Positions 1-64,000 of a DNA stretch of 64,000 nucleotides are shown here, in pieces (within the stretch, counting starts at the first letter, position 1; each line of letters opens with the position of its first letter). The DNA is from Thermoplasmata archaeon. Its GTDB lineage: Archaea; Thermoplasmatota; Thermoplasmata; Thermoplasmatales; GCA-001856825. Both the position numbers and the translations under genes were made by a program. The DNA lies in the NCBI GenBank assembly GCA_021797855.1, contig JAJZYX010000001.1, positions 1 through 64,000 on the forward strand. Direction: 5' to 3'. The notes under the pieces were generated by a model that ran no database searches, had not been told where the DNA came from, and saw nothing but the letters and a program-made list of their open reading frames with translations.

Positions 1-951
1 GACGAAGCTCCGCTCTACGGATATGAGGACAATTTCACTGTACTTCACGTGATAAACAATCACCTTAAGGAAATGTTTTCACCTGACCTTGAACCAGAGA
101 AATTCAACGAAAAGGCGAGGAAGATTAGGGGACACAACATGGCAAAAGGTGCGGTGGAAATGTTGCTGTGGGACATAAATGCAAAGAGGGAAGGAAAACC
201 TCTCCACGAATTCCTCAAGGGGAGCAGAGGGTACGCTGATGTTGGCATATCAATTGGGATGTCAACCGTCTCGGATGAACTGAAAACAATCTCCACCTCC
301 CTGAAGCAGGGCTTCAAGAGGATCAAGGTAAAGATAGACAGAAATTACAATGTCCAGCTCATAAAAGCCATAAGGGAAAAATTCGGGGACATTCCCCTCA
401 GCGTTGACGCAAATCAGGGTTTTACCAGAAGGGACTTGAAGATTCTCAAGAAGCTGGATGAGTTCAACCTTCTCTACATAGAACAGCCCCTCCCGTTGGA
501 GGACATAAACGGGCATTCTATGCTAAAGAAGGAGCTTAAGACCCCCATATGCCTGGACGAAAGCATTGAATCCGTGGAATCGGCTGCAAATGCAATAGAG
601 AGAGGGGCAGTGGACGTCATCAATATAAAGCCAGGTAGGGTAGGGGGATTCCAGAATTCCTTAGAAATTATGGAGAAGGCAAGGGAAAACGGTGTGAGCA
701 TATGGATTGGAGGAATGCTGGAAACAGGCATAGGAAGATCGTACAACATTTCCTTAGCTTCCCAGAAGCTTGTGAATATGCCCGGAGACACCTCGCCAAA
801 CAGCAGATACTTCAGGAGGGATATCACAAAAGAGGTTTTCGAGATGAAGAATGGCCGTATAACACCTTTCGATGGACCTGGCATTGGTGTCTCACTGGAC
901 TATGAGTTCCTCAGCAGCGTTCAGCTGGAGGGAGGTAGATTGCTTGATTGA
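1..951 (+). CDS. Enolase-superfamily N-acylamino acid racemase / o-succinylbenzoate synthase-like, 5' end cut by window
   Basis: Open from base 1 in this frame, so the true start lies outside the window. The visible part has the full C-terminal barrel of the MenC/NSAR branch of the enolase superfamily: a KVK acid-base lysine motif, metal ligands in VDANQGF, IEQPL and LDESIE, the second catalytic lysine in NIKPGRVGG, and GGMLETGIGR. Family members make o-succinylbenzoate for menaquinone or racemise N-acyl (N-succinyl) amino acids; the two activities cannot be told apart by eye. The next gene is an M20 deacylase whose start lies inside the end of this one, which favours amino acid racemisation followed by deacylation. 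No other menaquinone genes are visible, although thermoplasmata do make menaquinone, so OSBS remains possible. Confidence 0.85.
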   Translation, partial: DEAPLYGYEDNFTVLHVINNHLKEMFSPDLEPEKFNEKARKIRGHNMAKGAVEMLLWDINAKREGKPLHEFLKGSRGYADVGISIGMSTVSDELKTISTSLKQGFKRIKVKIDRNYNVQLIKAIREKFGDIPLSVDANQGFTRRDLKILKKLDEFNLLYIEQPLPLEDINGHSMLKKELKTPICLDESIESVESAANAIERGAVDVINIKPGRVGGFQNSLEIMEKARENGVSIWIGGMLETGIGRSYNISLASQKLVNMPGDTSPNSRYFRRDITKEVFEMKNGRITPFDGPGIGVSLDYEFLSSVQLEGGRLLD

Positions 952-2047
952 CCTCTCTGAGGTGGAAAAGATCTACCCCCTCATGGTTGAATACAGAAGA
1001 CACATTCATGAGAATCCAGAGATTGGGATGGAGACTGTGGAGACAAAGAATTATGTGAAGAAGCTTGCAACCGATCTTGGGTTCGAGACGAGGGAAGTTG
1101 GGAACGGACTCATAGTCGATTCTGGGAAGTCTCCAAAGGTGGCACTGAGGGCAGACATGGACTCTCTTCCAATAGAGGAAGAGACTGGACTTGCATTCTC
1201 TTCCAAAGTAAAAGGCAGGATGCATGCCTGCGGACACGATCTCCATACCTCCGTTCTCATGGGGGCGATGATTTACTCCAAGAGGATGAATCTAAGGCCA
1301 GTGAGATTCATATTTCAGCCCGGCGAGGAGCTTGGACTTGGGGCCGCTGCGATGATCGAGGGGGGAGCACTGGATGGGATTTCCCACATATTCGGGTTGC
1401 ACTCATGGCCGTCGCTGAACGTGGGAGAATATTCGATATGCAGGGGTAAGGCCATGGCCGCGGTGGACAGTTTCGAGATGAAGGTAAAGGGGGCTGGAGG
1501 GCATGGGGCATATCCTCATCTTGCGTACGACACCATTCTTGAGTCTGCAAGAATTATCCAGTACATCCTGACAATCCCCGCCAGGAAAATAGACCCTCAG
1601 AATTCGTCCGTGCTAAGCGTTGGTTACGTTAACGGAGGGAAAGCAAAGAACATTATTCCTGCGGAAGTTGACATCGGGGGGACGGTGAGAACCTATACAA
1701 GCGAGGACTCGGAGACGATAGAGCGGGAGCTCCTGAAACTCAGGGGGGAACACGTTGAAGTGCTGTACCACAGGGAGTTGCCTCCTTTGGTAAACGATGA
1801 AAGGTTCGCCGACATGGTTGATTCGATCGCCTCCAAATTTATGAAAAAGGTACAAGCCAAACCCACAATGGGAGGGGAGGATTTTGCATTCTATTCTATG
1901 AAAACGACAGGCGCATTTGCCTTCCTCGGTACGGGGAAAATCAAGGGGAAGGAGGTGTCGAAGCATTCAAGCGTTTTTGATGTAAACGAAGAGTCGCTGA
2001 AGTATGGTCTCATGCTCCACCTGTCTGCTCTGGAAGCTCTGATGTAG
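944..2047 (+). CDS. M20-family metal-dependent amidohydrolase (aminoacylase/hippurate hydrolase-like)
   Basis: 367 residues if started at TTG 944, seven bases after GGAGGT (931-936); the longer open frame upstream overlaps the racemase and has no family similarity. Motifs of the M20D subfamily are present: RRHIHENPEIG near the N-terminus, LRADMDSLPI, MHACGHDLHTS (metal Asp/His), FQPGEELGLGA with the catalytic/metal glutamates, the dimerisation-domain GGHGAYPH, and a C-terminal GGEDFAFY. These enzymes hydrolyse N-acyl amino acids. The start overlaps the stop of the upstream racemase by 8 bases, implying translational coupling and a shared pathway, probably salvage of N-acylated or D-amino acids. 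The exact acyl group is not readable. Confidence 0.9.
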   Translation: MIDLSEVEKIYPLMVEYRRHIHENPEIGMETVETKNYVKKLATDLGFETREVGNGLIVDSGKSPKVALRADMDSLPIEEETGLAFSSKVKGRMHACGHDLHTSVLMGAMIYSKRMNLRPVRFIFQPGEELGLGAAAMIEGGALDGISHIFGLHSWPSLNVGEYSICRGKAMAAVDSFEMKVKGAGGHGAYPHLAYDTILESARIIQYILTIPARKIDPQNSSVLSVGYVNGGKAKNIIPAEVDIGGTVRTYTSEDSETIERELLKLRGEHVEVLYHRELPPLVNDERFADMVDSIASKFMKKVQAKPTMGGEDFAFYSMKTTGAFAFLGTGKIKGKEVSKHSSVFDVNEESLKYGLMLHLSALEALM

Positions 2048-2071
2048 TCTAAAAAACAAGTTTTATTATAT

Positions 2072-2461
2072 ATGCCGTTATTATCAATCGTGGTCGATCC
2101 CGCATCGAATTATTTTTCCTGTAGTGATAAAGAGAGAGCTATTTTCGAGGCCGGAGTTAAACTCGGTTCAATCTATCACCAGTACACCGGAATTCCAATA
2201 AACGACAGTAACGTAGATTTCCTTGAAAGGGCAATCGAGAAGGCAGTTTCTGCCCAACCTTTCGTTAGTTCGGTCAAGGTCAGCATTGACAGGAGGAAGG
2301 TTGGCAGATCCAAGCCAGCATACAGGTACAAGACGCTCCTCGGGGATATGATGGACGTCAAGCTGCGCATAAAGTATGGCAAGGCCATCGTGGAGGGGAG
2401 GATGGCTTGGGTCCAAACCATGAAATACCCACTGATGAGATTCAAGGTGCTGAAGGAATGA
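2072..2461 (+). CDS. mptD: Archaeal dihydroneopterin aldolase-like protein (MptD family)
   Basis: 129 residues. The segment EAGVKLGSIYHQYTGIPI and the C-terminal RMAWVQTMKYPLMRF match the small archaeal family formerly DUF381, whose Methanocaldococcus member MptD is a hexameric 7,8-dihydroneopterin aldolase in pterin (methanopterin/folate-like) cofactor synthesis. A TATA-like AT-rich stretch (TTTTATTATAT) directly precedes the ATG. Its stop overlaps the ATG of the following NTPase gene (ATGA). Family assignment is from recalled motif resemblance; catalytic activity is inferred. Confidence 0.72.
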   Translation: MPLLSIVVDPASNYFSCSDKERAIFEAGVKLGSIYHQYTGIPINDSNVDFLERAIEKAVSAQPFVSSVKVSIDRRKVGRSKPAYRYKTLLGDMMDVKLRIKYGKAIVEGRMAWVQTMKYPLMRFKVLKE

Positions 2462-2997
2462 AAGTAAAGATATCCCTTGCAGGATTACCCGGAGTGGGTA
2501 AAACCCAGACGCTCCTCAAGACGATTGACATTCTGGAAAAGGAAGGGAATGTGGTAGGGGGGATACTGACTGAGAAAGTCATGGACGGGAAGGAAGCTGT
2601 GGGTCTCAAGGTGACGGACTGGCACAGGAAGAACTCGATAATATTCGCACACAAGAGCATAAATTCAAGAATCAGGATTGGGAAGTTCGGAGTTGATTTG
2701 AAGGCGTTCGACCAGGTCGCGATACCAGCGATAGAATGGTCAAGGGAGAATGCTGACGTCATAGTCATAGATGAAGTCGGCAAGATAGAGCAGGAGAGCA
2801 AGGCATATACCGAGGTTGTGAAAGAGGTCCTGGACCTGGACAAGATGATGATCCTTACGCTCCATAAGAAGGGGAGGAATCCCCTGCTACAGGAGATAAA
2901 GAAGAGGGACGATGTCAGGAGCCTTGAAGTTACGCAGATTAACAGGACTCTTCTCCCATACAAGATAGCACAACTCCTAAAGGGAGAGGAAGCTTGA
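2458..2997 (+). CDS. THEP1-type nucleoside-triphosphatase
   Basis: 179 residues from ATG 2458, which shares ATGA with the stop of the preceding gene; an in-frame start at 2407 would run back into that gene and is rejected. Walker A is GLPGVGKT (residues 9-16) and Walker B is VIVIDEVGKIE, the arrangement of the THEP1 family (COG1618), P-loop NTPases related to nucleotide kinases. They hydrolyse ATP, GTP and other NTPs slowly; the biological role is unknown. The gene ends by overlapping the TTG start of trm1 (TTGA), so it is probably cotranscribed with pterin and tRNA-modification genes. Confidence 0.88.
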   Translation: MKVKISLAGLPGVGKTQTLLKTIDILEKEGNVVGGILTEKVMDGKEAVGLKVTDWHRKNSIIFAHKSINSRIRIGKFGVDLKAFDQVAIPAIEWSRENADVIVIDEVGKIEQESKAYTEVVKEVLDLDKMMILTLHKKGRNPLLQEIKKRDDVRSLEVTQINRTLLPYKIAQLLKGEEA

Positions 2998-3992
2998 AGA
3001 TAAGGGAAGGTTCAGTTGAAATAGAGGCTCTGTCGACATATGAGAAGGGTCCGGGGAAGATCTCCTCCGGGTTTTACAACAGGACGATGCAGACTTCAAG
3101 GGACCTGACGGTCTCCTTGCTCAATGCAATGAAACCAGGACTGGCTCTAGATTCTATGGCAGGTACGGGAATAAGGGGGCTCAGGATCGCAAAGGAGACT
3201 CGATGGAAGGTTGTGCTAAACGACATTTCGAAGAAGAATGTGAGGATGCAGGAGGAGAATGCGAAGGCAAACTCGGTTGATGTGGAAATCATGAATGATG
3301 ATTACTTCTGCGCAGTTTCTTCTAGGAAATGGGATTACATAGACGTAGACCCCTTTGGTTCCCCCTCTGGTCTTGTGGATGCCGCCATAATGAACCTGAA
3401 AAACAACGGCATAATTGGAGTGACGATGACAGATACAGCGAACCTCGAGGGTAGGTCCATAAACAAGGGACGCAGGATATACGGATCTGCCTCAGTCCAA
3501 GGGGTCTATTCAAAGGAGATATCCACGAGGATATTCACAAAATTCCTGATAGAAAGGGGGGCCGCCCTCGACCGGGGTGGAAGGCCTCTAATGGCACTAA
3601 GGGACGGTCATTTCATAAGGGTATTCGTGAGCTTCAGGAAGGGGAGCGGAGCGGCTGAAGCCGCACTCAATGATTTGAAGACTGTCGACGTAGCTGGCAA
3701 GAAAGTAGGACCACTCTACTTAGGTAGACTATACGACCCCGAACTTCTGAAGAGGATGGAATCATTCCCTTTTTCCGATGAAACGAAGAGAATATTCAGC
3801 AACTTCAGAAATGAGGACCTAATGTTCCTGTTCTTCATGAATTCCAAAAATGGAATGGAAGTCAAGAAGATGAAAATTGTTGAGGAGCTGCAGAAAAGGG
3901 GGCATAGTGCGGGAGGGACGAATTTCCATCCCAAGGGAATAAAATCCAATATAGACGAAGAAGGCTATAGAAACATTCTGAATTCTCTATAA
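2994..3992 (+). CDS. trm1: tRNA (guanine26-N2)-dimethyltransferase Trm1
   Basis: 332 residues, TTG start at 2994 overlapping the upstream stop. The N-terminus has the Trm1 signature FYNRTMQTSRDLT, followed by the SAM-binding motif LDSMAGTGIRGLR and the catalytic-loop DVDPFGSPSGL, then a short C-terminal domain with NFHPKGIKSN. Trm1 makes N2,N2-dimethylguanosine at position 26 of tRNA. Length is usual for archaea. Position 26 is G in the elongator tRNA-Met at 20442-20541, a plausible substrate. Confidence 0.93.
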   Translation: MKIREGSVEIEALSTYEKGPGKISSGFYNRTMQTSRDLTVSLLNAMKPGLALDSMAGTGIRGLRIAKETRWKVVLNDISKKNVRMQEENAKANSVDVEIMNDDYFCAVSSRKWDYIDVDPFGSPSGLVDAAIMNLKNNGIIGVTMTDTANLEGRSINKGRRIYGSASVQGVYSKEISTRIFTKFLIERGAALDRGGRPLMALRDGHFIRVFVSFRKGSGAAEAALNDLKTVDVAGKKVGPLYLGRLYDPELLKRMESFPFSDETKRIFSNFRNEDLMFLFFMNSKNGMEVKKMKIVEELQKRGHSAGGTNFHPKGIKSNIDEEGYRNILNSL

Positions 3993-3997
3993 AAAAG

Positions 3998-4010
3998 CTA
4001 TATTTAAAAG
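3998..4010 (+). promoter_or_regulatory. TATA-like promoter for the ether-lipid operon
   Basis: AT-rich CTATATTTAAAAG lies about 35-45 bases before ATG 4045 in the 52-base gap after trm1, the right place for an archaeal TATA box giving a short or absent leader. Inferred from position and composition. Confidence 0.5.
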
Positions 4011-4044
4011 AACTTATTTAATAGATGCACCTTCGGTTGTAGGC

Positions 4045-4863
4045 ATGAAGGGATATCTCGCCTTGATGAGACCTGTCAATGCAGTGATGGCATCATTTGG
4101 GACAGTAATAGGAGGCGTGATTGCAATCGAGAACATCAGGGGGTTGCTTTATCCCAGGTTGTACCTCGCCATGTCCGTTGTCTTCCTGGTCCTCTTAGGA
4201 GGAAATATACTCAACGATTATTTTGACGCAGACATAGACAAGATAAATCACCCGAACAGACCGATCCCTTCTGGGCAGGTTTCAAGGAGGTCGGCGAAGT
4301 ATCTTGCGATCGTCCTCTTTGCAGTTGGACTGGTAATCTCTATATTCACTCTCAATATTTTGCAGTTTCTTATTGCAGCTGTGGCAATATTCCTTCTGGT
4401 CACATATGAATGGAAAACCAAGGCCAGTGGACTCGTCGGAAATGTAATAATATCATTTCTTGTCGGGCTGATATTTGTCTACGGGAGTCTTTCAGTCCGG
4501 CTTACCGATGTTGTCGTGATATTCTCCGTTATGGCGTTCCTTGCCAACCTGGCAAGGGAAATTGTGAAGGACGTTGAGGATGTCAGTGGTGACGTAAACA
4601 GAACAACCCTTCCTAAGAGGATAGGGAAGGGGCTGAGCCTCATTGCCGCATCTGTTTTGATCATTCTTGCTGTCTCCCTTACCCCTATACCATACCTCTT
4701 CTTCAGATGGAATGGCTTCTACGCCCTGGTTGTTGCCCTTTCTGACGTGATCTTCCTAGTATCAGTATTCTACTTCTTCAACGACCAGACGAAGGGGCAG
4801 AATCTTATTAAGGTCGGAATGATCCTGGGCCTTGTAGCTTTCCTGGTTGGTAGCGCAATATGA
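4045..4863 (+). CDS. ubiA: UbiA-family prenyltransferase, digeranylgeranylglyceryl phosphate synthase
   Basis: 272 residues with about eight membrane segments. The two Asp-rich motifs of UbiA enzymes are present: NDYFDADIDKINHPNRPI near residue 54 and REIVKDVEDVSGD near residue 172. In archaea this enzyme adds the second geranylgeranyl chain to geranylgeranylglyceryl phosphate. The next gene, overlapping by ATGA, encodes the enzyme for the first chain addition, which makes this assignment much more likely than a quinone or heme prenyltransferase. Confidence 0.9.
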   Translation: MKGYLALMRPVNAVMASFGTVIGGVIAIENIRGLLYPRLYLAMSVVFLVLLGGNILNDYFDADIDKINHPNRPIPSGQVSRRSAKYLAIVLFAVGLVISIFTLNILQFLIAAVAIFLLVTYEWKTKASGLVGNVIISFLVGLIFVYGSLSVRLTDVVVIFSVMAFLANLAREIVKDVEDVSGDVNRTTLPKRIGKGLSLIAASVLIILAVSLTPIPYLFFRWNGFYALVVALSDVIFLVSVFYFFNDQTKGQNLIKVGMILGLVAFLVGSAI

Positions 4864-5576
4864 TTCTAGAAAACATCAAGTACGGTAGGATAAGGCATCT
4901 CACCCTCCTGGACCCAGAGAAGAGCGGGCCGGATAGGATAGAGGGCTTAATCGAGTTCATAGAGAGATCCGGGAGCGACGCTATTATGGTGGGAGGATCG
5001 ACCAACACTGGTTCGAAGCTGGTTGATGACGTTGTTGTTTCAATAAAGAGATTGACGAAGAAACCGGTGATACTCTTCCCCTCGAGTCCAGAGGCTCTCT
5101 CCGCACATGCGGATGCGATCTTCTTCCTTAGTCTCCTGAATTCTGAATCTTTGAATTACGTCGTAGGTTACCAGGTCCAATCTGCAAGGCTCCTGAAAAG
5201 GAGCATGATGGAAATCATATCCGTAGCATATCTCGTATTCGAGCCCGGAATGACTGTAGGGAGGGTTGGCAAGGCAAAACTTATCGGGAGGGATGATGTA
5301 TCAAAAGCACTGGACTACGCCTCGGCAGCGGAACTTATGGGGTTCCAGGCAATATATCTTGAAGCGGGCTCCGGCGCGCCGAAGAGCATTGATCCTGACC
5401 TCGTTAAAGCGGTTTGCGACGACGTCACTATCCCTGTGATTGTTGGAGGGGGGATAAGGGAGCCGTACACCGCAAAAAAGATGCTGTTTGCAGGTGCGGC
5501 TGCGGTTGTCACTGGAACCATAGCAGAGAGCGACCCCTCCGCCCTGGGGAAAATTGTTAGCGCAATAAAGAGCTAG
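4860..5576 (+). CDS. Geranylgeranylglyceryl phosphate synthase
   Basis: 238-residue (beta/alpha)8-barrel protein of the PcrB/GGGPS family. Recognisable pieces are LTLLDPEKSG, DAIMVGGSTN, the phosphate-binding VGGGIREPYTA and the substrate-loop YLEAGSGAP. It joins sn-glycerol-1-phosphate to geranylgeranyl diphosphate, the committed step of archaeal ether lipid synthesis. It starts at ATG 4860 overlapping the stop of the DGGGP synthase gene. It ends convergently with the TPR gene; the bases CTAG at 5573-5576 contain both stop codons. Confidence 0.93.
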   Translation: MILENIKYGRIRHLTLLDPEKSGPDRIEGLIEFIERSGSDAIMVGGSTNTGSKLVDDVVVSIKRLTKKPVILFPSSPEALSAHADAIFFLSLLNSESLNYVVGYQVQSARLLKRSMMEIISVAYLVFEPGMTVGRVGKAKLIGRDDVSKALDYASAAELMGFQAIYLEAGSGAPKSIDPDLVKAVCDDVTIPVIVGGGIREPYTAKKMLFAGAAAVVTGTIAESDPSALGKIVSAIKS

Positions 5577-6190
5577 GATTCAGATTCTATCTTTTGCAGG
5601 TTCAGTTTTGCCTTGTTGTTTGACGGATCAAGGGAGAGCGCTTTCTCAAGATCAGCCACCGCTGTGGCGTTATCCCCCTTTGACATGTAAGCCAGCCCTC
5701 TGTTGACATAGTAGTCAGCGTTCTGAGGATTGAGTCTTATGGATTGATCGTAATTCTTTATCGCCTCATCATATTCGTGAAGGTAGAAGTACGCATTGCC
5801 GAGATTTACAAAGCCGTCCAGATAAAGTTCGTCCAGTTCTATGCATTTTTTGAGATACTCCACAGCCTTCCTGTAGTCACCCCTTTCCAGGTAAACACTC
5901 CCTATGTTGAAATACAGGTCCTGGTCATCCTCCTTCTCCTTGACAAGTTGCTCAAAGATCTCCAGTGCCTTGTCGTACTTCCCGGAGTGGAAATAGGTGA
6001 CCGCAAGGTTGAACCTGGTTTCATAATCCGTTCCATCAATCTCTAGAGCCTTTTGGAAGTTCTCTATGGCCTCCCTGTACTTCTTCAGAGTAAGGTACCT
6101 TGATCCCCTCTCGAAGTATATCTCCGCGCTTACTTCCCTCTCAGCCTGCTTGTTTTCGTCCTTATTTTCTTTAGTCACTCTAAAGTCCAT
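5573..6190 (-). CDS. Tetratricopeptide repeat protein
   Basis: About 205 residues. After a charged 25-residue N-terminus there are roughly five consecutive 34-residue TPR units with the usual W/Y-G-A-Y-A-P pattern (for example YREAIENFQKALEID, YDKALEIFEQLVKE, YDEAIKNYDQSIRLNP). No signal peptide or membrane segment, so a cytoplasmic scaffold is likely. I place the start at ATG 6190 because an AT-rich TATA-like stretch lies about 24 bases upstream; an in-frame TTG at 6202 would add four residues. Partner unknown. Confidence 0.85.
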   Translation of the reverse strand: MDFRVTKENKDENKQAEREVSAEIYFERGSRYLTLKKYREAIENFQKALEIDGTDYETRFNLAVTYFHSGKYDKALEIFEQLVKEKEDDQDLYFNIGSVYLERGDYRKAVEYLKKCIELDELYLDGFVNLGNAYFYLHEYDEAIKNYDQSIRLNPQNADYYVNRGLAYMSKGDNATAVADLEKALSLDPSNNKAKLNLQKIESES

Positions 6191-6235
6191 TGCACTGTCC
6201 AATTAAAGAAATAAATAAAATATTTGTCAGGATGC

Positions 6236-7570
6236 TCAGGACATTTCCCTGAGTACCTGTTCAACCTTTTCTGAAAATATGCTTATATCTTCCTCCTGCA
6301 ATATAAGCGGCGGCCTCAGCCTGATTGTCCTCTCGGATGCCTTAAGCACGACAACTCCCTTCGCATAGAGTCTGTCGAAGAACTCGTCCCTGGTTTTTCC
6401 GTCCCTGAAATCTATTGCGTCCATGACCCCTCTGCCCCTCGGGTTGTTAACAATGTTCGGGAATTTGTTGTTCATCTCCTCCAGGAACTCCACTATTATC
6501 TTCCCCATCCTCTCTGCGTTCCGCAGAAGGTCGTATTTCTTCATTATCTCTATAATCTTAGTTGCTCTTACCATGTCCGCCAGATTTCCTCCCCAGGTGG
6601 AGTTTATCCTGCTGGAGACTTTGAAGACATTCTCTTCGACTTCGTCAATCTTGCTTCCTGCCATTATCCCGCAGATCTGAGATTTCTTTCCGAATGCGAG
6701 GATGTCAGGCTCTATTCCAAAGTGTTGATGGGCCCACCATTTACCTGTGACACCCATCCCTGACTGAACCTCGTCCACTATGAATAGTGCATCATTTTCG
6801 TGCACAACCTCAATCGCCCTCTCGAAGAACTCCTTTCGGAAGTGGTTATCCCCGGCCTCTCCCTGTATTGGCTCCATTATGAATGCGGCCACATCATTCT
6901 TGTATTTTCGGAATGCGGCCTGCATTTCCCTTATGCTCTTCTCCTCAAGTTTCTCCACTTCCTCTATGCTCTTCTCCGTCATCGGGAACCTGATCTTCGG
7001 GTTCGTTATCCTGGGCCAGTCGAACTTGGGGAAGTACATAATTTTCCTCGGGTCGTATGTGTTCGTCAGGCTTAGCGTATATCCGCTCCTTCCGTGGAAT
7101 GCCTCCTTCAGATGGATGATCTTGCTCCCCTTTTCCCCCTTCACACCCTCCTCAATGTTCTTCCTTACTTTCCAGTCGAAAGCCGCCTTGAGAGCGTTCT
7201 CCACAGCGAGTGCCCCTCCATCTATGAAGAAGTAGTGCTTCATGTATTCTGGCCCAGTCTCTGAAGCGAAAGTTTCCACAAATTTTGCCATCTCTGGCGT
7301 ATAGATATCGGAATTCGTGACCTTGGTTATCGCAGCCCACTTTAAATCCTCGAGGAATTCCTCGTCAAACATATCCGGGTGGTTCATTCCAACTGCATTT
7401 GAGGCAAAGAAACCAAAGAAATCCAGAAACTCCTTGTTCGTCGTCAGATCATAGAGCTTCATACCCTTGCTCCTCCTGAGGTCGAGAATAAGGGGGAGAC
7501 CATCTGCAAGCATGTGAGATGAAATAACATTCTTGACTTTCTCAGCGTTCAATAACTCTTCATTAATCAT
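6236..7570 (-). CDS. lat: L-lysine 6-aminotransferase (class III, PLP-dependent)
   Basis: 444 residues. The segment FFIDGGALAVENALKAAFDWK, the loop MEPIQGEAGDNHFR, DEVQSGMGVTGKWW, the PLP lysine in FGKKSQICGIMAG (about K296) and RINSTWGGNL closely follow the actinobacterial lysine epsilon-aminotransferase subgroup rather than ornithine or GABA aminotransferases. The reaction moves the epsilon amino group of lysine to 2-oxoglutarate, giving aminoadipate semialdehyde (piperideine carboxylate). A TATA-like ATATATA at 7592-7599 sits about 25 bases before the start. In an archaeon this could serve lysine breakdown; the pathway partner is not in this window. Confidence 0.88.
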   Translation of the reverse strand: MINEELLNAEKVKNVISSHMLADGLPLILDLRRSKGMKLYDLTTNKEFLDFFGFFASNAVGMNHPDMFDEEFLEDLKWAAITKVTNSDIYTPEMAKFVETFASETGPEYMKHYFFIDGGALAVENALKAAFDWKVRKNIEEGVKGEKGSKIIHLKEAFHGRSGYTLSLTNTYDPRKIMYFPKFDWPRITNPKIRFPMTEKSIEEVEKLEEKSIREMQAAFRKYKNDVAAFIMEPIQGEAGDNHFRKEFFERAIEVVHENDALFIVDEVQSGMGVTGKWWAHQHFGIEPDILAFGKKSQICGIMAGSKIDEVEENVFKVSSRINSTWGGNLADMVRATKIIEIMKKYDLLRNAERMGKIIVEFLEEMNNKFPNIVNNPRGRGVMDAIDFRDGKTRDEFFDRLYAKGVVVLKASERTIRLRPPLILQEEDISIFSEKVEQVLREMS

Positions 7571-7590
7571 AGAACAAAATTAAAGGCAAA

Positions 7591-7600
7591 GATATATATT
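7591..7600 (-). promoter_or_regulatory. TATA-like promoter of the lysine aminotransferase gene
   Basis: AATATATATC on the minus strand, centred about 25 bases before ATG 7570, consistent with a leaderless transcript. Inferred. Confidence 0.55.
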
Positions 7601-7642
7601 TTTCTTACTTTTAAAATTATCTATATATATAAATAAAACAAC

Positions 7643-8290
7643 CTATTTAATAATATAATCACAAGGCACAAGTCTCATCTCCTCATTGAGAACTTTTGAA
7701 AGGTTCTTGACCATGATTTGAAGAAATTCCCCTTCATCAACTTCTCTGCCAATTTCCCTGCTGACGGATGTCATTACACCTGGGTCCATGTCGCAGGGAC
7801 TAATCTTGAAAAACTTCGAGAGGTCCGTGTTGAGATTCACCGCTATGCCATGAAGCGTGGAGAATCCTTTGACAGCGAAGCCGATAGAGCATATCTTCCT
7901 TCCGTCCACCCATACCCCTGTCTCCTTGTACAGTCGCCCCTCCCCCTTCAGGCCGTAAAACGACAGGGTCTCTATCAAGGCTGACTGCACCTTCTCTATG
8001 AGGTCCCTTACGTTAATTCCTCTTTCCTTCAGGTTGATGATGAAGTAGAAGACCAGCTGTCCCTTGCCGTGATATGTGAGATTTCCTCCCCTCTCCACCC
8101 TGATTATTGGTACCGAATAATTGGAAAGGCTTGAAGGATCGAAATGAATCCCGCCAGTATAGGTATCGGGATGTTCGGTGGCTATTATTACGTCCCCAAT
8201 CAGTCCATTATTCCTCATTTCGTTCAACTTTCTCTGCATCTGGAGGCATTGATCGTATTCCATCGGAATACACTTCAGGAAGGGGATCAT
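7643..8290 (-). CDS. lipB: LipB-type octanoyl/lipoyl transferase
   Basis: 215 residues from ATG 8290. The longer open frame to 8371 runs into the neighbouring gene and lacks family similarity. Signatures of LipB are present: RVERGGNLTYHGKGQLV (about residues 64-80), GVWVDGRKICSIG with the catalytic-dyad lysine (about K132), and KISPCDMDPG with the acyl-accepting cysteine (about C166). LipB moves octanoyl or lipoyl groups to the lysine of 2-oxoacid dehydrogenase E2 or GcvH proteins. The Cys/Lys dyad separates it from lipoate ligases of the same fold. Its acyl donor in an organism without bacterial fatty acid synthesis is unclear. Confidence 0.85.
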   Translation of the reverse strand: MIPFLKCIPMEYDQCLQMQRKLNEMRNNGLIGDVIIATEHPDTYTGGIHFDPSSLSNYSVPIIRVERGGNLTYHGKGQLVFYFIINLKERGINVRDLIEKVQSALIETLSFYGLKGEGRLYKETGVWVDGRKICSIGFAVKGFSTLHGIAVNLNTDLSKFFKISPCDMDPGVMTSVSREIGREVDEGEFLQIMVKNLSKVLNEEMRLVPCDYIIK

Positions 8291-8354
8291 GATTACATTT
8301 ACATGAAATCTTCGCGGGAATAAATTATTGTTCCTGTGGATTTGGACGGTGGCA

Positions 8355-9593
8355 TTACTTCTTACCCACACCTTTACGATAGGCCTTTACCGCCCCAGCA
8401 AGCTGTTGCAGTCCCTTTTCCAGCAATGATCTGGGGCAGGCTATGTTCACCCTCTCGAATCCCGCTCCACCAGTTCTGAATTGATCTCCCCCTACAAATG
8501 CTACCTTTGCCACTTTCAGGAGGAATTCTTGCAGTTTTTCTGGATCTCCTTCAACTGCCCTGAAATCCATCCAGACCATATAAGTTCCCTCCGGCTCAAC
8601 GATCTTCACCTCAGGTATATTCCTCTTGATAAAATCCTTCAGGAAATCGAGATTCCCCTTCAGGTATTCAAGGAGGTCGTCCAGCCATTCCTCGCATTCA
8701 TCGTACGCCACCTGTACCGCCAACTGTGCGAATGAGTTTGGTAAGTCTGGCCCAATTTTAGAAATTGAATTTTTGAAATCTTTCCTAATCCTTGGGTTGG
8801 GTATTATGATGTTGGATATCTGAAGGCCGGCCAGGTTGAATGTCTTGGAGGCTGATGTGCAAGTGATTGAGTTGTCTGAAAATTCGCGTGATATGGATGC
8901 GAAGTTAGTGAACGAAACCCCGGGATACCTTATGTCGGAGTGTATTTCGTCCGAAATGACGATAAGTCCGTTTCCCATGCATATTTTTCCTATGCGAGTT
9001 AGTTCGTTCCTCGTCCAGATCCTCCCAAGCGGATTGTGGGGAGAACATATTATCATCATTTTGGCCTTGGGGTCGTTGGCTTTGAGTTCAAGATCATAGA
9101 AATCAATTTCGTAATGGCCATCAACGAGTTTTAGAGGATTCTCAAGAACAACCCTCCCATTAGCCTCAATGATATTGAAGAATGGGTAATAGACGGGAGG
9201 TTGAACGATAATCTTGTCACCTGGGTGGGTGAAGGCCATTATCGCATGGGATATTGCAGGTATCACACCAGGCGTAAAGACAATCCAGTCCTCCTTTAAA
9301 TTCCAACTGTATCTTCTTCTGTACCAGTGGATAACGGAGCTGTAGTATTTTCTGCTCATTGCCGTATAGCCAAATATCCCATGCCTGGCCCTTGATACCA
9401 TAGCTTCCACTACTGGCTCCGGAGATCTGAAATCCATGTCCGCCACCCACATAGGAAGGACATCGTCGTAACCAAAGTGTTCCTTCAAGGAGTCCCATTT
9501 CTCGGAAGAAGTATTCCTGCGATCCGTTACCTCATCGAAGTCATATTTCCCCTTCTCTCTGCTAACCATTGGATGATTGAATTGGAGTGTCAT
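8355..9593 (-). CDS. MalY/PatB-type PLP-dependent C-S lyase or aminotransferase
   Basis: 412 residues, fold-type I PLP enzyme. The N-terminal YDFDEVTDRRNTSSEKWD and LPMWVADMDFRSP are hallmarks of the MalY/PatB (cystathionine beta-lyase) branch. SPHNPLGRIWT, the DEIHSDI cofactor region and the PLP lysine in TSASKTFNLAGLQ follow. Members cleave cystathionine or cysteine conjugates or transaminate; which one applies here is open. ATG 9593 has a TATA-like TTTTTAAG about 30 bases upstream; an internal ATG at 9569 is an alternative start. Confidence 0.82.
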   Translation of the reverse strand: MTLQFNHPMVSREKGKYDFDEVTDRRNTSSEKWDSLKEHFGYDDVLPMWVADMDFRSPEPVVEAMVSRARHGIFGYTAMSRKYYSSVIHWYRRRYSWNLKEDWIVFTPGVIPAISHAIMAFTHPGDKIIVQPPVYYPFFNIIEANGRVVLENPLKLVDGHYEIDFYDLELKANDPKAKMMIICSPHNPLGRIWTRNELTRIGKICMGNGLIVISDEIHSDIRYPGVSFTNFASISREFSDNSITCTSASKTFNLAGLQISNIIIPNPRIRKDFKNSISKIGPDLPNSFAQLAVQVAYDECEEWLDDLLEYLKGNLDFLKDFIKRNIPEVKIVEPEGTYMVWMDFRAVEGDPEKLQEFLLKVAKVAFVGGDQFRTGGAGFERVNIACPRSLLEKGLQQLAGAVKAYRKGVGKK

Positions 9594-9748
9594 ATATCCT
9601 AATTTCGGTGAAATGCTCCCTTAAAAAGGAGACGTCCGTTCTCGCCTTTACACCCCGGCCTTCTTCCCTTATTTCCGAGGGCGGAATTGGATGTGTTCTC
9701 CTGTGACAGTGGCAACGTATGTGCAACCGCCCGAAACTTGATAATATC

Positions 9749-9758
9749 TTTATATCCA
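9749..9758 (+). promoter_or_regulatory. TATA-like promoter of the S13-S4-S11-RpoD operon
   Basis: TTTATATCC about 35-40 bases before TTG 9792, followed by GGTGAT (9784-9789) just before the start as ribosome binding site. Inferred from position. Confidence 0.55.
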
Positions 9759-9791
9759 AAACATCTTTAGGTCTTACTCACCGGTGATATA

Positions 9792-10313
9792 TTGGCTCAA
9801 GAGAAAGGTAAGAACGAGAATATAAAATACATTGTGAGACTTGCTAACACGAATCTAGATGGAACTAGACAGGCGGTTTACGCCCTCTCAAACATAAGAG
9901 GAATTGGTTATAGGACTGCTGAAATCCTGCTCAAGAAGATGAACATCCCTTTGAATGCGAAACTTGGAGAAATCGAGGACGATAAGATAGACCAGATTAA
10001 GGAGGCAATAGACAAGGGGTATGCGGAGCTGTATCCACCGTGGACCCTCAACCATCAAAGAGACATTCAGACAGGAAAAGATCTTCTAAAGGTCGGACCT
10101 GATCTTGGGGTTGCAGTTCAGGATGATATAAACAGGATGAAGAGAACAAGAAGTTACAAGGGAATTAGGCACGAGAAAGGGAAGAAGGTCAGGGGGCAGA
10201 GAACGAGGTCTAATGGCAGAAAGGGGCTCGCGGTGGGAGTTATAAAGAAGAGAGAGGGGCAGGCAGAGGGGGCAGCTCCAGCACCGGCAGCCGCAGAGGA
10301 AACCAAGAAGTGA
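9792..10313 (+). CDS. rps13: 30S ribosomal protein S13 (uS13)
   Basis: 173 residues with the archaeal/eukaryotic S13 extension. GIGYRTAEILLKK is the helix-hairpin-helix region and RSYKGIRHEKGKKVRGQRTRSNGR is the conserved rRNA-binding C-terminal part, followed by an acidic/Ala-Pro tail. TTG start preceded by GGTGAT. First gene of the conserved archaeal operon S13-S4-S11-RpoD. It contacts the head of the small subunit and the P-site tRNA. Confidence 0.95.
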   Translation: MAQEKGKNENIKYIVRLANTNLDGTRQAVYALSNIRGIGYRTAEILLKKMNIPLNAKLGEIEDDKIDQIKEAIDKGYAELYPPWTLNHQRDIQTGKDLLKVGPDLGVAVQDDINRMKRTRSYKGIRHEKGKKVRGQRTRSNGRKGLAVGVIKKREGQAEGAAPAPAAAEETKK

Positions 10314-10319
10314 TGATCT

Positions 10320-10898
10320 ATGGGAGATCCTAAGAAGATAAGGAAGAAGTACGAAACTCCGAGGCATCCATTTGAGGGGGAGAGGATCAAGGCTGAGAAC
10401 AAGCTTGTTGCAGCTTATGGACTCAAGAACAAGAGGGAACTTTGGAAGGCTGAATCCGAACTCAGGAAATACAGAACAAACGCAAGAGATATCCAGGCAA
10501 GCTTGAGACTTGGAGACCAGAGGGCGTTGGAAAGAATAAAGAGCATGATTGGAAGGCTCTCAAGATACGGGATACTTACCGAAAATGCTACAGCGGACGA
10601 CATTCTAGCCCTCAATGTCCAGTCGTTTCTGGAGAGAAGACTTCAGACCATCGTACTGAGAAAGGGACTTGCGAAGACACCTGGCATGGCGAGGCAATTG
10701 ATTGTCCACGGTCACATCCTGGTGGGGGATAGGAAAGTGACGATACCAGGATACAAGGTACTTAAGAGCGAGGAGGAATCAATTAATTATGCACCCAGTT
10801 CACCGTTCAACAACGAACTTCATCCAATGAGGATGGTTGGCGAGAGGAAAGAGGGGGAGGTACCTGCAACTGGTGAAGAGAATAAGGAGGAATCATAA
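10320..10898 (+). CDS. rps4: 30S ribosomal protein S4 (uS4)
   Basis: 192 residues. N-terminal [23 protein letters not shown], then the S4 RNA-binding domain with [34 protein letters not shown] and VTIPGYKV. It binds 16S rRNA early in assembly. Six bases follow the S13 stop, and the stop overlaps the S11 start (TAATG). Confidence 0.96.
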
Positions 10899-11281
10899 TG
10901 GGTAAGTTAGGAGTAGTCAACATTTATGCATCCCAGAACAACACAGTCATAACAGTGACGGATATAACCGGAGCCGAGACGCTCGCCAAGGCGTCAGGCG
11001 GCATGGTTGTTAAAGCGGACAGGGACGAGAGTTCGCCATACGCAGCTATGAAGGAGATAGACCTCATAGTGGAAAAGCTCAGGGAGAAGGATATAACGGA
11101 TGTTGTTATAAAGATAAGGGCCCCTGGAGGAGCAAAAAGCCACAATCCTGGACCCGGAGCGCAGGCTGCGGTCAGGGCTCTCGCCAGGGCAGGGATAAAG
11201 ATCTCGAGGATAGAAGATTCTACACCCATTCCCCACGACGGAACGAAGAAGAAAGGGGGGAAGAGGGGAAGAAGAGTATGA
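10898..11281 (+). CDS. rps11: 30S ribosomal protein S11 (uS11)
   Basis: 127 residues with the typical sequences [50 protein letters not shown] and the basic C-terminus [23 protein letters not shown]. It forms part of the small-subunit platform at the mRNA exit. Stop overlaps the RpoD start (ATGA). Confidence 0.97.
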
Positions 11282-12099
11282 CGGAAAGCATTAAGATTCT
11301 GGAAGAGGGTGGCAACTTTATCAGGTTCGAAGTCAACGACGTGTCTCCAGCGTATGCCAACCTCCTGAGGAGGACACTCATCAACGACATTCCAAAACTT
11401 GCCATATCAAAGGTCAACTTCCATCACGGAGAGATAAGACAGGAAGGGGACAAGGTGTATTCCTCCCTCACATCATTGTTTGACGAGGTTATAGCCTCAA
11501 GGCTCGGTATGATCCCCCTTCCCACTGACCTCAAGATGAACGAGAGGGAGACGTGCAGCTGTGGCGGTGCTGGCTGCTCTCTATGCACAGTGAACTACAG
11601 CATCTTCGTAGTGGGACCAAAGAAGGTCACCAGCGGAGACCTAATTGCGGTCGGGGACTCGAAGATGTCGCCGATCGACAAGGACATCCCGATAGTGGAA
11701 CTCAACGAGAGGCAGGCCATGATGCTGGATGCAGAAGCCTACATGGGCAGGGCCAGGGAGCATGCAAGATTTCAGACCACAAGCGGAGTTTCATACAGAT
11801 ACGGCAGAGAGCTTAAAGTATCGGCAAGGGAACCGGAGCTTGATGAGATAATAAAGAACTCCCCGAAGAACGTCCTCAGGAAAAACGACAAGGAAGTCGT
11901 TTTCACGGCAGATTTCCCGTCCAAGTACCTAAGCAAGCTATACAGAATGGACTCGCTAGAAGTGAAGGAGGACGAGAGAAGATTTATATTCTATTTTGAA
12001 ACTGATGGCAGCCTCACGCCGAGACAGGTCCTTGATTATGCCCTCTCTCGAATAAGGGATAGACTGTCAGGAATTGTCGAGAACGTGCCAGGCGAATGA
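11278..12099 (+). CDS. rpoD: DNA-directed RNA polymerase subunit D
   Basis: 273 residues, archaeal counterpart of Rpb3 and the bacterial alpha N-terminal domain. Dimerisation-domain signature [22 protein letters not shown], and the inserted cysteine-rich module [11 protein letters not shown] (C-x-C-x4-C-x2-C), which in several archaea holds a 4Fe-4S cluster; other archaea lack it. Assembles with subunit L to nucleate RNA polymerase. Overlaps the S11 stop by ATGA. In many archaea L18e, L13 and S9 follow; here SRP54 follows instead. Confidence 0.96.
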
Positions 12100-12117
12100 T
12101 ATTAGCGGGTGAATGAG

Positions 12118-13482
12118 ATGGTGCTCGACTCCCTGGCCAAGAGCCTTCGGGAAGCTTTGAAGAGGATCAATAGGAGTTCTCTTGTAGATGACAGGCTCGT
12201 TGAAGAGATAGTCAAGGAGATGCAGAGGGCTCTTCTAATGGCAGACGTGGACGTGGCACTCACTCTTGAGATAACGAACAACGTAGAAAAGAGGGCGAAG
12301 GAAGAACCCGTTCCAAAGAATTCCAACCCAAGGAACCATCTTATCAAGATCATATACGAAGAACTGCTAAAGATTCTCGGCAAGCCAAGGGAATTCCACG
12401 TCAAGCCGGCTACGATAATGCTTGTGGGGTTATACGGGCAGGGAAAGACAACCAGCGCCGGGAAGATTGCAAAGTTTTACATGAAGCACGGATACAAGGT
12501 TGTCCTCATTGCCGCCGACACGCAGAGACTCGGAGCGTACGAGCAGCTGGAGCAGGTGGCGTCATCCGTGGGTGCAAGCTTCTTCGGCATATACGGAGAA
12601 AAGGACAGCAGGAAGGTGGTGAGGGAAGGAATAGAGAAATTCAAGGAATGGGACGTGAAGATTGTAGATACCAGCGGAAGAAATGCAATTGATGAATCCC
12701 TTGCCAGGGAGATATCGGAGATAAATGAGATCAGCAGGCCGTCTGAGGTAATTCTCATACTAGACGCAAGCACCGGACAGCAGGCCGGCAAGCAGGCCAA
12801 GGCATTCAACGATTCTGTGAAGATAACTGGAGTATTCATAACGAAGCTCGACGGTACTGCCAAGGGGGGTGGGGCCCTGAGTGCAGTCGCATCTACCGGG
12901 GCACCAATACTCTTCATAGGTACAGGGGAGCACATGGATGACATGGAATACTTCAACCCTGCAAGATTCCTCTCCAGGCTTCTGGGCATGGGGGATTTCG
13001 AAACCCTCATGGCTGCGGCAAAGGATTTCCAGAAAGGGATGGATGAAGAATCCCTGGAAAAGATGGTGCAGGGGAAATTCACGCTCAAGGAGATGTACGA
13101 CGTCTGGGATCAGATGAACAAGCCAGGACTGTTCAAGAAGCTTTTCGAATCACTTCCGATGGCGCCTGGAGGGATAAGAAAGGATATTGACGACAAGTTC
13201 TTCGATGAGTCAGAAAACAAACTGAAAAAATATAAGGTCATCATGGATTCAATGACTTACTACGAGATGGAAAATCCAGAGGAGATCAAGGGCTCAAGGG
13301 TTGAGAGAATAGCGAACGGATCCGGATACACGACATCGGACGTGAAGGAGCTACTGAGGGACTACAAGAGGGTCAAGGACATGGTCAAGAACATCAAGGG
13401 CAACAGGAAGATACTGAGCCTGATGAAGAAGCAGTTCAAAAGCGGGAATTTACCGGAAGACCTTGCCAATATGCCTCAATAA
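12118..13482 (+). CDS. srp54: Signal recognition particle 54 kDa protein
   Basis: 454 residues from ATG 12118, five bases after GGTGA; an in-frame GTG at 12109 is less likely because family members start MVLD.L...L. N-domain four-helix bundle, then the GTPase domain with P-loop GLYGQGKTTSAGK (about residue 104), AADTQRLGAYEQL, DTSGR and TKLDGTAKGGG, then the M-domain with the signal-sequence/SRP-RNA helix SRVERIANGSGYTTSDV. It targets ribosomes carrying membrane proteins to the membrane. Directly downstream of rpoD, 18 bases after its stop. Confidence 0.96.
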   Translation: MVLDSLAKSLREALKRINRSSLVDDRLVEEIVKEMQRALLMADVDVALTLEITNNVEKRAKEEPVPKNSNPRNHLIKIIYEELLKILGKPREFHVKPATIMLVGLYGQGKTTSAGKIAKFYMKHGYKVVLIAADTQRLGAYEQLEQVASSVGASFFGIYGEKDSRKVVREGIEKFKEWDVKIVDTSGRNAIDESLAREISEINEISRPSEVILILDASTGQQAGKQAKAFNDSVKITGVFITKLDGTAKGGGALSAVASTGAPILFIGTGEHMDDMEYFNPARFLSRLLGMGDFETLMAAAKDFQKGMDEESLEKMVQGKFTLKEMYDVWDQMNKPGLFKKLFESLPMAPGGIRKDIDDKFFDESENKLKKYKVIMDSMTYYEMENPEEIKGSRVERIANGSGYTTSDVKELLRDYKRVKDMVKNIKGNRKILSLMKKQFKSGNLPEDLANMPQ

Positions 13483-13490
13483 TCTGGCAT

Positions 13491-13973
13491 CTAAAATTTC
13501 CCTTGCAGGTGCATTCTTATCAGACGCTGATAAGTCTCTCCGTTCCTCTTGGCCTGTTCCGCAACAGATTCGTCGCATCTTATGATTCTTGCTGGGGAAC
13601 CGACTGCGAGGCAGTTTTTGCCTATCACTTTTCCAGAAGTGACTATTGAGCCAGCGCCAATCACCGCACCTTCTTCGACCACAGATCCTGACAGAAGTAT
13701 GCTTCCCATGCCTATCAGCGCATTGTCCCCTACTTTGGCACCGTGGACAATAGCACCGTGACCAACCGAAACATTCTCCCCCAGTTCCGTCCTGTAATCA
13801 TGATCAGCGTGAATCACCACGTTATCCTGAACGTTTGAACATTTCCCCACGACTATGGAGTTCTGATCTCCCCTGAGTACCGCACCGAAGAATATGCCTG
13901 CGTTATCTCCTATGGTCACGTCCCCTATTATTGTAGCGCTGCGCGCAATGAAAACGTCCTTCCCCACTTTCAC
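13491..13973 (-). CDS. Gamma-carbonic-anhydrase-like left-handed beta-helix protein
   Basis: 160 residues of hexapeptide repeats forming a left-handed beta-helix. Three histidines in the spacing of the zinc site are present: H55, H72 and H77 in VIHADHDY and VGHGAIVHGA. The acidic loop of the classical Methanosarcina Cam is missing, as in the YrdA/PaaY/CamH subgroup, whose activity varies. A trimer with metal at the interfaces is expected. GTG start preceded by AGGAA. Convergent with srp54, with only 8 bases between the stops. Confidence 0.85.
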   Translation of the reverse strand: MKVGKDVFIARSATIIGDVTIGDNAGIFFGAVLRGDQNSIVVGKCSNVQDNVVIHADHDYRTELGENVSVGHGAIVHGAKVGDNALIGMGSILLSGSVVEEGAVIGAGSIVTSGKVIGKNCLAVGSPARIIRCDESVAEQAKRNGETYQRLIRMHLQGKF

Positions 13974-14050
13974 ATTTCCTTAAGATTAAAGTGTATTTAT
14001 CGATTTCTTCCCCTTCACAGGTCACAAGGTATAACGTCTACGCATTCAAG

Positions 14051-15106
14051 TTAAACGGCGTATAGTTTTTCCTCATCACTCTTCTTTTTCACGATTATGT
14101 GGATGTCTTCTCCGCAATACGGACAGAGACCTTCGGGAGTCACCCTGTTCTTGGTTATCTGGAATCCAAATCTCCTGATCAGCTCCCTCCCGCAGTTGGG
14201 GCAGTAGGTGTTCTCCAGGGGATGGCCCGGTACGTTCCCTATGTAGACAAATTTAAGACCCTCATCCTTGGCGATGGAATGATGTTTCTCAAGCGTCTCC
14301 ACTGGAGTCACGGGGACATCGTTCATCAGGTAGTCAGGATGAAATCGTGTAAAGTGCAGTGGGACGTTGGGCCCAAGGTTCTCATATATCCACCTCGCTA
14401 GTTTTCTTGCGTCATCTTCGTTGTCCCCCATACCCTTAACTGGGACAACCAGGTCGGTTATTTCCGTGTATATTCCCACCTCTTTCAATCTCTTAAGGGT
14501 GCTAAAAACGGGGGAATAAGTCGTAATGCCTATATACTTCCTCGCAAACTGGTCGTTCGCATTTCCCTTAAAATCAACACTCATGGCATCTACGAATTCC
14601 TTCAGGTACCGAATCGACTCTTCCGTCTCATAACCGTTACTCACAAAGGTGCTGAACAGACCTTTTTTCTTAGCCAGAATGCCTATGTCGTGAGCGTACT
14701 CTGCAAATATAGAAGGCTCGTTGTAGGTGTATGATATCCCGTCTGAACCGCTTTCCATGGCCAGCCTTACCACATCCTCAGGTTCAAGGTGTTCTCCGGA
14801 CGTATCTCTCCTCTGTGATATGTCGTAATTTTGGCAGTACTTGCACATCCAGGAACAACCATGGGTAGATAGGGACAGAACCCTTCCTCCGGGAAGGTAA
14901 TGGTAGAGCGGCTTCTTCTCTATAGGGTCGACCGCAATAGCCGCTACCTTACCATAGACCATGAGGTATAGGACGCCTCCTATATTCTTTCTCACGCCGC
15001 AGAAGCCGGTCTGCCCGTCATTCAATAGGCAGTATCGACTGCAAGCGGTGCAACGTACTTTGCCCTGCTCCTCCCTGTACAGAAAGGCCCCTTTCATTGA
15101 GATCAC
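14051..15106 (-). CDS. AmmeMemoRadiSam-system radical SAM protein (AmrS-like)
   Basis: 351 residues. An N-terminal zinc/iron-binding-like motif CTACSRYCLLNDGQTGFCGV is followed by the radical SAM cluster motif CSWMCKYCQNYDIS, the glycine-rich SYTYNEPSIFAEY and ITDLVVPVKGMGDN, and a C-terminal four-cysteine ribbon CPNCGREL...CPYCGE. This combination is typical of the radical SAM member of the widespread AMMECR1-Memo-radical SAM trio, whose reaction is not well defined. AMMECR1 and Memo are not in the window. Confidence 0.85.
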   Translation of the reverse strand: MISMKGAFLYREEQGKVRCTACSRYCLLNDGQTGFCGVRKNIGGVLYLMVYGKVAAIAVDPIEKKPLYHYLPGGRVLSLSTHGCSWMCKYCQNYDISQRRDTSGEHLEPEDVVRLAMESGSDGISYTYNEPSIFAEYAHDIGILAKKKGLFSTFVSNGYETEESIRYLKEFVDAMSVDFKGNANDQFARKYIGITTYSPVFSTLKRLKEVGIYTEITDLVVPVKGMGDNEDDARKLARWIYENLGPNVPLHFTRFHPDYLMNDVPVTPVETLEKHHSIAKDEGLKFVYIGNVPGHPLENTYCPNCGRELIRRFGFQITKNRVTPEGLCPYCGEDIHIIVKKKSDEEKLYAV

Positions 15107-15149
15107 ATAAGAAATTAGAACTTAGCACTTTCTATTCTCTTTCCGCTAC

Positions 15150-15317
15150 TTAAAGAGGCCAGAAGATCTTGAGTAGCTCAACGACTACCCCGAATATCAC
15201 TGCGATGTATAAAACCAACTTCGGGTCGAAAATCGGACCCCTGTCCTCCTCCTCGTCAAAGTACCGTATGAGACCAGCAGCTGACTGGAATCCAGAACCT
15301 TTCTTGTCGTCGGGCAA
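15150..15317 (-). CDS. secG: Preprotein translocase subunit Sec61 beta (archaeal SecG)
   Basis: A 55-residue gene. The minus-strand translation begins PDDKKGSGFQSAAGLIRYF, continues with an acidic DEEED stretch and GPIFDPKLVLYIAVIFG, and ends with a single membrane helix closing in LLKIFWPL. The GSGFQSAAGLIRYFDEE...PKLVL pattern is the archaeal Sec61 beta signature. TTG start at 15317; ATTTAAA on the minus strand around 15341-15350 is a TATA-like box about 27 bases upstream. It is the small tail-anchored subunit of the SecYE-beta channel and pairs functionally with SRP54 nearby. Confidence 0.9.
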   Translation of the reverse strand: MPDDKKGSGFQSAAGLIRYFDEEEDRGPIFDPKLVLYIAVIFGVVVELLKIFWPL

Positions 15318-15451
15318 CGATTCGTTATGGCAACAGGTCGTTTAAATCTTTCTTTGGAGTTAATGATGAGAATTCTTCAACGATGCTATGAAAAAGATAA
15401 AATTCCAAAAGTTGTTATTTAGGTGCCCTAAAGGTCAAGGTAGGGGCAAAA

Positions 15452-16015
15452 ATGAAATACGACGATGTAGCTTTTCTTAAGTTTGTAAGACGCTTCAAGT
15501 TTGAACCGGCAGAAAAAATCTACCTAATGATAGGAGATCAGAAGTTCGCTTGGGGTGACGGGTATCCGGAAGGGGTACCTAGTTGTGTAATAACAAACCA
15601 TCGAATTCTGGCAATAGCTTACTGGAGTGGTTTTTTGAATAGAGTTGAAGCGGACGGCGAAACACGATTAGAAGATATTCTTTTCCTTGAAGCGGAAAGA
15701 CGGGATAACTCTTATTATCTATATGTGAACGGCAAGTTAATGGAAGGGTATTCCGAAAGTCATCCTACAGGTCTAGATATAACCTCTTATAAATTGGAGC
15801 AACTCATCATCGCTAGGAGGAAAGAGTTGGGCCTGCCATCCATAACAATAAAGAAGTCAGTTAGACAAACAGATTCCAAGAAATCTGGCGGAGAATCACA
15901 AGTGGTAGTCAAGGAAATTGTGAAAGAGATTGTAAAAATCCCTTGCAAATACTGTGGAAACCTTAATGAAATGACAGCTTCTAAATGCCAAACCTGTGGT
16001 GCACCTGTAAATTGA
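15452..16015 (+). CDS. Unknown protein with C-terminal zinc ribbon
   Basis: 187 residues, not recognised. The first 125 residues look like a compact mixed alpha/beta domain resembling a PH-like/GRAM fold by pattern (EKIYLMIGDQKFAWGDG, VPSCVITNHRILAIAYWSG, ITSYKLEQLI), but this is a guess. A hydrophilic linker with the repeated VVKEIVKEIVKI leads to a rubredoxin-type ribbon with cysteines at about 165, 168, 179 and 182 (CKYCGN, CQTCGA). The gene is more AT-rich than its neighbours and has long flanking gaps, suggesting acquisition. The start ATG has no strong ribosome binding site. Confidence 0.7.
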   Translation: MKYDDVAFLKFVRRFKFEPAEKIYLMIGDQKFAWGDGYPEGVPSCVITNHRILAIAYWSGFLNRVEADGETRLEDILFLEAERRDNSYYLYVNGKLMEGYSESHPTGLDITSYKLEQLIIARRKELGLPSITIKKSVRQTDSKKSGGESQVVVKEIVKEIVKIPCKYCGNLNEMTASKCQTCGAPVN

Positions 16016-16250
16016 AGAGGATTCAATACAATTTTAATATCATCCTTTGCGTGTAGCTAGCACCTATTACCCTTAACCCTTTACTTACCAGACAAGTAAT
16101 CTGCACTTAGACATGACCAATAAAAATTTTCTAATCGGGTGAGAAGCGGTATTATACAAGCTCCTGAATTGAACCTGTTACCAACAAAAATATAAAGTAC
16201 GAGCCGAAGATATTTCTACCCAGATGTTATATGAGGGGAAGGGGAATTAA

Positions 16251-17981
16251 ATGATGCATGACCTAAATCTTATGGTAGCAGGCCCCCAAGGTAGCGGAAT
16301 CAATTTCACGTCTGATAGTTTTGCAAAGCTCATGACGAGGGAAGGGTATCACGTCTTTACGAACGCAGAGCTCTTCTCGACGATAAAGGGGGAACACTCA
16401 TACTTCAGGGTGAGAGTCTGCAAGGATATGATACGGAGCTACTCCAAGAGGATAGATATTCTAATCCCACTGGATGCGAAGAGCGTACTCCTGCACACCA
16501 AGGAGTTATCCAAGGACGGTGCAATCATCTACGAAAACAATATAGACGACGAAAGACATGAGGAAATTCCATACAAGAACATTCTTCAAAGTGTGGCCAC
16601 AAAATTCGGCAAGTCACTCTCTGACCTGAACGTGATGAAGAACACGGTTGCACTGGCAGGTGCGACCAGAATGATAGGCCTCGACAAGGAGAAGCTAAAG
16701 AAAGTAATTTCTGAAAATTTCTCCTCCAGACCGAAAATAGCGGAAATGAATAATTCCATCGTGGATGAAGTGTATGCGGAATTTTCGCCCAAGAGGTCCT
16801 TCGACCTTGAGCCGACCACCTACAAGAAGAGGATGCTTATAAACACCACTCACGCGGTGGGAATGGGGAAAGTGGCTGCTGGTTTGAAATTCCAATCATA
16901 TTACCCCATTACGCCTGCGAGTGATGAGTCTAACTACCTGGAGAGGATAATGGGGACATATGACTTTGTCGTAGAACAGACAGAAGACGAGATTGCCGCA
17001 ATAAACATGGCAATCGCAGCCGCCAACACTGGACTGAGGTCAGCAACCAGTACATCCGGACCCGGCTTCTCACTTATGGTTGAAGCGCTTTCCTATGCGG
17101 GAATGACTGAAACTCCTGTAGTCATATTCTTCTACCAGAGGGCAGGTCCAGCCACTGGAATGCCTACTAGGCATGAACAGGGGGATCTGAAATACGCCCT
17201 AAGCGCGGGACATGGGGAGTTTCCCAGGGTAGTCATCGCCCCTGGAGACCACAAGGAGGCTTTCTACGATACCACAGAGGCGTTCAATATAGCAGAGACC
17301 TATCAGTTACCAGTAATAGTGCTTCTTGACAAGGCAATGGCAATGAGCAACTATACTGTGGACCCATTTGACCTTTCAAAGGTCACGATAAAGAGGGGAA
17401 AGCTTATCCTGAAGGAAACGAGCGATTATCTCAGGTACAGATTCACTGACGACGGTATTTCCCCAAGATCAGTACCTGGGGTCAAGGGTGGCCTGGTAAC
17501 TATTGCGGGCGACGAGCACGATGAAGACGGCCACATATTCACAGAAGATGCTGACAACAGGATAAGGATGATGGAGAAAAGAATGAGAAAGCTGGATTCC
17601 GTTGTAAGGGACCTCCCACCAGACATGAAATTCAAGTTCTATGGAGACCGGGACAATAAGAAGGTTGTACTTTCTTGGGGATCGGCCAAGGGGCCAATAT
17701 TGGATGCCATGGAAAAGGTGAAAGATGTGTCGTTACTGCAAATCAGGATGATGGAGCCTTTCCCTGCAGAAGAGGTCTTAAAGATCCTTGCAGGAAAGAC
17801 CATAATAGATGTAGAACAGAATTACAGCGGTCAGCTTGCAGACCTCTTGAAGGAAAAGACGGGGTTATCGGTAAGCTCAAGGGTGGTAAAGTTCAACGGA
17901 AGACCAATAGCTTACGAGGAGATGGTAGAAGTTCTATCCAAACCCCAGCCGGCAAAGAGGGAGGTGCTGAACTATGCTTAA
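16251..17981 (+). CDS. 2-oxoacid:ferredoxin oxidoreductase, fused gamma-alpha subunit
   Basis: 576 residues. Residues 1-190 are the gamma domain (VAGPQGSGINFTSD at the start, TIKGEHSYFRVRV), and residues about 195-576 are the alpha domain with FQSYYPITPASDE and STSGPGFSLMVEAL. This is the two-gene (alpha-beta) OFOR layout known from Sulfolobus, which oxidises pyruvate, 2-oxoglutarate and other 2-oxoacids to acyl-CoA with ferredoxin. Tandem ATGs at 16251 and 16254 follow a GAGGGGAAGGGG purine stretch. The beta gene overlaps the end by 8 bases. Confidence 0.93.
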   Translation: MMHDLNLMVAGPQGSGINFTSDSFAKLMTREGYHVFTNAELFSTIKGEHSYFRVRVCKDMIRSYSKRIDILIPLDAKSVLLHTKELSKDGAIIYENNIDDERHEEIPYKNILQSVATKFGKSLSDLNVMKNTVALAGATRMIGLDKEKLKKVISENFSSRPKIAEMNNSIVDEVYAEFSPKRSFDLEPTTYKKRMLINTTHAVGMGKVAAGLKFQSYYPITPASDESNYLERIMGTYDFVVEQTEDEIAAINMAIAAANTGLRSATSTSGPGFSLMVEALSYAGMTETPVVIFFYQRAGPATGMPTRHEQGDLKYALSAGHGEFPRVVIAPGDHKEAFYDTTEAFNIAETYQLPVIVLLDKAMAMSNYTVDPFDLSKVTIKRGKLILKETSDYLRYRFTDDGISPRSVPGVKGGLVTIAGDEHDEDGHIFTEDADNRIRMMEKRMRKLDSVVRDLPPDMKFKFYGDRDNKKVVLSWGSAKGPILDAMEKVKDVSLLQIRMMEPFPAEEVLKILAGKTIIDVEQNYSGQLADLLKEKTGLSVSSRVVKFNGRPIAYEEMVEVLSKPQPAKREVLNYA

Positions 17982-18906
17982 TGTCACAAGCCCCCCACAG
18001 AAACCGCAGAGTTACAGGACCAATGTTGAGATAGACTGGTGCCCTGGGTGTGGAGACTTCGGCATTCTGAATGCCCTAGTTCTCGCGCTTCAGGAGCTGA
18101 AGATTCCAAATGAGAATATAGTGCTTACAGGCGGAATAGGATGCAGTTCTAAGATTCCTCATTACGTGAATGTCAATACCTTCCACACACTCCACGGCAG
18201 GTCGCTTGCCCAGGCACAGGCTGTCAAGATAGCAAATCCTAAACTAGAGGTTATATCCGCGTCCGGTGACGGTGACGGATTGGGAATAGGCTCAGCTCAC
18301 TTTGTTGCCGCCGGTAGGAGGAACGTGGATTTGACGTATATACTGTTCGATAACGGAGTATACGGACTTACCAAGGGGCAGGCATCACCAACCCTTCCAT
18401 ACGGAGAGATGCCCAAGAGCATAGAAACGGAAAATCTCAAATTCCCTGTTAACCCACTGTTCCTCGGGTTGGCATCTGGCTTCACATTCGTCGCCAGAAG
18501 CTATTCTTACAACATAAAGCACCTTAAGGAGACCCTGATAAGGGCAATAAAGCACAGAGGATTAGCAATGGTTGATGTCATGCAGCCCTGTGTGACGTAC
18601 AACGACATAAACACCAAGGAATTCTACGATCCTAGGCTGTATGATATCGAGAAAGAAGGGTGGGACCCGGTTGCAGCCAACGAAAAGGAGTACAAGGAAA
18701 AAATACCGCAGGCTGTCCTCAAATCACTGGAGTGGGGTGACAGGATACCGATGGGTGTCTTCATTGAATACCAAACTGAAACGTACGACCAGAAGCTACA
18801 GAAGCTTGTACCAGACTACGGAAAGAGAAACTACGTAATGGAACCCATTGATTCCTCAGGTAAGCCTATCAACGACGTCACAAACTTGATGGATTCCTTC
18901 TGCTGA
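17974..18906 (+). CDS. 2-oxoacid:ferredoxin oxidoreductase beta subunit
   Basis: 310 residues. Contains WCPGCGDFG (cluster cysteines), GIGCSSKI, the thiamine-diphosphate motif GDGDGLGIGSAHF...DNGVYGLTKGQASPT, and MQPCVTYND with a further cluster cysteine. Together with the upstream fused subunit it forms a complete heterodimeric enzyme with TPP and one 4Fe-4S cluster. Starts inside the end of the alpha gene, indicating coupling. Confidence 0.95.
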   Translation: MLNVTSPPQKPQSYRTNVEIDWCPGCGDFGILNALVLALQELKIPNENIVLTGGIGCSSKIPHYVNVNTFHTLHGRSLAQAQAVKIANPKLEVISASGDGDGLGIGSAHFVAAGRRNVDLTYILFDNGVYGLTKGQASPTLPYGEMPKSIETENLKFPVNPLFLGLASGFTFVARSYSYNIKHLKETLIRAIKHRGLAMVDVMQPCVTYNDINTKEFYDPRLYDIEKEGWDPVAANEKEYKEKIPQAVLKSLEWGDRIPMGVFIEYQTETYDQKLQKLVPDYGKRNYVMEPIDSSGKPINDVTNLMDSFC

Positions 18907-19137
18907 CGTTCCATTCCAGTAGCCTAGGTACTATGTGCGTTCTCAGAAAATCCTTGTGCAGGCCAGCTAACACGGGCCACTGAAATCTAACAACGATAAC
19001 AGAGGGAGTGTGGGCCCTTAAACCATAAACGGGATTACTTTTCAGAATAAGGTGGTCGGATGATGAAAATTTGGCCGCCAGTTTAAAACATGAATTAAAA
19101 GGTGCAGTTCCAAGCAACTTTACTACGCATCTGAAAA

Positions 19138-19212
19138 TAGCGGGGGATGGATTTGAACCATCGGTCTACGGGTTATGAGCCCGTCGGGATACCCTGGCTA
19201 CCCCACCCCGCT
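19138..19212 (-). tRNA. Initiator tRNA-Met (CAT)
   Basis: 75 nt without encoded CCA. The acceptor stem AGCGGGG pairs with CCCCGCT, giving the A1-U72 pair typical of archaeal and eukaryotic initiators. The anticodon arm is ACGGG-CTCATAA-CCCGT with the three G-C pairs that mark initiators, and the T arm is GATGG-TTCAAAT-CCATC. Discriminator A. No intron. An AT-rich TATA-like stretch lies about 25-35 bases upstream (around 19237-19249, minus strand). Confidence 0.96.
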
Positions 19213-19410
19213 TCTTTCACGCTATGCTGCGAGCCTATTTATGCTTTTACAGTTCTGTTCAGTAGAAATTTCTCTAAACAATTAAGCTCTGGAAAATCAG
19301 GAGCAAAATCCTCCAAATCGAATTAGCCGGAAGACTTGATATAAATTTGGTGCGACTTTTTTCAGATTTAAATCCATGTTGTATTTTATACTAAATCATT
19401 ATTCACAGAT

Positions 19411-20331
19411 GTGAAATCAAAGAACATACTTGTGACTGGCGGAGCTGGGTTCATAGGAAGCAATCTTGTAGATAAGCTCAGAAGGGATAATGATGTGGTA
19501 ATTCTTGACAACCTTCATACCGGAAAGAAAGAGAACATAGCTGCCGCAATAGAGGAAGGGGTTAAGTTTGTCAAAGGTGACTCCAAGAACATTGCGAAAA
19601 TGAAAGAAGATTTCGATTTCGTATTTCATCTAGGCATATACTCAGCTTCACCCATGTACAGGGAAAATCCGAACCTCGTGGGGGAAGTAGTCGAAGGCAT
19701 GACAAACATTCTTGAATACTGCAAAGCATCAGGGACGCCTTTAGTATTTGCATCCACCTCCTCTATCTATAACGGCATTGAGCCTCCCCACCGGGAAGAT
19801 GTTGTTCCAGGGGTAACTGACTTCTATACTGAGGCGAGAATCGCCTGCGAAAGACTTGGAAAATTGTATTCCGATCTGTTCGAAGTCAACGTATCGGCAA
19901 TGAGGTTCTTTTCCGTTTATGGCTACAACGACATAGGGAAGGGGAAATACGCCAACCTGATCACACAGTTTATGGAATCCATGATCAAGGGGAAGAAGCC
20001 AGTCATATACGGGAACGGAGAGCAAAAGAGGGACTTCATATTCGTGACAGATGTCGTCGATGCGCTTTTAAAGGCTACCGCAACTAGTGGGTTCAACATA
20101 TACAACGTTGGAACAGGAAAGAGCTATACACTCAACGATGCGGTAAAGAAACTTCAAGAAGTCACAGGGAAAAGAATTAGTCCGAAGTATGTGAAGATGC
20201 CTGTGAAGAATTACGTTATGACAACGCTTGCCGACACGTCAAAAGCGAGAAAAGAAATAGGATTCTCTGCTAAAATAAGTCTTGACGAAGGTATGAGGAA
20301 ACTCTACTCCAGCATCACTGCTAAGATCTAA
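19411..20331 (+). CDS. NAD-dependent NDP-sugar epimerase/dehydratase (extended SDR)
   Basis: 306 residues with the Rossmann motif TGGAGFIGSNLVDKL, D-N-L-H after beta2, FHLGIYSASPM, the Ser/Thr cluster FASTSSIYNG, MRFFSVYG and the substrate-region GNGEQKRDFIFVTDVVDALL. These mark UDP-glucose 4-epimerase-like enzymes that supply sugars for glycans. The usual YxxxK catalytic motif reads FYTEARIACERL, so the lysine is replaced by arginine. GTG start at 19411. A sugar supplier for AglB-dependent glycosylation is plausible but not shown. Confidence 0.85.
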   Translation: MKSKNILVTGGAGFIGSNLVDKLRRDNDVVILDNLHTGKKENIAAAIEEGVKFVKGDSKNIAKMKEDFDFVFHLGIYSASPMYRENPNLVGEVVEGMTNILEYCKASGTPLVFASTSSIYNGIEPPHREDVVPGVTDFYTEARIACERLGKLYSDLFEVNVSAMRFFSVYGYNDIGKGKYANLITQFMESMIKGKKPVIYGNGEQKRDFIFVTDVVDALLKATATSGFNIYNVGTGKSYTLNDAVKKLQEVTGKRISPKYVKMPVKNYVMTTLADTSKARKEIGFSAKISLDEGMRKLYSSITAKI

Positions 20332-20441
20332 TTCATTTGAGCATCCGTGTTTCGTGGGCTCCTTCCTGGGTAATTCGTGCGAGTATAACCGTTGTGAATC
20401 AATGGAATCTAATAATGCGTTTAATTGCAAATGATAGGTAG

Positions 20442-20541
20442 TGCCGGGGCTGGGATTTGAACCCAGGGCCTCCGGATTTCTCCGGTTAATTAATCATTAC
20501 TCCCTATGAGTCCGGCGCTATTCCTGCTAAGCCACCCCGGC
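20442..20541 (-). tRNA. Elongator tRNA-Met (CAT) with 27-nt intron
   Basis: 100 nt precursor. Acceptor GCCGGGG/CCCCGGC, D arm GCT-N10-AGC, anticodon stem CCGGA/TCCGG, T arm CTGGG-TTCAAAT-CCCAG, discriminator A, no CCA. Between the anticodon stem halves there are 34 bases; removing 27 (20478-20504) at the canonical 37/38 position leaves the loop CTCATAA with CAT anticodon. The body matches archaeal elongator tRNA-Met, often intron-containing. The first 15 bases overlap the end of the eS1 gene on the same strand. Confidence 0.94.
20478..20504 (-). other. tRNA-Met intron (27 nt)
   Basis: Inserted after nucleotide 37, the commonest archaeal position. Bases at the 3' part (GGAG) can pair with CTC of the anticodon loop, as expected for a bulge-helix-bulge recognised by the splicing endonuclease encoded at 54529-55266. 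Exact cut sites are inferred from the conserved tRNA fold. Confidence 0.85.
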
Positions 20542-21204
20542 TTCAGACTCTTCCTCTTCTTCCACCGGCTCTTCCTCGGGTTTCTCTTCTTCCCTTGTGA
20601 TCTCCTTAGTAGGCTCAAAAATACTGGAACTTCTGATCTCGATTTTCCTCGCCGGGTAGATAACTTTGATCTGGTCGTATAAATCGTTGTATATCTGCGG
20701 GGAAAACATGTAGACCACAAACTGGCTTATGGGTTGTTCCCTTGCTTTTGCTTTCAGAAATTCAGCTATCTTATTTCTTATTCCTGTTTCCACATTGTTT
20801 ATTACTTTCCTATCCACAACAACCAGAGGCTTTATCCTGATGTATTTATTGTCAGACGTTACAGCATCAACAACCAAATCTATACGTGTCTTTCTCCTTC
20901 TGATCATCCTTCTGATGTAGTCCTGGTTTATTTCATGCCCCTCGAATTCCGTATACGCCTTGTCCCCCTCAGTTTTCGTGACCCTGAAGAAGAGTTTTAC
21001 GTGGCTTTGCTTGTAATCTCCCGTTATATCTGACAGTGATGCTTCCGATACCCTTCCTATCATATCTGCCGGAGAGGGAGCTGGAGAACTTCCTATTTCT
21101 TTCTTGCCAAATGAGTCCGTTGCAAGTATCGTGTACCAGCTCTTGGACTTCCATTTATCTTTCACTTTCTTTGCGGCCACTCTGCTTGTTTTCTCCTTAG
21201 CCAA
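20527..21204 (-). CDS. rps1e: 30S ribosomal protein eS1 (S3Ae)
   Basis: 225 residues. Conserved S3Ae segments: KDKWKSKSWYTILATDSFGKKEIGSSPA, GRVSEASLSDITGDY, MIRRRKTRID, and PLVVVDRKVI. The C-terminus is a long Glu/Pro-rich acidic tail. It belongs to the small-subunit platform. TTG start at 21204. The last four codons and the stop (15 bases) lie inside the 5' end of the elongator tRNA-Met gene on the same strand; the TAG stop falls in the tRNA D arm. Confidence 0.95.
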   Translation of the reverse strand: MAKEKTSRVAAKKVKDKWKSKSWYTILATDSFGKKEIGSSPAPSPADMIGRVSEASLSDITGDYKQSHVKLFFRVTKTEGDKAYTEFEGHEINQDYIRRMIRRRKTRIDLVVDAVTSDNKYIRIKPLVVVDRKVINNVETGIRNKIAEFLKAKAREQPISQFVVYMFSPQIYNDLYDQIKVIYPARKIEIRSSSIFEPTKEITREEEKPEEEPVEEEEESEAGVA

Positions 21205-21338
21205 ACACTACCATCTCTTCTATCGGCAACGTTTGAGTTAATAAATACTTTTTTGAATTAGCAGGCTTCATTTTTCCATGGGACCCCGTGGATATCCACA
21301 CCTCATCGATTCTACATCTTACGGTTCCAATTAAGCCC

Positions 21339-21380
21339 ATTGTCTCCTAATTCAGCATTGCAGGTGTCCTTGGAGACAAT
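21339..21380. repeat. 9-bp inverted repeat in the eS1/pheT intergenic region
   Basis: ATTGTCTCC (21339-21347) and GGAGACAAT (21372-21380) separated by 24 bases, in the 283-base divergent gap between rps1e and pheT. It could be a hairpin or a spaced operator. No other feature is visible there besides promoters. Confidence 0.5.
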
Positions 21381-21454
21381 ATCGCTTCGCCAAACATGTT
21401 TAGGATTATGAGAGGAGAAATAGTATAGATGGACTAGGGGCGTTTAATAGTCTT

Positions 21455-21464
21455 AGTTATAAAT
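21455..21464 (+). promoter_or_regulatory. TATA-like promoter of pheT
   Basis: TTATAAATAC about 25-33 bases before ATG 21488, fitting a leaderless message and supporting that start. Confidence 0.55.
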
Positions 21465-21487
21465 ACGGATTGTATATCACTTCCAAG

Positions 21488-23062
21488 ATGGTATTAGTCA
21501 GGTTTGAAGCCAGAAAGCTGGTAGAACTGAGCGGTCTCCCTGAAGAGAAGCTTATCAGCGTGCCTTGGCTTCTCGGAGGTGAGGCGCGCAAAGAGAATGG
21601 GGACATCATCATGGAATTCAATCCGGATAGACCGGATCTATATTCAATTCAGGGTGTTACAAGGGCAATAAGGACTTTTGAAGGACTTGAGCATTTTTCC
21701 CGGATCGCAATCAGCAACGAGGATTTTTTCGTAAAATCAGAGCCACCAAAGTACAGACCTTTTTTCACCGTGGGTATAGTCAGAGGTGTGAGAGTGAGGG
21801 GGCTGCTGCCAGAGATTATTGATTTCCAGGAAAAGCTTCACCTGACAATCGGTAGAAACAGAAAATTGTCGTCTATTGGTCTTCATGATCTCAAGAAAGT
21901 GAAGTTTCCGATCACCTACAAGGAGGTGGATAGGGACCAGATGTTTATCCCTCTTGGCGAATCCTCACAGGCGAGGATCAGTGAATTCATGAAATATAGC
22001 AAGAAGGCCATCGAGTACGGGAATCTAGTGGGGGATAACATCCCAGCGTTAATAGACTCGGAAGGGCAGATTTTCTCCCTTCCGCCCATATTGAACTCTT
22101 CGTTGACAACAGTAACGGATGATACAGAAGATATCTTAGTGGATGTTGAAGGAACCTCCCCCGGTGCAGTGGAAAAAACTATTCTTCTCATGCTTACAGC
22201 GCTCTCCTACCCTTCTGGAAGCATATCCACCTTAAAGCTTAATGACTCGATCGCTCCTAAGATAGAACACCAGCAAGTGAATATTTCAAAAAATTCCATT
22301 AAGAGGATGCTTGGTTACAATCTTTCGGACGAGGAAATCAAGACCTCTTTGGATAAAATGGGCTATGGAACGGATGGATTGAAGGTCACGATTCCACCAT
22401 ACAGGACTGACGTCCTTGGGGAGGTGGACATACTTGAAGACGTATTCAAGGGTCTTGGGTACAACAATATAAAGAGAAAGAGGGAAGAGTTCCTTAGCTA
22501 CGGCAGGTCAAATCCTCTGAGAGCATTTGAGACCAAACTGAGAGGCCTCCTCGTAGGGTATAACCTTACAGAAACAGTAAGTAGTGTCCTTGTGAACAGT
22601 AGATTAATTGAGAGCTATGGAATAAATGATGAAATGATTGAGATACTGAACCCAGTCAGTCAGGAACAGGATTCTGTGCGCACCAGGATATCCCCATCGT
22701 TGATGCAGACCTTTGCTAACAATTTCAGAAATCCGTACCCACAGAGGATCTTTGAAATAGGAAGCGTCTACCGCGAAGGGAAGGAAAGGGATATTCTTGG
22801 AATTGCGATTGCAGATAGGACAGCCTCTTTCTCTGAAATTAAGGGAGTATTCGTTGGTCTTCTGGAGGACCTAGGTATAGGGAAATATGATATCGTGAGA
22901 ACGGAGGAAGCTATGTACGTTCCCGGACGCGTGGCAGGTATAGAAGCAAACGGTAAAAGACTGGGGTTCTTCGGAGAAGTCCATCCAAAGATCCTCAAAA
23001 ACATAGGGATAAAGATGCCAGTTGCAATGGGAGAGCTCGACATCCAAGAGGTTATGCTTTGA
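21488..23062 (+). CDS. pheT: Phenylalanyl-tRNA synthetase beta subunit
   Basis: 524 residues from ATG 21488; an in-frame TTG at 21470 is closer to the TATA-like box than a leaderless start would be. Archaeal PheT architecture: N-terminal segment ending in MEFNPDRPDLYSIQGVTRAIR, B3/B4 region with GLHDLKKVKFPI, a B5 domain (NISKNSIKRMLGYNLSDEEI, VTIPPYRTDVLGEVDILEDV) and a catalytic-like C-terminal domain (RIFEIGSVYREG, GEVHPKILKNIGI). It supplies the editing and structural half of the (alpha-beta)2 enzyme. pheS is not in the window. The stop overlaps the TTG start of the next gene. Confidence 0.94.
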   Translation: MVLVRFEARKLVELSGLPEEKLISVPWLLGGEARKENGDIIMEFNPDRPDLYSIQGVTRAIRTFEGLEHFSRIAISNEDFFVKSEPPKYRPFFTVGIVRGVRVRGLLPEIIDFQEKLHLTIGRNRKLSSIGLHDLKKVKFPITYKEVDRDQMFIPLGESSQARISEFMKYSKKAIEYGNLVGDNIPALIDSEGQIFSLPPILNSSLTTVTDDTEDILVDVEGTSPGAVEKTILLMLTALSYPSGSISTLKLNDSIAPKIEHQQVNISKNSIKRMLGYNLSDEEIKTSLDKMGYGTDGLKVTIPPYRTDVLGEVDILEDVFKGLGYNNIKRKREEFLSYGRSNPLRAFETKLRGLLVGYNLTETVSSVLVNSRLIESYGINDEMIEILNPVSQEQDSVRTRISPSLMQTFANNFRNPYPQRIFEIGSVYREGKERDILGIAIADRTASFSEIKGVFVGLLEDLGIGKYDIVRTEEAMYVPGRVAGIEANGKRLGFFGEVHPKILKNIGIKMPVAMGELDIQEVML

Positions 23063-24042
23063 TACCTGAAAGAATACCCACTGTACCGGACTCCAAAGAG
23101 ATCATCGAGAGGAGTTTCAAGGAGACGAAAAAAGTACAAGACATATATCTACCTAATTTTCTAAACAAAGTCAAATCCCTGTCCATTCAGAAAGTCAAGA
23201 TGATGGAATCTGTCGCAAGAAGATCGCTTGGAAGGGTATATGACGGATTCCCGAAATTTGATGATCTTGACAGATTCGAGAGGGACCTACTGTTCATTCT
23301 TGTCAATGGGCGCGAGTACGAAAGGTCACTCAACAATTTGAGATGGGCAAGAGCAAAGATCGTTGAACTTGCTACAAACTCGATTAGAGGGATAAAGAAG
23401 GCGTCTGACCTCAATTCTATAGGGAGGTTCAGGTCTTCATTCTACGGCAGATTCTCTTCTGTGATAGAGGACGTTGATGAATCGCTCTCCTTTTTGAGGG
23501 AGTCAAGAGAAGCCCTAAAAAAGATCCCGCAGATAAACAGGGATATGAAAATAGTGATCATCGCGGGTTTCCCTAACGTTGGCAAATCTTCCCTCATCTC
23601 AAAGCTAACCAACCTGACCCCAGAAATAGCTGTTTACCCGTTCACTACGAAGAAGATCAACGTAGGCATAATGAAGATGGGGAATGGCCTCTATGAAGTG
23701 CTGGATGTCCCGGGTATTCTTAATAGAAGGAATCACAACGCAATAGAAAGGGTTGCTCTTGCTGCACTTGACAATATCGGCGATGTTGTTCTGTGCCTAG
23801 TGGACCCATCTGAGGAATGCGGTTATAGACTGGAAGACCAGGTCAGACTGTGCCAAACCCTAAAGGAGAGCGGAAAGAACGTTCTGGTAGTTGAGAATAA
23901 AGTTGATCTGGAAAGAACTTCTAGTAACAACCTGAAAATTTCTTGCGCAACAGGAGAAGGACTGGACATTCTTAGGAAGAAGATGGAGGAATATGTTTAT
24001 GCGAGACAAGCTAAAGGCAATAGCGTCCTTCAACGCCCTTGA
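23059..24042 (+). CDS. NOG1-like GTP-binding protein
   Basis: 327 residues. An N-terminal helical region of about 160 residues precedes a GTPase domain with GFPNVGKSSL (G1), TTKKINVG (G2/G3 region), DVPGI and a C-terminal ENKVDL (G4) and SCATGEG (G5). The helical N-domain plus Obg-type G domain is the layout of the archaeal/eukaryotic NOG1 family, involved in large-subunit assembly. TTG start overlaps the pheT stop. Its 3' end overlaps gltX by about 50 bases in another frame. Confidence 0.88.
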   Translation: MIPERIPTVPDSKEIIERSFKETKKVQDIYLPNFLNKVKSLSIQKVKMMESVARRSLGRVYDGFPKFDDLDRFERDLLFILVNGREYERSLNNLRWARAKIVELATNSIRGIKKASDLNSIGRFRSSFYGRFSSVIEDVDESLSFLRESREALKKIPQINRDMKIVIIAGFPNVGKSSLISKLTNLTPEIAVYPFTTKKINVGIMKMGNGLYEVLDVPGILNRRNHNAIERVALAALDNIGDVVLCLVDPSEECGYRLEDQVRLCQTLKESGKNVLVVENKVDLERTSSNNLKISCATGEGLDILRKKMEEYVYARQAKGNSVLQRP

Positions 24043-25690
24043 GCATGAAGGAAAGGCAGACCTGAATTCTGTGATCTCTAGGATAGTCGCACTCTTCCCT
24101 GAAGAAAGGAAGAATATGAAAGTACTTATACCCCTGGTTAGAGAAATAATAGATGAGGTAAACTCTCTTTCAAAGGCGGAGATGAAATCTATAGTTGAGA
24201 AGGAGTTCCCAGAATGGCTTCAGAACACGCCAAAGGAGACTGAAAAAAGGCTTCCGGACCTCCCAAATGTTGAAAAGAATGGGGTAATTATGAGGATGGC
24301 CCCTTCACCCTCCGGTCCTCTCCACATCGGTCATGCCCGCATGGCGATTCTCAATGATGAATATCTCAGGAGATATGGAGGGAAACTGATTCTCAGGATA
24401 GAGGACACAAACCCTGCTAATATAGAGCCTGACGCATACCAAATGATCCAGGACGACCTGAAGTGGCTTGATGTGAAATATACGGACGTTGTAGTACAGT
24501 CTGAAAGATTCCAGATTTATTACGATGAGATGAAGAAACTCATAGAAATTGGGAAGGGGTATGTTGCAACGACCCCCACTGAGGAGTTCAAATCTAGGAA
24601 ACAGAGGGGCATTCCTGTAATTGAGAGGGAGCAGACACCTGAGGAAAATTTGGAACGCTGGGATAAGATGGTTTCAGGGGAGTATGAGAAAGGCGAAGCA
24701 TATGCGGTGGTGAAAACAGACCTCTCCCACCCAAATCCAGCAATCAGGGATTTCATTGCATTCAGGATAATAGACATTCCACATCCCCTGGTTGGGGATA
24801 AATTCAGTGTATACCCGATGATGAACTTCTCTGTTGCTATAGATGACCATTATCTTGGCTTGACCCACGTGATCAGAGGAAAGGATCATACTGCCAACAC
24901 GGAGAAGCAGAAGTACATATTCGCCTACAGAGGCTGGAAGCTCCCCTACTACCTGCATTATGGAAAGGTGTCGATAGAGAACTCAATCCTCAAGACCTCC
25001 CTTATCAAGAAAGGGATCAGGAATGGAGAGTTTTCTGGATGGGATGACCCAAGGCTGGGCACTCTACTGGCGCTTAAGAAGAGAGGAATCAACCCCCTAT
25101 CGATAAGGAAGTATTACGTGGAGTCAGGAATAGGAAGCGTTGATACCACATTCTCTTGGGAAATACTTTATTCATTTAACAGGAAAATTATAGACCCGGT
25201 GTCTCCCAGGCACTTCTTCGTCAACAATCCTGTGAGTCTGAGATTTGATTTCGATGGAGCCCTCAAAGCTGAAATACCTTTGTTTCCGACCAGTTCAAAA
25301 CAGTCTGACCGCAAATACAGGGAATACGTGGTGAAAAGAGGATCGATAATCATCACGTCCGACGATTATCAAAAGAATATTGGGGGGTTGGTGAGACTGA
25401 AGGACCTAGGATACTTCAAGATAAATGAGGATTCAATTGAATTTGTGGGGGCTGAGATGACAGAGGATGTGCAGAAATGGAATCCCAGCAGGCCGCTGGG
25501 GAAGGTTCCAATAATCCACTGGCTGTATCAGAATTTTGTGCCTTTCAAGGTGTTCAGGCCAGACGGAAAAATAGATGAGGGATTACTTGAAAGGAACGCT
25601 TTAGATTATATGGAAATAGTCAACCAGTTCGAACGGTACGGATACGTGAATATCATAAACGAGAAAGAGGGTTACTTTACCCACCCATGA
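23993..25690 (+). CDS. gltX: Glutamyl-tRNA synthetase (archaeal/GlnRS-like type)
   Basis: 565 residues. N-terminal archaeal extension, then the class I signature MAPSPSGPLHIGHARMAILND, RIEDTNPAN, HVIRGKDHTANTEKQ and a C-terminal beta-barrel anticodon domain as in the eukaryotic/archaeal type. At the KMSKS position the sequence is ILKTSLIKKGI, so the final lysine of the usual STSK-type motif is leucine. ATG 23993 follows GGAGG; a second ATG at 23999 has better spacing. Overlaps the upstream GTPase gene by about 50 bases. Confidence 0.94.
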   Translation: MFMRDKLKAIASFNALEHEGKADLNSVISRIVALFPEERKNMKVLIPLVREIIDEVNSLSKAEMKSIVEKEFPEWLQNTPKETEKRLPDLPNVEKNGVIMRMAPSPSGPLHIGHARMAILNDEYLRRYGGKLILRIEDTNPANIEPDAYQMIQDDLKWLDVKYTDVVVQSERFQIYYDEMKKLIEIGKGYVATTPTEEFKSRKQRGIPVIEREQTPEENLERWDKMVSGEYEKGEAYAVVKTDLSHPNPAIRDFIAFRIIDIPHPLVGDKFSVYPMMNFSVAIDDHYLGLTHVIRGKDHTANTEKQKYIFAYRGWKLPYYLHYGKVSIENSILKTSLIKKGIRNGEFSGWDDPRLGTLLALKKRGINPLSIRKYYVESGIGSVDTTFSWEILYSFNRKIIDPVSPRHFFVNNPVSLRFDFDGALKAEIPLFPTSSKQSDRKYREYVVKRGSIIITSDDYQKNIGGLVRLKDLGYFKINEDSIEFVGAEMTEDVQKWNPSRPLGKVPIIHWLYQNFVPFKVFRPDGKIDEGLLERNALDYMEIVNQFERYGYVNIINEKEGYFTHP

Positions 25691-25732
25691 GCTTCTTTGC
25701 GTGTAAATTTGCCTTATACCGAGCTTAATTTA

Positions 25733-25987
25733 TCACTCGGAGGCAGAAACGGATACGAACGTCGGGAACCTCTTAAGAATTATGACATCTCCAACTGCCC
25801 TGACCCATCTGTACGGAACGAGAACTGCTACCCCATCTTCTACCAGGCCGTCGTTTGTTCTCTCCACGTACAACCCGTAAATAGTTTGAGCTTCAAAATC
25901 TACAACCACGTCATTCACTGTACCAAGCCTGTACCCTTTGTCGCTGAAAATCTCGAGTCCAATGAGATTGGTGACGTCAGTCTCCAT
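25733..25987 (-). CDS. PRC-barrel domain protein
   Basis: 84 residues: LIGLEIFSDKGYRLGTVNDVVVDFEAQTIYGLYVER...VLVPYRWVRAVGDVIIL is a single PRC barrel, a small beta-barrel found in RimM, photosynthetic reaction centre H and many free-standing archaeal proteins. No membrane segment. Role unknown; archaeal members have been linked with cell-division and ribosome functions, neither provable here. TATA-like AATATT/TATAAA stretches lie 15-35 bases upstream. Confidence 0.85.
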   Translation of the reverse strand: METDVTNLIGLEIFSDKGYRLGTVNDVVVDFEAQTIYGLYVERTNDGLVEDGVAVLVPYRWVRAVGDVIILKRFPTFVSVSASE

Positions 25988-26078
25988 ATTTTATCCGTTT
26001 AATATTTATAGCGAGTATTTAATCTTTCCAGCCCCATCGAGTATAACTCTTCTCTCACATTAAGAACTCAGCTGGAAT

Positions 26079-26612
26079 CTATTCACGTTCGAACAACTGC
26101 AGGTAGTGGTAGGGAATATCGACATCCTTCTTCAGTCTGAATCCTATTGTTTTCATATGTTCTACAACCTCTCCCTTTTCAAGCCTTTCGCCGATAGGTG
26201 GACCGAATCCAAAATCCTCCTTCGTGAAATCGAGGTTGGCTATGTATTTTCCAGTGATTTTAGAGAGGTTATCCAGCACATTGATCTTGCATAGGTGAAC
26301 AAGATCGTGATAGACATGTGCCATAAAGACAATGTCGTAATTGCCCTCGTGGAAATTACAGAAGTCCTTTATGATAGTTCTTATCCCAGCCTTGTTCAAC
26401 TCACTGAAATTGTAATCATGGGCGTCTAGAAGTGTTACGGTAGCACCCCTTGCAGCAATCTTTAGTGAGTAGTAGCCATCGGCCCCTCCGACGTCAAGTA
26501 CGCTCATCCCTTTCCTAATATCGAGGAAATTTATCACAGCCTCATCATCTATCTCGAAAGGCCTTTTCCCATGAAATCTTCTAACATGCGAATGATTGTC
26601 GGCCATAATCAT
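26079..26612 (-). CDS. SAM-dependent methyltransferase (class I)
   Basis: 177 residues with motif I VLDVGGADGYYSL, an acidic end of beta2 (LLDAHD), DIVFMAHVYHDL (motif IV region) and a C-terminal HYLQLF, resembling UbiE/COQ5-type small-molecule methyltransferases. Substrate not readable. The start may be ATG 26612 or ATG 26606. Confidence 0.8.
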   Translation of the reverse strand: MIMADNHSHVRRFHGKRPFEIDDEAVINFLDIRKGMSVLDVGGADGYYSLKIAARGATVTLLDAHDYNFSELNKAGIRTIIKDFCNFHEGNYDIVFMAHVYHDLVHLCKINVLDNLSKITGKYIANLDFTKEDFGFGPPIGERLEKGEVVEHMKTIGFRLKKDVDIPYHYLQLFERE

Positions 26613-26654
26613 CGGTGATTATAAGGTACCATATTACGGTATCTCATTCCCTTG

Positions 26655-26689
26655 AACATCAAAATGAAAAAATATAAAAAATAAAAAGA
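26655..26689 (-). terminator. T-rich terminator of the peroxiredoxin gene
   Basis: Directly after the peroxiredoxin stop the minus strand has TTTTTATTTTTTATATTTTTTC, a run of T tracts of the kind that ends archaeal transcription without a hairpin. Confidence 0.55.
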
Positions 26690-27349
26690 TCACTTAGGGG
26701 ACTTCTTCACCGTGAGGAACCAGTCCTTCACCACGAGATTCTTGTCCTTCATCCTTTCCTTGGCCAACTGTAGGGTTGCAGGTTGCGGGACTATGACGTC
26801 GTCCCCTGGATTCCAGTTTGCGGGTGTCGCTATCATGAAGGAATCGACGTAAATGAGAGAATCCAATACCCTCAGTATCTCGTCGATGTTTCTTCCTGTG
26901 CTGGCTGGATAATAGATCAGCGCTCTGACCACTCCCTCAGGATCGATGAAAAATACGGCCCTGACTGTACTCGTTGCGCTAGCCCTTTCATGTATTAGGC
27001 CGTAGAGGTGAGCGACGTTCATATTCAGGTCTGCAATCACGGGGAACTTCACTTCCACTCCGTAAATCTTTTCCATCTGCAGCAGCCATGCTATGTGCGA
27101 ATATACGGAATCAATGCTCAGACCTATGAGCTGAGCGTTCCTCTTCTCGAATTCTTCGTACCTCTTCGCGAATTCTATGAACTCTGTGGTGCAAACTGGA
27201 GTGAAGTCAGCAGGGTGAGAAAAAAGTATCACCCACTTCCCCTTGTAGTCCTTCAGCGATATTGGCCCCTTGGATGAGTTCGCCTGAAAATCTGGTGCTC
27301 TGTCCCCAATTTTTGGTATTGTTGACGTCTCAACTACCGATTCTGCCAT
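26690..27349 (-). CDS. Peroxiredoxin (archaeal Prx6-like, single cysteine)
   Basis: 219 residues. FSHPADFTPVCTTEF contains the peroxidatic cysteine; LIGLSIDSVYSHIAW, AVFFIDPEGVVRALIYYP and the long C-terminal domain with ATPANWNPGDDV are typical of the archaeal Prx6 group. The usual C-terminal C-x-DWW-x-C pair is replaced by VVKDWFLTV, and no other cysteine occurs in the protein, so it must work by a one-Cys mechanism with an external reductant. Removes H2O2 and alkyl peroxides, useful for an iron-rich aerobic acid habitat. Confidence 0.92.
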   Translation of the reverse strand: MAESVVETSTIPKIGDRAPDFQANSSKGPISLKDYKGKWVILFSHPADFTPVCTTEFIEFAKRYEEFEKRNAQLIGLSIDSVYSHIAWLLQMEKIYGVEVKFPVIADLNMNVAHLYGLIHERASATSTVRAVFFIDPEGVVRALIYYPASTGRNIDEILRVLDSLIYVDSFMIATPANWNPGDDVIVPQPATLQLAKERMKDKNLVVKDWFLTVKKSPK

Positions 27350-27412
27350 GCCTTTCTATTTGGGCTCAAACTAAAAGTTTTTTGTTTGGGCAAACGTGAA
27401 ATGGGCTTAGTC

Positions 27413-28684
27413 TCACTTTAACTGCTTCTTATCCTCTGATTCTTCCCCAATATATCCGCTCTCCGGAGACCACAAGGCTGACCTCTCCTTTTCCCAATTT
27501 CTTACGACCCTGTAGTATACAGCGGCACCTATAACTTGGAGCGCCCCTCCTACAAGCAATGGTGATGGGAGATAAGATTCCATAAGGTATCCTGACAGAC
27601 CGGAAGTGCTTTGTGACGCTCGGGTGGCGATACCCTGGAGGCTTGATGCTGTTCCATAGTCTTCGCTCCCTATTCCTCTAACGTTTATTGCGGTCCTCAT
27701 AGGCGTTCCCATGCCGGCGACTGCACTCCTCACGGCGTAAAAGGAGAATGCAACTACCCCTATCGGAGAAAAGGCCATCAGAACTAGAAGCAAGCCTTGG
27801 AATAAGCGAGTCACGGATGAGACCGTTATTGCTCTTATCTTTGCGGAATTGAGATATCGGCCGGAAAGATAGGATCCGAGAGCTGTTGCAGCATAGGCAG
27901 CAGTGAATACTTCACCCACAAGAGAGACTGAAATGTGAAACCTCAGTTCAAACCAGAGAGGGAGTAAGGGGGAGAATAATCCAATGGCCGAGCCGTTTAT
28001 GAGATTTGGCCAAAGTATTCTCAAAAGATAAGAGAGGCTCTCCCTCTTCATCATCACACTCGTCTTCTTTGGTCTCCTCCTCTCCTTTATGAATAGCAAT
28101 GATGCAAGAGATAGCAAGAGGACGACAAATGAAACTCCGAAGAGAAATCGGAAGGTGCCTATCGTACCGAAATATGGAGTGAGATATCCGTGCGAGACAA
28201 GGAAAAGACTTCCAATTATTGATGAAAGGGAAGCCACCACACTCATCTTTGCTATCCGAGATACCCTGTTAATCTCATCTGGCCAGTTGCTAGCTACGAA
28301 CGCTGTCGTTCCAGGTGAAAATGCACCTCTCATTCCACCTGCAGTACCTGTGATCCCGGTCATCATTGCGGAAATCGCAAGGACATAAATGTTGGTAGAG
28401 AGTGCTAATCCCGCAAGTCCTAGCAATGGGAGAGTTTCACCTATTATGAGTGCATTGGCGTATCCATATCTGTCACCCAAGGCTCCCAGGATGAGGGATA
28501 GGAACATATTGAACAGTACGATCGGAATGAATAGTAACCCTATGAACACTGCACTGTATCCAAGTTCACTCAGATAAAGAGAGAAGGCAAGTGTAACAAA
28601 TATTAGAGAGATGCTTCTTGCAGACCTGGAAATTAGTAGAAACTTGAAGGATGAATCTATCTTTTCCTGTGATTCGGTGAACAT
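27413..28684 (-). CDS. Major facilitator superfamily transporter
   Basis: 423 residues with about 12 hydrophobic helices and the MFS loop 2-3 motif GALGDRYGYANALI. A charged central loop (KERRRPKKTS) divides the two halves. Resembles drug or sugar efflux types; substrate cannot be read. A hydrophilic C-terminal tail ends in EESEDKKQLK. Flanked by peroxiredoxin and a gene-poor stretch. Confidence 0.85.
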   Translation of the reverse strand: MFTESQEKIDSSFKFLLISRSARSISLIFVTLAFSLYLSELGYSAVFIGLLFIPIVLFNMFLSLILGALGDRYGYANALIIGETLPLLGLAGLALSTNIYVLAISAMMTGITGTAGGMRGAFSPGTTAFVASNWPDEINRVSRIAKMSVVASLSSIIGSLFLVSHGYLTPYFGTIGTFRFLFGVSFVVLLLSLASLLFIKERRRPKKTSVMMKRESLSYLLRILWPNLINGSAIGLFSPLLPLWFELRFHISVSLVGEVFTAAYAATALGSYLSGRYLNSAKIRAITVSSVTRLFQGLLLVLMAFSPIGVVAFSFYAVRSAVAGMGTPMRTAINVRGIGSEDYGTASSLQGIATRASQSTSGLSGYLMESYLPSPLLVGGALQVIGAAVYYRVVRNWEKERSALWSPESGYIGEESEDKKQLK

Positions 28685-28796
28685 GAAAATCCCTATTTCG
28701 TTATGATATTAATGCTTGTATGACCTGGCATGCAGGGTCCGGACAAAAATTCAGATGGAAAGGAGGATGAAATTTATTTGCGATAGGTTAAGCCAT

Positions 28797-28988
28797 TTAG
28801 AATAGCTGTTCTGTCTTGATTAATCCCTTGAACCCACAACTAATTATTTTTGTATATCCATCAACCAGGTAGTACACAGGAACCTCGACAGGTTCCGAAT
28901 GTATGAACTTCTCGTCAAATGCGACAACATGGTAAAATTGCGAGAGCAGAGACTCAAAAGACGAGAAAATAACCTGAAACAGAATCAA
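28797..28988 (-). CDS. Possible small unknown protein
   Basis: 63-residue open frame from TTG 28988 with a TATA-like AATAAATATCC on the minus strand about 35-40 bases upstream. No recognised domain; a central stretch (EVPVYYLVDGYTKIISCGFKGLI) has alternating hydrophobic residues. The surrounding 28685-29171 region has no other gene. It could be real or chance. Confidence 0.3.
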   Translation of the reverse strand: MILFQVIFSSFESLLSQFYHVVAFDEKFIHSEPVEVPVYYLVDGYTKIISCGFKGLIKTEQLF

Positions 28989-29035
28989 ATGATTCCAGGA
29001 CAGGACTGCGAAGCAAATGTGGATATTTATTTCTG

Positions 29036-29165
29036 TTGATCCGCCCTCAGAGGGTTCCCCTTCCCCTTTATCCCGAGGCTATCCGCACCACCAGCCTTTT
29101 CCCCTCCGTTATTCCCCCGATCCCTTATCCCTTTAAGCCAGTTAGCTAAGCCGCGGCTAGAGGGA
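29036..29165. other. GC-rich non-coding block, possible structured RNA
   Basis: Noncoding block between the small ORF and the OCD-like gene, clearly more GC-rich than the flanking AT-rich DNA and strongly strand-biased (pyrimidine-rich on +, purine-rich on -). It holds short complementary pieces: AGCCGCGGCT (29149-29158, self-complementary) and CCCTC-GAGGG. No tRNA, SRP, 5S or RNase P signature is recognised. Nothing else is seen between 28989 and 29171. Confidence 0.35.
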
Positions 29166-29171
29166 CCACTA

Positions 29172-30101
29172 TTATAACTTCATTTTTTGATCCAGGATCG
29201 CCTTTGCAAGAATTACCTCAGTACCTGATAGCCCCACCGAAAGGAACATTGTTACGTCTTCGCTGGAAATCCTGCCGGGATGCTTCCCACATATTATTTC
29301 ACTAAGATCCATAATCTTCTTTCCAGCCATTATATGTGGTGGCTCGTAATTCTCCAGTTGTGCAGGAGAGTCTGTAGCCAATGAAGTGCAAAGTTCCGCC
29401 ACGGCAGGGTCTATTTCGCTGTTTCCTATCGACTTCGGTCCGACTGCAACTATGTGGGCACCTCTCCTGACGTGCCGCGGGGCAAATAAAGGAGAGCTGC
29501 TCCTGGTAGCAGTAATGATTACATCGGACATTGCAGCCACTTCTCCCGCACTTCCCAATTCATGTATTGGCACATCTGTGTGATTGCTTAGCCGACTCGC
29601 GAAGGAATGAAGGTGATCAGGGTTTCTTGAATGAGCATATATGGACGAGAAATTTCTGACCTTGAGGGCAGCCAGGGTCTGGTGAAAAGCCTGCACACCC
29701 GACCCAATTATTCCAAGGGATTTTGCATCGCTGTTGGACATGTATTTTATAGATAGTGCCCCAATTGAGGCCGTTCTGTATGCGCCAAGAAGAGAACCTT
29801 CGACAATTCCATAAAGATGTCCTGAAACAGAATCATACACAATCGTCATCTGCCGATCCTCAGGAAATGTTGTGTAGACCCTGAAGCCTGAAACATGCTG
29901 TTTACTGCTGCCTCCTGCGGTGAATACGAGCTGGCCGTCGCTTAATTTTGCATGCAGCCTGGGCGGACTTTCAAGCGTTCCCTGGCAACGCTCAATGAAA
30001 CATTGTTCCAGGATGGATAGGCTTTTTACTATTCCAAATTGGGCCACATCAGCTTCATTTGCCATTGAAATCATTATTGAGGATTCGTTAAACACAGGCA
30101 T
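29172..30101 (-). CDS. Ornithine cyclodeaminase/mu-crystallin family dehydrogenase
   Basis: 309 residues. Substrate-domain SPPRLH (about R48), TGEYRT-like GAYRTASIGALSIKYM (about R109) and the NAD-binding LGIIGSGVQAFHQ, DVIITATRSSSPLF and HIVAVGPKSIGNSEID are present. Members include ornithine cyclodeaminase, alanine dehydrogenase and ketimine reductases. The catalytic lysine normally in G-x-K reads GFRVYTTFP (about R74), so activity is uncertain. Starts 4 bases after the VOC gene stop, so the two form an operon. Confidence 0.82.
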   Translation of the reverse strand: MPVFNESSIMISMANEADVAQFGIVKSLSILEQCFIERCQGTLESPPRLHAKLSDGQLVFTAGGSSKQHVSGFRVYTTFPEDRQMTIVYDSVSGHLYGIVEGSLLGAYRTASIGALSIKYMSNSDAKSLGIIGSGVQAFHQTLAALKVRNFSSIYAHSRNPDHLHSFASRLSNHTDVPIHELGSAGEVAAMSDVIITATRSSSPLFAPRHVRRGAHIVAVGPKSIGNSEIDPAVAELCTSLATDSPAQLENYEPPHIMAGKKIMDLSEIICGKHPGRISSEDVTMFLSVGLSGTEVILAKAILDQKMKL

Positions 30102-30105
30102 AAGG

Positions 30106-30456
30106 TCACCTTATCTCTTTTATCTCCCATTCGGTTCCACCTGGAAGAACAAAATGCTGCCAGCAGTTTCCGTTGTCGCATTCTTTTGTTCCCAAGAGTT
30201 GGACCCCTATTTTCCTCAGTTCTTCAGTGCCAGCATCTATATTTTCAACGGCGAAACCACAGACTATAGAATCCTTCTTCGTACTGGCCATATATATTTC
30301 CAGTAAGCTACCATCACCAAGTGAGAAGTATAGATAATCCTTCCCCTCAGCGTCAGGTTCCTTACCGAGCATAGCAGAAAATATCTTTCTCGCATCGTTA
30401 AACTTCTTTCTGCTTCCAGTCTTCAAACCAATCCACGCGATTCCCTTTACGTTCAC
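30106..30456 (-). CDS. VOC-superfamily (glyoxalase-like) protein
   Basis: 116 residues if started at GTG 30456. A longer frame begins at TTG 30489, but a TATA-like ATAAATAT lies inside that extension about 25 bases before GTG 30456, fitting a leaderless start there. The sequence has the VOC beta-alpha-beta-beta-beta pattern: GIAWIGLKTGSRKKFNDARKIFSAMLG, SLLEIYMAS, CGFAVENIDAGTEELRKIGV and HFVLPGGTEWEI. It may bind metal and act on a small substrate shared with the downstream OCD-like enzyme. Confidence 0.75.
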   Translation of the reverse strand: MNVKGIAWIGLKTGSRKKFNDARKIFSAMLGKEPDAEGKDYLYFSLGDGSLLEIYMASTKKDSIVCGFAVENIDAGTEELRKIGVQLLGTKECDNGNCWQHFVLPGGTEWEIKEIR

Positions 30457-30495
30457 GTCTGTATTGAACGAAGGGTAAATATTTATCAATTCCTA

Positions 30496-30530
30496 TTTGT
30501 AAAATTTGTAAACTTATTTGTTAAGTTTGT
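30496..30530. promoter_or_regulatory. Phased TTTGT repeats with 7-bp palindrome
   Basis: TTTGT occurs at 30496, 30505, 30517 and 30526, spaced 9, 12 and 9 bases. The last two overlap a palindrome AAACTTA-TTTGT-TAAGTTT (30510-30528). It lies just upstream of the VOC-OCD operon promoter, a good place for an operator. Candidate regulator site; the regulator is unknown. Confidence 0.45.
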
Positions 30531-30682
30531 AAGTGATTTATTAAGTAACCACATTCCCCGTACCATTTCCCTCCACACCCAAGGACGCAGTCTGCCGGTC
30601 AGTCCATCCACTAAATATCATTGAATTGATTAACAAATTTTGCTTAACATTGAAATTGGAAACGCATATACCTAATTCTATA

Positions 30683-30753
30683 TGCGAGTGCCGGGATTCG
30701 GACCCGGGTTAAAAGCTTGGGAAGCTTTTGTGCTACCGCTACACTACACTCGC
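30683..30753 (-). tRNA. tRNA-Gly (CCC)
   Basis: 71 nt. Acceptor GCGAGTG/CACTCGC, D arm GTG-TAGCGGTAG-CAC, anticodon arm AAAGC-TTCCCAA-GCTTT giving CCC, T arm with TCCGAAT loop, discriminator A. No CCA encoded and no intron. Divergent from the ATP synthase operon. Confidence 0.95.
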
Positions 30754-30849
30754 AGCAAGCAAGAGAATTTCTTTAGATATTTCAAATTATCTTGGGTGGT
30801 TAGAAGTAGATTTTCAATATTTTCTTGCCTTTTCGATTATATCTGCAAA

Positions 30850-30861
30850 ATACTTTTATCC
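30850..30861 (+). promoter_or_regulatory. TATA-like promoter of the ATP synthase operon
   Basis: ATACTTTTATCC about 25-35 bases before ATG 30887, supporting that start and a leaderless message. No other promoter-like gap occurs before 39860. Confidence 0.5.
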
Positions 30862-30886
30862 TCTCAATCATGCACTGCTGATATTA

Positions 30887-31117
30887 ATGGTTGTTACGAC
30901 AACTGACGCACTATTTGCCATTGCCGCTTCAATAACGATGGCAGGTGGCCTGATAGGTACAGGTATTGCACAGAGTGGAATAGGTGCATCAGGTATGGGA
31001 GTTATTGCAGAGAAGCCTGAAAAATTCGGACAGGTCCTCTTCTTCTTTGTTATCCCGGAAACCCTATGGATAGTCGGGTTTGTTCTTGGACTGATCCTGC
31101 TCCTCCACATCTTCTGA
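30887..31117 (+). CDS. atpK: A-type ATP synthase subunit K (proteolipid c ring)
   Basis: 76 residues from ATG 30887; upstream codons of the longer open frame overlap the tRNA and are not coding. Two membrane helices, a Gly/Ala-rich first helix (ASITMAGGLIGTGIAQSGIGASGMG), the polar loop with EKPEKFG, and FVIPETLWIVGFV with the proton-carrying glutamate (about E58). Builds the rotating membrane ring. First gene of the operon. Confidence 0.93.
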   Translation: MVVTTTDALFAIAASITMAGGLIGTGIAQSGIGASGMGVIAEKPEKFGQVLFFFVIPETLWIVGFVLGLILLLHIF

Positions 31118-31121
31118 TGAC

Positions 31122-31688
31122 ATGGGATTAGAAGAGATACTTTCAAGGATAGAAAGCGATACGAACAGAGAGGTAGAGGAGATCCTCTCCAGTGCAGAAA
31201 GACAGGCGAAGAGTATAGTAGACGAGGCCAAATCAAAGAGTGTCTCCATTGCACAATCATATGAAAAGAGGGCGATAGAAGATGCTGAGACCCACCGAAA
31301 GGAAAGCATATCTTCTGCGACCCTGGAAAGCAGAATAGAGTACGAGAAGGCGGTTGAAGAAGTGGAAAGAAGATATAATGAAGTGCTGTTGGAGAAAATC
31401 AGGGAATTTACTGCCTCTGACGATTACCTTTCATTCATGATAAAGAGAATCCAGGATTCATGCTTCAAACTCGGCGAAAATTCAGTTGTATACGTTCTTG
31501 AGAGGGATGCACCAAAGCTGAAATCAGCAAAACTCCCAGCTGAGATCAAGGTAGATTCTATTGACCCGATTGGAGGATTCGTTGCAACATCTGGGGACGG
31601 CAAGCTGATAATTGACGGCACTTTTTCACAGATGCTGAGAAAAAAGAAGGAAGAGTTCGCACGCATAATACGGAACTACGTCAGGTGA
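31122..31688 (+). CDS. atpE: A-type ATP synthase subunit E (peripheral stalk)
   Basis: 188 residues. Long N-terminal coiled coil (MGLEEILSRIESDTNREVEEIL to residue about 100) and a C-terminal globular domain ending in a basic helix (SQMLRKKKEEFARIIRNYVR), as in archaeal subunit E, which pairs with subunit H as stator. Starts 4 bases after the K stop. Confidence 0.9.
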   Translation: MGLEEILSRIESDTNREVEEILSSAERQAKSIVDEAKSKSVSIAQSYEKRAIEDAETHRKESISSATLESRIEYEKAVEEVERRYNEVLLEKIREFTASDDYLSFMIKRIQDSCFKLGENSVVYVLERDAPKLKSAKLPAEIKVDSIDPIGGFVATSGDGKLIIDGTFSQMLRKKKEEFARIIRNYVR

Positions 31689-31692
31689 TCAG

Positions 31693-32757
31693 TTGACATA
31701 CATCTTTGGTCTCTCATACGGCACTCTGAAGGTAAAGAAAACTGAGTTCCTCAAGAGGCACGATTTTGAGGAAATGTTGAGAATGACATCGCCATCTGAC
31801 TTCCTGTCTTACCTTGGTGGCCATGGTTACGAATCCGACATCTCATCGAACTCCACACACTACTCTGGATTTGATCTGGTTGAAGCATCAAACAATTTCC
31901 ATCTTGCAAGAATGAACAGGACCGCAATCTCCGTCACCCCACGGGAAGGGAGGGACGTTGTGGCAGCGTACCTGACCAAATGGGATATTCAGAATATTAA
32001 GACTATACTGGTATCCAAGAATCTTAACCTGAAGGTAGAGGAGACGGAGATGTACCTTATTTCTGAGAGCAATGTACCGCTTGGAATCTTTGCAGGATTG
32101 CTGAGCTACAGCGACTACAAGAACCTTCTGGGAATGGTCCGCGTGGAGGACATAATAACTTACCTCCTCAGATACGGGTATGGGAAGGCCCTGCTGTCTT
32201 ATCTGGAAGACTACAGGAAAAGCAGCGACCTGACATCTCTCCTACTGTCACTCGATCTCTATTATTACGGCATGATGAAGGATAAGTTCCGCTTCTATTC
32301 CGGAACCGAGGGGCCCATTTACAGGTTCATCAGGGGAAACATCGATATAAAGAACATAATGACAATACTGAAATTCAAGGAGTTTGCCGGAGATGAGGAA
32401 GTAAAGAACTACCTGCTACCCGGTGGGACATTTTCGGAACAACATCTTGAAGAGCTTGTGAAGAGCAGCTCCGTTGAAGAGGTCATTCAGAAGCTAAAGT
32501 GGTTTGCTGACTTGTCCAAGGGTCTTGATTTCTACAAGAAGAGAGGATCTCTAGCAGGAATTGAAGGAGGGCTTAACAGGGGCCTCTACAGAGAGTTCAT
32601 AGAAATACTAGACATGAGCGCTCTGTCCATTAACAACGTCTTGGCCTATGTTCTTAGAGCTGAAGCCGAATGGATGGACGTAAGGAACATAGCACTTGGA
32701 AGGTATTACAACATAGACGAGGAAACTATCAGGATGATATCGATGAACATGGGGTGA
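31693..32757 (+). CDS. atpC: A-type ATP synthase subunit C
   Basis: 354 residues, helical. TTG start at 31693 right after AGGTGATC, a near-perfect anti-16S match. Contains the repeated funnel-shaped domains of V/A-ATPase subunit C/d, which couples the central stalk to the c ring (for example RFIRGNIDIKNIMTILKFKE and AEWMDVRNIALGRYYNIDEETI). Named by sequence pattern and operon place. Confidence 0.9.
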   Translation: MTYIFGLSYGTLKVKKTEFLKRHDFEEMLRMTSPSDFLSYLGGHGYESDISSNSTHYSGFDLVEASNNFHLARMNRTAISVTPREGRDVVAAYLTKWDIQNIKTILVSKNLNLKVEETEMYLISESNVPLGIFAGLLSYSDYKNLLGMVRVEDIITYLLRYGYGKALLSYLEDYRKSSDLTSLLLSLDLYYYGMMKDKFRFYSGTEGPIYRFIRGNIDIKNIMTILKFKEFAGDEEVKNYLLPGGTFSEQHLEELVKSSSVEEVIQKLKWFADLSKGLDFYKKRGSLAGIEGGLNRGLYREFIEILDMSALSINNVLAYVLRAEAEWMDVRNIALGRYYNIDEETIRMISMNMG

Positions 32758-32763
32758 AATGAC

Positions 32764-33099
32764 GTGGATGCGAAGAGCAAATTTGGAAGGATTGCATTCT
32801 TAGGCGAACGAGAGCTCTCTATCGGGTTTAAACTCGTAGGGGTCGAGGATGTGTTTGCAGTCGAAAAAGAGATGTTTGCCCCAAAATTAAGGGAACTGTA
32901 CAGCTCTGGAAAATTTGGTTTGATACTTGCCTCCAACTCCTTCATCTCCACGCTTGACAGGAAGTTCCTGGGTTTAGTTACGACTAGCGTAATGCCCTTG
33001 GTCGTATTCGTACCTGTGTCTGCCGTGGCAGAAGAGGAGGGAGTTTCAGAAATGGCAAGGAGAATACTTGGAATAAGAATTGATCTAGGAGGATTGTGA
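32764..33099 (+). CDS. atpF: A-type ATP synthase subunit F
   Basis: 111 residues, GTG start at 32764 behind [23 protein letters not shown] is the conserved N-terminal beta-alpha segment of subunit F, a small Rossmann-like protein in the central stalk. The stop is followed by ATG of subunit A without a gap. Confidence 0.88.
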
Positions 33100-33100
33100 G

Positions 33101-35389
33101 ATGGGAAAGATAGTGAGAATTGCCGGACCGGTCGTGATTGCCGAAGGAGTGGAACGGGCAAAAATGTACGACGTGGTAAGAGTGGGTGAGATGGGACTTG
33201 TAGGGGAAATAATAAGGATGGAAGGGGATAGGGCCACCATCCAAGTATACGAAGATACGAGCGGCATAAAACCTGGGGAGAAGGTTGAGTCTACACAAAA
33301 GCCCCTTTCCGTATTTTTGTCCCCCGGAATTCTGGGTTCAATATACGACGGTATCCAGAGACCTCTGGACGTGATAAGAGCCCAGGGAGGGGATTTCATA
33401 CGCAGAGGTCTCTATCCTGACCCAGTCGACATGAAGAAGCAGTGGGAATTCCTACCTTCGGTGGAAAAAGGTAAGGAGGTTTCTGAGGGGGATATCCTAG
33501 GTGTGGTGCACGAGACCTCAATCATAGACCACAGGATAATGGTTCCTCCTGGGATGAAGGGGAAAGTCACGAGCATCTCGGAGGGGAAATTCCGTGCAAC
33601 TGATGTTGTAGCCACTCTAAACCATAGCGTAAAGAGCCTGGAAGTTCAACTGGGGCAATACTGGCCGGTCCGATCTCCAAGGCCTGTTCTGAGTAAACTC
33701 CCCCCAAGGATACCCCTCATTACCGGGCAGAGAGTTATAGACACATTCTTCCCCGTGGCAAAAGGAGGGACGGTGGCAGTGCCTGGACCATTCGGCTCAG
33801 GGAAATGTGTCACTGGAGATACACCCGTACTTCTTGATGACGGCACGACTATCAAGATAGAGCAACTGTACGAGACAAGTTTAAAAAAGGGTAGGAAAAC
33901 GATAGGAATTGACGAGGAATATGTGGAGTTGGATGAGCCGTTAGGGGTGTTTTCCTATTATGAAGGAAAGGTCGTCAGGAGCGAGGCAAATCTGGTGTAT
34001 AAGGGTAAGAGCGACAGGGTTTTAAGGATTGTTACTGAGACAGGGAGGGAAGTAAGAGTCACACCAGTTCACAGGCTATTCAGGGTAAGACCCGATGGAG
34101 GCGTAGAAGAGACTGCCTCCATGGATCTTTTGGTGGGGGACTCGATCCTTGCCGTCAGGAACGGTTCCTCTGGCTCAAATTCCGATTCCGCTGCCTCTCT
34201 TTACGCAGCACTGGACGAGGTATTTGCAGACCCGATAAGGGAAATAGAGGTTCAGGAAGGGGGCTTCGAGGTTTTCGACATCTCAGTTCCAAATTATGGA
34301 TTCAATTTCATCGGGGGTTATGGAGGGTTGGTGCTTCACAATACTGTGGTTCAGCACCAGCTTGCCAAATGGGCAGATTCGGAGGTTGTGGTATACGTCG
34401 GATGTGGTGAGAGGGGAAATGAGATGACTGAAATACTCACGACTTTTCCTGAGCTGAAAGACCCGAAATCCGGCAAACCGCTTATGGAGAGAACTACCCT
34501 CATCGCAAACACGTCGAACATGCCCGTAGCCGCCAGAGAAGCAAGCATCTATACCGGAGTCACCCTCGCAGAATATTTCAGGGACATGGGCTACAATGTC
34601 GCGCTGATGGCTGACAGCACTTCCAGATGGGCGGAGGCACTGAGGGAAATATCCGGAAGACTTGAAGAGATGCCGGGAGAGGAGGGATACCCAGCCTACC
34701 TGGGAAGGAGAATCGCCGAATTCTATGAGAGGGCAGGGAATGTTACTACCCTCGCATCGTCGAGCAGAACGGGATCGGTCACGATCATAGGTGCTGTTTC
34801 CCCGCCGGGTGGGGATACTTCTGAACCCGTATCACAGAATACCTTGAGGGTAACAAGGGTGTTCTGGGGATTGGACGCATCCCTCGCACAGAGGAGACAC
34901 TTCCCGTCTGTGAACTGGCTGACCAGCTACTCGCTGTACTCGGAAGAACTCAACAAGTGGTTTGAAGGCAATGTCAACAAGCACTGGAGTACCACGCACT
35001 CAAACGCCATGAAAATTCTGCAGGAAGAAAGCGAGCTTCAGGAGGTGGCACAGCTTGTTGGATACGATGCCCTCCCTGAGAACGAGAAGGAGGTTTTGGA
35101 CATTGCAAGGTCCATCAGAGAGGACTTCCTCCAGCAAAGCGCTTTTGACGAGGTGGATACTTACTGTTCCCTAAAGAAGCAGTATTTCATGCTAGAATCA
35201 ATCCTCAAGATGGATGAGCTTGAGAAGTATGCAGTATCGAAAGGAGTTACCGTATCAGAACTCCAGGGAATGGCCTTCAGGGAAAAGGTTTCCAGGTTCA
35301 AGGAAGTTAAGGAAGACCAGGTGGACTCCTATTACACGGAGCTGATAGACGCTATGGAGAAGGAAATAAGAGGGAGGGCTGATAAGTGA
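33101..35389 (+). CDS. atpA: A-type ATP synthase catalytic subunit A, interrupted by an in-frame intein
   Basis: 762-residue precursor, about 583 residues after intein removal. Extein features: N-terminal beta-barrel [16 protein letters not shown], the long non-homologous insert typical of A/V-type A subunits, P-loop GPFGSGK ending at K235, and after the intein T415-VVQHQLAKW, [44 protein letters not shown]. Hydrolyses or makes ATP. The intein splits the P-loop between Lys and Thr, so splicing is needed for activity. AGGAGG precedes the ATG. Confidence 0.97.
33806..34342 (+). other. Mini-intein in the ATP synthase A subunit (VMA P-loop insertion site)
   Basis: 179 residues, C236 to N414 of the precursor. 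Block A starts [13 protein letters not shown]; block B is [12 protein letters not shown] with the Thr-x-x-His; block F is [18 protein letters not shown]; block G ends LVLHN with penultimate His, terminal Asn and Thr as +1 residue. Length and absence of LAGLIDADG motifs show that no homing endonuclease is present. The site (after GPFGSGK) and size agree with the Thermoplasma VMA inteins, which are about 173-186 residues by recollection. Confidence 0.95.
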
Positions 35390-36786
35390 TGACGACAGAT
35401 ATCAGATACAAAACGGTGACGAAAATAGCAGGTCCCCTCATGTTCGTCGAGAGGGTTGACAATGTGGGATATAACGAGCTCGTGGAAATTGTTCTTCCGG
35501 ATGGAGAACGAAGGACTGGCCAGGTTCTAGAGACTGCAAAAGGGATAGCCATAGTGCAGGTATTTGGCCAGACTACTGGATTAAACGTTGAGGGAACTTC
35601 TGTTAGATTCCTGGGGGAAACTGCCAGAATAGCTGTTTCCGACGAGATGATAGGAAGGGTGTTCAACGGTCTAGGGGAACCTAAAGACGGGATGGATCCT
35701 ATCATTTCCGCCGAAAAGGTCGAAGTTGTCGGAAGTGCGATAAATCCTTACTCGCGAGAAGAACCGTCGGAATTCATAGAAACAGGCATTTCAACGATAG
35801 ACGGGATGAACACCCTCGTTAGGGGTCAGAAACTCCCCCTTTTCTCTGGTTCGGGCCTTCCGCACAACAGGGTCGCTGCGCAGATAGCCAGGCAGGCCAA
35901 AGTCCTTAGCTCATCGGAAAGTTTCTCGATAGTATTCGGGGCAATGGGAATCACATCAGAGGAGGCCAATTTCTTCATAGAGGAATTCAAGAGCACCGGC
36001 GCTCTTCTGAGGTCTGTCCTATTCCTCAACCTCGCATCAGACCCCTCAATGGAGAGGATACTCCTCCCGCGCGTCGCACTAACAACTGCGGAATACCTCG
36101 CTTACGAGAGGGGGATGCATGTCCTGGTGATTCTTACTGACATATCCACCTATGCTGAAGCCCTAAGAGAGGTATCGGCGGCCAGAGAGGAGGTGCCAGG
36201 CAGGAGAGGCTATCCTGGATACCTTTACACTGACCTTTCAACAATTTACGAAAGGGCAGGGAAGATCAGGGGCAGGAAGGGTTCGATAACACAGCTCCCA
36301 ATCCTAACGATGCCTTCTGACGATATGACACATCCTATCCCCGACCTTACAGGGTACATCACAGAGGGCCAGATTTTCCTGAGCAGGGATATCCACAGAA
36401 GAGGCATTTATCCACCAATTAACGTCCTTCCCTCCCTATCTAGACTAATGAACCAAGGCATTGGAAAGGGGAGGACCAGGGATGATCACAGGGGTGTTGC
36501 TGATCAGCTATATTCAGCATACGGTAGAGGGATGGACCTGAGAAGTTTGAGCGCAATCGTAGGAAAGGAGGCGCTGGGGAGGGAAGATACCCAGTTCCTG
36601 GACTTCGCAAACATGTTTGAGGAAAGGTATGTGAACCAGGGGTACACCGAAGACAGGTCTATAGAAAAGACGCTCGACCTTGGATGGGAACTTCTCTCAT
36701 ATCTTCCTGAAAGGGAAATGAAGAGGGTCAAGAGGGAACAGATAGAGAAGTACGGGAAATGGGGGAAGAAAGTTGGCGCAGTCTGA
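35389..36786 (+). CDS. atpB: A-type ATP synthase regulatory subunit B
   Basis: 465 residues from ATG 35389 (an in-frame GTG at 35386 overlaps the A stop and is equally possible). Conserved parts: [27 protein letters not shown], the region replacing the P-loop, [42 protein letters not shown] and [26 protein letters not shown]. It forms the non-catalytic interface subunit. The last 14 bases overlap the D gene. Confidence 0.96.
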
Positions 36787-37405
36787 GATCAGACCTACAA
36801 GGATGGAACTTCTCAAAACAAAGTCAAGGATAAGATTGGCGAAGAGAGGACTGGAGTTGCTGAAGCTCAAGAGGTCGTCCCTCATACTCGAGTTCTTCAA
36901 ACTTGCAAAAGACGTTAAAGGGATGAGAGCTGATCTGACAGCTCTGGTGCAGAAGGCGATGATGACCGAGAGGCTGGCAGAACTAACCGCAGGGAGACTA
37001 ATGATTGAAAATATCGCCTTTTTCCAGCCAAACGTTGAGGTAGGAATAATGTCAAAGAACGTTATGGGCGTAAGGATACCTGAAGTGAGCGTGAGAGAGG
37101 GGACATCCTTCATGAACAAGCTGTATGAAATGGTATCTCTCCCGACATCCCTGATGGCCTCCAGGGAAGAATTCAAGGCACTTCTCAATTCACTTTTAAT
37201 CATTGCTGAGAAAGAGATTTCTCTGAGGAAATTGCTGCAGGAAATCGACAGAACCAAGAGAAGGACTAATTCCATAGAGAATGTCCTGATTCCTAAACTG
37301 AACGAAACTGCCGGGTACATAAGATTAAGGCTGGATGAAATCGACAGGGAGACATTCATTACCCTGAAAATGATAAAGGATAAGATGACCGAAGAGGGGG
37401 TTTAA
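36773..37405 (+). CDS. atpD: A-type ATP synthase subunit D (central stalk)
   Basis: 210 residues, TTG start within the end of atp[34 protein letters not shown] is the N-terminal helix of the D/gamma-like coiled coil; a matching C-terminal helix follows ([25 protein letters not shown]). Rotating shaft of the motor. Directly followed by a small membrane protein gene. Confidence 0.93.
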
Positions 37406-37552
37406 ATGTTGACCTATGGAAGTGGACCTAGGAAAGGAATGTTCTCTAACAAAGAAAGCAGGAGATTTTTCCGCATTGGGGTGGGTCTTCTGCTCGGAAA
37501 CCTTCTGTCAGCGATAGGGATATTGCTGTATGTCTTTATGGGAAAAGAATGA
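37406..37552 (+). CDS. Unknown 48-residue single-helix membrane protein inside the ATP synthase operon
   Basis: ATG directly abuts the atpD stop and the gene ends by overlapping the start of the next gene (ATGA), so it is a true operon member. The N-terminal 23 residues are basic (GPRKGMFSNKESRRFFR) and residues about 24-45 form one membrane helix rich in Gly/Leu (IGVGLLLGNLLSAIGILLYVF). I do not recognise it as a standard subunit. It could be an assembly factor or accessory rotor/stator subunit. Confidence 0.85.
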   Translation: MLTYGSGPRKGMFSNKESRRFFRIGVGLLLGNLLSAIGILLYVFMGKE

Positions 37553-37857
37553 CCGCAGATATAGAAATTCTGAAGAAGATAAAGGAAAAGGAAGTCGAAT
37601 CTAAGAGAAGGATAGAAGAAGCCAGGCTCCAGGCGAATAAGATCATAGAGGCCGCGAAAAATCAAGCGGACATGATCCTATCGGAGGCCGAGATGAAAGG
37701 CAACGAATTTTACAAGGATTACGTAGAAAGGGAAGCAGAAAAGACAAAACGGGAGACTGAGGAGATAAGGAAGAAGTATAGGGAGCTGTCATCCCGCATA
37801 AAGAGGGAGATTTCTCCTGACATTGTCGGAGAGCTACTGAAAAAATTCAAGGAATGA
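37549..37857 (+). CDS. atpH: A-type ATP synthase subunit H (AhaH-like coiled coil)
   Basis: 102 residues, nearly all one charged coiled coil with Ala/Glu/Lys heptads (IKEKEVESKRRIEEARLQANKIIEAAKNQADMILSEAE). Matches the peripheral-stalk subunit H/G, which pairs with E. In many archaea H precedes I at the operon start; here both are at the end. Confidence 0.85.
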   Translation: MTADIEILKKIKEKEVESKRRIEEARLQANKIIEAAKNQADMILSEAEMKGNEFYKDYVEREAEKTKRETEEIRKKYRELSSRIKREISPDIVGELLKKFKE

Positions 37858-37866
37858 GGTTCTGAA

Positions 37867-39819
37867 ATGCTGTCCCCTGTGAAGATGCAGAGAGTCAGGT
37901 TAATATCCTCCGAGCGCAACGAGGAGATCATACTCTCAGCGCTTCACGACATGGGGATATTCCAGATAGAGCCTGTCTCCATGAGCAATGAAATGTTGAG
38001 AACCCTAAAGCCTGGGGAGTCTTACCTCAAACTCAGCGAGCTTTCCAGGCAAGTCAAGGGTCTGGAAACGTCACTTATTCCGGTGGAGGACGGGAGGAGG
38101 ACATTTTTCAAGGATGTAAATGACCTCGTCAGTGCGGCTGAGGCCATATCGATTTATGGTGAGGTAAAGGAGCTGAAGGCAAAGGAGATTGAACTGGAAT
38201 CACGGGAGAAACTGCTGAGAGACAAAATTTCTGCGCTGGAGAAGATGTCATTCTACAGTGACGACATCAGGTACCTGAATGGGGACACAATCTCATCGTT
38301 CATCGTATTCAACGATCCTGAAATCCTCGCGAACGTCAGTAACATAGACAGGGTCCACCTGATCAGGGGAGACTTCCACTTTATCGCAGTGATCCCTAAG
38401 GAAATGGAAAAGGAATTTGCTGAGAGGATAAAGGATTACGAGTCAGAGATATCGGCGGTGCCAGTTGATGAGGGCACGATTTCTGAGATAATCTCAAAAG
38501 CCAGGAATGAGCTGAAGATAATTGATGAGGAAAAGGCCAGGGTCAGAGGCAGAATTCTCGAGATATCCAAGGAAAATTTCGCGAGGGTCGCTGCCATCAG
38601 GGAACAACTGGACATAGAGCTCAAGAAGATAGATGTCGTCTCCAAGATATCAGGGACAGAGAAATCCCTGGTACTCGAAGGATGGATACCAAGCTCGGAA
38701 TTCGACGTTATGTCCAATGTGCTCTCCAGTCTCACAAACAATGAAATCGTCATTGAAAGGATAAAGGTCGATGAGATACCGCCCACTGCACTGAAGAATC
38801 CTAAGCGTGTGAAGTTGTTTGAGTTCTTCATAAGATTCTACTCCTTGCCGCAGTCAGTGGAGATAGACCCAACTCTGGTCTTTGCGTTCGTCTTTCCCAT
38901 ATTTTTCGGTTTCATGATAGGTGATGTGGGGTACGGTTTGGCAATCCTTCTCATTTCCCTCTGGATTATCCACAGAGTGGACCACCCTCCCAAAAAATCT
39001 CACATCCCGAGATTTCTGTCAAAATTCATCTCGAGCCTGATGAGCCTGAGAAGCCTCAAAACACTGGCGAGGGCCATGATCCCAGGCTCCATAATCGCTA
39101 TTGGACTTGGAGTGATATTTGATGGCTATTTCGGTTTCACCCTGCCCTATCCTCATTTCGATCCCCTCAGCTCGCTCGGGATTAGAAAACTACTCCTGTT
39201 CTCTGGTTACGCCGGAGTAGCAATGGTGAGCATAGGACTTGTATTCGGTATCCTCGTAAATTCAGCAAGGGGGCACAAGAAAGAGGCCATAGGCAAGCTT
39301 GGATGGATGATGGTTTCATATGGCATAGTTATCTTGGGTCTTGAAATCATAAAGTTGGGAAGCTTCACTCTCATCAACCCTGTTTCCAACCATCTTGCGC
39401 TGGTAGGTTTTGTGCTGCTATTTGCGGGGTTGGGAATAGTCATTTACACGGAAAGAGTCCAGGCCCTCCTCGAGGTTACGACAATCATAAGTCACATACT
39501 TTCTTACACGAGGCTTGTTGGCATCCTTCTGTCGTCCCTTGTCCTTGCGCTCGTTTTTGACACAATATTCCTCAATTCGCTAGGGCATTCCATATTCCTG
39601 ACCATATTCGGGATAGTGGTTCTGATCATTGGGCAAATACTGGGGCTCGTGATAGCGGTGTTCGAGCCAGGCATCCAAGGCGCGAGACTGATCTACGTGG
39701 AATTCTTCAGCAAATTCTTCTCCGGCAATGGGAAGGAGTTCAGGCCATTTTCCTCCCCTAGGAACTATACCATCAAGCAGTTTTCTCTTGAACCCCTCTC
39801 GCAGAAAGAGAAGAAATGA
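37867..39819 (+). CDS. atpI: A-type ATP synthase subunit I (a subunit, proton channel)
   Basis: 650 residues: about 330-residue cytoplasmic N-terminal half with coiled coils, then eight membrane helices beginning FFIRFYSLPQSVEIDPTLVFAFVFPIFFGFMIGDVGYGL. ISHILSYTRLVGILLSSLVLALVF carries the essential arginine. Couples proton or sodium movement to ring rotation. Last gene of the operon; its end is followed by a TATA-like TTTTTAAAC for the next gene. Confidence 0.94.
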   Translation: MLSPVKMQRVRLISSERNEEIILSALHDMGIFQIEPVSMSNEMLRTLKPGESYLKLSELSRQVKGLETSLIPVEDGRRTFFKDVNDLVSAAEAISIYGEVKELKAKEIELESREKLLRDKISALEKMSFYSDDIRYLNGDTISSFIVFNDPEILANVSNIDRVHLIRGDFHFIAVIPKEMEKEFAERIKDYESEISAVPVDEGTISEIISKARNELKIIDEEKARVRGRILEISKENFARVAAIREQLDIELKKIDVVSKISGTEKSLVLEGWIPSSEFDVMSNVLSSLTNNEIVIERIKVDEIPPTALKNPKRVKLFEFFIRFYSLPQSVEIDPTLVFAFVFPIFFGFMIGDVGYGLAILLISLWIIHRVDHPPKKSHIPRFLSKFISSLMSLRSLKTLARAMIPGSIIAIGLGVIFDGYFGFTLPYPHFDPLSSLGIRKLLLFSGYAGVAMVSIGLVFGILVNSARGHKKEAIGKLGWMMVSYGIVILGLEIIKLGSFTLINPVSNHLALVGFVLLFAGLGIVIYTERVQALLEVTTIISHILSYTRLVGILLSSLVLALVFDTIFLNSLGHSIFLTIFGIVVLIIGQILGLVIAVFEPGIQGARLIYVEFFSKFFSGNGKEFRPFSSPRNYTIKQFSLEPLSQKEKK

Positions 39820-39876
39820 ATGTAGGGGAGCATTACATTTTTAAACTCGGCTTGATAATGATTATTGAAACGTCAC

Positions 39877-40347
39877 ATGCATCGTATTGAGACGACTAGT
39901 CCTAACAGTTTAATCGGATTACTGGAAATTTTGGAGGATATCGGTAAGTCGACAGACATAGCGAAACTTGATGACTCGCTGGATGAGGAAAGGACGACTC
40001 TGATGAACCTTCTAGATGATGCAGAAGGCTTGAAGCTCATAACGGTCTCGAACGGTGACGCCACCCTGACAGAACTGGGGAAGAAATTTCTGGAATCTAA
40101 CATAGAGGAGAGGAAGAATATACTGAAAAACCAGCTCAAGGAGGTGGAGCCGTTTCATTCCCTCATCAACTATTTCAAATCCCTGAAAACTAGGGAATTA
40201 CCAAAGGAAGATGCAGCGCGTTTTCTCACTGAAGCATTCCCCCCAGGGGAAAATGACGACACAATGAGGCTGATTCTAAACTGGGGCAGGTTCACGAAAC
40301 TGTTCAGCTACGACAGCGACGTTGGTTTGATAGTCTACCGTGACTAA
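39877..40347 (+). CDS. AAA-associated C-terminal domain protein (PF09821-like), stand-alone
   Basis: 156 residues from ATG 39877, placed by a TATA-like TTTTTAAAC about 33 bases upstream; an in-frame TTG at 39865 would add four. The whole protein matches the domain normally attached to the C-terminus of nitrate/sulfonate-type ABC ATPases: N-terminal LIGLLEILEDIG, LTELGKKFLESNIEERKNILKNQL and LILNWGRFTKLFSYD. Winged-helix-like. The ATPase it would belong to is the convergent next gene, which lacks this domain; the two stops overlap by 4 bases. Confidence 0.8.
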   Translation: MHRIETTSPNSLIGLLEILEDIGKSTDIAKLDDSLDEERTTLMNLLDDAEGLKLITVSNGDATLTELGKKFLESNIEERKNILKNQLKEVEPFHSLINYFKSLKTRELPKEDAARFLTEAFPPGENDDTMRLILNWGRFTKLFSYDSDVGLIVYRD

Positions 40348-41099
40348 TCAGATGACATGAGTTTTACAACGCTGTCCACTACGGCGTAAAATTCTTCGCT
40401 CCTTGTGTTTCTGGGCCTCGGCAACTCGACCTTGATTTCTCCGAGAACAATTGCAGGTCTCGGGCTTAGCACCACTATCTTATCGCTCATCTGTACTGCC
40501 TCGTCCACGTTGTGAGTGACCATGAGTATGGTGTCAGGGGGGAGCGATGGCGACTCCCAGAGATCCAGAAGCTCTTCCCTGAGGGCCTGAGCGGTGAATA
40601 CGTCCAGAGCTGCAAAAGGCTCATCGAGGAGCAAAAGATCGGGTCCCGTCGCAAGGGCCCTTGCTATAGAAACCCTCTGTTTCATCCCGCCTGAAAGTTC
40701 CCTTGGATACGCCTCTTCAAAACCATCGATGCCAACTATCTTGATGAATTTCTTCGCAGTCTCATGTATGTAGTTTTCATCGTTGGAGATTGCCTCTAGA
40801 GCGATTTCGACATTCTTTTGGACATCCAACCAGGGGAAAAGAGCTGAATTTTGGAATACAACTGAAAATTTCAACTTGGTTGGGTCAAAGGGTTTCCCTC
40901 CCAGTGTCACCGTTCCATAAGTGGGCTTCAGGAGACCGAGGAGTATCTTGATGATCGTGGACTTCCCGCACCCGGAGGGACCTATTATTGACACGAACTG
41001 GTTGCTCTGGACCGAGAAGGATACATCCTTAAGGGAGAGCAGTTTCTTTCCGTTGGAATCGTATTCGACCCCTATCCCCTTAAGCTCCAAGAGGTCCAT
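40344..41099 (-). CDS. ABC transporter ATP-binding protein (nitrate/sulfonate/taurine type)
   Basis: 251 residues from ATG 41099, with TATA-like TTTATAAC about 25 bases upstream; a longer frame to 41171 has no similarity. Walker A GPSGCGKST, Q-loop VFQNSALFPWLDV, signature LSGGMKQRVSIARAL, Walker B DLLLLDEPFAALD and H-loop MVTHNVDEAV. Resembles SsuB/TauB/NrtD. Ends soon after the H-loop domain, without the C-terminal AAA-associated extension common in the branch with fused permeases. Divergent from the permease gene. Confidence 0.92.
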   Translation of the reverse strand: MDLLELKGIGVEYDSNGKKLLSLKDVSFSVQSNQFVSIIGPSGCGKSTIIKILLGLLKPTYGTVTLGGKPFDPTKLKFSVVFQNSALFPWLDVQKNVEIALEAISNDENYIHETAKKFIKIVGIDGFEEAYPRELSGGMKQRVSIARALATGPDLLLLDEPFAALDVFTAQALREELLDLWESPSLPPDTILMVTHNVDEAVQMSDKIVVLSPRPAIVLGEIKVELPRPRNTRSEEFYAVVDSVVKLMSSD

Positions 41100-41277
41100 C
41101 ACAGCCACAGTCAATAATGTTATAAAGCCTTGACTAAAGGGGCACCTCCTCCCGAATAGACCCGGAGGCATTCAAGAAGTAGGGGCAACACCCCATCCTA
41201 TTTGCTTCCCTAAAATAGAAAGAATCGGTCCCGCTTGGGAAAAGGATTTCTATGCTCGAATGATTGGGTGAGAGGCC

Positions 41278-42903
41278 ATGGTAAGCTTTGCCCTCATACT
41301 GCTCATTCTTGAGGCCACCGGGGTAACGTTCTTGAGATTATGGATTCTGATGGGGATTTCGATACTTATTGCACTGGCTTTCGGAATACTAGCTGCAAGG
41401 GTGAGGATTGCAGAACTCATAATCATCCCCATTGTCGACGTTCTGGAGGCTGTCCCCGTCGTATCATTCTTTCCTATAGTACTTGTTTTCTTCCTGAAGG
41501 ATGTCGGTGGTCCGCTCGGAACAGAATTGGCAGTTGACGTACTAATCATTACTGCGCTGATCTGGAATATAATAATAGGGGTTTACCAGGCCATTCTTCA
41601 CATACCGGTTGAACTCATAGAATCCAGCATAGCCTTCAAGATGACCCTCTGGAAGAGGGTAAGATACCTGTACTTACCGTCAAGCTACCAGAAAATTGTG
41701 GCAAACATAATGCCAAGTTTCGCCAGTGGACTGTTCTACATTACCTTCGCAGAGGTGATACAGCTTGGTTCCCAAAACTATCACGTCTTCGGAATAGGGC
41801 AGGTTGCAGTTCTTCTTGCCAGCAGGCAGGACCTTGTTGGAACCCTGATATTGATTGCAGTGATGGTAGTTGCAATCATTCTAAACTCCTTCTTCATCAT
41901 AAATCCATTGGTGAGGAGCAGTGAAAGATACACTTTTGAGATGGAAGGTGGAACAAAAACGGAGAGGAAGGCAAGAAGACGAAGCGTCCTTTTGACCTCC
42001 ATTTCTCAGCGGACCACACAGGTCGCCGGTTCAGTAACGAATCTTGTTGCTTCCGTAGGGAAGGTTGCATCTAGACTGCAGACTTCTGATCGCTTTGACC
42101 GGAGGCGGGAGTATTCTAAACGCGCTCTAAATATTTTAATCGGGTCTTCCCTCATCCTGATCCTTGTAATCGCCGTATACGTTATTGCGCAGACGGGATT
42201 CGCCGCCGCCTTTTCTCTCTATTTCGTCAAACCCTCTTTCCTGATTGATGCGAGCATAGGGACCGGCTATGACCTCATAAGAATTGGGATAGTATATGTG
42301 ATCTCCCTTGCCACCATGGTACCCCTGGCCTTGATCGCGGGAAGGAAGAGACGGGAAGGTGACCTGGTTAACAGCACAATGCAGGTTCTCTACTCCATAC
42401 CCGCTCCTATATTCTATCCCCTCATTCTTGTATATCTTACCCCCTTTCTAATGAAAGGGTTGTCCTTTGAGGTGTCTCTTAACATAGAGGTCCTCATCAT
42501 TACGTACCTCTCGGCAGCCTCCTACATCTTCTTCAACGTATTCGGTGCCGCTAGAGGTATCCCCTCGGAATTCGAGATGCTGGCCACAACCCTCAAGCTT
42601 GACAAGGTGAAGAGGTTGAAGTATATGACAATCCCCGCGGTGATCCCTGCTCTCATAACCGGGTCGATGTCTGCAATCGGAAGCTACTGGGCAGGATTGA
42701 TGGTAGCTGAATATCAGAAACTTCCGAGCGGCACTTATACTGTCACCTTCGGACTGATGAAGATGATAGACGAGGCCATTGCAAACGGGAATCTTCCACT
42801 CACGGACGCCATAGACATTTTCATGATTATAGTAATCATTGTGATCAGCTACGTTATCTGGATAAGGCTGTTTGACTACTCCAGGAAGAGATTCTCGCTG
42901 TAG
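41278..42903 (+). CDS. ABC transporter permease, two fused inner-membrane domains
   Basis: 541 residues with about 12 membrane helices. Each half has a BPD-permease EAA-like loop (about IESSIAFKMTLWKRVRYLYLPSS and FEMLATTLKLDKVKRLKYMTIPA). The two halves are joined by a basic cytoplasmic linker (residues about 225-280). A single-chain double permease with an NrtD-like ATPase but no neighbouring substrate-binding protein. GGGTGAGAG precedes the ATG. Substrate unknown. Confidence 0.9.
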   Translation: MVSFALILLILEATGVTFLRLWILMGISILIALAFGILAARVRIAELIIIPIVDVLEAVPVVSFFPIVLVFFLKDVGGPLGTELAVDVLIITALIWNIIIGVYQAILHIPVELIESSIAFKMTLWKRVRYLYLPSSYQKIVANIMPSFASGLFYITFAEVIQLGSQNYHVFGIGQVAVLLASRQDLVGTLILIAVMVVAIILNSFFIINPLVRSSERYTFEMEGGTKTERKARRRSVLLTSISQRTTQVAGSVTNLVASVGKVASRLQTSDRFDRRREYSKRALNILIGSSLILILVIAVYVIAQTGFAAAFSLYFVKPSFLIDASIGTGYDLIRIGIVYVISLATMVPLALIAGRKRREGDLVNSTMQVLYSIPAPIFYPLILVYLTPFLMKGLSFEVSLNIEVLIITYLSAASYIFFNVFGAARGIPSEFEMLATTLKLDKVKRLKYMTIPAVIPALITGSMSAIGSYWAGLMVAEYQKLPSGTYTVTFGLMKMIDEAIANGNLPLTDAIDIFMIIVIIVISYVIWIRLFDYSRKRFSL

Positions 42904-42980
42904 CAGTACTGCTTGATAAGGTAACAATTCCAGAGATAGTTATCTTCAGAAATAAAACAAGGATTAATAGAGGGTTGTGG

Positions 42981-44921
42981 ATGCTGAAGGCAATGAAGAA
43001 TGAAGAGGAATTCAAGAGAAGTCCGTACCTTGAGGAACACAACTCAGACCCGGTTAGATGGAACCTTTGGGGGGAAGAGGCATTCAGTCTCGCCAAAAGG
43101 GAAGATAAGCCACTTTTCATCACCATAGGCTATTCCACCTGTCACTGGTGCCACGTTATGCAAAGGGAGTCGTTCCAAGATGAGGAAATCTCAAAGATAT
43201 TGAACGAGGAATACGTGCCGGTTGTCGTTGACAGGGAAGAGAGACCCGACGTGGATTCATTCTATATGGGGGTGTCACAAATGATGAACGGGAGCGGAGG
43301 ATGGCCGCTAAATGTCATAGCGATGCCAGACGGACGGCCGTTCCAGGTCTTCACTTATTTGCCGGCAAGGGAGCCAGGAGGAAACGGGGGAATGGAGGGA
43401 ATCCTGAAGGCAATTTCAGAAATCTGGAAATCTGAAAGAGGTAGGATAATAGAGGCCGCAGACCAGATATCTTCTATAATCCTGAGCCCAGAGAAGGCTG
43501 TGGAAGGTGAAATAGGCCTGGATGAGGCCGTCCAAACACTCCAGAGCATCTACGACCGGAAGAACGGAGGGTTTGGAGACCAGCCTAAGTTTCCTAACTT
43601 CCCCTACATACTCTTCTTGATGAATTACATGCATGCAAAGAGGACGAGGAATATTTCCTATATCGTGGAGAAGACCCTAAGGAACATGAGAAATGGAGGC
43701 ATATTCGACCAGATAGGCTACGGGTTCCACAGGTACTCGACTGACGCGGAGTGGAAGGTACCGCATTTCGAGAAAATGCTCTACGACCAGGCGATGGCCA
43801 TTCAAACCTACACCCAGTACTACAGGTTGTCAGGAGATAGAGCTTTCCTTGAGATAGCCGGGGAAGTTGCGGATTTCGTTAAAAGGGAGATGAGAACTTC
43901 AGACGGACTCTACTTAAGCGGATTGGATGCCGACTTCAATGGAAGCGAAGGGGAATATTACACGTGGACTGACCAGCAGCTCTCAGAGAGTTTCGATGCT
44001 GAAGCGAGGAAAATGATAGAAGAGAGTTATTACCTTGACAGGGACCCGGAGAACAGGATTGTGCTCAGAAGGAGGGAGATTTTCAATGTTTCCCCTGAGA
44101 AGGTAAAGGTCTTGAGGGAGCTAAACAGAAAGATGCTGCAGGTGAGAGAGAAGCGTGGGTCGCCAAAACGCGACGATAAGGCAATACTTTGCTGGAACTC
44201 CATGCTCCTCTCTTCCCTCTTGTCCTACTCGGTCTCCAATCACAAGGAAGGATTCGATGAAATAATCGCCACTTCGGAGAAATTGATGAAGATGTTCTCA
44301 GGCGACGGGGTGATGTACAGGACGGTTAGAGATGGGATGCGAGGAGTGGAGGCTCTGCTGGAGGACTACGCATACTACTCTTCCCTCATGATAGACCTTT
44401 ATGAATTTACCGGCGAAAAGAGGTATCTCTCGGAGGCGATAGAGAAGACCAATACAATCAGAGAAAGATTCTTTGACGCAAACGGGGGAGGTTTCTTCAC
44501 AAGCAGCGAAGGGAAGTTCAGAGGGGTCTTCAAGAACAGGGACAGGCTGGACATCATCTACCCATCCGGAGAGTCTGTACTCTTCATGGTTCTTGAGAAA
44601 CTTTACCTTATAACAGGCGTTGAAGACTTCAGGGAATTGTCAAATTCCATTCTCCAGTCAAGGAGGAACGAAATTATAAGGAATCCTCTCTCCTCCGTGT
44701 TCATGCTGTCATCCGTTATGTTCAAGGGGAGGCTGAAGAAGATCGAGGTCCCTCCGGAGATGATGAAGGAGTTTCTTGATCGGGTTGGGATGAAGTTCTT
44801 TCCAAACGTCATTTCAGTACCGGGAGAAGGCAGGCTGCAGATTTGTGACGAAAAATCGTGCCAGTATAGCGGAAGCAGCTTGGACGATGCTATGGAATTC
44901 CTTTCCAGGAGGGAGAATTGA
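42981..44921 (+). CDS. YyaL/SPATA20-like thioredoxin-domain protein (DUF255)
   Basis: 646 residues from ATG 42981; ATG 42993 is an alternative. The N-terminal thioredoxin-like domain (about residues 1-160) has YLEEHNSDPVRWNLWGEEAF and ITIGYSTCHWCHVMQRESF with the CxxC-type CHWC; the rest is a helical (alpha/alpha)6 barrel with YDRKNGGFGDQPKFPN, IFDQIGYGFHRYSTDAEWKVPHFEKMLYDQA and DDKAILCWNSML. Conserved from bacteria to man; function unproven (a role with sugars or thiols is guessed). Confidence 0.92.
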   Translation: MLKAMKNEEEFKRSPYLEEHNSDPVRWNLWGEEAFSLAKREDKPLFITIGYSTCHWCHVMQRESFQDEEISKILNEEYVPVVVDREERPDVDSFYMGVSQMMNGSGGWPLNVIAMPDGRPFQVFTYLPAREPGGNGGMEGILKAISEIWKSERGRIIEAADQISSIILSPEKAVEGEIGLDEAVQTLQSIYDRKNGGFGDQPKFPNFPYILFLMNYMHAKRTRNISYIVEKTLRNMRNGGIFDQIGYGFHRYSTDAEWKVPHFEKMLYDQAMAIQTYTQYYRLSGDRAFLEIAGEVADFVKREMRTSDGLYLSGLDADFNGSEGEYYTWTDQQLSESFDAEARKMIEESYYLDRDPENRIVLRRREIFNVSPEKVKVLRELNRKMLQVREKRGSPKRDDKAILCWNSMLLSSLLSYSVSNHKEGFDEIIATSEKLMKMFSGDGVMYRTVRDGMRGVEALLEDYAYYSSLMIDLYEFTGEKRYLSEAIEKTNTIRERFFDANGGGFFTSSEGKFRGVFKNRDRLDIIYPSGESVLFMVLEKLYLITGVEDFRELSNSILQSRRNEIIRNPLSSVFMLSSVMFKGRLKKIEVPPEMMKEFLDRVGMKFFPNVISVPGEGRLQICDEKSCQYSGSSLDDAMEFLSRREN

Positions 44922-45131
44922 CTGGTGGAGTAGTGTCATTACTTCTGCTTCTCGAATAAGTTTCATAAAAGTTTCAAGAGGTAGGTACTCCATTACACAT
45001 TTTCATATAGAATATTATATTTATTCGACAAGAAAGAATAGCAAATATGCGCTGATACACAGAGCGAAGGCATAGGCACTGCAAAGATTTTAATGGTGGT
45101 TTCTGATTAGCTCGAATAATCGGTGGACTTG

Positions 45132-48100
45132 ATGGATGCAACGAGCAGAATTAAGACTCTAACGGATATCGCGAAGGACATGAGCGTAGAGTCGAAGACC
45201 GGTATTGCACTCACACTGGCCTTCTTCTTCTCCCTCTTCCTAAGTTTGTACTTCGTGATCGGACCCGCAGTGAAAGCGGATTTCGCCGTCTCAGGTGGAT
45301 CCGATGCGTATTACAATATGAGAATAGTCTCGTACATCCTTTCGACCCATCATCAGCTGCTCTTTGATCCGAGCCTGAACTACCCGATTGGTCTTGAGAA
45401 TCCAAGACCACCATTCTTCATGTGGTTCGCAGTGATGCTAGGCTACGCCTTCTCACCACTGCTTGGGGGAGTATACAACTCAACCATGACCATGTTCCTG
45501 GCATCAACCGCGATTGGGGGGGCGTTCATAGTATTCCCGACGTACTTCCTCGGGAAGGAGCTCTTCGACAGGAAGGTAGGGATAATAGCAGCAGTGCTCG
45601 TCGCAATGTCTCCTTTGACACTGATGAAGAGCATAGCGACAATAGGACTGTTCGATATATTCACAGCCCTTTTCGGTCTAATGTTCATCTACTTCTTCCT
45701 GAGGTCGGTAAATACCTTCAGATACGAAGACAACGGTAAGTCATTCGTTGGAAACATAGTTCCGTCAATGAAAGCTAATCCCATATCAGTTATTTACGGT
45801 CTTCTTGCCGGTGTTTCCCTCGCGGCATCAATGCTGACCTGGGTTGGTTCAATTGCGCTGATTCTCATACTCGTAGGATCTGCGGTAGTACAAACTGCAA
45901 TCTTTGCAATAAAGAGGAAAAGCGCATTATCCATACTTGTAGCAAATCTCCTCTTCGGTTCCGGTTTTCTCATATCTTTCCCGTGGTATTACGTGGCGGG
46001 CTTCATTCCGGTAAGATTCGAATATCCTCTTATTCTGTGGGTTGCCCTTCTAGCGGTGACAGTATACTTCCTCATTCTCCAGAAGAGACCGTGGCTCCTC
46101 TCCCTTGGGCTGTTCATCCTTTTCGCCGTAGCAGGAGTCCTTCTCCTTTACAAGGTAGACAGACAGCTCATTTACTCCATCCTTTCCGGCCAGCACTACT
46201 TCATCAAGAACAAGATATACGATACCATAGCAGAAGCCCAGGCCCTTCCGCTTGGCGAAGACCTTCTGGAATTTGGCGCTTTCACGTTCTTCGCCTCATT
46301 CATCGGTCTGGCCTACATGGTCTATAAATGGGTCAAGACAGCGACCTTCAATATGACCATAGCGGTGCTTTACTTCGGAGGGATAATAATAATAAGTATG
46401 ATTGCCTCAAAATTCCTCTACTTTGGAGCAACAGCCGCATCGATCCTGACTGCATACATCATAGTCAGGGCCTTTGAGCTTCTGCAGTTCAGGGAGGCGA
46501 TAGAAAAGTCCAGGGGGAGATCAATAAAGACTGCTCTTAGGAGAGAGTTGAGGTTTGCCCACTATGCGACAATACTCATAGTAGTCTTCCTCCTAATCGT
46601 TCCAACCACGTTCTACGCAGTCGATTCGGCGATACCCTACAACAATAAGACAACTTACGACAGGCAGTTGTACAATGACACCCCCGCTTTCCTGAGGCCT
46701 GCCAATTACACCCCTCCTTACTACCTTGGAGCCTTCGGAGCAAGTCTTGCGACACCAAACCAGCCGCTGAACACTGCACTTTCGTGGTTTGCAAATCAGG
46801 ATGCTCAGCTTGCACCGTCGCAGCGTCCTGCGTTCATGTCATGGTGGGACTATGGGTTCCAGACCCTGGAGCAGGGCAACCATCCAGTAATGGCAGATAA
46901 CTTCCAGGACGGAATATATCCGGCTGCGCAACTCCTCCTGGCCCAGAACGAGAGTGAAATGATTGCAGTAATGATTACAAGGATGCTGGACAACTATTCC
47001 GTAAATGGCAACTTCAACTCATCAGCGGTAATACCCCTACTAGTCCAGTATCTTGGACAGAAGGGTGCAGATACCGTCATGAGCTACGAAACCAACTCGA
47101 AGAACTATATCTCCCTCATCTCGGAGAATCCAAGCTTCTTTGGCCCGACTCAGGACGTACAGGTAGGGGATGCAAAGTACATCCTGATAGAGCACTATAT
47201 CGCAAACCTATACCCTCTCAGCACTATAATAAACCTCTATTCTGCAATAGAGCATCAACTGAACAAGTACATGAGTTATATCTCCATAAATTCAGGCCTG
47301 TTCCCGTTCAACGGGACTAACACAGGCATATTCTACGCTCCTTCTTACCTTGGGGATTTCCCGTTCGTGAATGCATCCGGTGAGATCATCCCCACAGCCT
47401 TCTATACGATTAACGTTACCGACACCTCAGGAAATACGTACCCACTGCAGAACTTCCCGCCCGGAGACACGCCTGTGAGCTACAGCATACACTACACCCC
47501 TGCGTTCTACAACACCACGATATACAGGGGCTTCATAGGCTACCCCCCAAGCGTGGTGGGAGCTAGCAGCGGGATACCGGGGTTCTCCTCTAACCTTACC
47601 TCATATCCTGCAATGCAGGGATGGGGCATGCCAAACTTTGAGGTGGTATACAAGACCGTGCTCTGGAATCCCTATACCGACTATCAGAATCATACTACCG
47701 CTTGGAAGCCGGTCTCTCTTGAACAGGGATATTACTACCTCTCGAAGCACGACGGGACTGTTGACCTATTCCCGCCGTCGTCAGTTCTTGCCAATGACGT
47801 GATATTCCTGCAGTACTACCCAGGGGCAATTATAGAGGGGAAGGTCACGACTACCAGCGGTCAACCGGTGGAGGGTGTGAGGGTAACTCTCACGGACCAG
47901 TACGGAATCCCCCACCAGACCGTATTGACCAATGCTTCCGGGTACTACTCCCTTTATGCAGTAGCAGGAAACGATACAGTGACTTATTCTACCGGTTCAA
48001 TGAATCCTCTCTACATGCTTGGGAACAAGACCCTTGGGTATTACAACGTAACAATCTCGGAGGCCCAGGCAAACAGGGAGAGCTACAACAATTATGGAAT

Positions 48101-51100
48101 GCCCACGTGGAACATCACTCACAACCTAGTTCTTAATTCAACGCAGATCAACGGAATAATGTATCTTAACATTGCGAGGAGGCCGACGTTCTCTATCGCG
48201 GATCAGCCCATATCGGGAACAATCACCTACTACAATTCCACCTATAACATTTCATATATCACTCACACGCTGCAGAATGGAAGCTATCAACTTTCCAACG
48301 TCCTCCCCTACAGCTACGAGATATCTGCAAACGTTTACGGGCAGACATACAGAAACGTCACTTCCATCACAGTATCGTCCGGCTTTGTCTCAAAGGACGT
48401 GCCGCTCCAGTTCGGAATAATGAATGCTAGCCTAGCCAAAGGGAATCAGCTATCGCAAGGGGCAGGAATATCGTTCAGCAGGGGGAACTTCTCTATTTCG
48501 TATAACCTGACACAGCCGGACCAGACGTACTATTTGCCGACTGGCATCTACAATGTCAGCGCACATAGCGGAGGGAGATGGGACAACTTCACAGCTCAGC
48601 TGACTAATAACAGCACTGCGAATCTGAACCTCTCTTTCCAGAGGATGTTCACGGTCACATTTGTAACGCAGATCAACGGATTTCCAGTAAGCGCACTGGT
48701 CACGATAAATAACGGCACAAATTCAGCGGGTAGCACACAGACAATACAGACAGATTCCCGAGGGGTCGGTTATTTCAGTGCTCCGATATCAACAGATATC
48801 GTCTATACCGACGTCCTTTACAACGGAAGATATTATGCAGCCTCGGAGATCGTAAACATATCCAGTACCATGAGCGTACCCCTCAACCTAGAGCCCGCCT
48901 ACCTGGTCTCAGGTCAATATAAGGTCAATAACGTCGGACAGAACAATACAAAGATTGGAATAGTCGGAAATGGCACTTACGTGAAGCTGTTCGGAAACAA
49001 AACTGGTTACTTCTCAGTCTACCTCCCTGCCGGTGAATACAAAGTAGTGACATATTCGCACTTCAACTTCTCCCTTTACGTAGCAGCTATGCAGTTCACA
49101 GTGAACAATCATGACCTTTACCTCAATCTGAACGGGATTCCCGGTAGCCAGATAAATGGTACCGTTTCGTACAACAATTTACCCGTCACCGGGCTTGTTA
49201 CTTCCCAGATGAACGGCGCCCCATATTATGACACGTTCACAACAGGGAAAGGGGCGTACAGCATATTCGTTCAAAAGGGTCTATCTCCCGGGACCTTGAA
49301 TTTCGTATCCCCGGGTTACTCAATATCATCCTCAACTCCAACAAAGATAGAACTGAAAATCCTGCCAGTGACAGTTTCATTAGAAGCCAACTATTCAGGG
49401 AACGTACCAATCAGGCTCTACGTAAATGGCACTTATGACTATATAGTATCTGGCACGCACTTCTTCAATTTTTCTGCACTCCCCGGCAATTACACCCTTT
49501 CTTTCTCTCATCCTGGCACGGCAATTCAAAGTACTATGAACAGCATTGAAGTTATTCCGGCGGAGATGGGACAGTCCTTCACCGCCAATATGAGGGTAAT
49601 GGCCAAACTCACGGTGGAACCTGTCAAAAAGATATTCGTGTTCCACGACGGGAATCTGGTATCCACAGGCCTAAATTCCACCCTCCCTATAGGGAATTAC
49701 ACTATTTATGGATACAGTGGCAGCAGTGCCGCACTGGCAAAAGTGAATCTCACTGAAAACTCGGTCGTCGCCCTCAACCTGAGCGCCGCATACAACGTAA
49801 CCATATACACATCCCCCTCGGCGTCTGTGCTGATAGGGTCGCAGTACGGCAATATATCCTGGGAGAACTCCATCCTCCTGCCCCAGGGGCACTACACCTT
49901 CACTCTTCTGAAGAAAATCAATTCCACGTACGAGTATTATGCCTCTTCCACGTTGTACGTCTCATCCCCGCAGCAGTTAAGGCTAAACGGTCTTCCAACA
50001 GAGACAGTTGAGAATGTAAGGATAGCCTTCTATAGTGGAAATTCCCCGCTGTCATCCGGCACTTACTTCATTCAGGGAACAAAGAACTATACCGGAACAT
50101 TCAGCACAAACATCATACAGCTGCCGATAGGGAATTACTCGATATATGCTACATCAAGCAACCTCGCCTACCTGGGATCGTTCGAGGTCACTTCATCTGG
50201 AGCTGACCTCAATCTAACCCTCCAGAGAGCGTACCCTCTGAACTATGGTACCTACCTCAATAACACTTCCTACGCAGGAATGGTCGCCATCAAGGGTGCA
50301 GTGAAGTACTACCTACAGCCGTCGGGTGTGATCATGCTTCCCAATGGTACTTACACCTTTTCCGCATATACCAATTTCACATACTACGGCTACCTGGACA
50401 ATTACACCCTCAACCAGACGGTCAAGGTAAACGGAGTCAGCTCCGGCACGCTATTATTCAAGATAGTTCCCATAGAAGAGGCGACGTTCTATGCAGAAGC
50501 TGGCAGTCCAGTACTGGCGAACAACCAGTCCATCACATTCCCAATGCTGATAACCAGCAAATCCAACATACCTCTCAACTTCACCATAGGGAATTCATCA
50601 TCTTTTTACGTAAACGGTTCAAGTATACGCCTACTCCCATACTCATCAGGCGAAACCAACGTGACGATCAAGGTTCCTGCCCACCAGTCTGCAGGAAATA
50701 ACACGGTCTACGTCAGGGTCTACTACGGACAGACATACTATAACGTTGCGGTAAACGTGACGGTACCTTCTCGTGAGGACGTTACTGCAGTTGTGAAGAA
50801 TAACACTGGGAAGATAGTAGGGAACCTGCTGGAGATACCAATGACAATCTTCAACAGAGGGAATGTGAAGGGAAAAGTGAATGTCACAATAATGAACGCT
50901 GCGGAACTCAGCTCCAACGGCATAACAATCAAGTTCGGTAATGCCACCTATTATTCCACGAACATAGGATCGTTTTCAAACAACACAACTTACCTCACAG
51001 TGAATTCCAGTGGAATAGGGATGGTTGACGGAAGCATAGTATCGGTGCTCATAAGCTACGGGAACACGACGAAGATCGTCAGCTTTGCCCTTGAAACACC

Positions 51101-51254
51101 ACAGCTCTCGGTGAGCAAGGGTGAGGGTATCGGTCATGGAATCTCCATTTATTCGCCGCTTACGCAGGACTATTACATCTACGCATTCTCTTTCTTCATC
51201 GTGCTTGCGATGATTCTGGTGATGCTCATATTCAGAAGGAGGTTCAGGGCATGA
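45132..51254 (+). CDS. aglB: Giant oligosaccharyltransferase STT3/AglB with repeat-rich outer region
   Basis: 2040 residues from ATG 45132, five bases after GGTGG; GTG 45123 is an alternative. Residues about 20-490 hold roughly 13 membrane helices with the metal-site GGSDAYYNMR (D58) in the first outer loop; WWDYG at 571-575 is the catalytic motif that recognises the N-x-S/T sequon. Usual archaeal AglB is about 800-1000 residues; here the outer part continues from about 495 to 2010. It holds a carboxypeptidase-regulatory-like domain (about 900-950), then beta-sandwich repeats with LP-x-G-x-Y cores, and many N-x-S/T sequons. A C-terminal membrane helix (about 2012-2034) and basic RRRFRA close it. 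Confidence 0.92.
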   Translation: MDATSRIKTLTDIAKDMSVESKTGIALTLAFFFSLFLSLYFVIGPAVKADFAVSGGSDAYYNMRIVSYILSTHHQLLFDPSLNYPIGLENPRPPFFMWFAVMLGYAFSPLLGGVYNSTMTMFLASTAIGGAFIVFPTYFLGKELFDRKVGIIAAVLVAMSPLTLMKSIATIGLFDIFTALFGLMFIYFFLRSVNTFRYEDNGKSFVGNIVPSMKANPISVIYGLLAGVSLAASMLTWVGSIALILILVGSAVVQTAIFAIKRKSALSILVANLLFGSGFLISFPWYYVAGFIPVRFEYPLILWVALLAVTVYFLILQKRPWLLSLGLFILFAVAGVLLLYKVDRQLIYSILSGQHYFIKNKIYDTIAEAQALPLGEDLLEFGAFTFFASFIGLAYMVYKWVKTATFNMTIAVLYFGGIIIISMIASKFLYFGATAASILTAYIIVRAFELLQFREAIEKSRGRSIKTALRRELRFAHYATILIVVFLLIVPTTFYAVDSAIPYNNKTTYDRQLYNDTPAFLRPANYTPPYYLGAFGASLATPNQPLNTALSWFANQDAQLAPSQRPAFMSWWDYGFQTLEQGNHPVMADNFQDGIYPAAQLLLAQNESEMIAVMITRMLDNYSVNGNFNSSAVIPLLVQYLGQKGADTVMSYETNSKNYISLISENPSFFGPTQDVQVGDAKYILIEHYIANLYPLSTIINLYSAIEHQLNKYMSYISINSGLFPFNGTNTGIFYAPSYLGDFPFVNASGEIIPTAFYTINVTDTSGNTYPLQNFPPGDTPVSYSIHYTPAFYNTTIYRGFIGYPPSVVGASSGIPGFSSNLTSYPAMQGWGMPNFEVVYKTVLWNPYTDYQNHTTAWKPVSLEQGYYYLSKHDGTVDLFPPSSVLANDVIFLQYYPGAIIEGKVTTTSGQPVEGVRVTLTDQYGIPHQTVLTNASGYYSLYAVAGNDTVTYSTGSMNPLYMLGNKTLGYYNVTISEAQANRESYNNYGMPTWNITHNLVLNSTQINGIMYLNIARRPTFSIADQPISGTITYYNSTYNISYITHTLQNGSYQLSNVLPYSYEISANVYGQTYRNVTSITVSSGFVSKDVPLQFGIMNASLAKGNQLSQGAGISFSRGNFSISYNLTQPDQTYYLPTGIYNVSAHSGGRWDNFTAQLTNNSTANLNLSFQRMFTVTFVTQINGFPVSALVTINNGTNSAGSTQTIQTDSRGVGYFSAPISTDIVYTDVLYNGRYYAASEIVNISSTMSVPLNLEPAYLVSGQYKVNNVGQNNTKIGIVGNGTYVKLFGNKTGYFSVYLPAGEYKVVTYSHFNFSLYVAAMQFTVNNHDLYLNLNGIPGSQINGTVSYNNLPVTGLVTSQMNGAPYYDTFTTGKGAYSIFVQKGLSPGTLNFVSPGYSISSSTPTKIELKILPVTVSLEANYSGNVPIRLYVNGTYDYIVSGTHFFNFSALPGNYTLSFSHPGTAIQSTMNSIEVIPAEMGQSFTANMRVMAKLTVEPVKKIFVFHDGNLVSTGLNSTLPIGNYTIYGYSGSSAALAKVNLTENSVVALNLSAAYNVTIYTSPSASVLIGSQYGNISWENSILLPQGHYTFTLLKKINSTYEYYASSTLYVSSPQQLRLNGLPTETVENVRIAFYSGNSPLSSGTYFIQGTKNYTGTFSTNIIQLPIGNYSIYATSSNLAYLGSFEVTSSGADLNLTLQRAYPLNYGTYLNNTSYAGMVAIKGAVKYYLQPSGVIMLPNGTYTFSAYTNFTYYGYLDNYTLNQTVKVNGVSSGTLLFKIVPIEEATFYAEAGSPVLANNQSITFPMLITSKSNIPLNFTIGNSSSFYVNGSSIRLLPYSSGETNVTIKVPAHQSAGNNTVYVRVYYGQTYYNVAVNVTVPSREDVTAVVKNNTGKIVGNLLEIPMTIFNRGNVKGKVNVTIMNAAELSSNGITIKFGNATYYSTNIGSFSNNTTYLTVNSSGIGMVDGSIVSVLISYGNTTKIVSFALETPQLSVSKGEGIGHGISIYSPLTQDYYIYAFSFFIVLAMILVMLIFRRRFRA
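48531..50362 (+). repeat. Degenerate beta-sandwich repeats in the AglB outer region
   Basis: At least seven copies of a core LP-x-G-x-Y followed by hydrophobic residues: YLPTGIYNVS, YLPAGEYKVV, ALPGNYTLSF (short form), TLPIGNYTIY, LLPQGHYTFT, QLPIGNYSIY and MLPNGTYTFS, at about 48531, 49023, 49477, 49681, 49868, 50118 and 50334. The last five are spaced about 200 bases apart, so units are roughly 65-80 residues. They resemble PEGA or carboxypeptidase-regulatory-like folds; DNA copies are diverged. Confidence 0.7.
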
Positions 51255-52024
51255 GAGAGAGGGCAATATACGCTTCTATAGCCATCGTGCTGACCGCCAT
51301 CTTCGTCCTGGGCTCAATGGCAGGGGCAGACGGGAGCAGCACCTCCTACGGCCCGGTCAGCGTCACAGGTCCATCTGCCGTGGCCATTAACTCCACATTC
51401 AACTACACGGTAAATGTACAGCAGATCTTTTCGAACTACTCGGTTGTGATGATCCTGTCAGGGTACAACCTCACAGGCGCTTCCCCAGTTTCCCCGGTTT
51501 ACAAAACAGGGGAGCAGTCCGGCTCCAACACTTTCTCCCTCAGGGCACCGAGCGTTGCAACTACCCTCTTCATATTATTCCAGGTCATAGGGAATATGAC
51601 GAACCATGCAAAGTACTATTACAACCTCACGGCAAAGGTACTGGTCAAGCAGTTCACGATCCTCAAGGCGACTATTAAGAATCCGACCGAATTTTCCATA
51701 AGCGCTATTAATGTCACTTTCAAGGTGAATGGGAAATACGCTGGAAGCGAGCTCGTAAACCTGTCCAAGAATTCGACGAAGAATCTCACGTACAAATGGG
51801 TCTCCGGACAGCTTCCTGCAGGTGTGTATACGGTTTCCATATATGTCAACAGCAGCGTTGTGAAGCTCGAGGGAGGCAACTCTTACACCTTCCAGATCCA
51901 GTCCGGGAACCCGTACGTCATTTACATCTACATTGGCATCCTTGCATTCTTCACGATAATTGTCGTAGTGCTTTTCATAGCTAGCTACTATGCCAGAAAG
52001 AGGAGACCAAAGTGGAAGAAGTGA
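51251..52024 (+). CDS. Secreted, membrane-anchored beta-domain protein linked to AglB
   Basis: 257 residues. N-terminal signal peptide (MRERAIYASIAIVLTAIFVL, cleavage near GADG), an outer region with two beta-sandwich-like parts (CARDB-like TILKATIKNPTEFSISAINVTFKVNG), numerous N-x-S/T sequons, and a C-terminal membrane helix followed by basic RKRRPKWKK. ATGA overlap with aglB implies coupled translation. It may be a non-catalytic partner of the giant AglB or an S-layer-linked protein; function not known. Confidence 0.8.
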   Translation: MRERAIYASIAIVLTAIFVLGSMAGADGSSTSYGPVSVTGPSAVAINSTFNYTVNVQQIFSNYSVVMILSGYNLTGASPVSPVYKTGEQSGSNTFSLRAPSVATTLFILFQVIGNMTNHAKYYYNLTAKVLVKQFTILKATIKNPTEFSISAINVTFKVNGKYAGSELVNLSKNSTKNLTYKWVSGQLPAGVYTVSIYVNSSVVKLEGGNSYTFQIQSGNPYVIYIYIGILAFFTIIVVVLFIASYYARKRRPKWKK

Positions 52025-52564
52025 TCAGAGGATATTGTTGCTGAGGGCTATGTTTATCGCGGAGTCGTAGTCCTCTCCCCTCTTTATTGTCTTGGAGCTC
52101 CCCCTCTCGTCCACCACCTGAAGCTTGAAGTCCCTCAGATTCCTGATAATCTGGTTCCTGTACCCCCTGTCGCCATTTCCTACCTTAACCAGGAAGCTGC
52201 GGTATTGACACTCCCTGCTGACCTTAGAGACGTATTCCCTTATGGCGTTTACGTCGTATATACTTCTCCTGTCGATGACTACGTCGTCTGCAAGGGTGGC
52301 AATTCCCGGGGCCGGGCCTGGGTCAATACCTACTACTATTCTCTCCGAACCCTTTGACTTGATGAGTTGCCTCAACCTAAATTCTTCTGCCCCGTCCGTC
52401 CTGTATACGTTATTGCCTTTCAACTCCATGTCCGTGAAAACAACGTCAAATCCCATAATGTTGTCATCAGCCTTTAGAGATGCAAAGGGCTCGTTCATTT
52501 CCTTAAGAAGAGTCAGCAGCCTGTTGTACACCCTGAAATCCCTTGCGAGGACCCCTAACTTCAA
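52025..52564 (-). CDS. RuvC/RNase H-like fold protein, unknown function
   Basis: 179 residues. RIVVGIDPGPAPGIATLAD resembles the first strand and hairpin of RuvC-like nucleases (Asp-x-Gly), and a C-terminal GEDYDSAINIAL supplies another acidic residue. Archaeal relatives are uncharacterised; the fold is inferred from pattern. The stop and that of the upstream plus-strand gene abut in the palindrome TGATCA (52022-52027). Confidence 0.65.
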   Translation of the reverse strand: MKLGVLARDFRVYNRLLTLLKEMNEPFASLKADDNIMGFDVVFTDMELKGNNVYRTDGAEEFRLRQLIKSKGSERIVVGIDPGPAPGIATLADDVVIDRRSIYDVNAIREYVSKVSRECQYRSFLVKVGNGDRGYRNQIIRNLRDFKLQVVDERGSSKTIKRGEDYDSAINIALSNNIL

Positions 52565-52623
52565 TGCCTATGCATTACAATTTAATAAAAATAATTTACC
52601 GATATGCATACGAAACTTCCCAT

Positions 52624-52869
52624 TCACGACACATAGTCGGCTCTTTTCTCCTTCGCTATCTCCTCGAGCTTGTCCGACGTTTCTATGTAGATTATGTCTA
52701 TCATGTTGACGAGGTAATTCTTATCTCTGTCTGAAATATAGAGGAGCGGCTGGATTGTGTCAGAAAGACCTCTGAAGACACCTTCGAGGACCTTGGATTC
52801 ATTTCCGGATCTCAGATACACCTTTACGTTCGATCCCTCCTTAAGGCTAAAGACGGGAAATTCCTTCAT
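52624..52869 (-). CDS. Small beta-barrel-like unknown protein
   Basis: 81 residues with the strand pattern of an Sm-like barrel (GSNVKVYLRSGNESKVLEGVFRGLSDTIQPLLYISDRDKNYLVNMIDIIYIE) and a short charged C-terminal helix. Similarity to LSM is by pattern only, and no Sm motif is clear. Lies between a usp gene and the RuvC-like gene, same strand. Confidence 0.55.
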   Translation of the reverse strand: MKEFPVFSLKEGSNVKVYLRSGNESKVLEGVFRGLSDTIQPLLYISDRDKNYLVNMIDIIYIETSDKLEEIAKEKRADYVS

Positions 52870-52897
52870 CGCTCCTGATCAACCTCCACTTATTAAC

Positions 52898-53368
52898 CTA
52901 TTTGACGACAAGGACAGCACACTCTGAGTTCGCTGCCACCCTCTGGCTCACAGACCCCAGGAATACCCCCCTAAGGAAGCCCCTTCTCCTGTTTCCTATT
53001 ACTATCAGGTCAGGGTTTATCGATCCCGCAAGGTCGAGTATTTCCCTTGCTGGATCACCCTGTTTCAAATAGGTCTTAACGTTCATCACACCATTGGAAA
53101 CTGAATAGTCCTTAGCGTGATTTAAAATGGTCTCTGCCCTTTCCTTGAGGGTCGCGAGCCTTTCGACAATCGTAAGATCCCCCGTCGGATTCTCCCCCGT
53201 CACATACTGGACCGGATAAGGGACTACCATAACGATGTCAAGTTCTAGGTTGGATTCGACTTTGGCCAAGCTTATGCCCATGTCAAGGGCTCTCATTGAG
53301 GGTTTTGTACCGTCAATGGCAACCAGTATCTTGGACAAGGGCAGGACGCCCCTAGTCTTTCCTTCCAT
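52898..53368 (-). CDS. Universal stress protein (UspA family)
   Basis: 156 residues. KILVAIDGTKPSMRALDMGISLAK at the N-terminus and the ATP-binding-type C-terminal GNRRRGFLRGVFLGSVSQRVAANSECAVLVVK (G-x-x-x-x-G...GS) are typical of the nucleotide-binding UspA branch. Dimeric stress-response protein, role undefined. Confidence 0.9.
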   Translation of the reverse strand: MEGKTRGVLPLSKILVAIDGTKPSMRALDMGISLAKVESNLELDIVMVVPYPVQYVTGENPTGDLTIVERLATLKERAETILNHAKDYSVSNGVMNVKTYLKQGDPAREILDLAGSINPDLIVIGNRRRGFLRGVFLGSVSQRVAANSECAVLVVK

Positions 53369-53414
53369 ACAGAATGATAATCAGCAATCGTATAAAATAT
53401 TGCTGACGTGTAAC

Positions 53415-53424
53415 CTATATATAA
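53415..53424 (+). promoter_or_regulatory. TATA-like promoter of nth-nob1
   Basis: CTATATATAAAC about 25-30 bases before ATG 53447. Inferred leaderless start. Confidence 0.55.
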
Positions 53425-53446
53425 ACAATAATCATCTTCCCGGGAA

Positions 53447-54073
53447 ATGGACATGGACCTTATTCTGGACAGAATCGAAGGAATGGTTGCCCCTCATATT
53501 GCAATATGGGACGACCCTTTCAGAATACTAATAACCGGGATTATGTCCACGAGGACAAAGGACGAAGTCACCGACCGGGCTAGTCTCCGCCTTTTCTGCG
53601 AATACCCTACTGTCCAGAAACTTGCAAAGGCATCACCAAGGGAGATAGAGAAGATCATAAAGCCTGTGGGTTTCTACAAGAACAAATCGAAGGACATCGT
53701 CTCGACATCCAGAATCATAATGACAGAACACGAGGGGAAGGTACCGACAACGATGAAAAAACTGCTGGAGCTTCCTGGTGTAGGAAGGAAGGTTGCAAAC
53801 ATAGTGTTATCGGAAGGCGTTGGAAAGGATGGATTGGCGGTTGACACTCACGTTCAGAGGATCTCATTCAGGCTGGGAATAACTAATTCTGAAAAGCCTG
53901 AGGAAACCGAAAGGATTCTCAAGCGCAGGATAAAGAGGGATCGTTGGAACGAGGTCAATTCATACTTCGTTGAGTTTGGTAAGAAAATATGCAAGCCTGT
54001 TCATCCACTTTGCGATATATGCAAATTGAAGGAAGACTGCAAATACTGGAGGGAAAATGAAGGTAGTAATTGA
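53447..54073 (+). CDS. nth: Endonuclease III (DNA glycosylase/AP lyase)
   Basis: 208 residues. HhH-GPD core with LLELPGVGRKVANIVL (helix-hairpin-helix with catalytic lysine in GRK) and the catalytic aspartate in VDTHVQRIS; C-terminal 4Fe-4S cluster ligands C-x6-C-x2-C-x5-C in CKPVHPLCDICKLKEDC. Removes oxidised pyrimidines. Tandem ATGs at 53447 and 53453. Its 3' end overlaps the nob1 start by 17 bases. Confidence 0.95.
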   Translation: MDMDLILDRIEGMVAPHIAIWDDPFRILITGIMSTRTKDEVTDRASLRLFCEYPTVQKLAKASPREIEKIIKPVGFYKNKSKDIVSTSRIIMTEHEGKVPTTMKKLLELPGVGRKVANIVLSEGVGKDGLAVDTHVQRISFRLGITNSEKPEETERILKRRIKRDRWNEVNSYFVEFGKKICKPVHPLCDICKLKEDCKYWRENEGSN

Positions 54074-54563
54074 CACCTCTTCCTTCTTTTACGGTTTTCA
54101 GCCGGAGGGGGGGAACCAATACATTACGACACCTTCAGTCCTGAATGAGATACGGGGAAAGAGGATGAGGAGAAGCGTAGAGATGCAGACAGAGTTGTTA
54201 CAGGTTCTTGAGCCCGGGGTTCATTCGGTGGCTGAGGTGACGAAAAATGCCAATTTCACTGGAGACATTGGCCAGCTAAGCATGACTGACATTGAACTTA
54301 TTGCCCTTGCACTGGAGGAGGGAGCGGAACTGCTCACTAACGATCTTGCAATACAGAACGTTTGTGCCAGGATGGGAATTGTGTACCGATCCTTTGGCGT
54401 GAAGTTAATAGATACAGAGATAGAATGGTCGTACAGGTGCATCGGATGTAAAAGGATATATGACAGGAAGCTAGAATCCTGTCCCCACTGCGGAAGCGAA
54501 CTGAGGAAGTTTCCGAAGAAAAGGAAGGCTACTGGCGAATCCACCTCACTTCATAGAAGGTGA
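54057..54563 (+). CDS. nob1: rRNA maturation endonuclease NOB1
   Basis: 168 residues. PIN domain with VIDTSSFFY at the N-terminus, TPSVLNEI, LSMTDIELIALALE and LLTNDLAIQNVC (acidic active site), then a zinc ribbon CIGCKRIYDRKLESCPHCG and a basic tail. NOB1 cuts the 3' end of 16S rRNA. Overlaps nth at the start and the convergent endA gene by 35 bases at the end. Confidence 0.92.
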   Translation: MKVVIDTSSFFYGFQPEGGNQYITTPSVLNEIRGKRMRRSVEMQTELLQVLEPGVHSVAEVTKNANFTGDIGQLSMTDIELIALALEEGAELLTNDLAIQNVCARMGIVYRSFGVKLIDTEIEWSYRCIGCKRIYDRKLESCPHCGSELRKFPKKRKATGESTSLHRR

Positions 54564-55266
54564 GTTCCGACTTCTTTTTGTTTTGTATCCCCAGCAAAAA
54601 GGCCTTCCTGACAGATTGAGCTATCCTGACCCTTGCAACTAGGTCCAGTGCCCTGGATTCCTTTTCCAGTTGCATTAGATATTTAGCGTGAGGGGAATGT
54701 CCGTCATATATTCTGTACGTAGAGCCATACTTAAGGGCGCTCCCGAGACTGAATCCCTTCTTACCTCCGTCCCTCTTCAGTTCCCCTTCCCTAGCATCCA
54801 GTTTCAGATGCATTCCCAGCACGATACCCCCAAGCTTGACTCTGGAAACTGAGTATAGAAGGCAGTTCCATTCAGGATCAGTTATTGCCAGAAGGGATGA
54901 ACCCCTCCTACCCAGCGGGAAATGGATATGCTCATCTTCGGCGTATACTAAAACCCTCTTCCCACTTAAATACAGTTTTCCTTTCCTCATTAGAGGCTTC
55001 TTTCCCTTAGACCTGAGATAGTGAAATGCGACTGCATTCTTCCTTTCCCCCCTGGTCATCATATTTTCTATTTCTTTGAGCGTGATCCTCTTCCCGCCGT
55101 CGAAAATTTCAATCCTTTTTCTTATCAGGAGGTCTGAAGATGTCACAAGGTCAAGGGAAAGACTCTCGCCGATGTTGCGTCCCCTGAAACCTTTGTTTCG
55201 AAGTGTTGAAGCATCTGCTGCTCCATCTATCACTACCCTCCTTCGCTTCAACTTGCCCACGATCAT
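54529..55266 (-). CDS. endA: tRNA-splicing endonuclease
   Basis: 245 residues. The C-terminal catalytic domain has LKYGSTYRIYDGHSPHAKYLM with the conserved tyrosine (about Y187) and histidine (about H193) and VRIAQSVRKAFLLGI with the lysine (about K221). The N-terminal half is a weaker, probably non-catalytic repeat of the fold (FHYLRSKGKKPLMRKGKLYLSGKRVLVYAE). Such a two-repeat chain would form an alpha2 homodimer, as in Thermoplasma. It would process the intron of tRNA-Met at 20442-20541. A small GTPase gene lies one base upstream. Confidence 0.88.
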   Translation of the reverse strand: MIVGKLKRRRVVIDGAADASTLRNKGFRGRNIGESLSLDLVTSSDLLIRKRIEIFDGGKRITLKEIENMMTRGERKNAVAFHYLRSKGKKPLMRKGKLYLSGKRVLVYAEDEHIHFPLGRRGSSLLAITDPEWNCLLYSVSRVKLGGIVLGMHLKLDAREGELKRDGGKKGFSLGSALKYGSTYRIYDGHSPHAKYLMQLEKESRALDLVARVRIAQSVRKAFLLGIQNKKKSELTFYEVRWIRQ

Positions 55267-55267
55267 C

Positions 55268-55738
55268 TTACGTTAGCACCAGATCAGAAAGATAACTCAT
55301 GAACTGCTTTATGTTTTCCCCTGTTTTCGCCGAAACAGGAACTATCCTGATGTCCCTCTTGCCGACAACTTTCTTTACGTCGTCCACCCAGAATGCTGCT
55401 GAATAATGTAGGTCTGCCATGCATAGGGCGATTATAACCCTCTTGTCAGATATCATGGAAAGTATGTTCGGAAGGCTCTCAAGGTCGCCCCTGTTGTTTG
55501 AGTTCAGAGTCAGTATGTAGGCAGATTTCTTCTCTGTTGTCGGCAGGGTGTTCACCTCTTTGAAGAGAAATGAGATAGTCTCCCCATTTCCTGTTGAGTA
55601 GCTGTATTTCAAAAACTGACCAGGCACCGAGTTGCAGTTCGAAGTAGAATCAAAAACCATACGGCAAAGTAGACTGGTCTTTCCGGAGCCTTTTGGACCA
55701 ACTACGAGCACTTTCGAAATGCTAAGGGATGCCTGCAT
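55268..55738 (-). CDS. Small Ras-like GTPase with degenerate G4 motif
   Basis: 156 residues. G1 GPKGSGKTS and G5 VPVSAKTGENI are clear, but the G4 N-K-x-D position reads ALCMADLHY, so base specificity may be altered. No lipid-attachment or membrane signal. The gene has its own TATA-like ATTTTATAGG upstream and ends one base before endA, so they may be cotranscribed. Resembles archaeal Arf/Ras-like proteins; role unknown. Confidence 0.7.
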   Translation of the reverse strand: MQASLSISKVLVVGPKGSGKTSLLCRMVFDSTSNCNSVPGQFLKYSYSTGNGETISFLFKEVNTLPTTEKKSAYILTLNSNNRGDLESLPNILSMISDKRVIIALCMADLHYSAAFWVDDVKKVVGKRDIRIVPVSAKTGENIKQFMSYLSDLVLT

Positions 55739-55934
55739 TCAGGTTCGAATCTAACCTCCTATAAAATACTTGTCGAACGTCAATTTTCCGAGTTTTCAAG
55801 AACAATCTGGACAAAGGGGAACGATATTTCTCAAACCTAGGCTTTCGGAAGAAACTGAAATAGAAATATTGTACAAAAGAAAAAAAGATTCGCCGAAACT
55901 GGGGTGGCATAAAAAATTAGTTTAACCGAGCTCA

Positions 55935-56861
55935 CTATTTCCCTTCAGGGAGCCGGGTCTTCCTAGCCACAATTGTTTCCCTATAGCCTCTAAGCATGCT
56001 CCAAATACCGATTACCCCTACAACGAGAATCACAAGGACCGTTTCAATTCCTATGGAATTGAGATTTGGTATGGGATTCCCTGTACTTAGGGCAAGCGAA
56101 TCCAGTTCTGGCAGGAATATGACGAAGACCCCCATTATTGCAAAGGCGATCCCTCCAAGGTACAAAGTCCTCGCTGCAGTAGATCTGCCCACGTACTTTA
56201 TCTGATCAGCACTGAGTTTCTTGACTTTCATGATGTTCGCAAAAATGGCGCCTATGACTATCTGCATTAGCATCGTCCCAAGGCCGAAAAATGTTCCTAC
56301 GAGTGCGGCGTAGTAGATGTTCGGCATCTGGGGGGCAAGAATGAAGGTTATTATTGTGGAGAATCCTCCAAACCCCCAACCTGCTATGAATCCGTGGACC
56401 AAAGCCATGTTCAGTGGGACCGGCTTTACTGCATTTTCTACCTCCTGCATTGGCTGTCTCTCCGCCTTTGTAGAGTGGTGGATTTTACCACCAAAGAGTC
56501 TGTCGAGAGGAACGTGAAGGTCAGTCCCCTTGATCAGATAGTAGCCGACGATGAACATGACGAACCCTACGAGAACGTATATGTAACCGTTCAGATCGTA
56601 TTTCTGGTAAATGGCAGCGAGCCCCACAAAACCGAGCGATGTTAATATGGCCCTCTGGAGTGTGAACCCTGCTGAAAAGGTGAACCCCGTCTTCATACCG
56701 CCCCTGGTGCTGTAGCTTCCCACAGAATAGCTGAATGTGATTGGCCAGGTGTGTTCGTCGGGCGTGATGCCGTGAAGAATTCCCAGTACCAAGGCAATAA
56801 ACAGTATAAGATAGGCGGAAAGGCCGACAGGTGGGTTCAAGATTGTAAGTAGGTTTATCAT
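55935..56861 (-). CDS. Membrane transporter, NicO/RcnA-like (divalent metal?)
   Basis: 308 residues from ATG 56861, one base after the repressor stop; a longer frame begins inside the repressor gene. About seven helices. The first outer loop has ALVLGILHGITPDEHTWPITFSYSVG, similar in pattern to the HxxxPDH-type metal motifs of NicO/nickel-cobalt transporters, and a second GWGFGGFST. A His-containing loop (about 120-150) sits between halves. Operon with a DtxR-family repressor supports metal transport. Which metal is unknown. Confidence 0.7.
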   Translation of the reverse strand: MINLLTILNPPVGLSAYLILFIALVLGILHGITPDEHTWPITFSYSVGSYSTRGGMKTGFTFSAGFTLQRAILTSLGFVGLAAIYQKYDLNGYIYVLVGFVMFIVGYYLIKGTDLHVPLDRLFGGKIHHSTKAERQPMQEVENAVKPVPLNMALVHGFIAGWGFGGFSTIITFILAPQMPNIYYAALVGTFFGLGTMLMQIVIGAIFANIMKVKKLSADQIKYVGRSTAARTLYLGGIAFAIMGVFVIFLPELDSLALSTGNPIPNLNSIGIETVLVILVVGVIGIWSMLRGYRETIVARKTRLPEGK

Positions 56862-56862
56862 T

Positions 56863-57279
56863 TCATTCCTCTTCTGGAATAGGTTTACCGTGGGGGCAAA
56901 CCTTCGGATTCCCAATTTTCTTCAGTATCAGACGGGCGTCATCGGCAGGGATTATGTAATCTACCTCTGCAGCGTCGTAGCATGCAGAATTCTCTGATAC
57001 CCCGCTCTGGCATAGAAGGGCTTCGTAAGTTCTGTGGACTAAGAGTATGCTCTTTGCGACCCTCATACCTGATTCCGTTAGTATGACCATGCCGTCTCTG
57101 GATTCGGCCAGTCCCTTCTTTTCTAGTCTCCTTATGACACTGAGCGCAGTCGGAGGTTTTACCTTTAGACTTACCGCGATCTGGTGAAGGCGCATTGGAA
57201 AGTCCCTGGGCGATTCCTCCTCAAGGGTTATTAGACAATCTCTTTCCCTCTTACTAATTTCATTAGGTCGATTTTTCAT
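56863..57279 (-). CDS. DtxR/MntR-family metal-dependent repressor
   Basis: 138 residues. N-terminal winged helix (KRERDCLITLEEE, MRLHQIAVSLKVKPPTALSVIRRLEKKGLAESRDGMVILTESG), dimerisation helix with HRTYEALLCQSGV, and the metal-ligand region AAEVDYIIPADDARLIL followed by NPKVCPHGKPIPEE. The C-terminal SH3-like domain is missing, as in MntR-type proteins. It would sense Fe2+ or Mn2+ and control the transporter one base downstream. A perfect palindrome covers its promoter. Confidence 0.92.
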   Translation of the reverse strand: MKNRPNEISKRERDCLITLEEESPRDFPMRLHQIAVSLKVKPPTALSVIRRLEKKGLAESRDGMVILTESGMRVAKSILLVHRTYEALLCQSGVSENSACYDAAEVDYIIPADDARLILKKIGNPKVCPHGKPIPEEE

Positions 57280-57300
57280 ACATTAGTATCACACTAATGT
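57280..57300. promoter_or_regulatory. DtxR-type operator palindrome
   Basis: ACATTAGT-ATCAC-ACTAATGT on the plus strand: 8-bp perfect arms with a 5-bp spacer, ending one base before the repressor start codon and directly following a TATA-like AATAA (57302-57310, minus strand). TTAGT/ACTAA resembles DtxR/IdeR-type half-sites. Binding would block transcription start, so autorepression is inferred. Confidence 0.75.
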
Positions 57301-57429
57301 TATTAAAGGTTTCCAACGTTTAGGAATTACTAAGAATATGGCAAAGGAGTATCATCCCTTGGTTAAACGCTTCGTTTCTACCGAAACACTATGAAAAAGG
57401 ATAAAGCCGAGATGTGATTAACCACCTGA

Positions 57430-57972
57430 ATGGCTCAAATGATGCCCAGGAAGATATTCTTCGTGAAGGGAGTGGGTACTCACAGAAGCCAGCTTGGCTC
57501 CTTCGAGAATGCCCTGAGAGACGCAGACATCGCTAAATACAACCTCGTAGAGGTTAGCTCGATATTCCCTCCTTACGCAGAGCTCGTGGACAGGGAAGAA
57601 GGGTTAAAGGAATTGAAACCCGGTCAGATCGTTTACCTGGTGCTTGCTAGAAACAGCTCAAATGAGCTCAATAGGCTTATAACAGCTTCAATCGGTTTCG
57701 CAATACCAAGGAATAGGACTATGTACGGATATCTGAGCGAGCACCACAGCTTCGGGGAAACCCCGGAAGAATCCGGTAGGTTTGCAGAAGAGCTGGCAGC
57801 GGAAATGCTAGCCTCTACTATGGGCCTGGATTCCTACCAGCTGGATGAGAATGGGAAATTCAGGCTCAACGACGCGATTCTTCTCACTAACAACGTTACG
57901 GCTTCTGCAACAGTCAAAAATGCAAACGAATGGACAACTGTCGTCGCGGCAGCGGTGATGGTTCTAGGTTAG
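57430..57972 (+). CDS. pdaD: Pyruvoyl-dependent arginine decarboxylase
   Basis: 180 residues. The family signature [34 protein letters not shown] contains the Ser-Ser self-cleavage site (S43-S44), which yields the pyruvoyl group on the larger chain. [22 protein letters not shown] and [12 protein letters not shown] follow. It makes agmatine for polyamines and, in archaea, agmatidine modification of tRNA-Ile2. Start may be ATG 57430 or the ATGs at 57439/57442. Confidence 0.95.
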
Positions 57973-57982
57973 GGTGATCAGG

Positions 57983-60694
57983 TTGCCTTACGATTTTAAT
58001 TCCATAGAGGAGAAATGGCTGAGGAAATGGGCAGAAAACAAGATATTCGAACCAAAACCTTCGGGGAAAAAATTCCTGCTGACAGTCCCTTGGCCCTACT
58101 GCAACGGAGCGCTTCACATAGGTCACGGAAGGACCTACACGATAGGAGACATAGTTGCGAGATACAAGAGAATGAAAGGGCTTAATGTCCTTTATCCTAT
58201 GGGATTCCACATATCCGGAACCCCCATACTAGCATTCAGTAAGAAAATAGAGAACGGGGATCAGGCAACTATAAGCCTATACAGGAGCTATCTCGAACTA
58301 TACGGGGACGATCCATCTAAGGTCTCAGAATTTTCCGTTCCGTCTAACATAGCTGCTTACTTTTCAGAACGGATCATTAACGACTTTATGAACATGGGGT
58401 TTTCAATAGACTGGACCAGAAAATTTACGTCGGGAGAACCCATATATAACAAGTTTGTTGAATGGCAGTTCAGGACCCTACAGAAGATGAAACTGATAAA
58501 GAGGGGGGACTATCCGCTACTATACTCAGCTGAAGAAGGGAATCCAGTAGGTGAGGATGACATACTTGAGGGGGATACGGACAAAGTATCAATCGTTCAG
58601 TATACAGGGGTCTTCTTCTACGTCGGAAAAGATATTCTGCTCGCGTCTACCCTCAGACCTGAAACTTTGGACGGGGTTACGAATATCTTCCTTAACCCAG
58701 AAGCTCATTATTGCAGGGTGAATATCAAAGGGCAGTCATTCATAGTCAGCAAGAGGTCCTATGAGAAACTGAAGTATCAGAGGGACGCGGAATTCGTAGA
58801 GGACGTGGATGTGAGTGATTATTTCCACAAGAAGGCGAAAGAGCCACTTTATTCGAGGGAGATACCTATTCTTCCAGCAAAGTTTGTGGATCCAGACATA
58901 GGAACCGGAATCGATTATTCCGTTCCGGCACATTCGATATGGGACCACGTTGCTCTCCTTGACATCGGGGAGAAAGTAGACTACATAAGGGTCATCGAGC
59001 TGGAAGGGAAGGGCGTTGATATTGAAGAGATAAGGAAAAAATTCGGTATAACTGGACTGGATGACAGGGAGAAACTGTCGGAAGCAACTAAATATGTGTA
59101 CGAGCAGGAATATTACCATGGAAAAATTATAAAAGGGAAGTTCAGCGGCTATAATGTCAAAGATGCGAAGGACAAGATAATCGGGGATATGATCGAGATG
59201 GGCATTGCCTTCCCGGTTTACGAAACTTCCAGAAAGGCTGAGACACGGGAGGGGAATCCTGTCATAGTCGCGGTCATAAAGAACCAGTGGTTCATAGACT
59301 ATTCAATAGAGGAGTGGAAGGAGAAAGTAAGGGACCTCGTTGAGACCATGGAACTGAGACCGGACAACCTCAAGAACCAGTTTCTTCAGACAGTGGACTG
59401 GATAAGGGAGAGGCCTTGTGCGAGGAGGAGAGGACTGGGCACCGAGCTCCCGATGGAGAAGGGGTGGGTCATAGAGAGTCTCAGTGATTCCACGATTTAT
59501 ACCGTAGTTTATACAATCATTCCATTCCTCAGGAGGATGAAATTCGAGGAAATTGATGACGATCTGTTCGATTACATATTCTTCGGTAATGCGGACCTTT
59601 CCGGTAAATCCGATGTTACCAAGAGGGAGGCAGAGGGTGCAAGGAGGGAGTTCCTCTACTGGTACCCCGTTGACCTGAGGCACACCAGCTATCCTCACAT
59701 TTCCAACCACCTGACTTTCTACCTTTTCAATCACGTTGCAATATTCCCCCGCAATGAGTGGCCCGTAGGTATATCCACAGGCGGAATGGTGATATCGGAA
59801 GGACAGAAGATGAGCAAAAGCAAGGGGAACGTTTACCCACTCCTTACTATCAAGAGAAAATACGGGGCGGACTTATTTAGGATGTACCTCGCTTCAAATG
59901 CGGACGTATGGTACGATGTCGACTGGAGGACAAGCGAGGTCGAAAATTACCTCAAGAAGCTCGAGAGGTTCTACTCCCTGCTTGAGGAGGCCAGAAGCGT
60001 GGAGGGTGAACCGGACGAAAGGGACCTCTGGCTAGTATCAAGGATGATAGACAGGATACTGAAGAGCTCAGCCAGCTACGACGCTATGAAGATAAGGGAT
60101 GCCACCATAGACCTCTTCTTCAATGCACTTAACGACATCAGGGAACTGGAAAATTTCGCAGGAAAGGTAAGGACTCTCAGGGCTGTTAGAAAGTTTGCGA
60201 AGGAATGGGCCCTCAGTCTCTCCCCCGTTATGCCCTTCGTTTCCGAAGAAATCTATTCCATGTACGGAGGTAAGGGGTTTGCTTCCCTTCAACCCTATCC
60301 TGTTATGGAAAATCCCTACAAAAAGCACGAGGAGGAATGGAATTTCGTGGAGTCCTTAGTAGAGGACTTCAGGAGCATAACAAAAGTCTCGAACATGAAA
60401 CCTAGGCGCCTGACGATAAGCACTGCCGAGGAGTGGAAGTGGAAACTCCTGGAGGAGTCAAAGACAAGGGACATAAGGTCCCTGATGAAGGCCGCAGACC
60501 CTGAACAGAGGGAATATCTCGCAAAGCTCGTAAAGAGGAGAGATTTCCCCTATCACGTAAGGGACGAGGATGCCGTTATCAAGAAATATGCGGACGATCT
60601 CTCCAGATACCTAAACGTCGAAATAATACTTTCAAAGGAGCCTGAGCACGCGAAGAAATCGGTACCGGGAAGACCAGCAATAATTCTTGAGTGA
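57983..60694 (+). CDS. leuS: Leucyl-tRNA synthetase (archaeal)
   Basis: 903 residues from TTG 57983, just after GGTGATC (57973-57979); an in-frame GTG at 57974 would be the longer choice. HIGH motif WPYCNGALHIGHGRTYT, an editing (CP1) domain with LASTLRPETLDGVTN, RERPCARRRGLGTELP, TGGMVISEGQKMSKSKGNVYPL (KMSKS) and an archaeal C-terminal extension with FRSITKVS and basic helices. Charges tRNA-Leu. Convergent with the crotonase gene, 1 base apart. Confidence 0.95.
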   Translation: MPYDFNSIEEKWLRKWAENKIFEPKPSGKKFLLTVPWPYCNGALHIGHGRTYTIGDIVARYKRMKGLNVLYPMGFHISGTPILAFSKKIENGDQATISLYRSYLELYGDDPSKVSEFSVPSNIAAYFSERIINDFMNMGFSIDWTRKFTSGEPIYNKFVEWQFRTLQKMKLIKRGDYPLLYSAEEGNPVGEDDILEGDTDKVSIVQYTGVFFYVGKDILLASTLRPETLDGVTNIFLNPEAHYCRVNIKGQSFIVSKRSYEKLKYQRDAEFVEDVDVSDYFHKKAKEPLYSREIPILPAKFVDPDIGTGIDYSVPAHSIWDHVALLDIGEKVDYIRVIELEGKGVDIEEIRKKFGITGLDDREKLSEATKYVYEQEYYHGKIIKGKFSGYNVKDAKDKIIGDMIEMGIAFPVYETSRKAETREGNPVIVAVIKNQWFIDYSIEEWKEKVRDLVETMELRPDNLKNQFLQTVDWIRERPCARRRGLGTELPMEKGWVIESLSDSTIYTVVYTIIPFLRRMKFEEIDDDLFDYIFFGNADLSGKSDVTKREAEGARREFLYWYPVDLRHTSYPHISNHLTFYLFNHVAIFPRNEWPVGISTGGMVISEGQKMSKSKGNVYPLLTIKRKYGADLFRMYLASNADVWYDVDWRTSEVENYLKKLERFYSLLEEARSVEGEPDERDLWLVSRMIDRILKSSASYDAMKIRDATIDLFFNALNDIRELENFAGKVRTLRAVRKFAKEWALSLSPVMPFVSEEIYSMYGGKGFASLQPYPVMENPYKKHEEEWNFVESLVEDFRSITKVSNMKPRRLTISTAEEWKWKLLEESKTRDIRSLMKAADPEQREYLAKLVKRRDFPYHVRDEDAVIKKYADDLSRYLNVEIILSKEPEHAKKSVPGRPAIILE

Positions 60695-60695
60695 T

Positions 60696-61415
60696 TTACT
60701 TCTTAAGGAACTTTTCCAGCCTAGACCTGGCGCTGGGTGTATTTAGAATTTCACCAAACATTTTTTCTTCCATTTCTGATGAATACTCATCCTGCCCGAG
60801 CAATAATTTTATTCTCCTGATGCTCTCCCTTGGTTTCTTGCTAAGGTCGATCGCAAGGTTCTCAGAGAATTTCACAGGATCATCCGAGAGGTAAGTCACA
60901 AGGCCAAGCCTGTAAGCTTCCTCCCCGTCCATTACCTTCCCCGTGAGCGCAACATATCTTGCAGCCCCCTGCCCTGCAACCTTGGATATCCTCTTCAGTC
61001 CCCCCCAGCCTGGTAGCAGTCCAAGGTTAATTTCAGTAAGTCCTATTTTCGCGTGGGGGGAAGCGACCCTCATATCACAGCTCAGCGCAAGTTCCAGTCC
61101 GCCGCCATACGCTCCACCTTCTATCGCGGCGATGGTGATCGCCTCGTAATTCTGGAGAAAATCCATGAATTCATTTCCTACCTTTGAAAATTCCATCCCT
61201 CGTTCTCCCCCTTCAGAGAGCATCACTGAGAGATCTCCTCCCGCAGAAAAGAAGCCACCTTGGCCGCTCATTATCATTACTGAAAACTCTCCGGCCGATC
61301 TCATGGCAACCTCAATCTCCTTGAGGAAGTCTGGAAAGAGAGCATTTTTCTTTTCTGGACGGTTAAGGATAAGATGGAGGATGCCTTCCCCCTTCCTTAT
61401 GTTTACCAGGCCCAT
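60696..61415 (-). CDS. Enoyl-CoA hydratase/isomerase (crotonase) family protein
   Basis: 239 residues. Oxyanion-hole segments FFSAGGDLSVM and EGGAYGGGLELALSCDMRVASPHAKIGLTEINLGLLPGWGG retain both catalytic glutamates of hydratases (GGLEL and TEINLG). Adds water to, or isomerises, 2-enoyl-CoA in fatty acid or amino acid breakdown. Substrate cannot be told. Confidence 0.9.
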   Translation of the reverse strand: MGLVNIRKGEGILHLILNRPEKKNALFPDFLKEIEVAMRSAGEFSVMIMSGQGGFFSAGGDLSVMLSEGGERGMEFSKVGNEFMDFLQNYEAITIAAIEGGAYGGGLELALSCDMRVASPHAKIGLTEINLGLLPGWGGLKRISKVAGQGAARYVALTGKVMDGEEAYRLGLVTYLSDDPVKFSENLAIDLSKKPRESIRRIKLLLGQDEYSSEMEEKMFGEILNTPSARSRLEKFLKK

Positions 61416-61424
61416 GTTCAGCAG

Positions 61425-61964
61425 TCAACCTATGACGAATTTATAGGACAGCTCTCCATCTCCCATCTTTTTCTCGGATATGGTGAGAGCCTTTCCTGCC
61501 TGGTCCAGAACCGCGGTTATATAACCGTCCGCTACCTCTAGGAAATTCTCCCCATTCTTCCTCGCAGTTATCCTCAGTATCGTAATGTGCTTTGAGACCT
61601 CATTTACCGAGGATTTCACGAAGGGTACATCAGTTATTGTACCATCCTCTAGTAAACGAATGAGCTGCTTCGGTGTTGAGAATTTTGCTATGAATTTCGT
61701 CATTTTTGCTCGATCTCCCAAGGCGTATCCCAGTTGGTTCAGTCTCGTCTTAACATCTCCTCCCAGAACAGTAGCAGCCGATTCTATGACCTTTTTGTAT
61801 ATTGCCTCTGAATATATTTGAGACCTTGTGATGTCTGAAAGACCTGTGAAGAGTATCGATGGTTTGTTAAGCTGGTTAAGCAGTGCCCTTATTCCGCTCA
61901 TCCCCCTTCTGTCCTTCACGTACTCAATTATGAATTTCAAGTCAGAGCCGGTAGCCTCTTGCAT
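61425..61964 (-). CDS. Conserved-looking unknown protein
   Basis: 179 residues from ATG 61964; a TATA-like TTTATATT lies about 25 bases upstream, so the TTG at 61979 is rejected. Alpha/beta pattern (SILFTGLSDITRSQIYSEAIYKKVIE, YALGDRAKMTKFIAKFSTPKQLIRLLEDG, ITILRITARKNGENFLEVADGYITAVLDQAG). Somewhat reminiscent of small-ligand-binding V4R/heme-NO-type domains, but this is weak. No recognised motif. Same strand and close to the crotonase gene (10 bases), so may be cotranscribed. Confidence 0.6.
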   Translation of the reverse strand: MQEATGSDLKFIIEYVKDRRGMSGIRALLNQLNKPSILFTGLSDITRSQIYSEAIYKKVIESAATVLGGDVKTRLNQLGYALGDRAKMTKFIAKFSTPKQLIRLLEDGTITDVPFVKSSVNEVSKHITILRITARKNGENFLEVADGYITAVLDQAGKALTISEKKMGDGELSYKFVIG

Positions 61965-62089
61965 TAATATCCCACTCAATATAAATTACTGATTATTATC
62001 CTTTCCGCATCCCCGCACTGGACTGCCACGCTGTTTTAACCCCTCCTCACCTTACAAGAAATCTTTCTCCCGGAGAAGAGTTGACCACC

Positions 62090-62986
62090 TCATATGTAGT
62101 CGCTTAGAGACTTGATTTCTCCTGTGAACCCGTCCATTACGAGAGCAGCAGAGGAGTAGATCGGATAGTAGGCAGTATTGACGTAAGACACTTTAATTGA
62201 CTCCTCCAGTGGCCTAACCCTCTTCCTGGAGTACACTATAAAGGCATCAGTTTCGCTCTTCTCGACCACTTCAGACTCGGTAGTTTCGCTGACCCACCGC
62301 TTTGCCCTCTCCATTGATGGAAGGGGCTCCCATTTCGGCTCCAGTTCTCTATGTGCTGTGGGCCAAGAGTCCAAGACCTCGTACCCATTAATCGCTTTTG
62401 AAACCCTTCCATTGACTGCATTGACCATTGCATTTCCCTCCTTCACCACAACATTGCTCCCCTCCATAACCTTCATGGAATAGGAGAAGAAATGATACGG
62501 AATGAATATGAGGTCCGCTTTCAGTCCTATTGAGTTTGTCACCGCCTCGCCACTAACCACTGGCCTGATGTACCTCGGGTTGCTTCCTTCTTCCAGATAC
62601 ACGAGTATGAAATCCTTGTCTTCCTTCCTTTCCAGCGGTATATTCCTTCGTGGTGGCTTCATTGAAAGATGAAGGTCAATTAATGCCCGCCCTAGCATTT
62701 TTGCAACATCCTCCCTAACCACCGGAGTTATCCTGTGGGCTTTGCAGTACGATAGAATTTCCTTGTCCGTGGCTTCACAGAGTATGAAGAGGAATCTCTC
62801 CCCTGCAAATGAGGAGGTAGAGGAATTAAAGTCCCTGACCTTCTGAAAATCTGATGTTTCTAGAAGCATTATAACTTCTCCCGTTCCGTCTCCGTGATCG
62901 ACCCATATGTATTCATCTGGGTAACCGGGATAAGTTCTATATCCCATCTTTCGAACCATCTCATCTATCAGGACCCTGATGTCCAT
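62090..62986 (-). CDS. Unknown protein
   Basis: 298 residues from ATG 62986; a TATA-like GATATTATCC about 25 bases upstream argues against the longer start at 63019. No domain recognised. Hints: an N-terminal MDIRVLIDEMVRKMGYRTYPGYPDEYIWVDHGDGTGEVIMLLE that resembles a nuclease-like or archaeal Holliday-junction-type fold only loosely, and a C-terminal region with VVEKSETDAFIVYSRKRVRPLEESIKVSYVNTAYYPIYSSAALVMDGFTGEIKSL. Confidence 0.6.
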   Translation of the reverse strand: MDIRVLIDEMVRKMGYRTYPGYPDEYIWVDHGDGTGEVIMLLETSDFQKVRDFNSSTSSFAGERFLFILCEATDKEILSYCKAHRITPVVREDVAKMLGRALIDLHLSMKPPRRNIPLERKEDKDFILVYLEEGSNPRYIRPVVSGEAVTNSIGLKADLIFIPYHFFSYSMKVMEGSNVVVKEGNAMVNAVNGRVSKAINGYEVLDSWPTAHRELEPKWEPLPSMERAKRWVSETTESEVVEKSETDAFIVYSRKRVRPLEESIKVSYVNTAYYPIYSSAALVMDGFTGEIKSLSDYI

Positions 62987-63139
62987 TACGATTTGGAATA
63001 AAGTGGGGGATAATATCATTATTGCTTGGAGATACCGAAAACGTGATAACGCCCCGAACGCTCATACAGGAAGAAATTGGGTAGGAACCTGAATTTTTCA
63101 CGGTCTTGACACATCATGGTAAAGGAAAATTCAGCATCC

Positions 63140-63178
63140 TTTTATATCATCCCGCAATATCGGAATTAGTGTGACATA
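63140..63178 (+). promoter_or_regulatory. porG promoter with DtxR-like half-site
   Basis: TTTATATCA (TATA-like, about 63141-63149) precedes ATG 63178. At 63165-63174 the sequence is ATTAGTGTGA, identical over 10 bases to one half of the DtxR palindrome read on the minus strand at 57280-57300. It sits at the predicted transcription start, the same place as in the repressor promoter. Confidence 0.45.
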
Positions 63179-63723
63179 TGTATGAAATTAGGTTCCACGG
63201 AAGAGGTGGACAGGGTGCGGTCACAGCATCAAAAATACTCGCCATGGCTGCCTTTCTTGAGAACAAATGGGTCACTTCCTTTCCATTTTTTGGTACGGAA
63301 AGAAGAGGTGCACCAGTAACCGCCTTCACAAGAATCGATGACCAGAAGATAGAACTCCGGAGCCAGATATATGAACCGGATGCAATCATTGTCCTGGACC
63401 GATCCCTCATGAAAATCGTGAATGTTACTGAGGGATTGAAAAGCGATGGTATTTTGGTCGTGAACGGAAAGAGTGGGAACCTGGCGGAGACTTCTAGATA
63501 CAGGATAGGGTTCGTGGATGCGACGAGCATTGCACTTAGAAACGGTCTCGGAGATCCCTCGCACCCTATAGTCAATACGGCAATACTGGGAGCATTTGCC
63601 AAGGTAAGCAACATTGTTTCAATAGAATCAATCAAGACCGCAACTGCTGAGATGGCACCATCAAGGAAAAAGGAGAATGTGAATGCTGTCCAGGAAGCGT
63701 ACGAAGAGACGGAGTTGAATTAA
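63178..63723 (+). CDS. porG: Pyruvate/2-oxoacid:ferredoxin oxidoreductase gamma subunit
   Basis: 181 residues. RFHGRGGQGAVTASKILAMAAF at the N-terminus, SFPFFGTERRGAPVTAFTRI and the C-terminal NTAILGAFAKVSNIVSIESIK define the PorG family. It belongs to four-subunit (gamma-delta-alpha-beta) enzymes; delta follows at once and alpha/beta are presumably beyond the window. The substrate may be pyruvate or branched-chain 2-oxoacids. Confidence 0.94.
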   Translation: MYEIRFHGRGGQGAVTASKILAMAAFLENKWVTSFPFFGTERRGAPVTAFTRIDDQKIELRSQIYEPDAIIVLDRSLMKIVNVTEGLKSDGILVVNGKSGNLAETSRYRIGFVDATSIALRNGLGDPSHPIVNTAILGAFAKVSNIVSIESIKTATAEMAPSRKKENVNAVQEAYEETELN

Positions 63724-63724
63724 A

Positions 63725-64000
63725 ATGGTGATTGTTCCAGTAGCATATCTTCCGACATCATCAAAGGAGCTATCATCATGGAGGACTTCCAGACCGGTCA
63801 TCGATTATTCAAAATGCACAAGGTGCGCCATCTGCTGGAAATTCTGCCCGGACGTTGCAATAGACCTCTCACCTGATCCCTCACTTAGTGCACCTAATGA
63901 CAGGTTTAAGGCTCTTGAGGCTCCGCGGATCGATTACGACCATTGCAAGGGTTGCGGGATCTGCGCAGAGGAATGCCCATTCGACGCAATAGCGATGGTG
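63725..64000 (+). CDS. porD: 2-oxoacid:ferredoxin oxidoreductase delta subunit (2x4Fe-4S ferredoxin), 3' end cut by window
   Basis: 92 codons visible, open to the window edge. Two 4Fe-4S motifs: CTRCAICWKFCP and CKGCGICAEECP, in the usual spacing of PorD. Carries electrons out of the enzyme. Starts one base after the porG stop. Confidence 0.93.
   Translation, partial: MVIVPVAYLPTSSKELSSWRTSRPVIDYSKCTRCAICWKFCPDVAIDLSPDPSLSAPNDRFKALEAPRIDYDHCKGCGICAEECPFDAIAMV

Follow-up and report, generated by a model that had tools for sequence, protein, structure and literature searches.

In one genus of uncultured, acid-loving archaea, the gene for an essential ribosomal protein, eS1 (rps1e/S3ae), has its stop codon within the sole elongator tRNA-Met gene. 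This eS1–tRNA-Met architecture is real, conserved and unusual. It is best explained, with a probability that we put at roughly 0.6, as a dicistron in which eS1 would have captured a stop from the tRNA behind it, and in which the two products of the shared RNA would arise consecutively rather than at once, translation coming first and the cut later. This explanation draws on the anatomy of the locus, its conservation, the missing promoter motif of the tRNA, its single-copy state and the finding that RNase P RNA and a Pelota-like protein are encoded in the genus, from which we infer the transcript, the cut and the order of events.

Both genes lie on the minus strand of the window, by which we mean the whole 64,000-nt stretch of DNA that was analysed. 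The eS1 coding sequence (20527..21204, read 21204 to 20527) encodes 225 aa from a TTG start, and its open reading frame matches PF01015 (1.5e-60; 204.5 bits against a cut-off of 29.3) and the NCBIfam S3ae model NF003142 (229 against 198). Its 3' end runs into the 5' end of an elongator tRNA-Met(CAU) gene (20442..20541, read 20541 to 20442), which scores 59.6 bits against a gathering threshold of 29 for Rfam RF00005 and was missed by a default run of ARAGORN owing to its intron. This intron, placed after A37 with boundaries deduced from the anticodon stem, would span 27 nt (20478..20504, minus strand), and its length differs between congeners. The shared 15 nt (20541 to 20527, minus strand) read GCC GGG GTG GCT TAG and are at once the last four eS1 codons (A-G-V-A) with the stop and tRNA bases 1-15; the TAG itself (20529-20527) forms U13-A14-G15 of the D arm. 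The initial annotation had described just this arrangement, with both genes on the same strand, and its coordinates prove exact against RF00005 and PF01015, the strand being minus. The tRNA start coincides with an eS1 codon boundary (…GAA|GCC), so that the expected RNase P cut, between 20542 and 20541, would separate A-1, the end of the GAA codon, from G+1. The tRNA, with a CTCATA loop, is the elongator and neither initiator nor Ile2; the initiator is a separate gene (AGCGGGG…, 19138-19212), as is an Ile2-like CAT tRNA (GGGGCCG…). Folding of the tRNA-Met alone predicts an acceptor stem of 7 bp. The upstream neighbour is divergent (21470-23062, plus strand) and the downstream neighbour convergent (19411-20331), which leaves eS1 and tRNA-Met as an isolated two-gene unit.

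Junctions downstream of eS1 were read in 69 genomes of the order. The 15-nt overlap, with TAG at tRNA bases 13-15, is identical in each of the nine congeneric genomes that yielded an eS1 gene, as are the TTG start and the frame. The proteins of these nine are 80-88% identical and their tails carry in-frame indels; an overlap retained through 12-20% divergence and such indels reflects neither chance nor sequencing error. In the two genomes of the sister genus, by contrast, the junction reads …GTT TAA AA|GCCGGGG, with a normal TAA stop 2 nt before the tRNA and no overlap. The comparison among relatives that the initial annotation had proposed thus upholds the overlap within the genus and bounds it at the sister genus. 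Across the order, tRNA-Met lies at most 19 nt from eS1 at 67 of the 69 junctions and is absent at two; in 58 junctions outside the genus the gap from eS1 stop to tRNA is 1-19 nt, and in this genus alone has eS1 lost its own stop. In other orders of the class, tRNA-Met follows eS1 in 27 of 38 genomes at a distance of 1 to ~145 nt (20 recovered with a pattern script and seven by eye from the sequence), and none of the 38 has an overlap of the two genes. Judged from this distribution, the order eS1 then tRNA-Met is ancient, and adjacency throughout the order and class, together with an overlap limited to one genus, indicates an old dicistron in which the overlap arose once, and later.

How this event came about is suggested by the tRNA genes themselves. 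In G025, the best genome of the genus (93% complete, 45 tRNAs), TAG occupies tRNA bases 13-15 in 26 of 45 genes and bases 8-10 in 19, such that an upstream frame would meet a stop within 15 nt in 28 of the 45 if it entered in phase 0 and in 20 if in phase 1, against ~5-7 per phase expected from shuffled tRNAs. tRNA genes are thus reservoirs of stop codons, and genes upstream of them are free to lose their own. Both ingredients of such a capture are found at eS1, namely relatives whose eS1 stops on its own shortly ahead of the tRNA, and a stop in frame within the tRNA. The sister-genus tRNA already contains GCTTAG, yet eS1 stops ahead of it, and U13 likewise occurs without overlap in several other genera, which makes it probable that the tRNA had its stop triplet before the overlap arose. 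Because tRNA 5' ends often supply a TAG and the sister genus retains a normal stop, the overlap can be explained as a near-neutral stop loss, after which eS1, without a stop of its own, would terminate on the TAG that the D arm provides anyway (“stop capture”). Neutral capture, at the cost of a few extra residues, is our preferred account of the origin. On the same grounds, a regulatory role, such as the link between tRNA output and the making of ribosomal protein that the initial annotation suggested, is possible rather than established, and any coupling of translation to tRNA release is probably a side effect that is tolerated after stop capture, and not an evolved regulator.

The overlap at eS1 has company, which the initial annotation had not foreseen. 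Three further tRNA genes emerged from a scan as carriers of their upstream neighbour's stop, and these were checked over the 15 genomes of the family. TGT (PF01702) ends on a TAG at bases 4-6 of tRNA-Cys(GCA) in 11 of 12 readable junctions, the other having a 1-nt overlap; Tpt1/KptA, an RNA 2'-phosphotransferase (PF01885), ends at bases 8-10 of tRNA-Ala(TGC) in 12 of 14, with a 1-nt overlap in two; and a small protein (~60-80 aa) ends at bases 8-10 of tRNA-Ser(GCT) in all nine congeners read, the distance elsewhere being -1 to +9 nt. The small protein is 96-100% conserved across the genus, and searches of Pfam and NCBIfam gave no match to it. The TGT before tRNA-Cys fits the bacterial-type Tgt model (TIGR00430) above its cut-off, and most genomes of the family have a separate gene of ~598 aa with weak TGT similarity. 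In G025, RpoN stops 1-2 nt ahead of tRNA-Pro(GGG) (G025:C4 near 215995). Promoter-like motifs are weak for tRNA-Ala and absent for tRNA-Ser and tRNA-Pro(GGG); that of tRNA-Cys is strong (9.4 and 8.6 bits at -39) and lies within TGT, where it seems to be a tRNA promoter embedded in coding sequence. Since the loci differ in this way, the conflict between message and tRNA would not be alike at each. That tRNA-embedded stops are a family device of gene expression, by which tRNA maturation would turn several translation-related messages (those of eS1, Tpt1/KptA, TGT and the small protein) into non-stop RNA, cap protein yield and couple tRNA supply to translation, we consider unlikely.

A more local form of regulation has its own evidence. 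The overlap could be an evolved switch, in which a conserved leader element, GAGCCGGTG (20563..20571, minus strand; eS1 codons E-P-V), would mispair with the acceptor stem and so set the division between eS1 and tRNA-Met. In bacteria, a leader that pairs close to the cut site is known to act as an anti-determinant of RNase P (PMC9433436). With the native 60-nt leader, the predicted pairing of the acceptor stem falls from 0.93-1.0 for the tRNA alone to 0.00-0.29 in all congeners, whereas for other tRNAs of two genomes the predicted median is 0.98, with 7 of 63 below 0.3; GAGCCGGTG is predicted to be able to pair with either strand of the stem. Its E-P-V codons are almost invariant in the genus, third positions included, and the codons E-P-V-E-E are among the least variable at synonymous positions (rank 4 among 218 windows along eS1). 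Moreover, the Glu codons of the tail are each one change from a stop, and in no congener has a stop been regained. However, 15 of 57 non-overlapping eS1–tRNA junctions likewise fall below 0.3, and synonymous shuffles of the leader are frequently low too; the mispairing is consequently treated as a lead and not as decisive evidence. The nine genomes represent one evolutionary event, the folding leaves out tertiary structure, modification and bound proteins, and conservation of the tail may serve the protein. Taken together, an evolved switch appears distinctly unlikely.

Whether message and tRNA conflict at all depends on how the tRNA is transcribed. A motif model, trained on the sequences that precede 66 other tRNA genes in the window's genome and G025, recovered the archaeal BRE/TATA pattern GGAAAAaaTTAtAa, mostly beginning 35-38 nt before the tRNA. 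The upstream regions of tRNA-Met in the two genomes score 0.65 and -2.2 bits, which is at background level and lower than all 66 others (median 8.7), though the model, a consensus learned from the same genomes, would miss an unusual or far-upstream promoter. Those of the congeners score -3.4 to 4.6 bits, and the AT content upstream of tRNA-Met is 0.36-0.40 against mostly 0.6-0.8 for other tRNAs. The BRE/TATA-like eS1 promoter CAAAAAAG-TATTTATTAA (21238..21255, minus strand) is, on the other hand, unchanged in nine genomes, while the sequence immediately upstream of it varies. A tRNA on the same strand as eS1 and without a promoter-like motif of its own, as would be expected of an archaeal mRNA–tRNA dicistron, together with an invariant eS1 promoter, argues that the tRNA probably derives from the eS1 transcript; a shared transcript of the two-gene unit from the eS1 promoter is likely on these motif comparisons. 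The eS1 promoter and leader (21195-21275, minus strand) are nearly invariant across the genus; within them, the predicted transcription start lies near the ATG of a 5-codon frame, ATG GTA GTG TTT GGC TAA, that overlaps the eS1 TTG start.

Scores above 5 bits (5-8 bits) do occur 200-300 nt upstream of tRNA-Met, within eS1, in most congeners, and an internal promoter with a long leader may lie there. Were the tRNA transcribed apart from such a promoter, with the eS1 message ending or being protected so that its stop is kept, there would be no conflict. A promoter-like motif does precede most other tRNAs, and the tRNA-Cys that overlaps TGT has its strong motif within coding sequence, as such a reading would have it. 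The eS1 junction, however, is at or near background in most congeners, which share no strong match near the tRNA, and the short gaps at the 58 other junctions of the order leave no room for a promoter outside the coding sequence. We regard separate transcription as quite improbable. Among the other genomes of the order, a run of at least five T's occurs in 13 of the 39 linkers of 6 nt or longer between eS1 and tRNA-Met; shuffling the letters of these linkers gives an expectation of 3.6, and none of 5000 shuffles reaches 13, related genomes not being independent. The archaeal polymerase terminates at oligo-T, and partial termination may therefore serve these lineages to apportion transcripts between eS1 message and tRNA precursor.

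If the dicistron is transcribed as one RNA, its two products would compete. A ribosome standing on the stop would cover tRNA bases 1 to ~25, which makes translation and tRNA folding mutually exclusive for any one molecule at any one moment. Ribosomes passing over or standing on the stop would keep these bases open, and eS1 would be made with its stop present; the tRNA would then fold, RNase P would cut before G1 and the tRNA would be freed. This cut should leave an eS1 message without a stop, ending in a whole GAA codon, on which later ribosomes would need rescue by Pelota/ABCE1. The eS1 message would thus be time-limited, and release of the tRNA would await a gap in translation. RNase P RNA is encoded in 8 of 11 genomes of the genus; 10 of the 11 encode a Pelota-like protein, whose scores lie under the NCBIfam cut-off. 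The initial annotation had proposed a non-stop message from RNase P cutting, and in part this reading gains support, from the encoded RNase P RNA and from a tRNA-Met that lacks the promoter-like motif of most tRNAs in the same genomes; the non-stop consequence of cutting is well grounded in the layout of the junction. A yield from each transcript of one tRNA and between a few and some tens of eS1 proteins would, to an order of magnitude, match what a cell typically needs. Against the dicistron with consecutive products, it seems wasteful that the message of so abundant a ribosomal protein should be time-limited. Completion of a stop by polyadenylation is not available, since A's added after …GAA read AAA, a lysine codon, and the mitochondrial repair route cannot work. 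It is very improbable that RNase P itself makes the mature eS1 3' end, with the TAG rarely used and a normal product four residues shorter (…E-S-E) released by Pelota/ABCE1, for despite a cut exactly on a codon boundary, an acidic, low-complexity C-terminal tail that varies ahead of its last residues and the message ends formed by tRNA excision in human mitochondria (PMC9674279), a complete stop is encoded, A-tailing would only add lysines and rescue in each round would be costly for an abundant protein.

The eS1-linked gene is the only elongator tRNA-Met in the checked genomes of the genus, apart from a remnant in G034 and a copy in G027; G025 has one elongator tRNA-Met, one initiator and one Ile2-like gene. 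Most extra matches to the anticodon arm, considered as further copies, were rejected as chance matches within protein genes, the exceptions being the degraded G034 remnant and the G027 copy at a contig edge. In G034 (G034:C16:90000-106000, 11314-11975), a truncated tyrosine-recombinase-like ORF leads into a degraded eS1 C-terminal fragment with the tRNA-Met remnant, and the intact eS1–tRNA-Met lies ~10.7 kb further upstream; the junction seems to have served an integrated element that brought along a replacement 3' end. In G027 (G027:C59, 1-115), a second eS1 tail with an intact tRNA-Met is followed by different downstream sequence, and may be an element copy, a strain variant or an assembly branch.

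If RNase P does cut here, essential cellular genes would carry built-in non-stop messages of a kind known mainly from mitochondria, and the locus would offer a natural system for the competition between translation and tRNA processing on one RNA, as well as for the use of Pelota in archaea, which to our knowledge have no tmRNA. The locus also cautions against gene calling that cuts coding sequences back to the edge of a tRNA. In a literature search chiefly of freely accessible papers, we found no published precedent in cellular genomes. The closest kind is tRNA punctuation together with cotranscribed archaeal tRNAs, of which the eS1–tRNA-Met architecture would be a variant without precedent in that literature. 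Among the archaea, the S9 operon of Haloarcula includes a cotranscribed tRNA-Leu. As in human mitochondrial DNA, where message ends are formed through tRNA excision, a tRNA directly flanks the coding end, and an RNase P cut would set the 3' end of the message and could yield non-stop messages in need of a rescue factor (PMC9674279). Unlike there, the genome is that of a cellular archaeon, the full TAG lies inside the tRNA, polyadenylation makes no stop at eS1 and the unit is a dicistron instead of one genome-wide transcript. The available portions of two archaeal reports describe tRNAs without a proximal TSS in H. volcanii (PMC4983044) and a tRNA-Lys in a 5'-UTR in T. kodakarensis (PMC4247193); these resemble the present case in that the tRNA shares a transcript, here a probable one, with other genes and is freed by processing, and differ in that those portions describe no upstream stop in a tRNA 5' end. 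Finally, unidirectional gene overlaps in prokaryotes are reported to arise via disruption and replacement of stop codons (PMC3887535). At eS1, too, an upstream gene has lost its stop and adopted one in the gene downstream, but the gene that supplies it here encodes a tRNA, and maturation of this tRNA would cut the RNA within the overlap.

Follow-up and report, generated by a model that had tools for sequence, protein, structure and literature searches.

Accessory oligosaccharyltransferase subunits are reported in eukaryotes and in Asgard and TACK archaea (PMC11417166, PMC10307638), and oligosaccharyltransferases outside these groups are described as single-subunit (PMC8342417; PMC11417166). 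AglB-L of Archaeoglobus (868 aa; PDB codes 3waj and 5gmy) has a GT-C membrane core with the first-loop acidic residue (D58 in the protein described here), the TIXE motif of the archaeal external loop 5 (PMC8342417) and the WWDYG motif. The window analyzed here, a stretch of 64,000 nucleotides from a Thermoplasmata archaeon, encodes a giant AglB that shares all of these elements and differs from AglB-L in being more than twice as long, with the addition of 11 transthyretin-like (TTR-like) domains, two Ig-like domains and a C-terminal anchor, in having a dedicated partner gene, and in that one family of the giant proteins is without catalytic motifs.

The AglB open reading frame (Table 1) translates without a stop into 2040 residues and is confirmed as a real gene; a sequencing artifact or a fusion of neighboring genes is discarded as the source of its length, as uninterrupted frames of equal length occur in dozens of genomes. 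Asp-58, Thr-365 to Glu-368 and Trp-571 to Gly-575 are all present and near-invariant in the class, so that the normal STT3 core with D58 and WWDYG noted in the preliminary description is found at those residues, together with the TIAE motif. The core matches PF02516, the STT3 N-terminal GT-C membrane domain, with an E value of 8e-12 (45.8 bits against a cut-off of 24.5) and the solved Archaeoglobus AglB with an E value of 1e-12. The match to TIGR04154 (E value of 2e-56) covers residues 25-614, with a score that lies under the model's own curated, stricter subfamily cut-off. Domain content and catalytic motifs taken together assign the protein to the STT3 family. TIGR04154 has 831 positions and the alignment stops at residue 614, leaving about 250 positions, and residues 615-880 are therefore placed at what would be the IS/P1 region. 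A scan with a sigma-70 promoter model, which is not meant for archaea, found nothing.

Table 1. Features of the giant AglB locus, numbered along the window
Feature	Position	Strand	Basis
Giant AglB/STT3 oligosaccharyltransferase, 2040 aa	45132..51254	+	Translation; PF02516, TIGR04154 and PDB AglB matches; relatives
Asp58, acidic residue in the first external loop of the STT3 active site	45303..45305	+	D in 52/53 class sequences
TIAE (365-368), archaeal TIXE motif, external loop 5	46224..46235	+	E368 in 53/53 class sequences
WWDYG catalytic motif, residues 571-575	46842..46856	+	Translation; conservation across the class
Remainder of the ordinary AglB globular region, residues 615-880, putative IS/P1 position	46974..47771	+	Part of TIGR04154 left over; IS/P1 inferred
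T1, first transthyretin-like (CarboxypepD_reg) domain, residues ~895-985	47814..48086	+	PF13620, E 6e-10
T2-T11, ten further transthyretin-like beta domains, residues ~1004-1780	48141..50471	+	AlphaFold2, DSSP
Two Ig-like (NEW3/CARDB-type) domains, residues ~1783-1990	50478..51101	+	VIA-align
C-terminal transmembrane anchor, residues ~2012-2036, followed by a basic end	51165..51239	+	Hydropathy; AlphaFold2 helix
Partner gene, 257 aa	51251..52024	+	AlphaFold2, CARDB matches, adjacency
PKWKK-stop, conserved partner C terminus	52007..52024	+	DNA pattern search

The comparison covered the phylum Thermoplasmatota. The giant AglB is present in 58 of 61 relatives, and within the class Thermoplasmata the length is mostly 1830-2440 aa with a median of 2113 aa (101 loci) and a single giant per genome. 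The unusual size remarked on in the preliminary description is real but is the norm of the class rather than a feature of this genome, and an oddity of one genome is dismissed by the same length throughout the class; close relatives, whose lengths that description proposed to compare, are equally long, and no known role for them was found. Methanogens, lineages with S-layers and wall-less lineages all carry the protein, which is best explained as the standard, single oligosaccharyltransferase of the class. In other Thermoplasmatota classes AglB is either short and without the C-terminal anchor or giant, anchored and without an adjacent partner, so that beyond the class the two do not invariably go together.

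The extension runs from residue ~880 to 2010 and adds about 1160 residues, somewhat more than the ~1000 residues of beta repeats first estimated, and is followed by a hydrophobic helix (~2012-2036 by hydropathy). The AlphaFold2 model agrees with the beta repeats and the second membrane anchor that had been proposed, predicting a chain of 11 transthyretin-like and two Ig-like domains that ends in a transmembrane helix (mean pLDDT 84; domain boundaries drawn by hand from DSSP on the model), although with a pTM of 0.44 the relative placing of the domains is not fixed by the model. The anchor is kept in every class member inspected, and the extension is held in the membrane at both ends. T1, with Asp-922, the IPH motif (926-928) and a sequon at Asn-947 as landmarks, has a mean identity across the class of 45% compared with 41% for the core and by this measure is conserved to the same degree as the catalytic core. 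Relatives carry up to seven PF13620 stretches. The T2-T11 and Ig-like part diverges in sequence at nearly constant length, with few gaps in the middle domains, and extension distances track core distances (r 0.82-0.91), indicating inheritance with the core at near-fixed length. Acidiplasma-like species have lost about 600 residues from the middle of the extension; forced-length mafft placements of Acidiplasma and other-class extensions are contradicted by HMM matches and are left out. For the Ig-like part, VIA-align finds a sialidase Ig-like domain (Z 11.8; 96 residues superposed at an rmsd of 2.2; 27% identity), and further matches to the extension include pilus adhesins and alpha-2-macroglobulins.

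NOMO, a subunit of the BOS complex in the multipass translocon, has 12 Ig/prealbumin-like domains and a C-terminal transmembrane helix, and NOMO/BOS binds nicalin/TMEM147 and the Sec61 translocon. Searched against the PDB, the extension profile matches NOMO2 of the ER translocon best (E value of 8e-24), and on the predicted structure both would be long prealbumin/TTR-like chains that end in a membrane helix. NOMO is a separate protein in eukaryotes, whereas the extension is fused to STT3; the repeat type is common and shared descent is not implied. The match may therefore mirror the domain type alone, and on the extension the Pfam models specific to NOMO reach much lower scores than the generic CarboxypepD_reg model. 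A structure search with the whole extension gives only long superpositions with huge rmsd and otherwise matches to single domains; oligosaccharyltransferase subunits, TRAP and NOMO chains are not among the matches listed, which proves nothing. The multi-subunit oligosaccharyltransferases of eukaryotes and Asgard/TACK archaea likewise combine STT3 with membrane-anchored partners (Ost1, Ost3/6, Ost48, Swp1), a likeness that for Thermoplasmata would be one of layout, as neither extension nor partner matches the Pfam families of these subunits at an E value of 0.01.

The same anatomy bears on several functions that the extension might have. A tether or bridge from the enzyme to the S-layer or glycocalyx, as the preliminary description suggested, would suit a large extracellular chain of beta domains, and some members do have S-layers (Picrophilus, and the AMD plasmas by cryo-EM; PMC3750248). 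We consider this bridge improbable, since the extension is equally long in methanogens and in Cuniculiplasma, reported to be S-layer-deficient (PMC5155288), is anchored at both ends and keeps a near-fixed domain number despite very different envelopes. Acid and heat stabilization of the catalytic domain, in the manner of extra IS/P1/P2 units, has been proposed for the peripheral units of hyperthermophile AglBs (PMC3703281) and would fit the tight conservation of T1 beside the core, for which domain alone it could still hold; for the extension as a whole it is unlikely, given that members that are not thermoacidophiles have the extension too and that one family retains it without catalytic motifs (see below). 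There is a small chance that the extension is cleaved from the enzyme, leaves the cell surface and acts as a separate secreted protein. The "Oligosaccharyl transferase STT3 subunit" PTO0786 does appear in the culture secretome of Picrophilus torridus (PMC8345856), but so do EF-1alpha, the thermosome and the proteasome, and lysis or vesicles would explain its presence; the conserved C-terminal helix also speaks against release. No separate gene encoding the extension was found, and the sole split AglB, in E-plasma, is a frameshift that leaves an extension piece without a signal peptide. Separate homologous surface proteins are also rejected as its source, as G033, G035 and G041, three complete genomes from the order, contain no other match to it; the other genomes give only short, generic TTR/CARDB matches.

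The many N-x-S/T sites of the preliminary description are borne out: AglB has 73 sequons, 59 of them in the extension, where shuffled sequence gives 22.5 +/- 4.1 and the reversed motif occurs 26 times, an enrichment beyond chance. Within the genus 40-50 of the 59 are kept against 9-11 of the 26 reversed motifs. This enrichment in the enzyme's own ectodomain hints, indirectly only, at glycan transfer to Asn-X-Ser/Thr. Enrichment and retention within the genus would also be expected of a self-glycosylated surface coat, the role suggested earlier for a wall-less acidophile, which nevertheless is very hard to sustain. Sequon density is not conserved across the class (9 to 80 per extension, with 9-20 in many members), only four sequon columns are common to half of the class, the extension is equally at home in methanogens, and a coat would presumably need abundance where each genome has one gene copy joined to a membrane enzyme.

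Directly downstream of AglB lies a linked gene (51251-52024) that the preliminary description does not mention. The partner that it encodes is predicted to consist of a signal peptide, two beta-sandwich domains of which the second is CARDB-like, a single transmembrane helix and a basic cytosolic tail (AlphaFold2 pLDDT 86.9), and its start overlaps the end of AglB by 4 bp (ATGA). It adjoins AglB in essentially every one of the 101 unique loci from the class that extend 1 kb or more downstream: a partner start codon was found in 97, the partner lacks a picked start in three and one lies behind a frameshifted AglB. The overlap occurs in 77 of the 97, an upper estimate because the start choice favored overlap where several starts were possible; adjacency is independent of that choice. 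In intact class loci with flanks the partner adjoins in 59 of 59 and any other neighbor tested in at most 16, and in whole-genome positions the two genes are adjacent in 81 of 84, the remaining three having them on different contigs. In 32 of the 61 order genomes the DNA pattern for PKWKK-stop has a single occurrence, which in each case closes the partner gene. Among 19 partner members scanned with Pfam, 18 contain CARDB, and no TRAP or oligosaccharyltransferase-subunit family is matched at an E value of 0.01; the PDB profile search returns CARDB domains and antibodies. Fold matches are to ordinary Ig-type domains (protein 4.2, transglutaminases, pilus chaperones, arrestins and CARDB) and are not read as a sign of a chaperone role. 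An origin as a duplicate of the C-terminal Ig domains of the extension is rejected, since hhalign aligns 49 columns only, a generic Ig similarity. TRAP alpha/beta, whose reported occurrence is limited to eukaryotes and Asgards (PMC11417166), resembles the partner in having a signal peptide, an Ig-like ectodomain, one transmembrane helix and a basic cytosolic tail, and differs in that the partner carries a pair of CARDB-similar beta domains and gives no sequence or profile match to TRAP (Pfam, PDB profiles). That the partner is simply a co-transcribed surface protein unrelated to AglB function would accord with its low ectodomain identity (17-27% across the class) and with the putative nature of the complex; we think it unlikely, because the partner is linked in essentially every intact class locus where the other neighbors tested are shuffled, the genes overlap, the PKWKK tail motif is unique and the linkage survives loss of catalysis.

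Whether AglB and partner act as a two-component oligosaccharyltransferase, in which the anchored scaffold and the partner deal with surface proteins as they emerge, we judge to be evenly poised. The first part would be the normal STT3 core fused to the 11 transthyretin-like and two Ig-like domains, and because this chain re-enters the membrane through its C-terminal helix, it would form an anchored arch over the enzyme, not a free stalk. The second would be the translationally coupled partner, with Ig-like ectodomain, one membrane helix and short basic cytosolic tail, which may associate physically with AglB. Placed where the secretion channel opens, arch and partner would keep hold of surface proteins coming out of it and, together with T1, present their sequons to the active site; the holding of substrates listed in the preliminary description may thus be part of the role. 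The partner tail might link the complex to the ribosome or to SecY. If true, glycosylation and secretion would be joined here in a second way, by a class-wide, translationally coupled partner together with a fixed extracellular scaffold.

The family without catalytic motifs is a methanogen family (f10). WWDYG is absent genome-wide in 16 of 17 near-complete genomes, where the loop-1 Asp and TIXE are not recognizable either, and in these 16 the locus is one uninterrupted AglB-derived giant ORF that keeps the extension and the adjoining partner. Their retention after loss of the site suggests that the extension has a job of its own, and the best reading of these sequences is that scaffold and partner can outlive catalysis. 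The family would be a natural separation-of-function case, one in which a scaffold role can be examined independently of glycan transfer. It also calls into question the practical universality of archaeal N-glycosylation, which has been called seemingly universal (PMC8674786). A fuller and distinctly more tentative proposal combines a two-subunit Thermoplasmata enzyme, with a NOMO-like arch on STT3 and a TRAP-like partner docking at the ribosome-SecY exit, with a pseudo-oligosaccharyltransferase in this family that would be a pure secretion scaffold, in genomes with no detectable active STT3. The IPH motif of T1 is gone together with WWDYG, and T2-T11 keep a fraction of 0.53 of the class-conserved columns, compared with 0.49 in the core and 0.27 in T1, a broad fall that makes selection on the scaffold only relatively stronger.

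The window AglB is encoded by an uninterrupted ORF whose translation gives 2040 residues with a normal STT3 core, as the preliminary description held. PF02516 (STT3 membrane domain) matches with 45.8 bits, above its cut-off of 24.5, TIGR04154 aligns with residues 25-614 (E 2e-56) yet under the model's curated cut-off, and the solved Archaeoglobus AglB is a sequence match. Asp-58 (D58) and WWDYG 571-575, reported as intact, are confirmed by position and, together with TIAE 365-368, are near-invariant among 53 class sequences. Past residue ~880 the chain continues for ~1160 residues and ends in one C-terminal hydrophobic helix; the extension and second anchor first described are thus upheld, with the size revised from ~1000 residues. 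As the membrane holds the extension at both ends, by the N-terminal core and by the C-terminal helix, the topology implies that the extension forms an arch and cannot be a free stalk.

The AlphaFold2 model of residues 872-2040, calculated from a 53-sequence alignment (mean pLDDT 84, pTM 0.44), arranges the extension as 11 transthyretin-like domains (T1-T11), two Ig-like domains (Ig1-2) and the membrane helix, with the domain count and boundaries drawn by eye. The single domains can be relied on, their mutual arrangement cannot. PF13620 (CarboxypepD_reg) has one match in the window AglB and up to seven in relatives, and the first Ig-like domain superposes with a bacterial sialidase Ig-like domain (Z 11.8, rmsd 2.2, 96 residues). 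Across class sequences T1 is conserved to the same degree as the core (mean identity 45% and 41%), with G903, D922, G937 and G946 present in 53/53 and IPH 926-928 near-invariant. T2-T11 and Ig1-2 have mean identities of 22-23% and few gaps, their distances tracking those of the core (r 0.82-0.91).

Comparison of AglB lengths in the Thermoplasmata, a check proposed in the preliminary description, shows the giant AglB is a trait of the class. AglB is found in 58 of 61 relatives with nearly equal length wherever the contig is complete, the other three being incomplete assemblies (83-89% complete). The STT3 family is present in 119 of 151 class genomes, mostly as a single gene with an open frame of ~1830-2440 residues (median 2113 over 101 non-redundant class loci). 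Named relatives include Thermoplasma, Cuniculiplasma, Aciduliprofundum/DHVE2, Methanomassiliicoccales and acid-mine plasmas, the closest named species to the window protein being I-plasma (72% identity; MAGs reach 77%). The preliminary description put known archaeal AglBs at usually about half this size; characterised ones, those of Archaeoglobus among them, are 591-868 residues long (PMC3703281). AglBs from other classes of the phylum come in two forms: 1170-1430 residues lacking a C-terminal anchor, and 2300-3300 residues possessing one. Some of these (L110, L111 and families f39/f42) are larger than the window protein, at ~3100-3300 residues with a C-terminal anchor and no adjoining partner gene. 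Exceptions occur within the class. The Acidiplasma-type AglBs (L097, L098, L189; Acidiplasma and relatives) have 1425-1442 residues and lack the middle of the extension, retaining T1, the C-terminal region, the anchor and the partner. The E-plasma AglB (L096, L195) is split by a frameshift, either an error or a real split, within the extension in a good assembly, and the partner adjoins its second half.

The many N-x-S/T sequons noted earlier are borne out, with 73 in the protein and 59 in the extension, compared with 22.5 +/- 4.1 in shuffles and 26 for the reversed motif. Of the 59 extension sequons, relatives in the genus retain 40-50, compared with 9-11 of the 26 reversed motifs, and sequon asparagines are kept more often than other asparagines, so the sequons are probably used. 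Only four extension columns carry a sequon in at least half of the class (N947 in 46/53), and single extensions carry anywhere from 9 to 80 sequons; dense glycosylation would on these counts be a trait of some lineages and not the reason for the extension.

Of the 101 unique class loci having at least 1 kb of downstream sequence, essentially all carry the partner gene directly 3' of AglB. Its start codon is at the expected place in 97, the partner is present with no start in the search range in three, and the remaining locus is the frameshifted E-plasma. Genome coordinates, available for 84 genomes, place it 4.2-7.0 kb downstream of the STT3 match and on its strand in 81, the other three having it on a different contig. 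Among 59 loci flanked on both sides it is present in all, compared with 16 for the best alternative neighbour tested. The upstream DUF255/DsbH-like gene is near AglB in only four of the 59 and so is probably unrelated to it. The partner profile matches nearly every class genome, and lineage f33, outside the class in the same phylum, also has a partner adjoining AglB. The protein opens with a signal peptide, followed by two beta-sandwich domains, of which the second is CARDB-like in 18/19 members, a single membrane helix and a basic tail whose last 12 residues average 5.9 K/R and 0.09 D/E. In much of the order the C-terminal end is PKWKK; 32 of 61 order genomes contain the PKWKK-stop DNA pattern exactly once, always at the partner gene end.

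Features of the AglB locus in the window
Feature	Position	Strand	Description
DUF255/DsbH-like gene	42975-44921	+	thioredoxin-domain protein, just upstream of AglB
AglB	45132-51254	+	2040 residues
Partner	51251-52024	+	257 residues; start inside AglB stop codon (ATGA)
PKWKK-stop tail of partner	52007-52024		unusually strict short C-terminal motif

The catalytic motifs are lost in family f10 of the class, presumably Methanomethylophilaceae. Its loci (L196-L214, L092, L115) retain the full-length giant AglB ORF and the partner, and all recognisable catalytic motifs are gone: WWDYG is replaced by WIDYS, WFGYS, WYGYS and similar, TIAE and the IPH of T1 are absent, and D58 is mostly substituted. The WWDYG DNA pattern is missing from 16 of 17 whole f10 genomes (95-99% complete), the exception, G143, having a normal AglB; one genome of the family (L215) carries the normal motif. 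A search with the window core finds one gene in each f10 genome and no second STT3, three marginal matches at E > 0.01 aside. Retention of class-conserved columns is 0.53 for T2-T11, compared with 0.49 for the core and 0.27 for T1. Over the final 1050 residues the ratio of sequons to reversed motifs drops to 280:235, summed over 21 sequences (L215 left out), compared with roughly 2:1 in the order. We read this as a loss of N-glycosylation with the scaffold and partner retained, the alternative being that the f10 AglB is active via a rewired active site. The f10 pattern hints more strongly than any other finding at a separate function of the extension and partner.

Comparison with the eukaryotic translocon prompted the best-supported model, to which we give an even chance, in which AglB and the partner pair up in the membrane at the secretion exit as a two-component complex. 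The core would transfer the glycan, and T1, whose motif disappears alongside the catalytic ones, would be part of the catalytic machinery. The arch of T2-T11 and Ig1-2, with the partner ectodomain, would hold or guide surface proteins as they emerge, and the short unique partner tail would bind a cytosolic target, most plausibly the ribosome or SecY. In the translocon, TRAP alpha combines an Ig-like ectodomain with a C-tail that binds the ribosome, and NOMO strings together 12 prealbumin-like domains ahead of a C-terminal helix (PMC11186639, PMC11169918). NOMO2 is the top PDB match of the extension profile (E 8e-24), the next being far behind; the likeness is one of plan and domain type and, because the repeat type is widespread, a resemblance rather than demonstrated descent.

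Multi-subunit OSTs are reported in eukaryotes and Asgard (partly TACK) archaea (PMC10307638, PMC11417166), and an earlier search gave no convincing prokaryotic homologues of OST accessory subunits (PMC4973528). Thermoplasmata papers give AglB merely as present (PMC5155288, PMC3750248), and the literature searched, which covered few subscription journals, yielded no account of the giant AglB, its partner or the f10 variant. In the culture secretome of Picrophilus torridus, LC-MS identified the STT3 subunit PTO0786 beside cytosolic proteins (PMC8345856).
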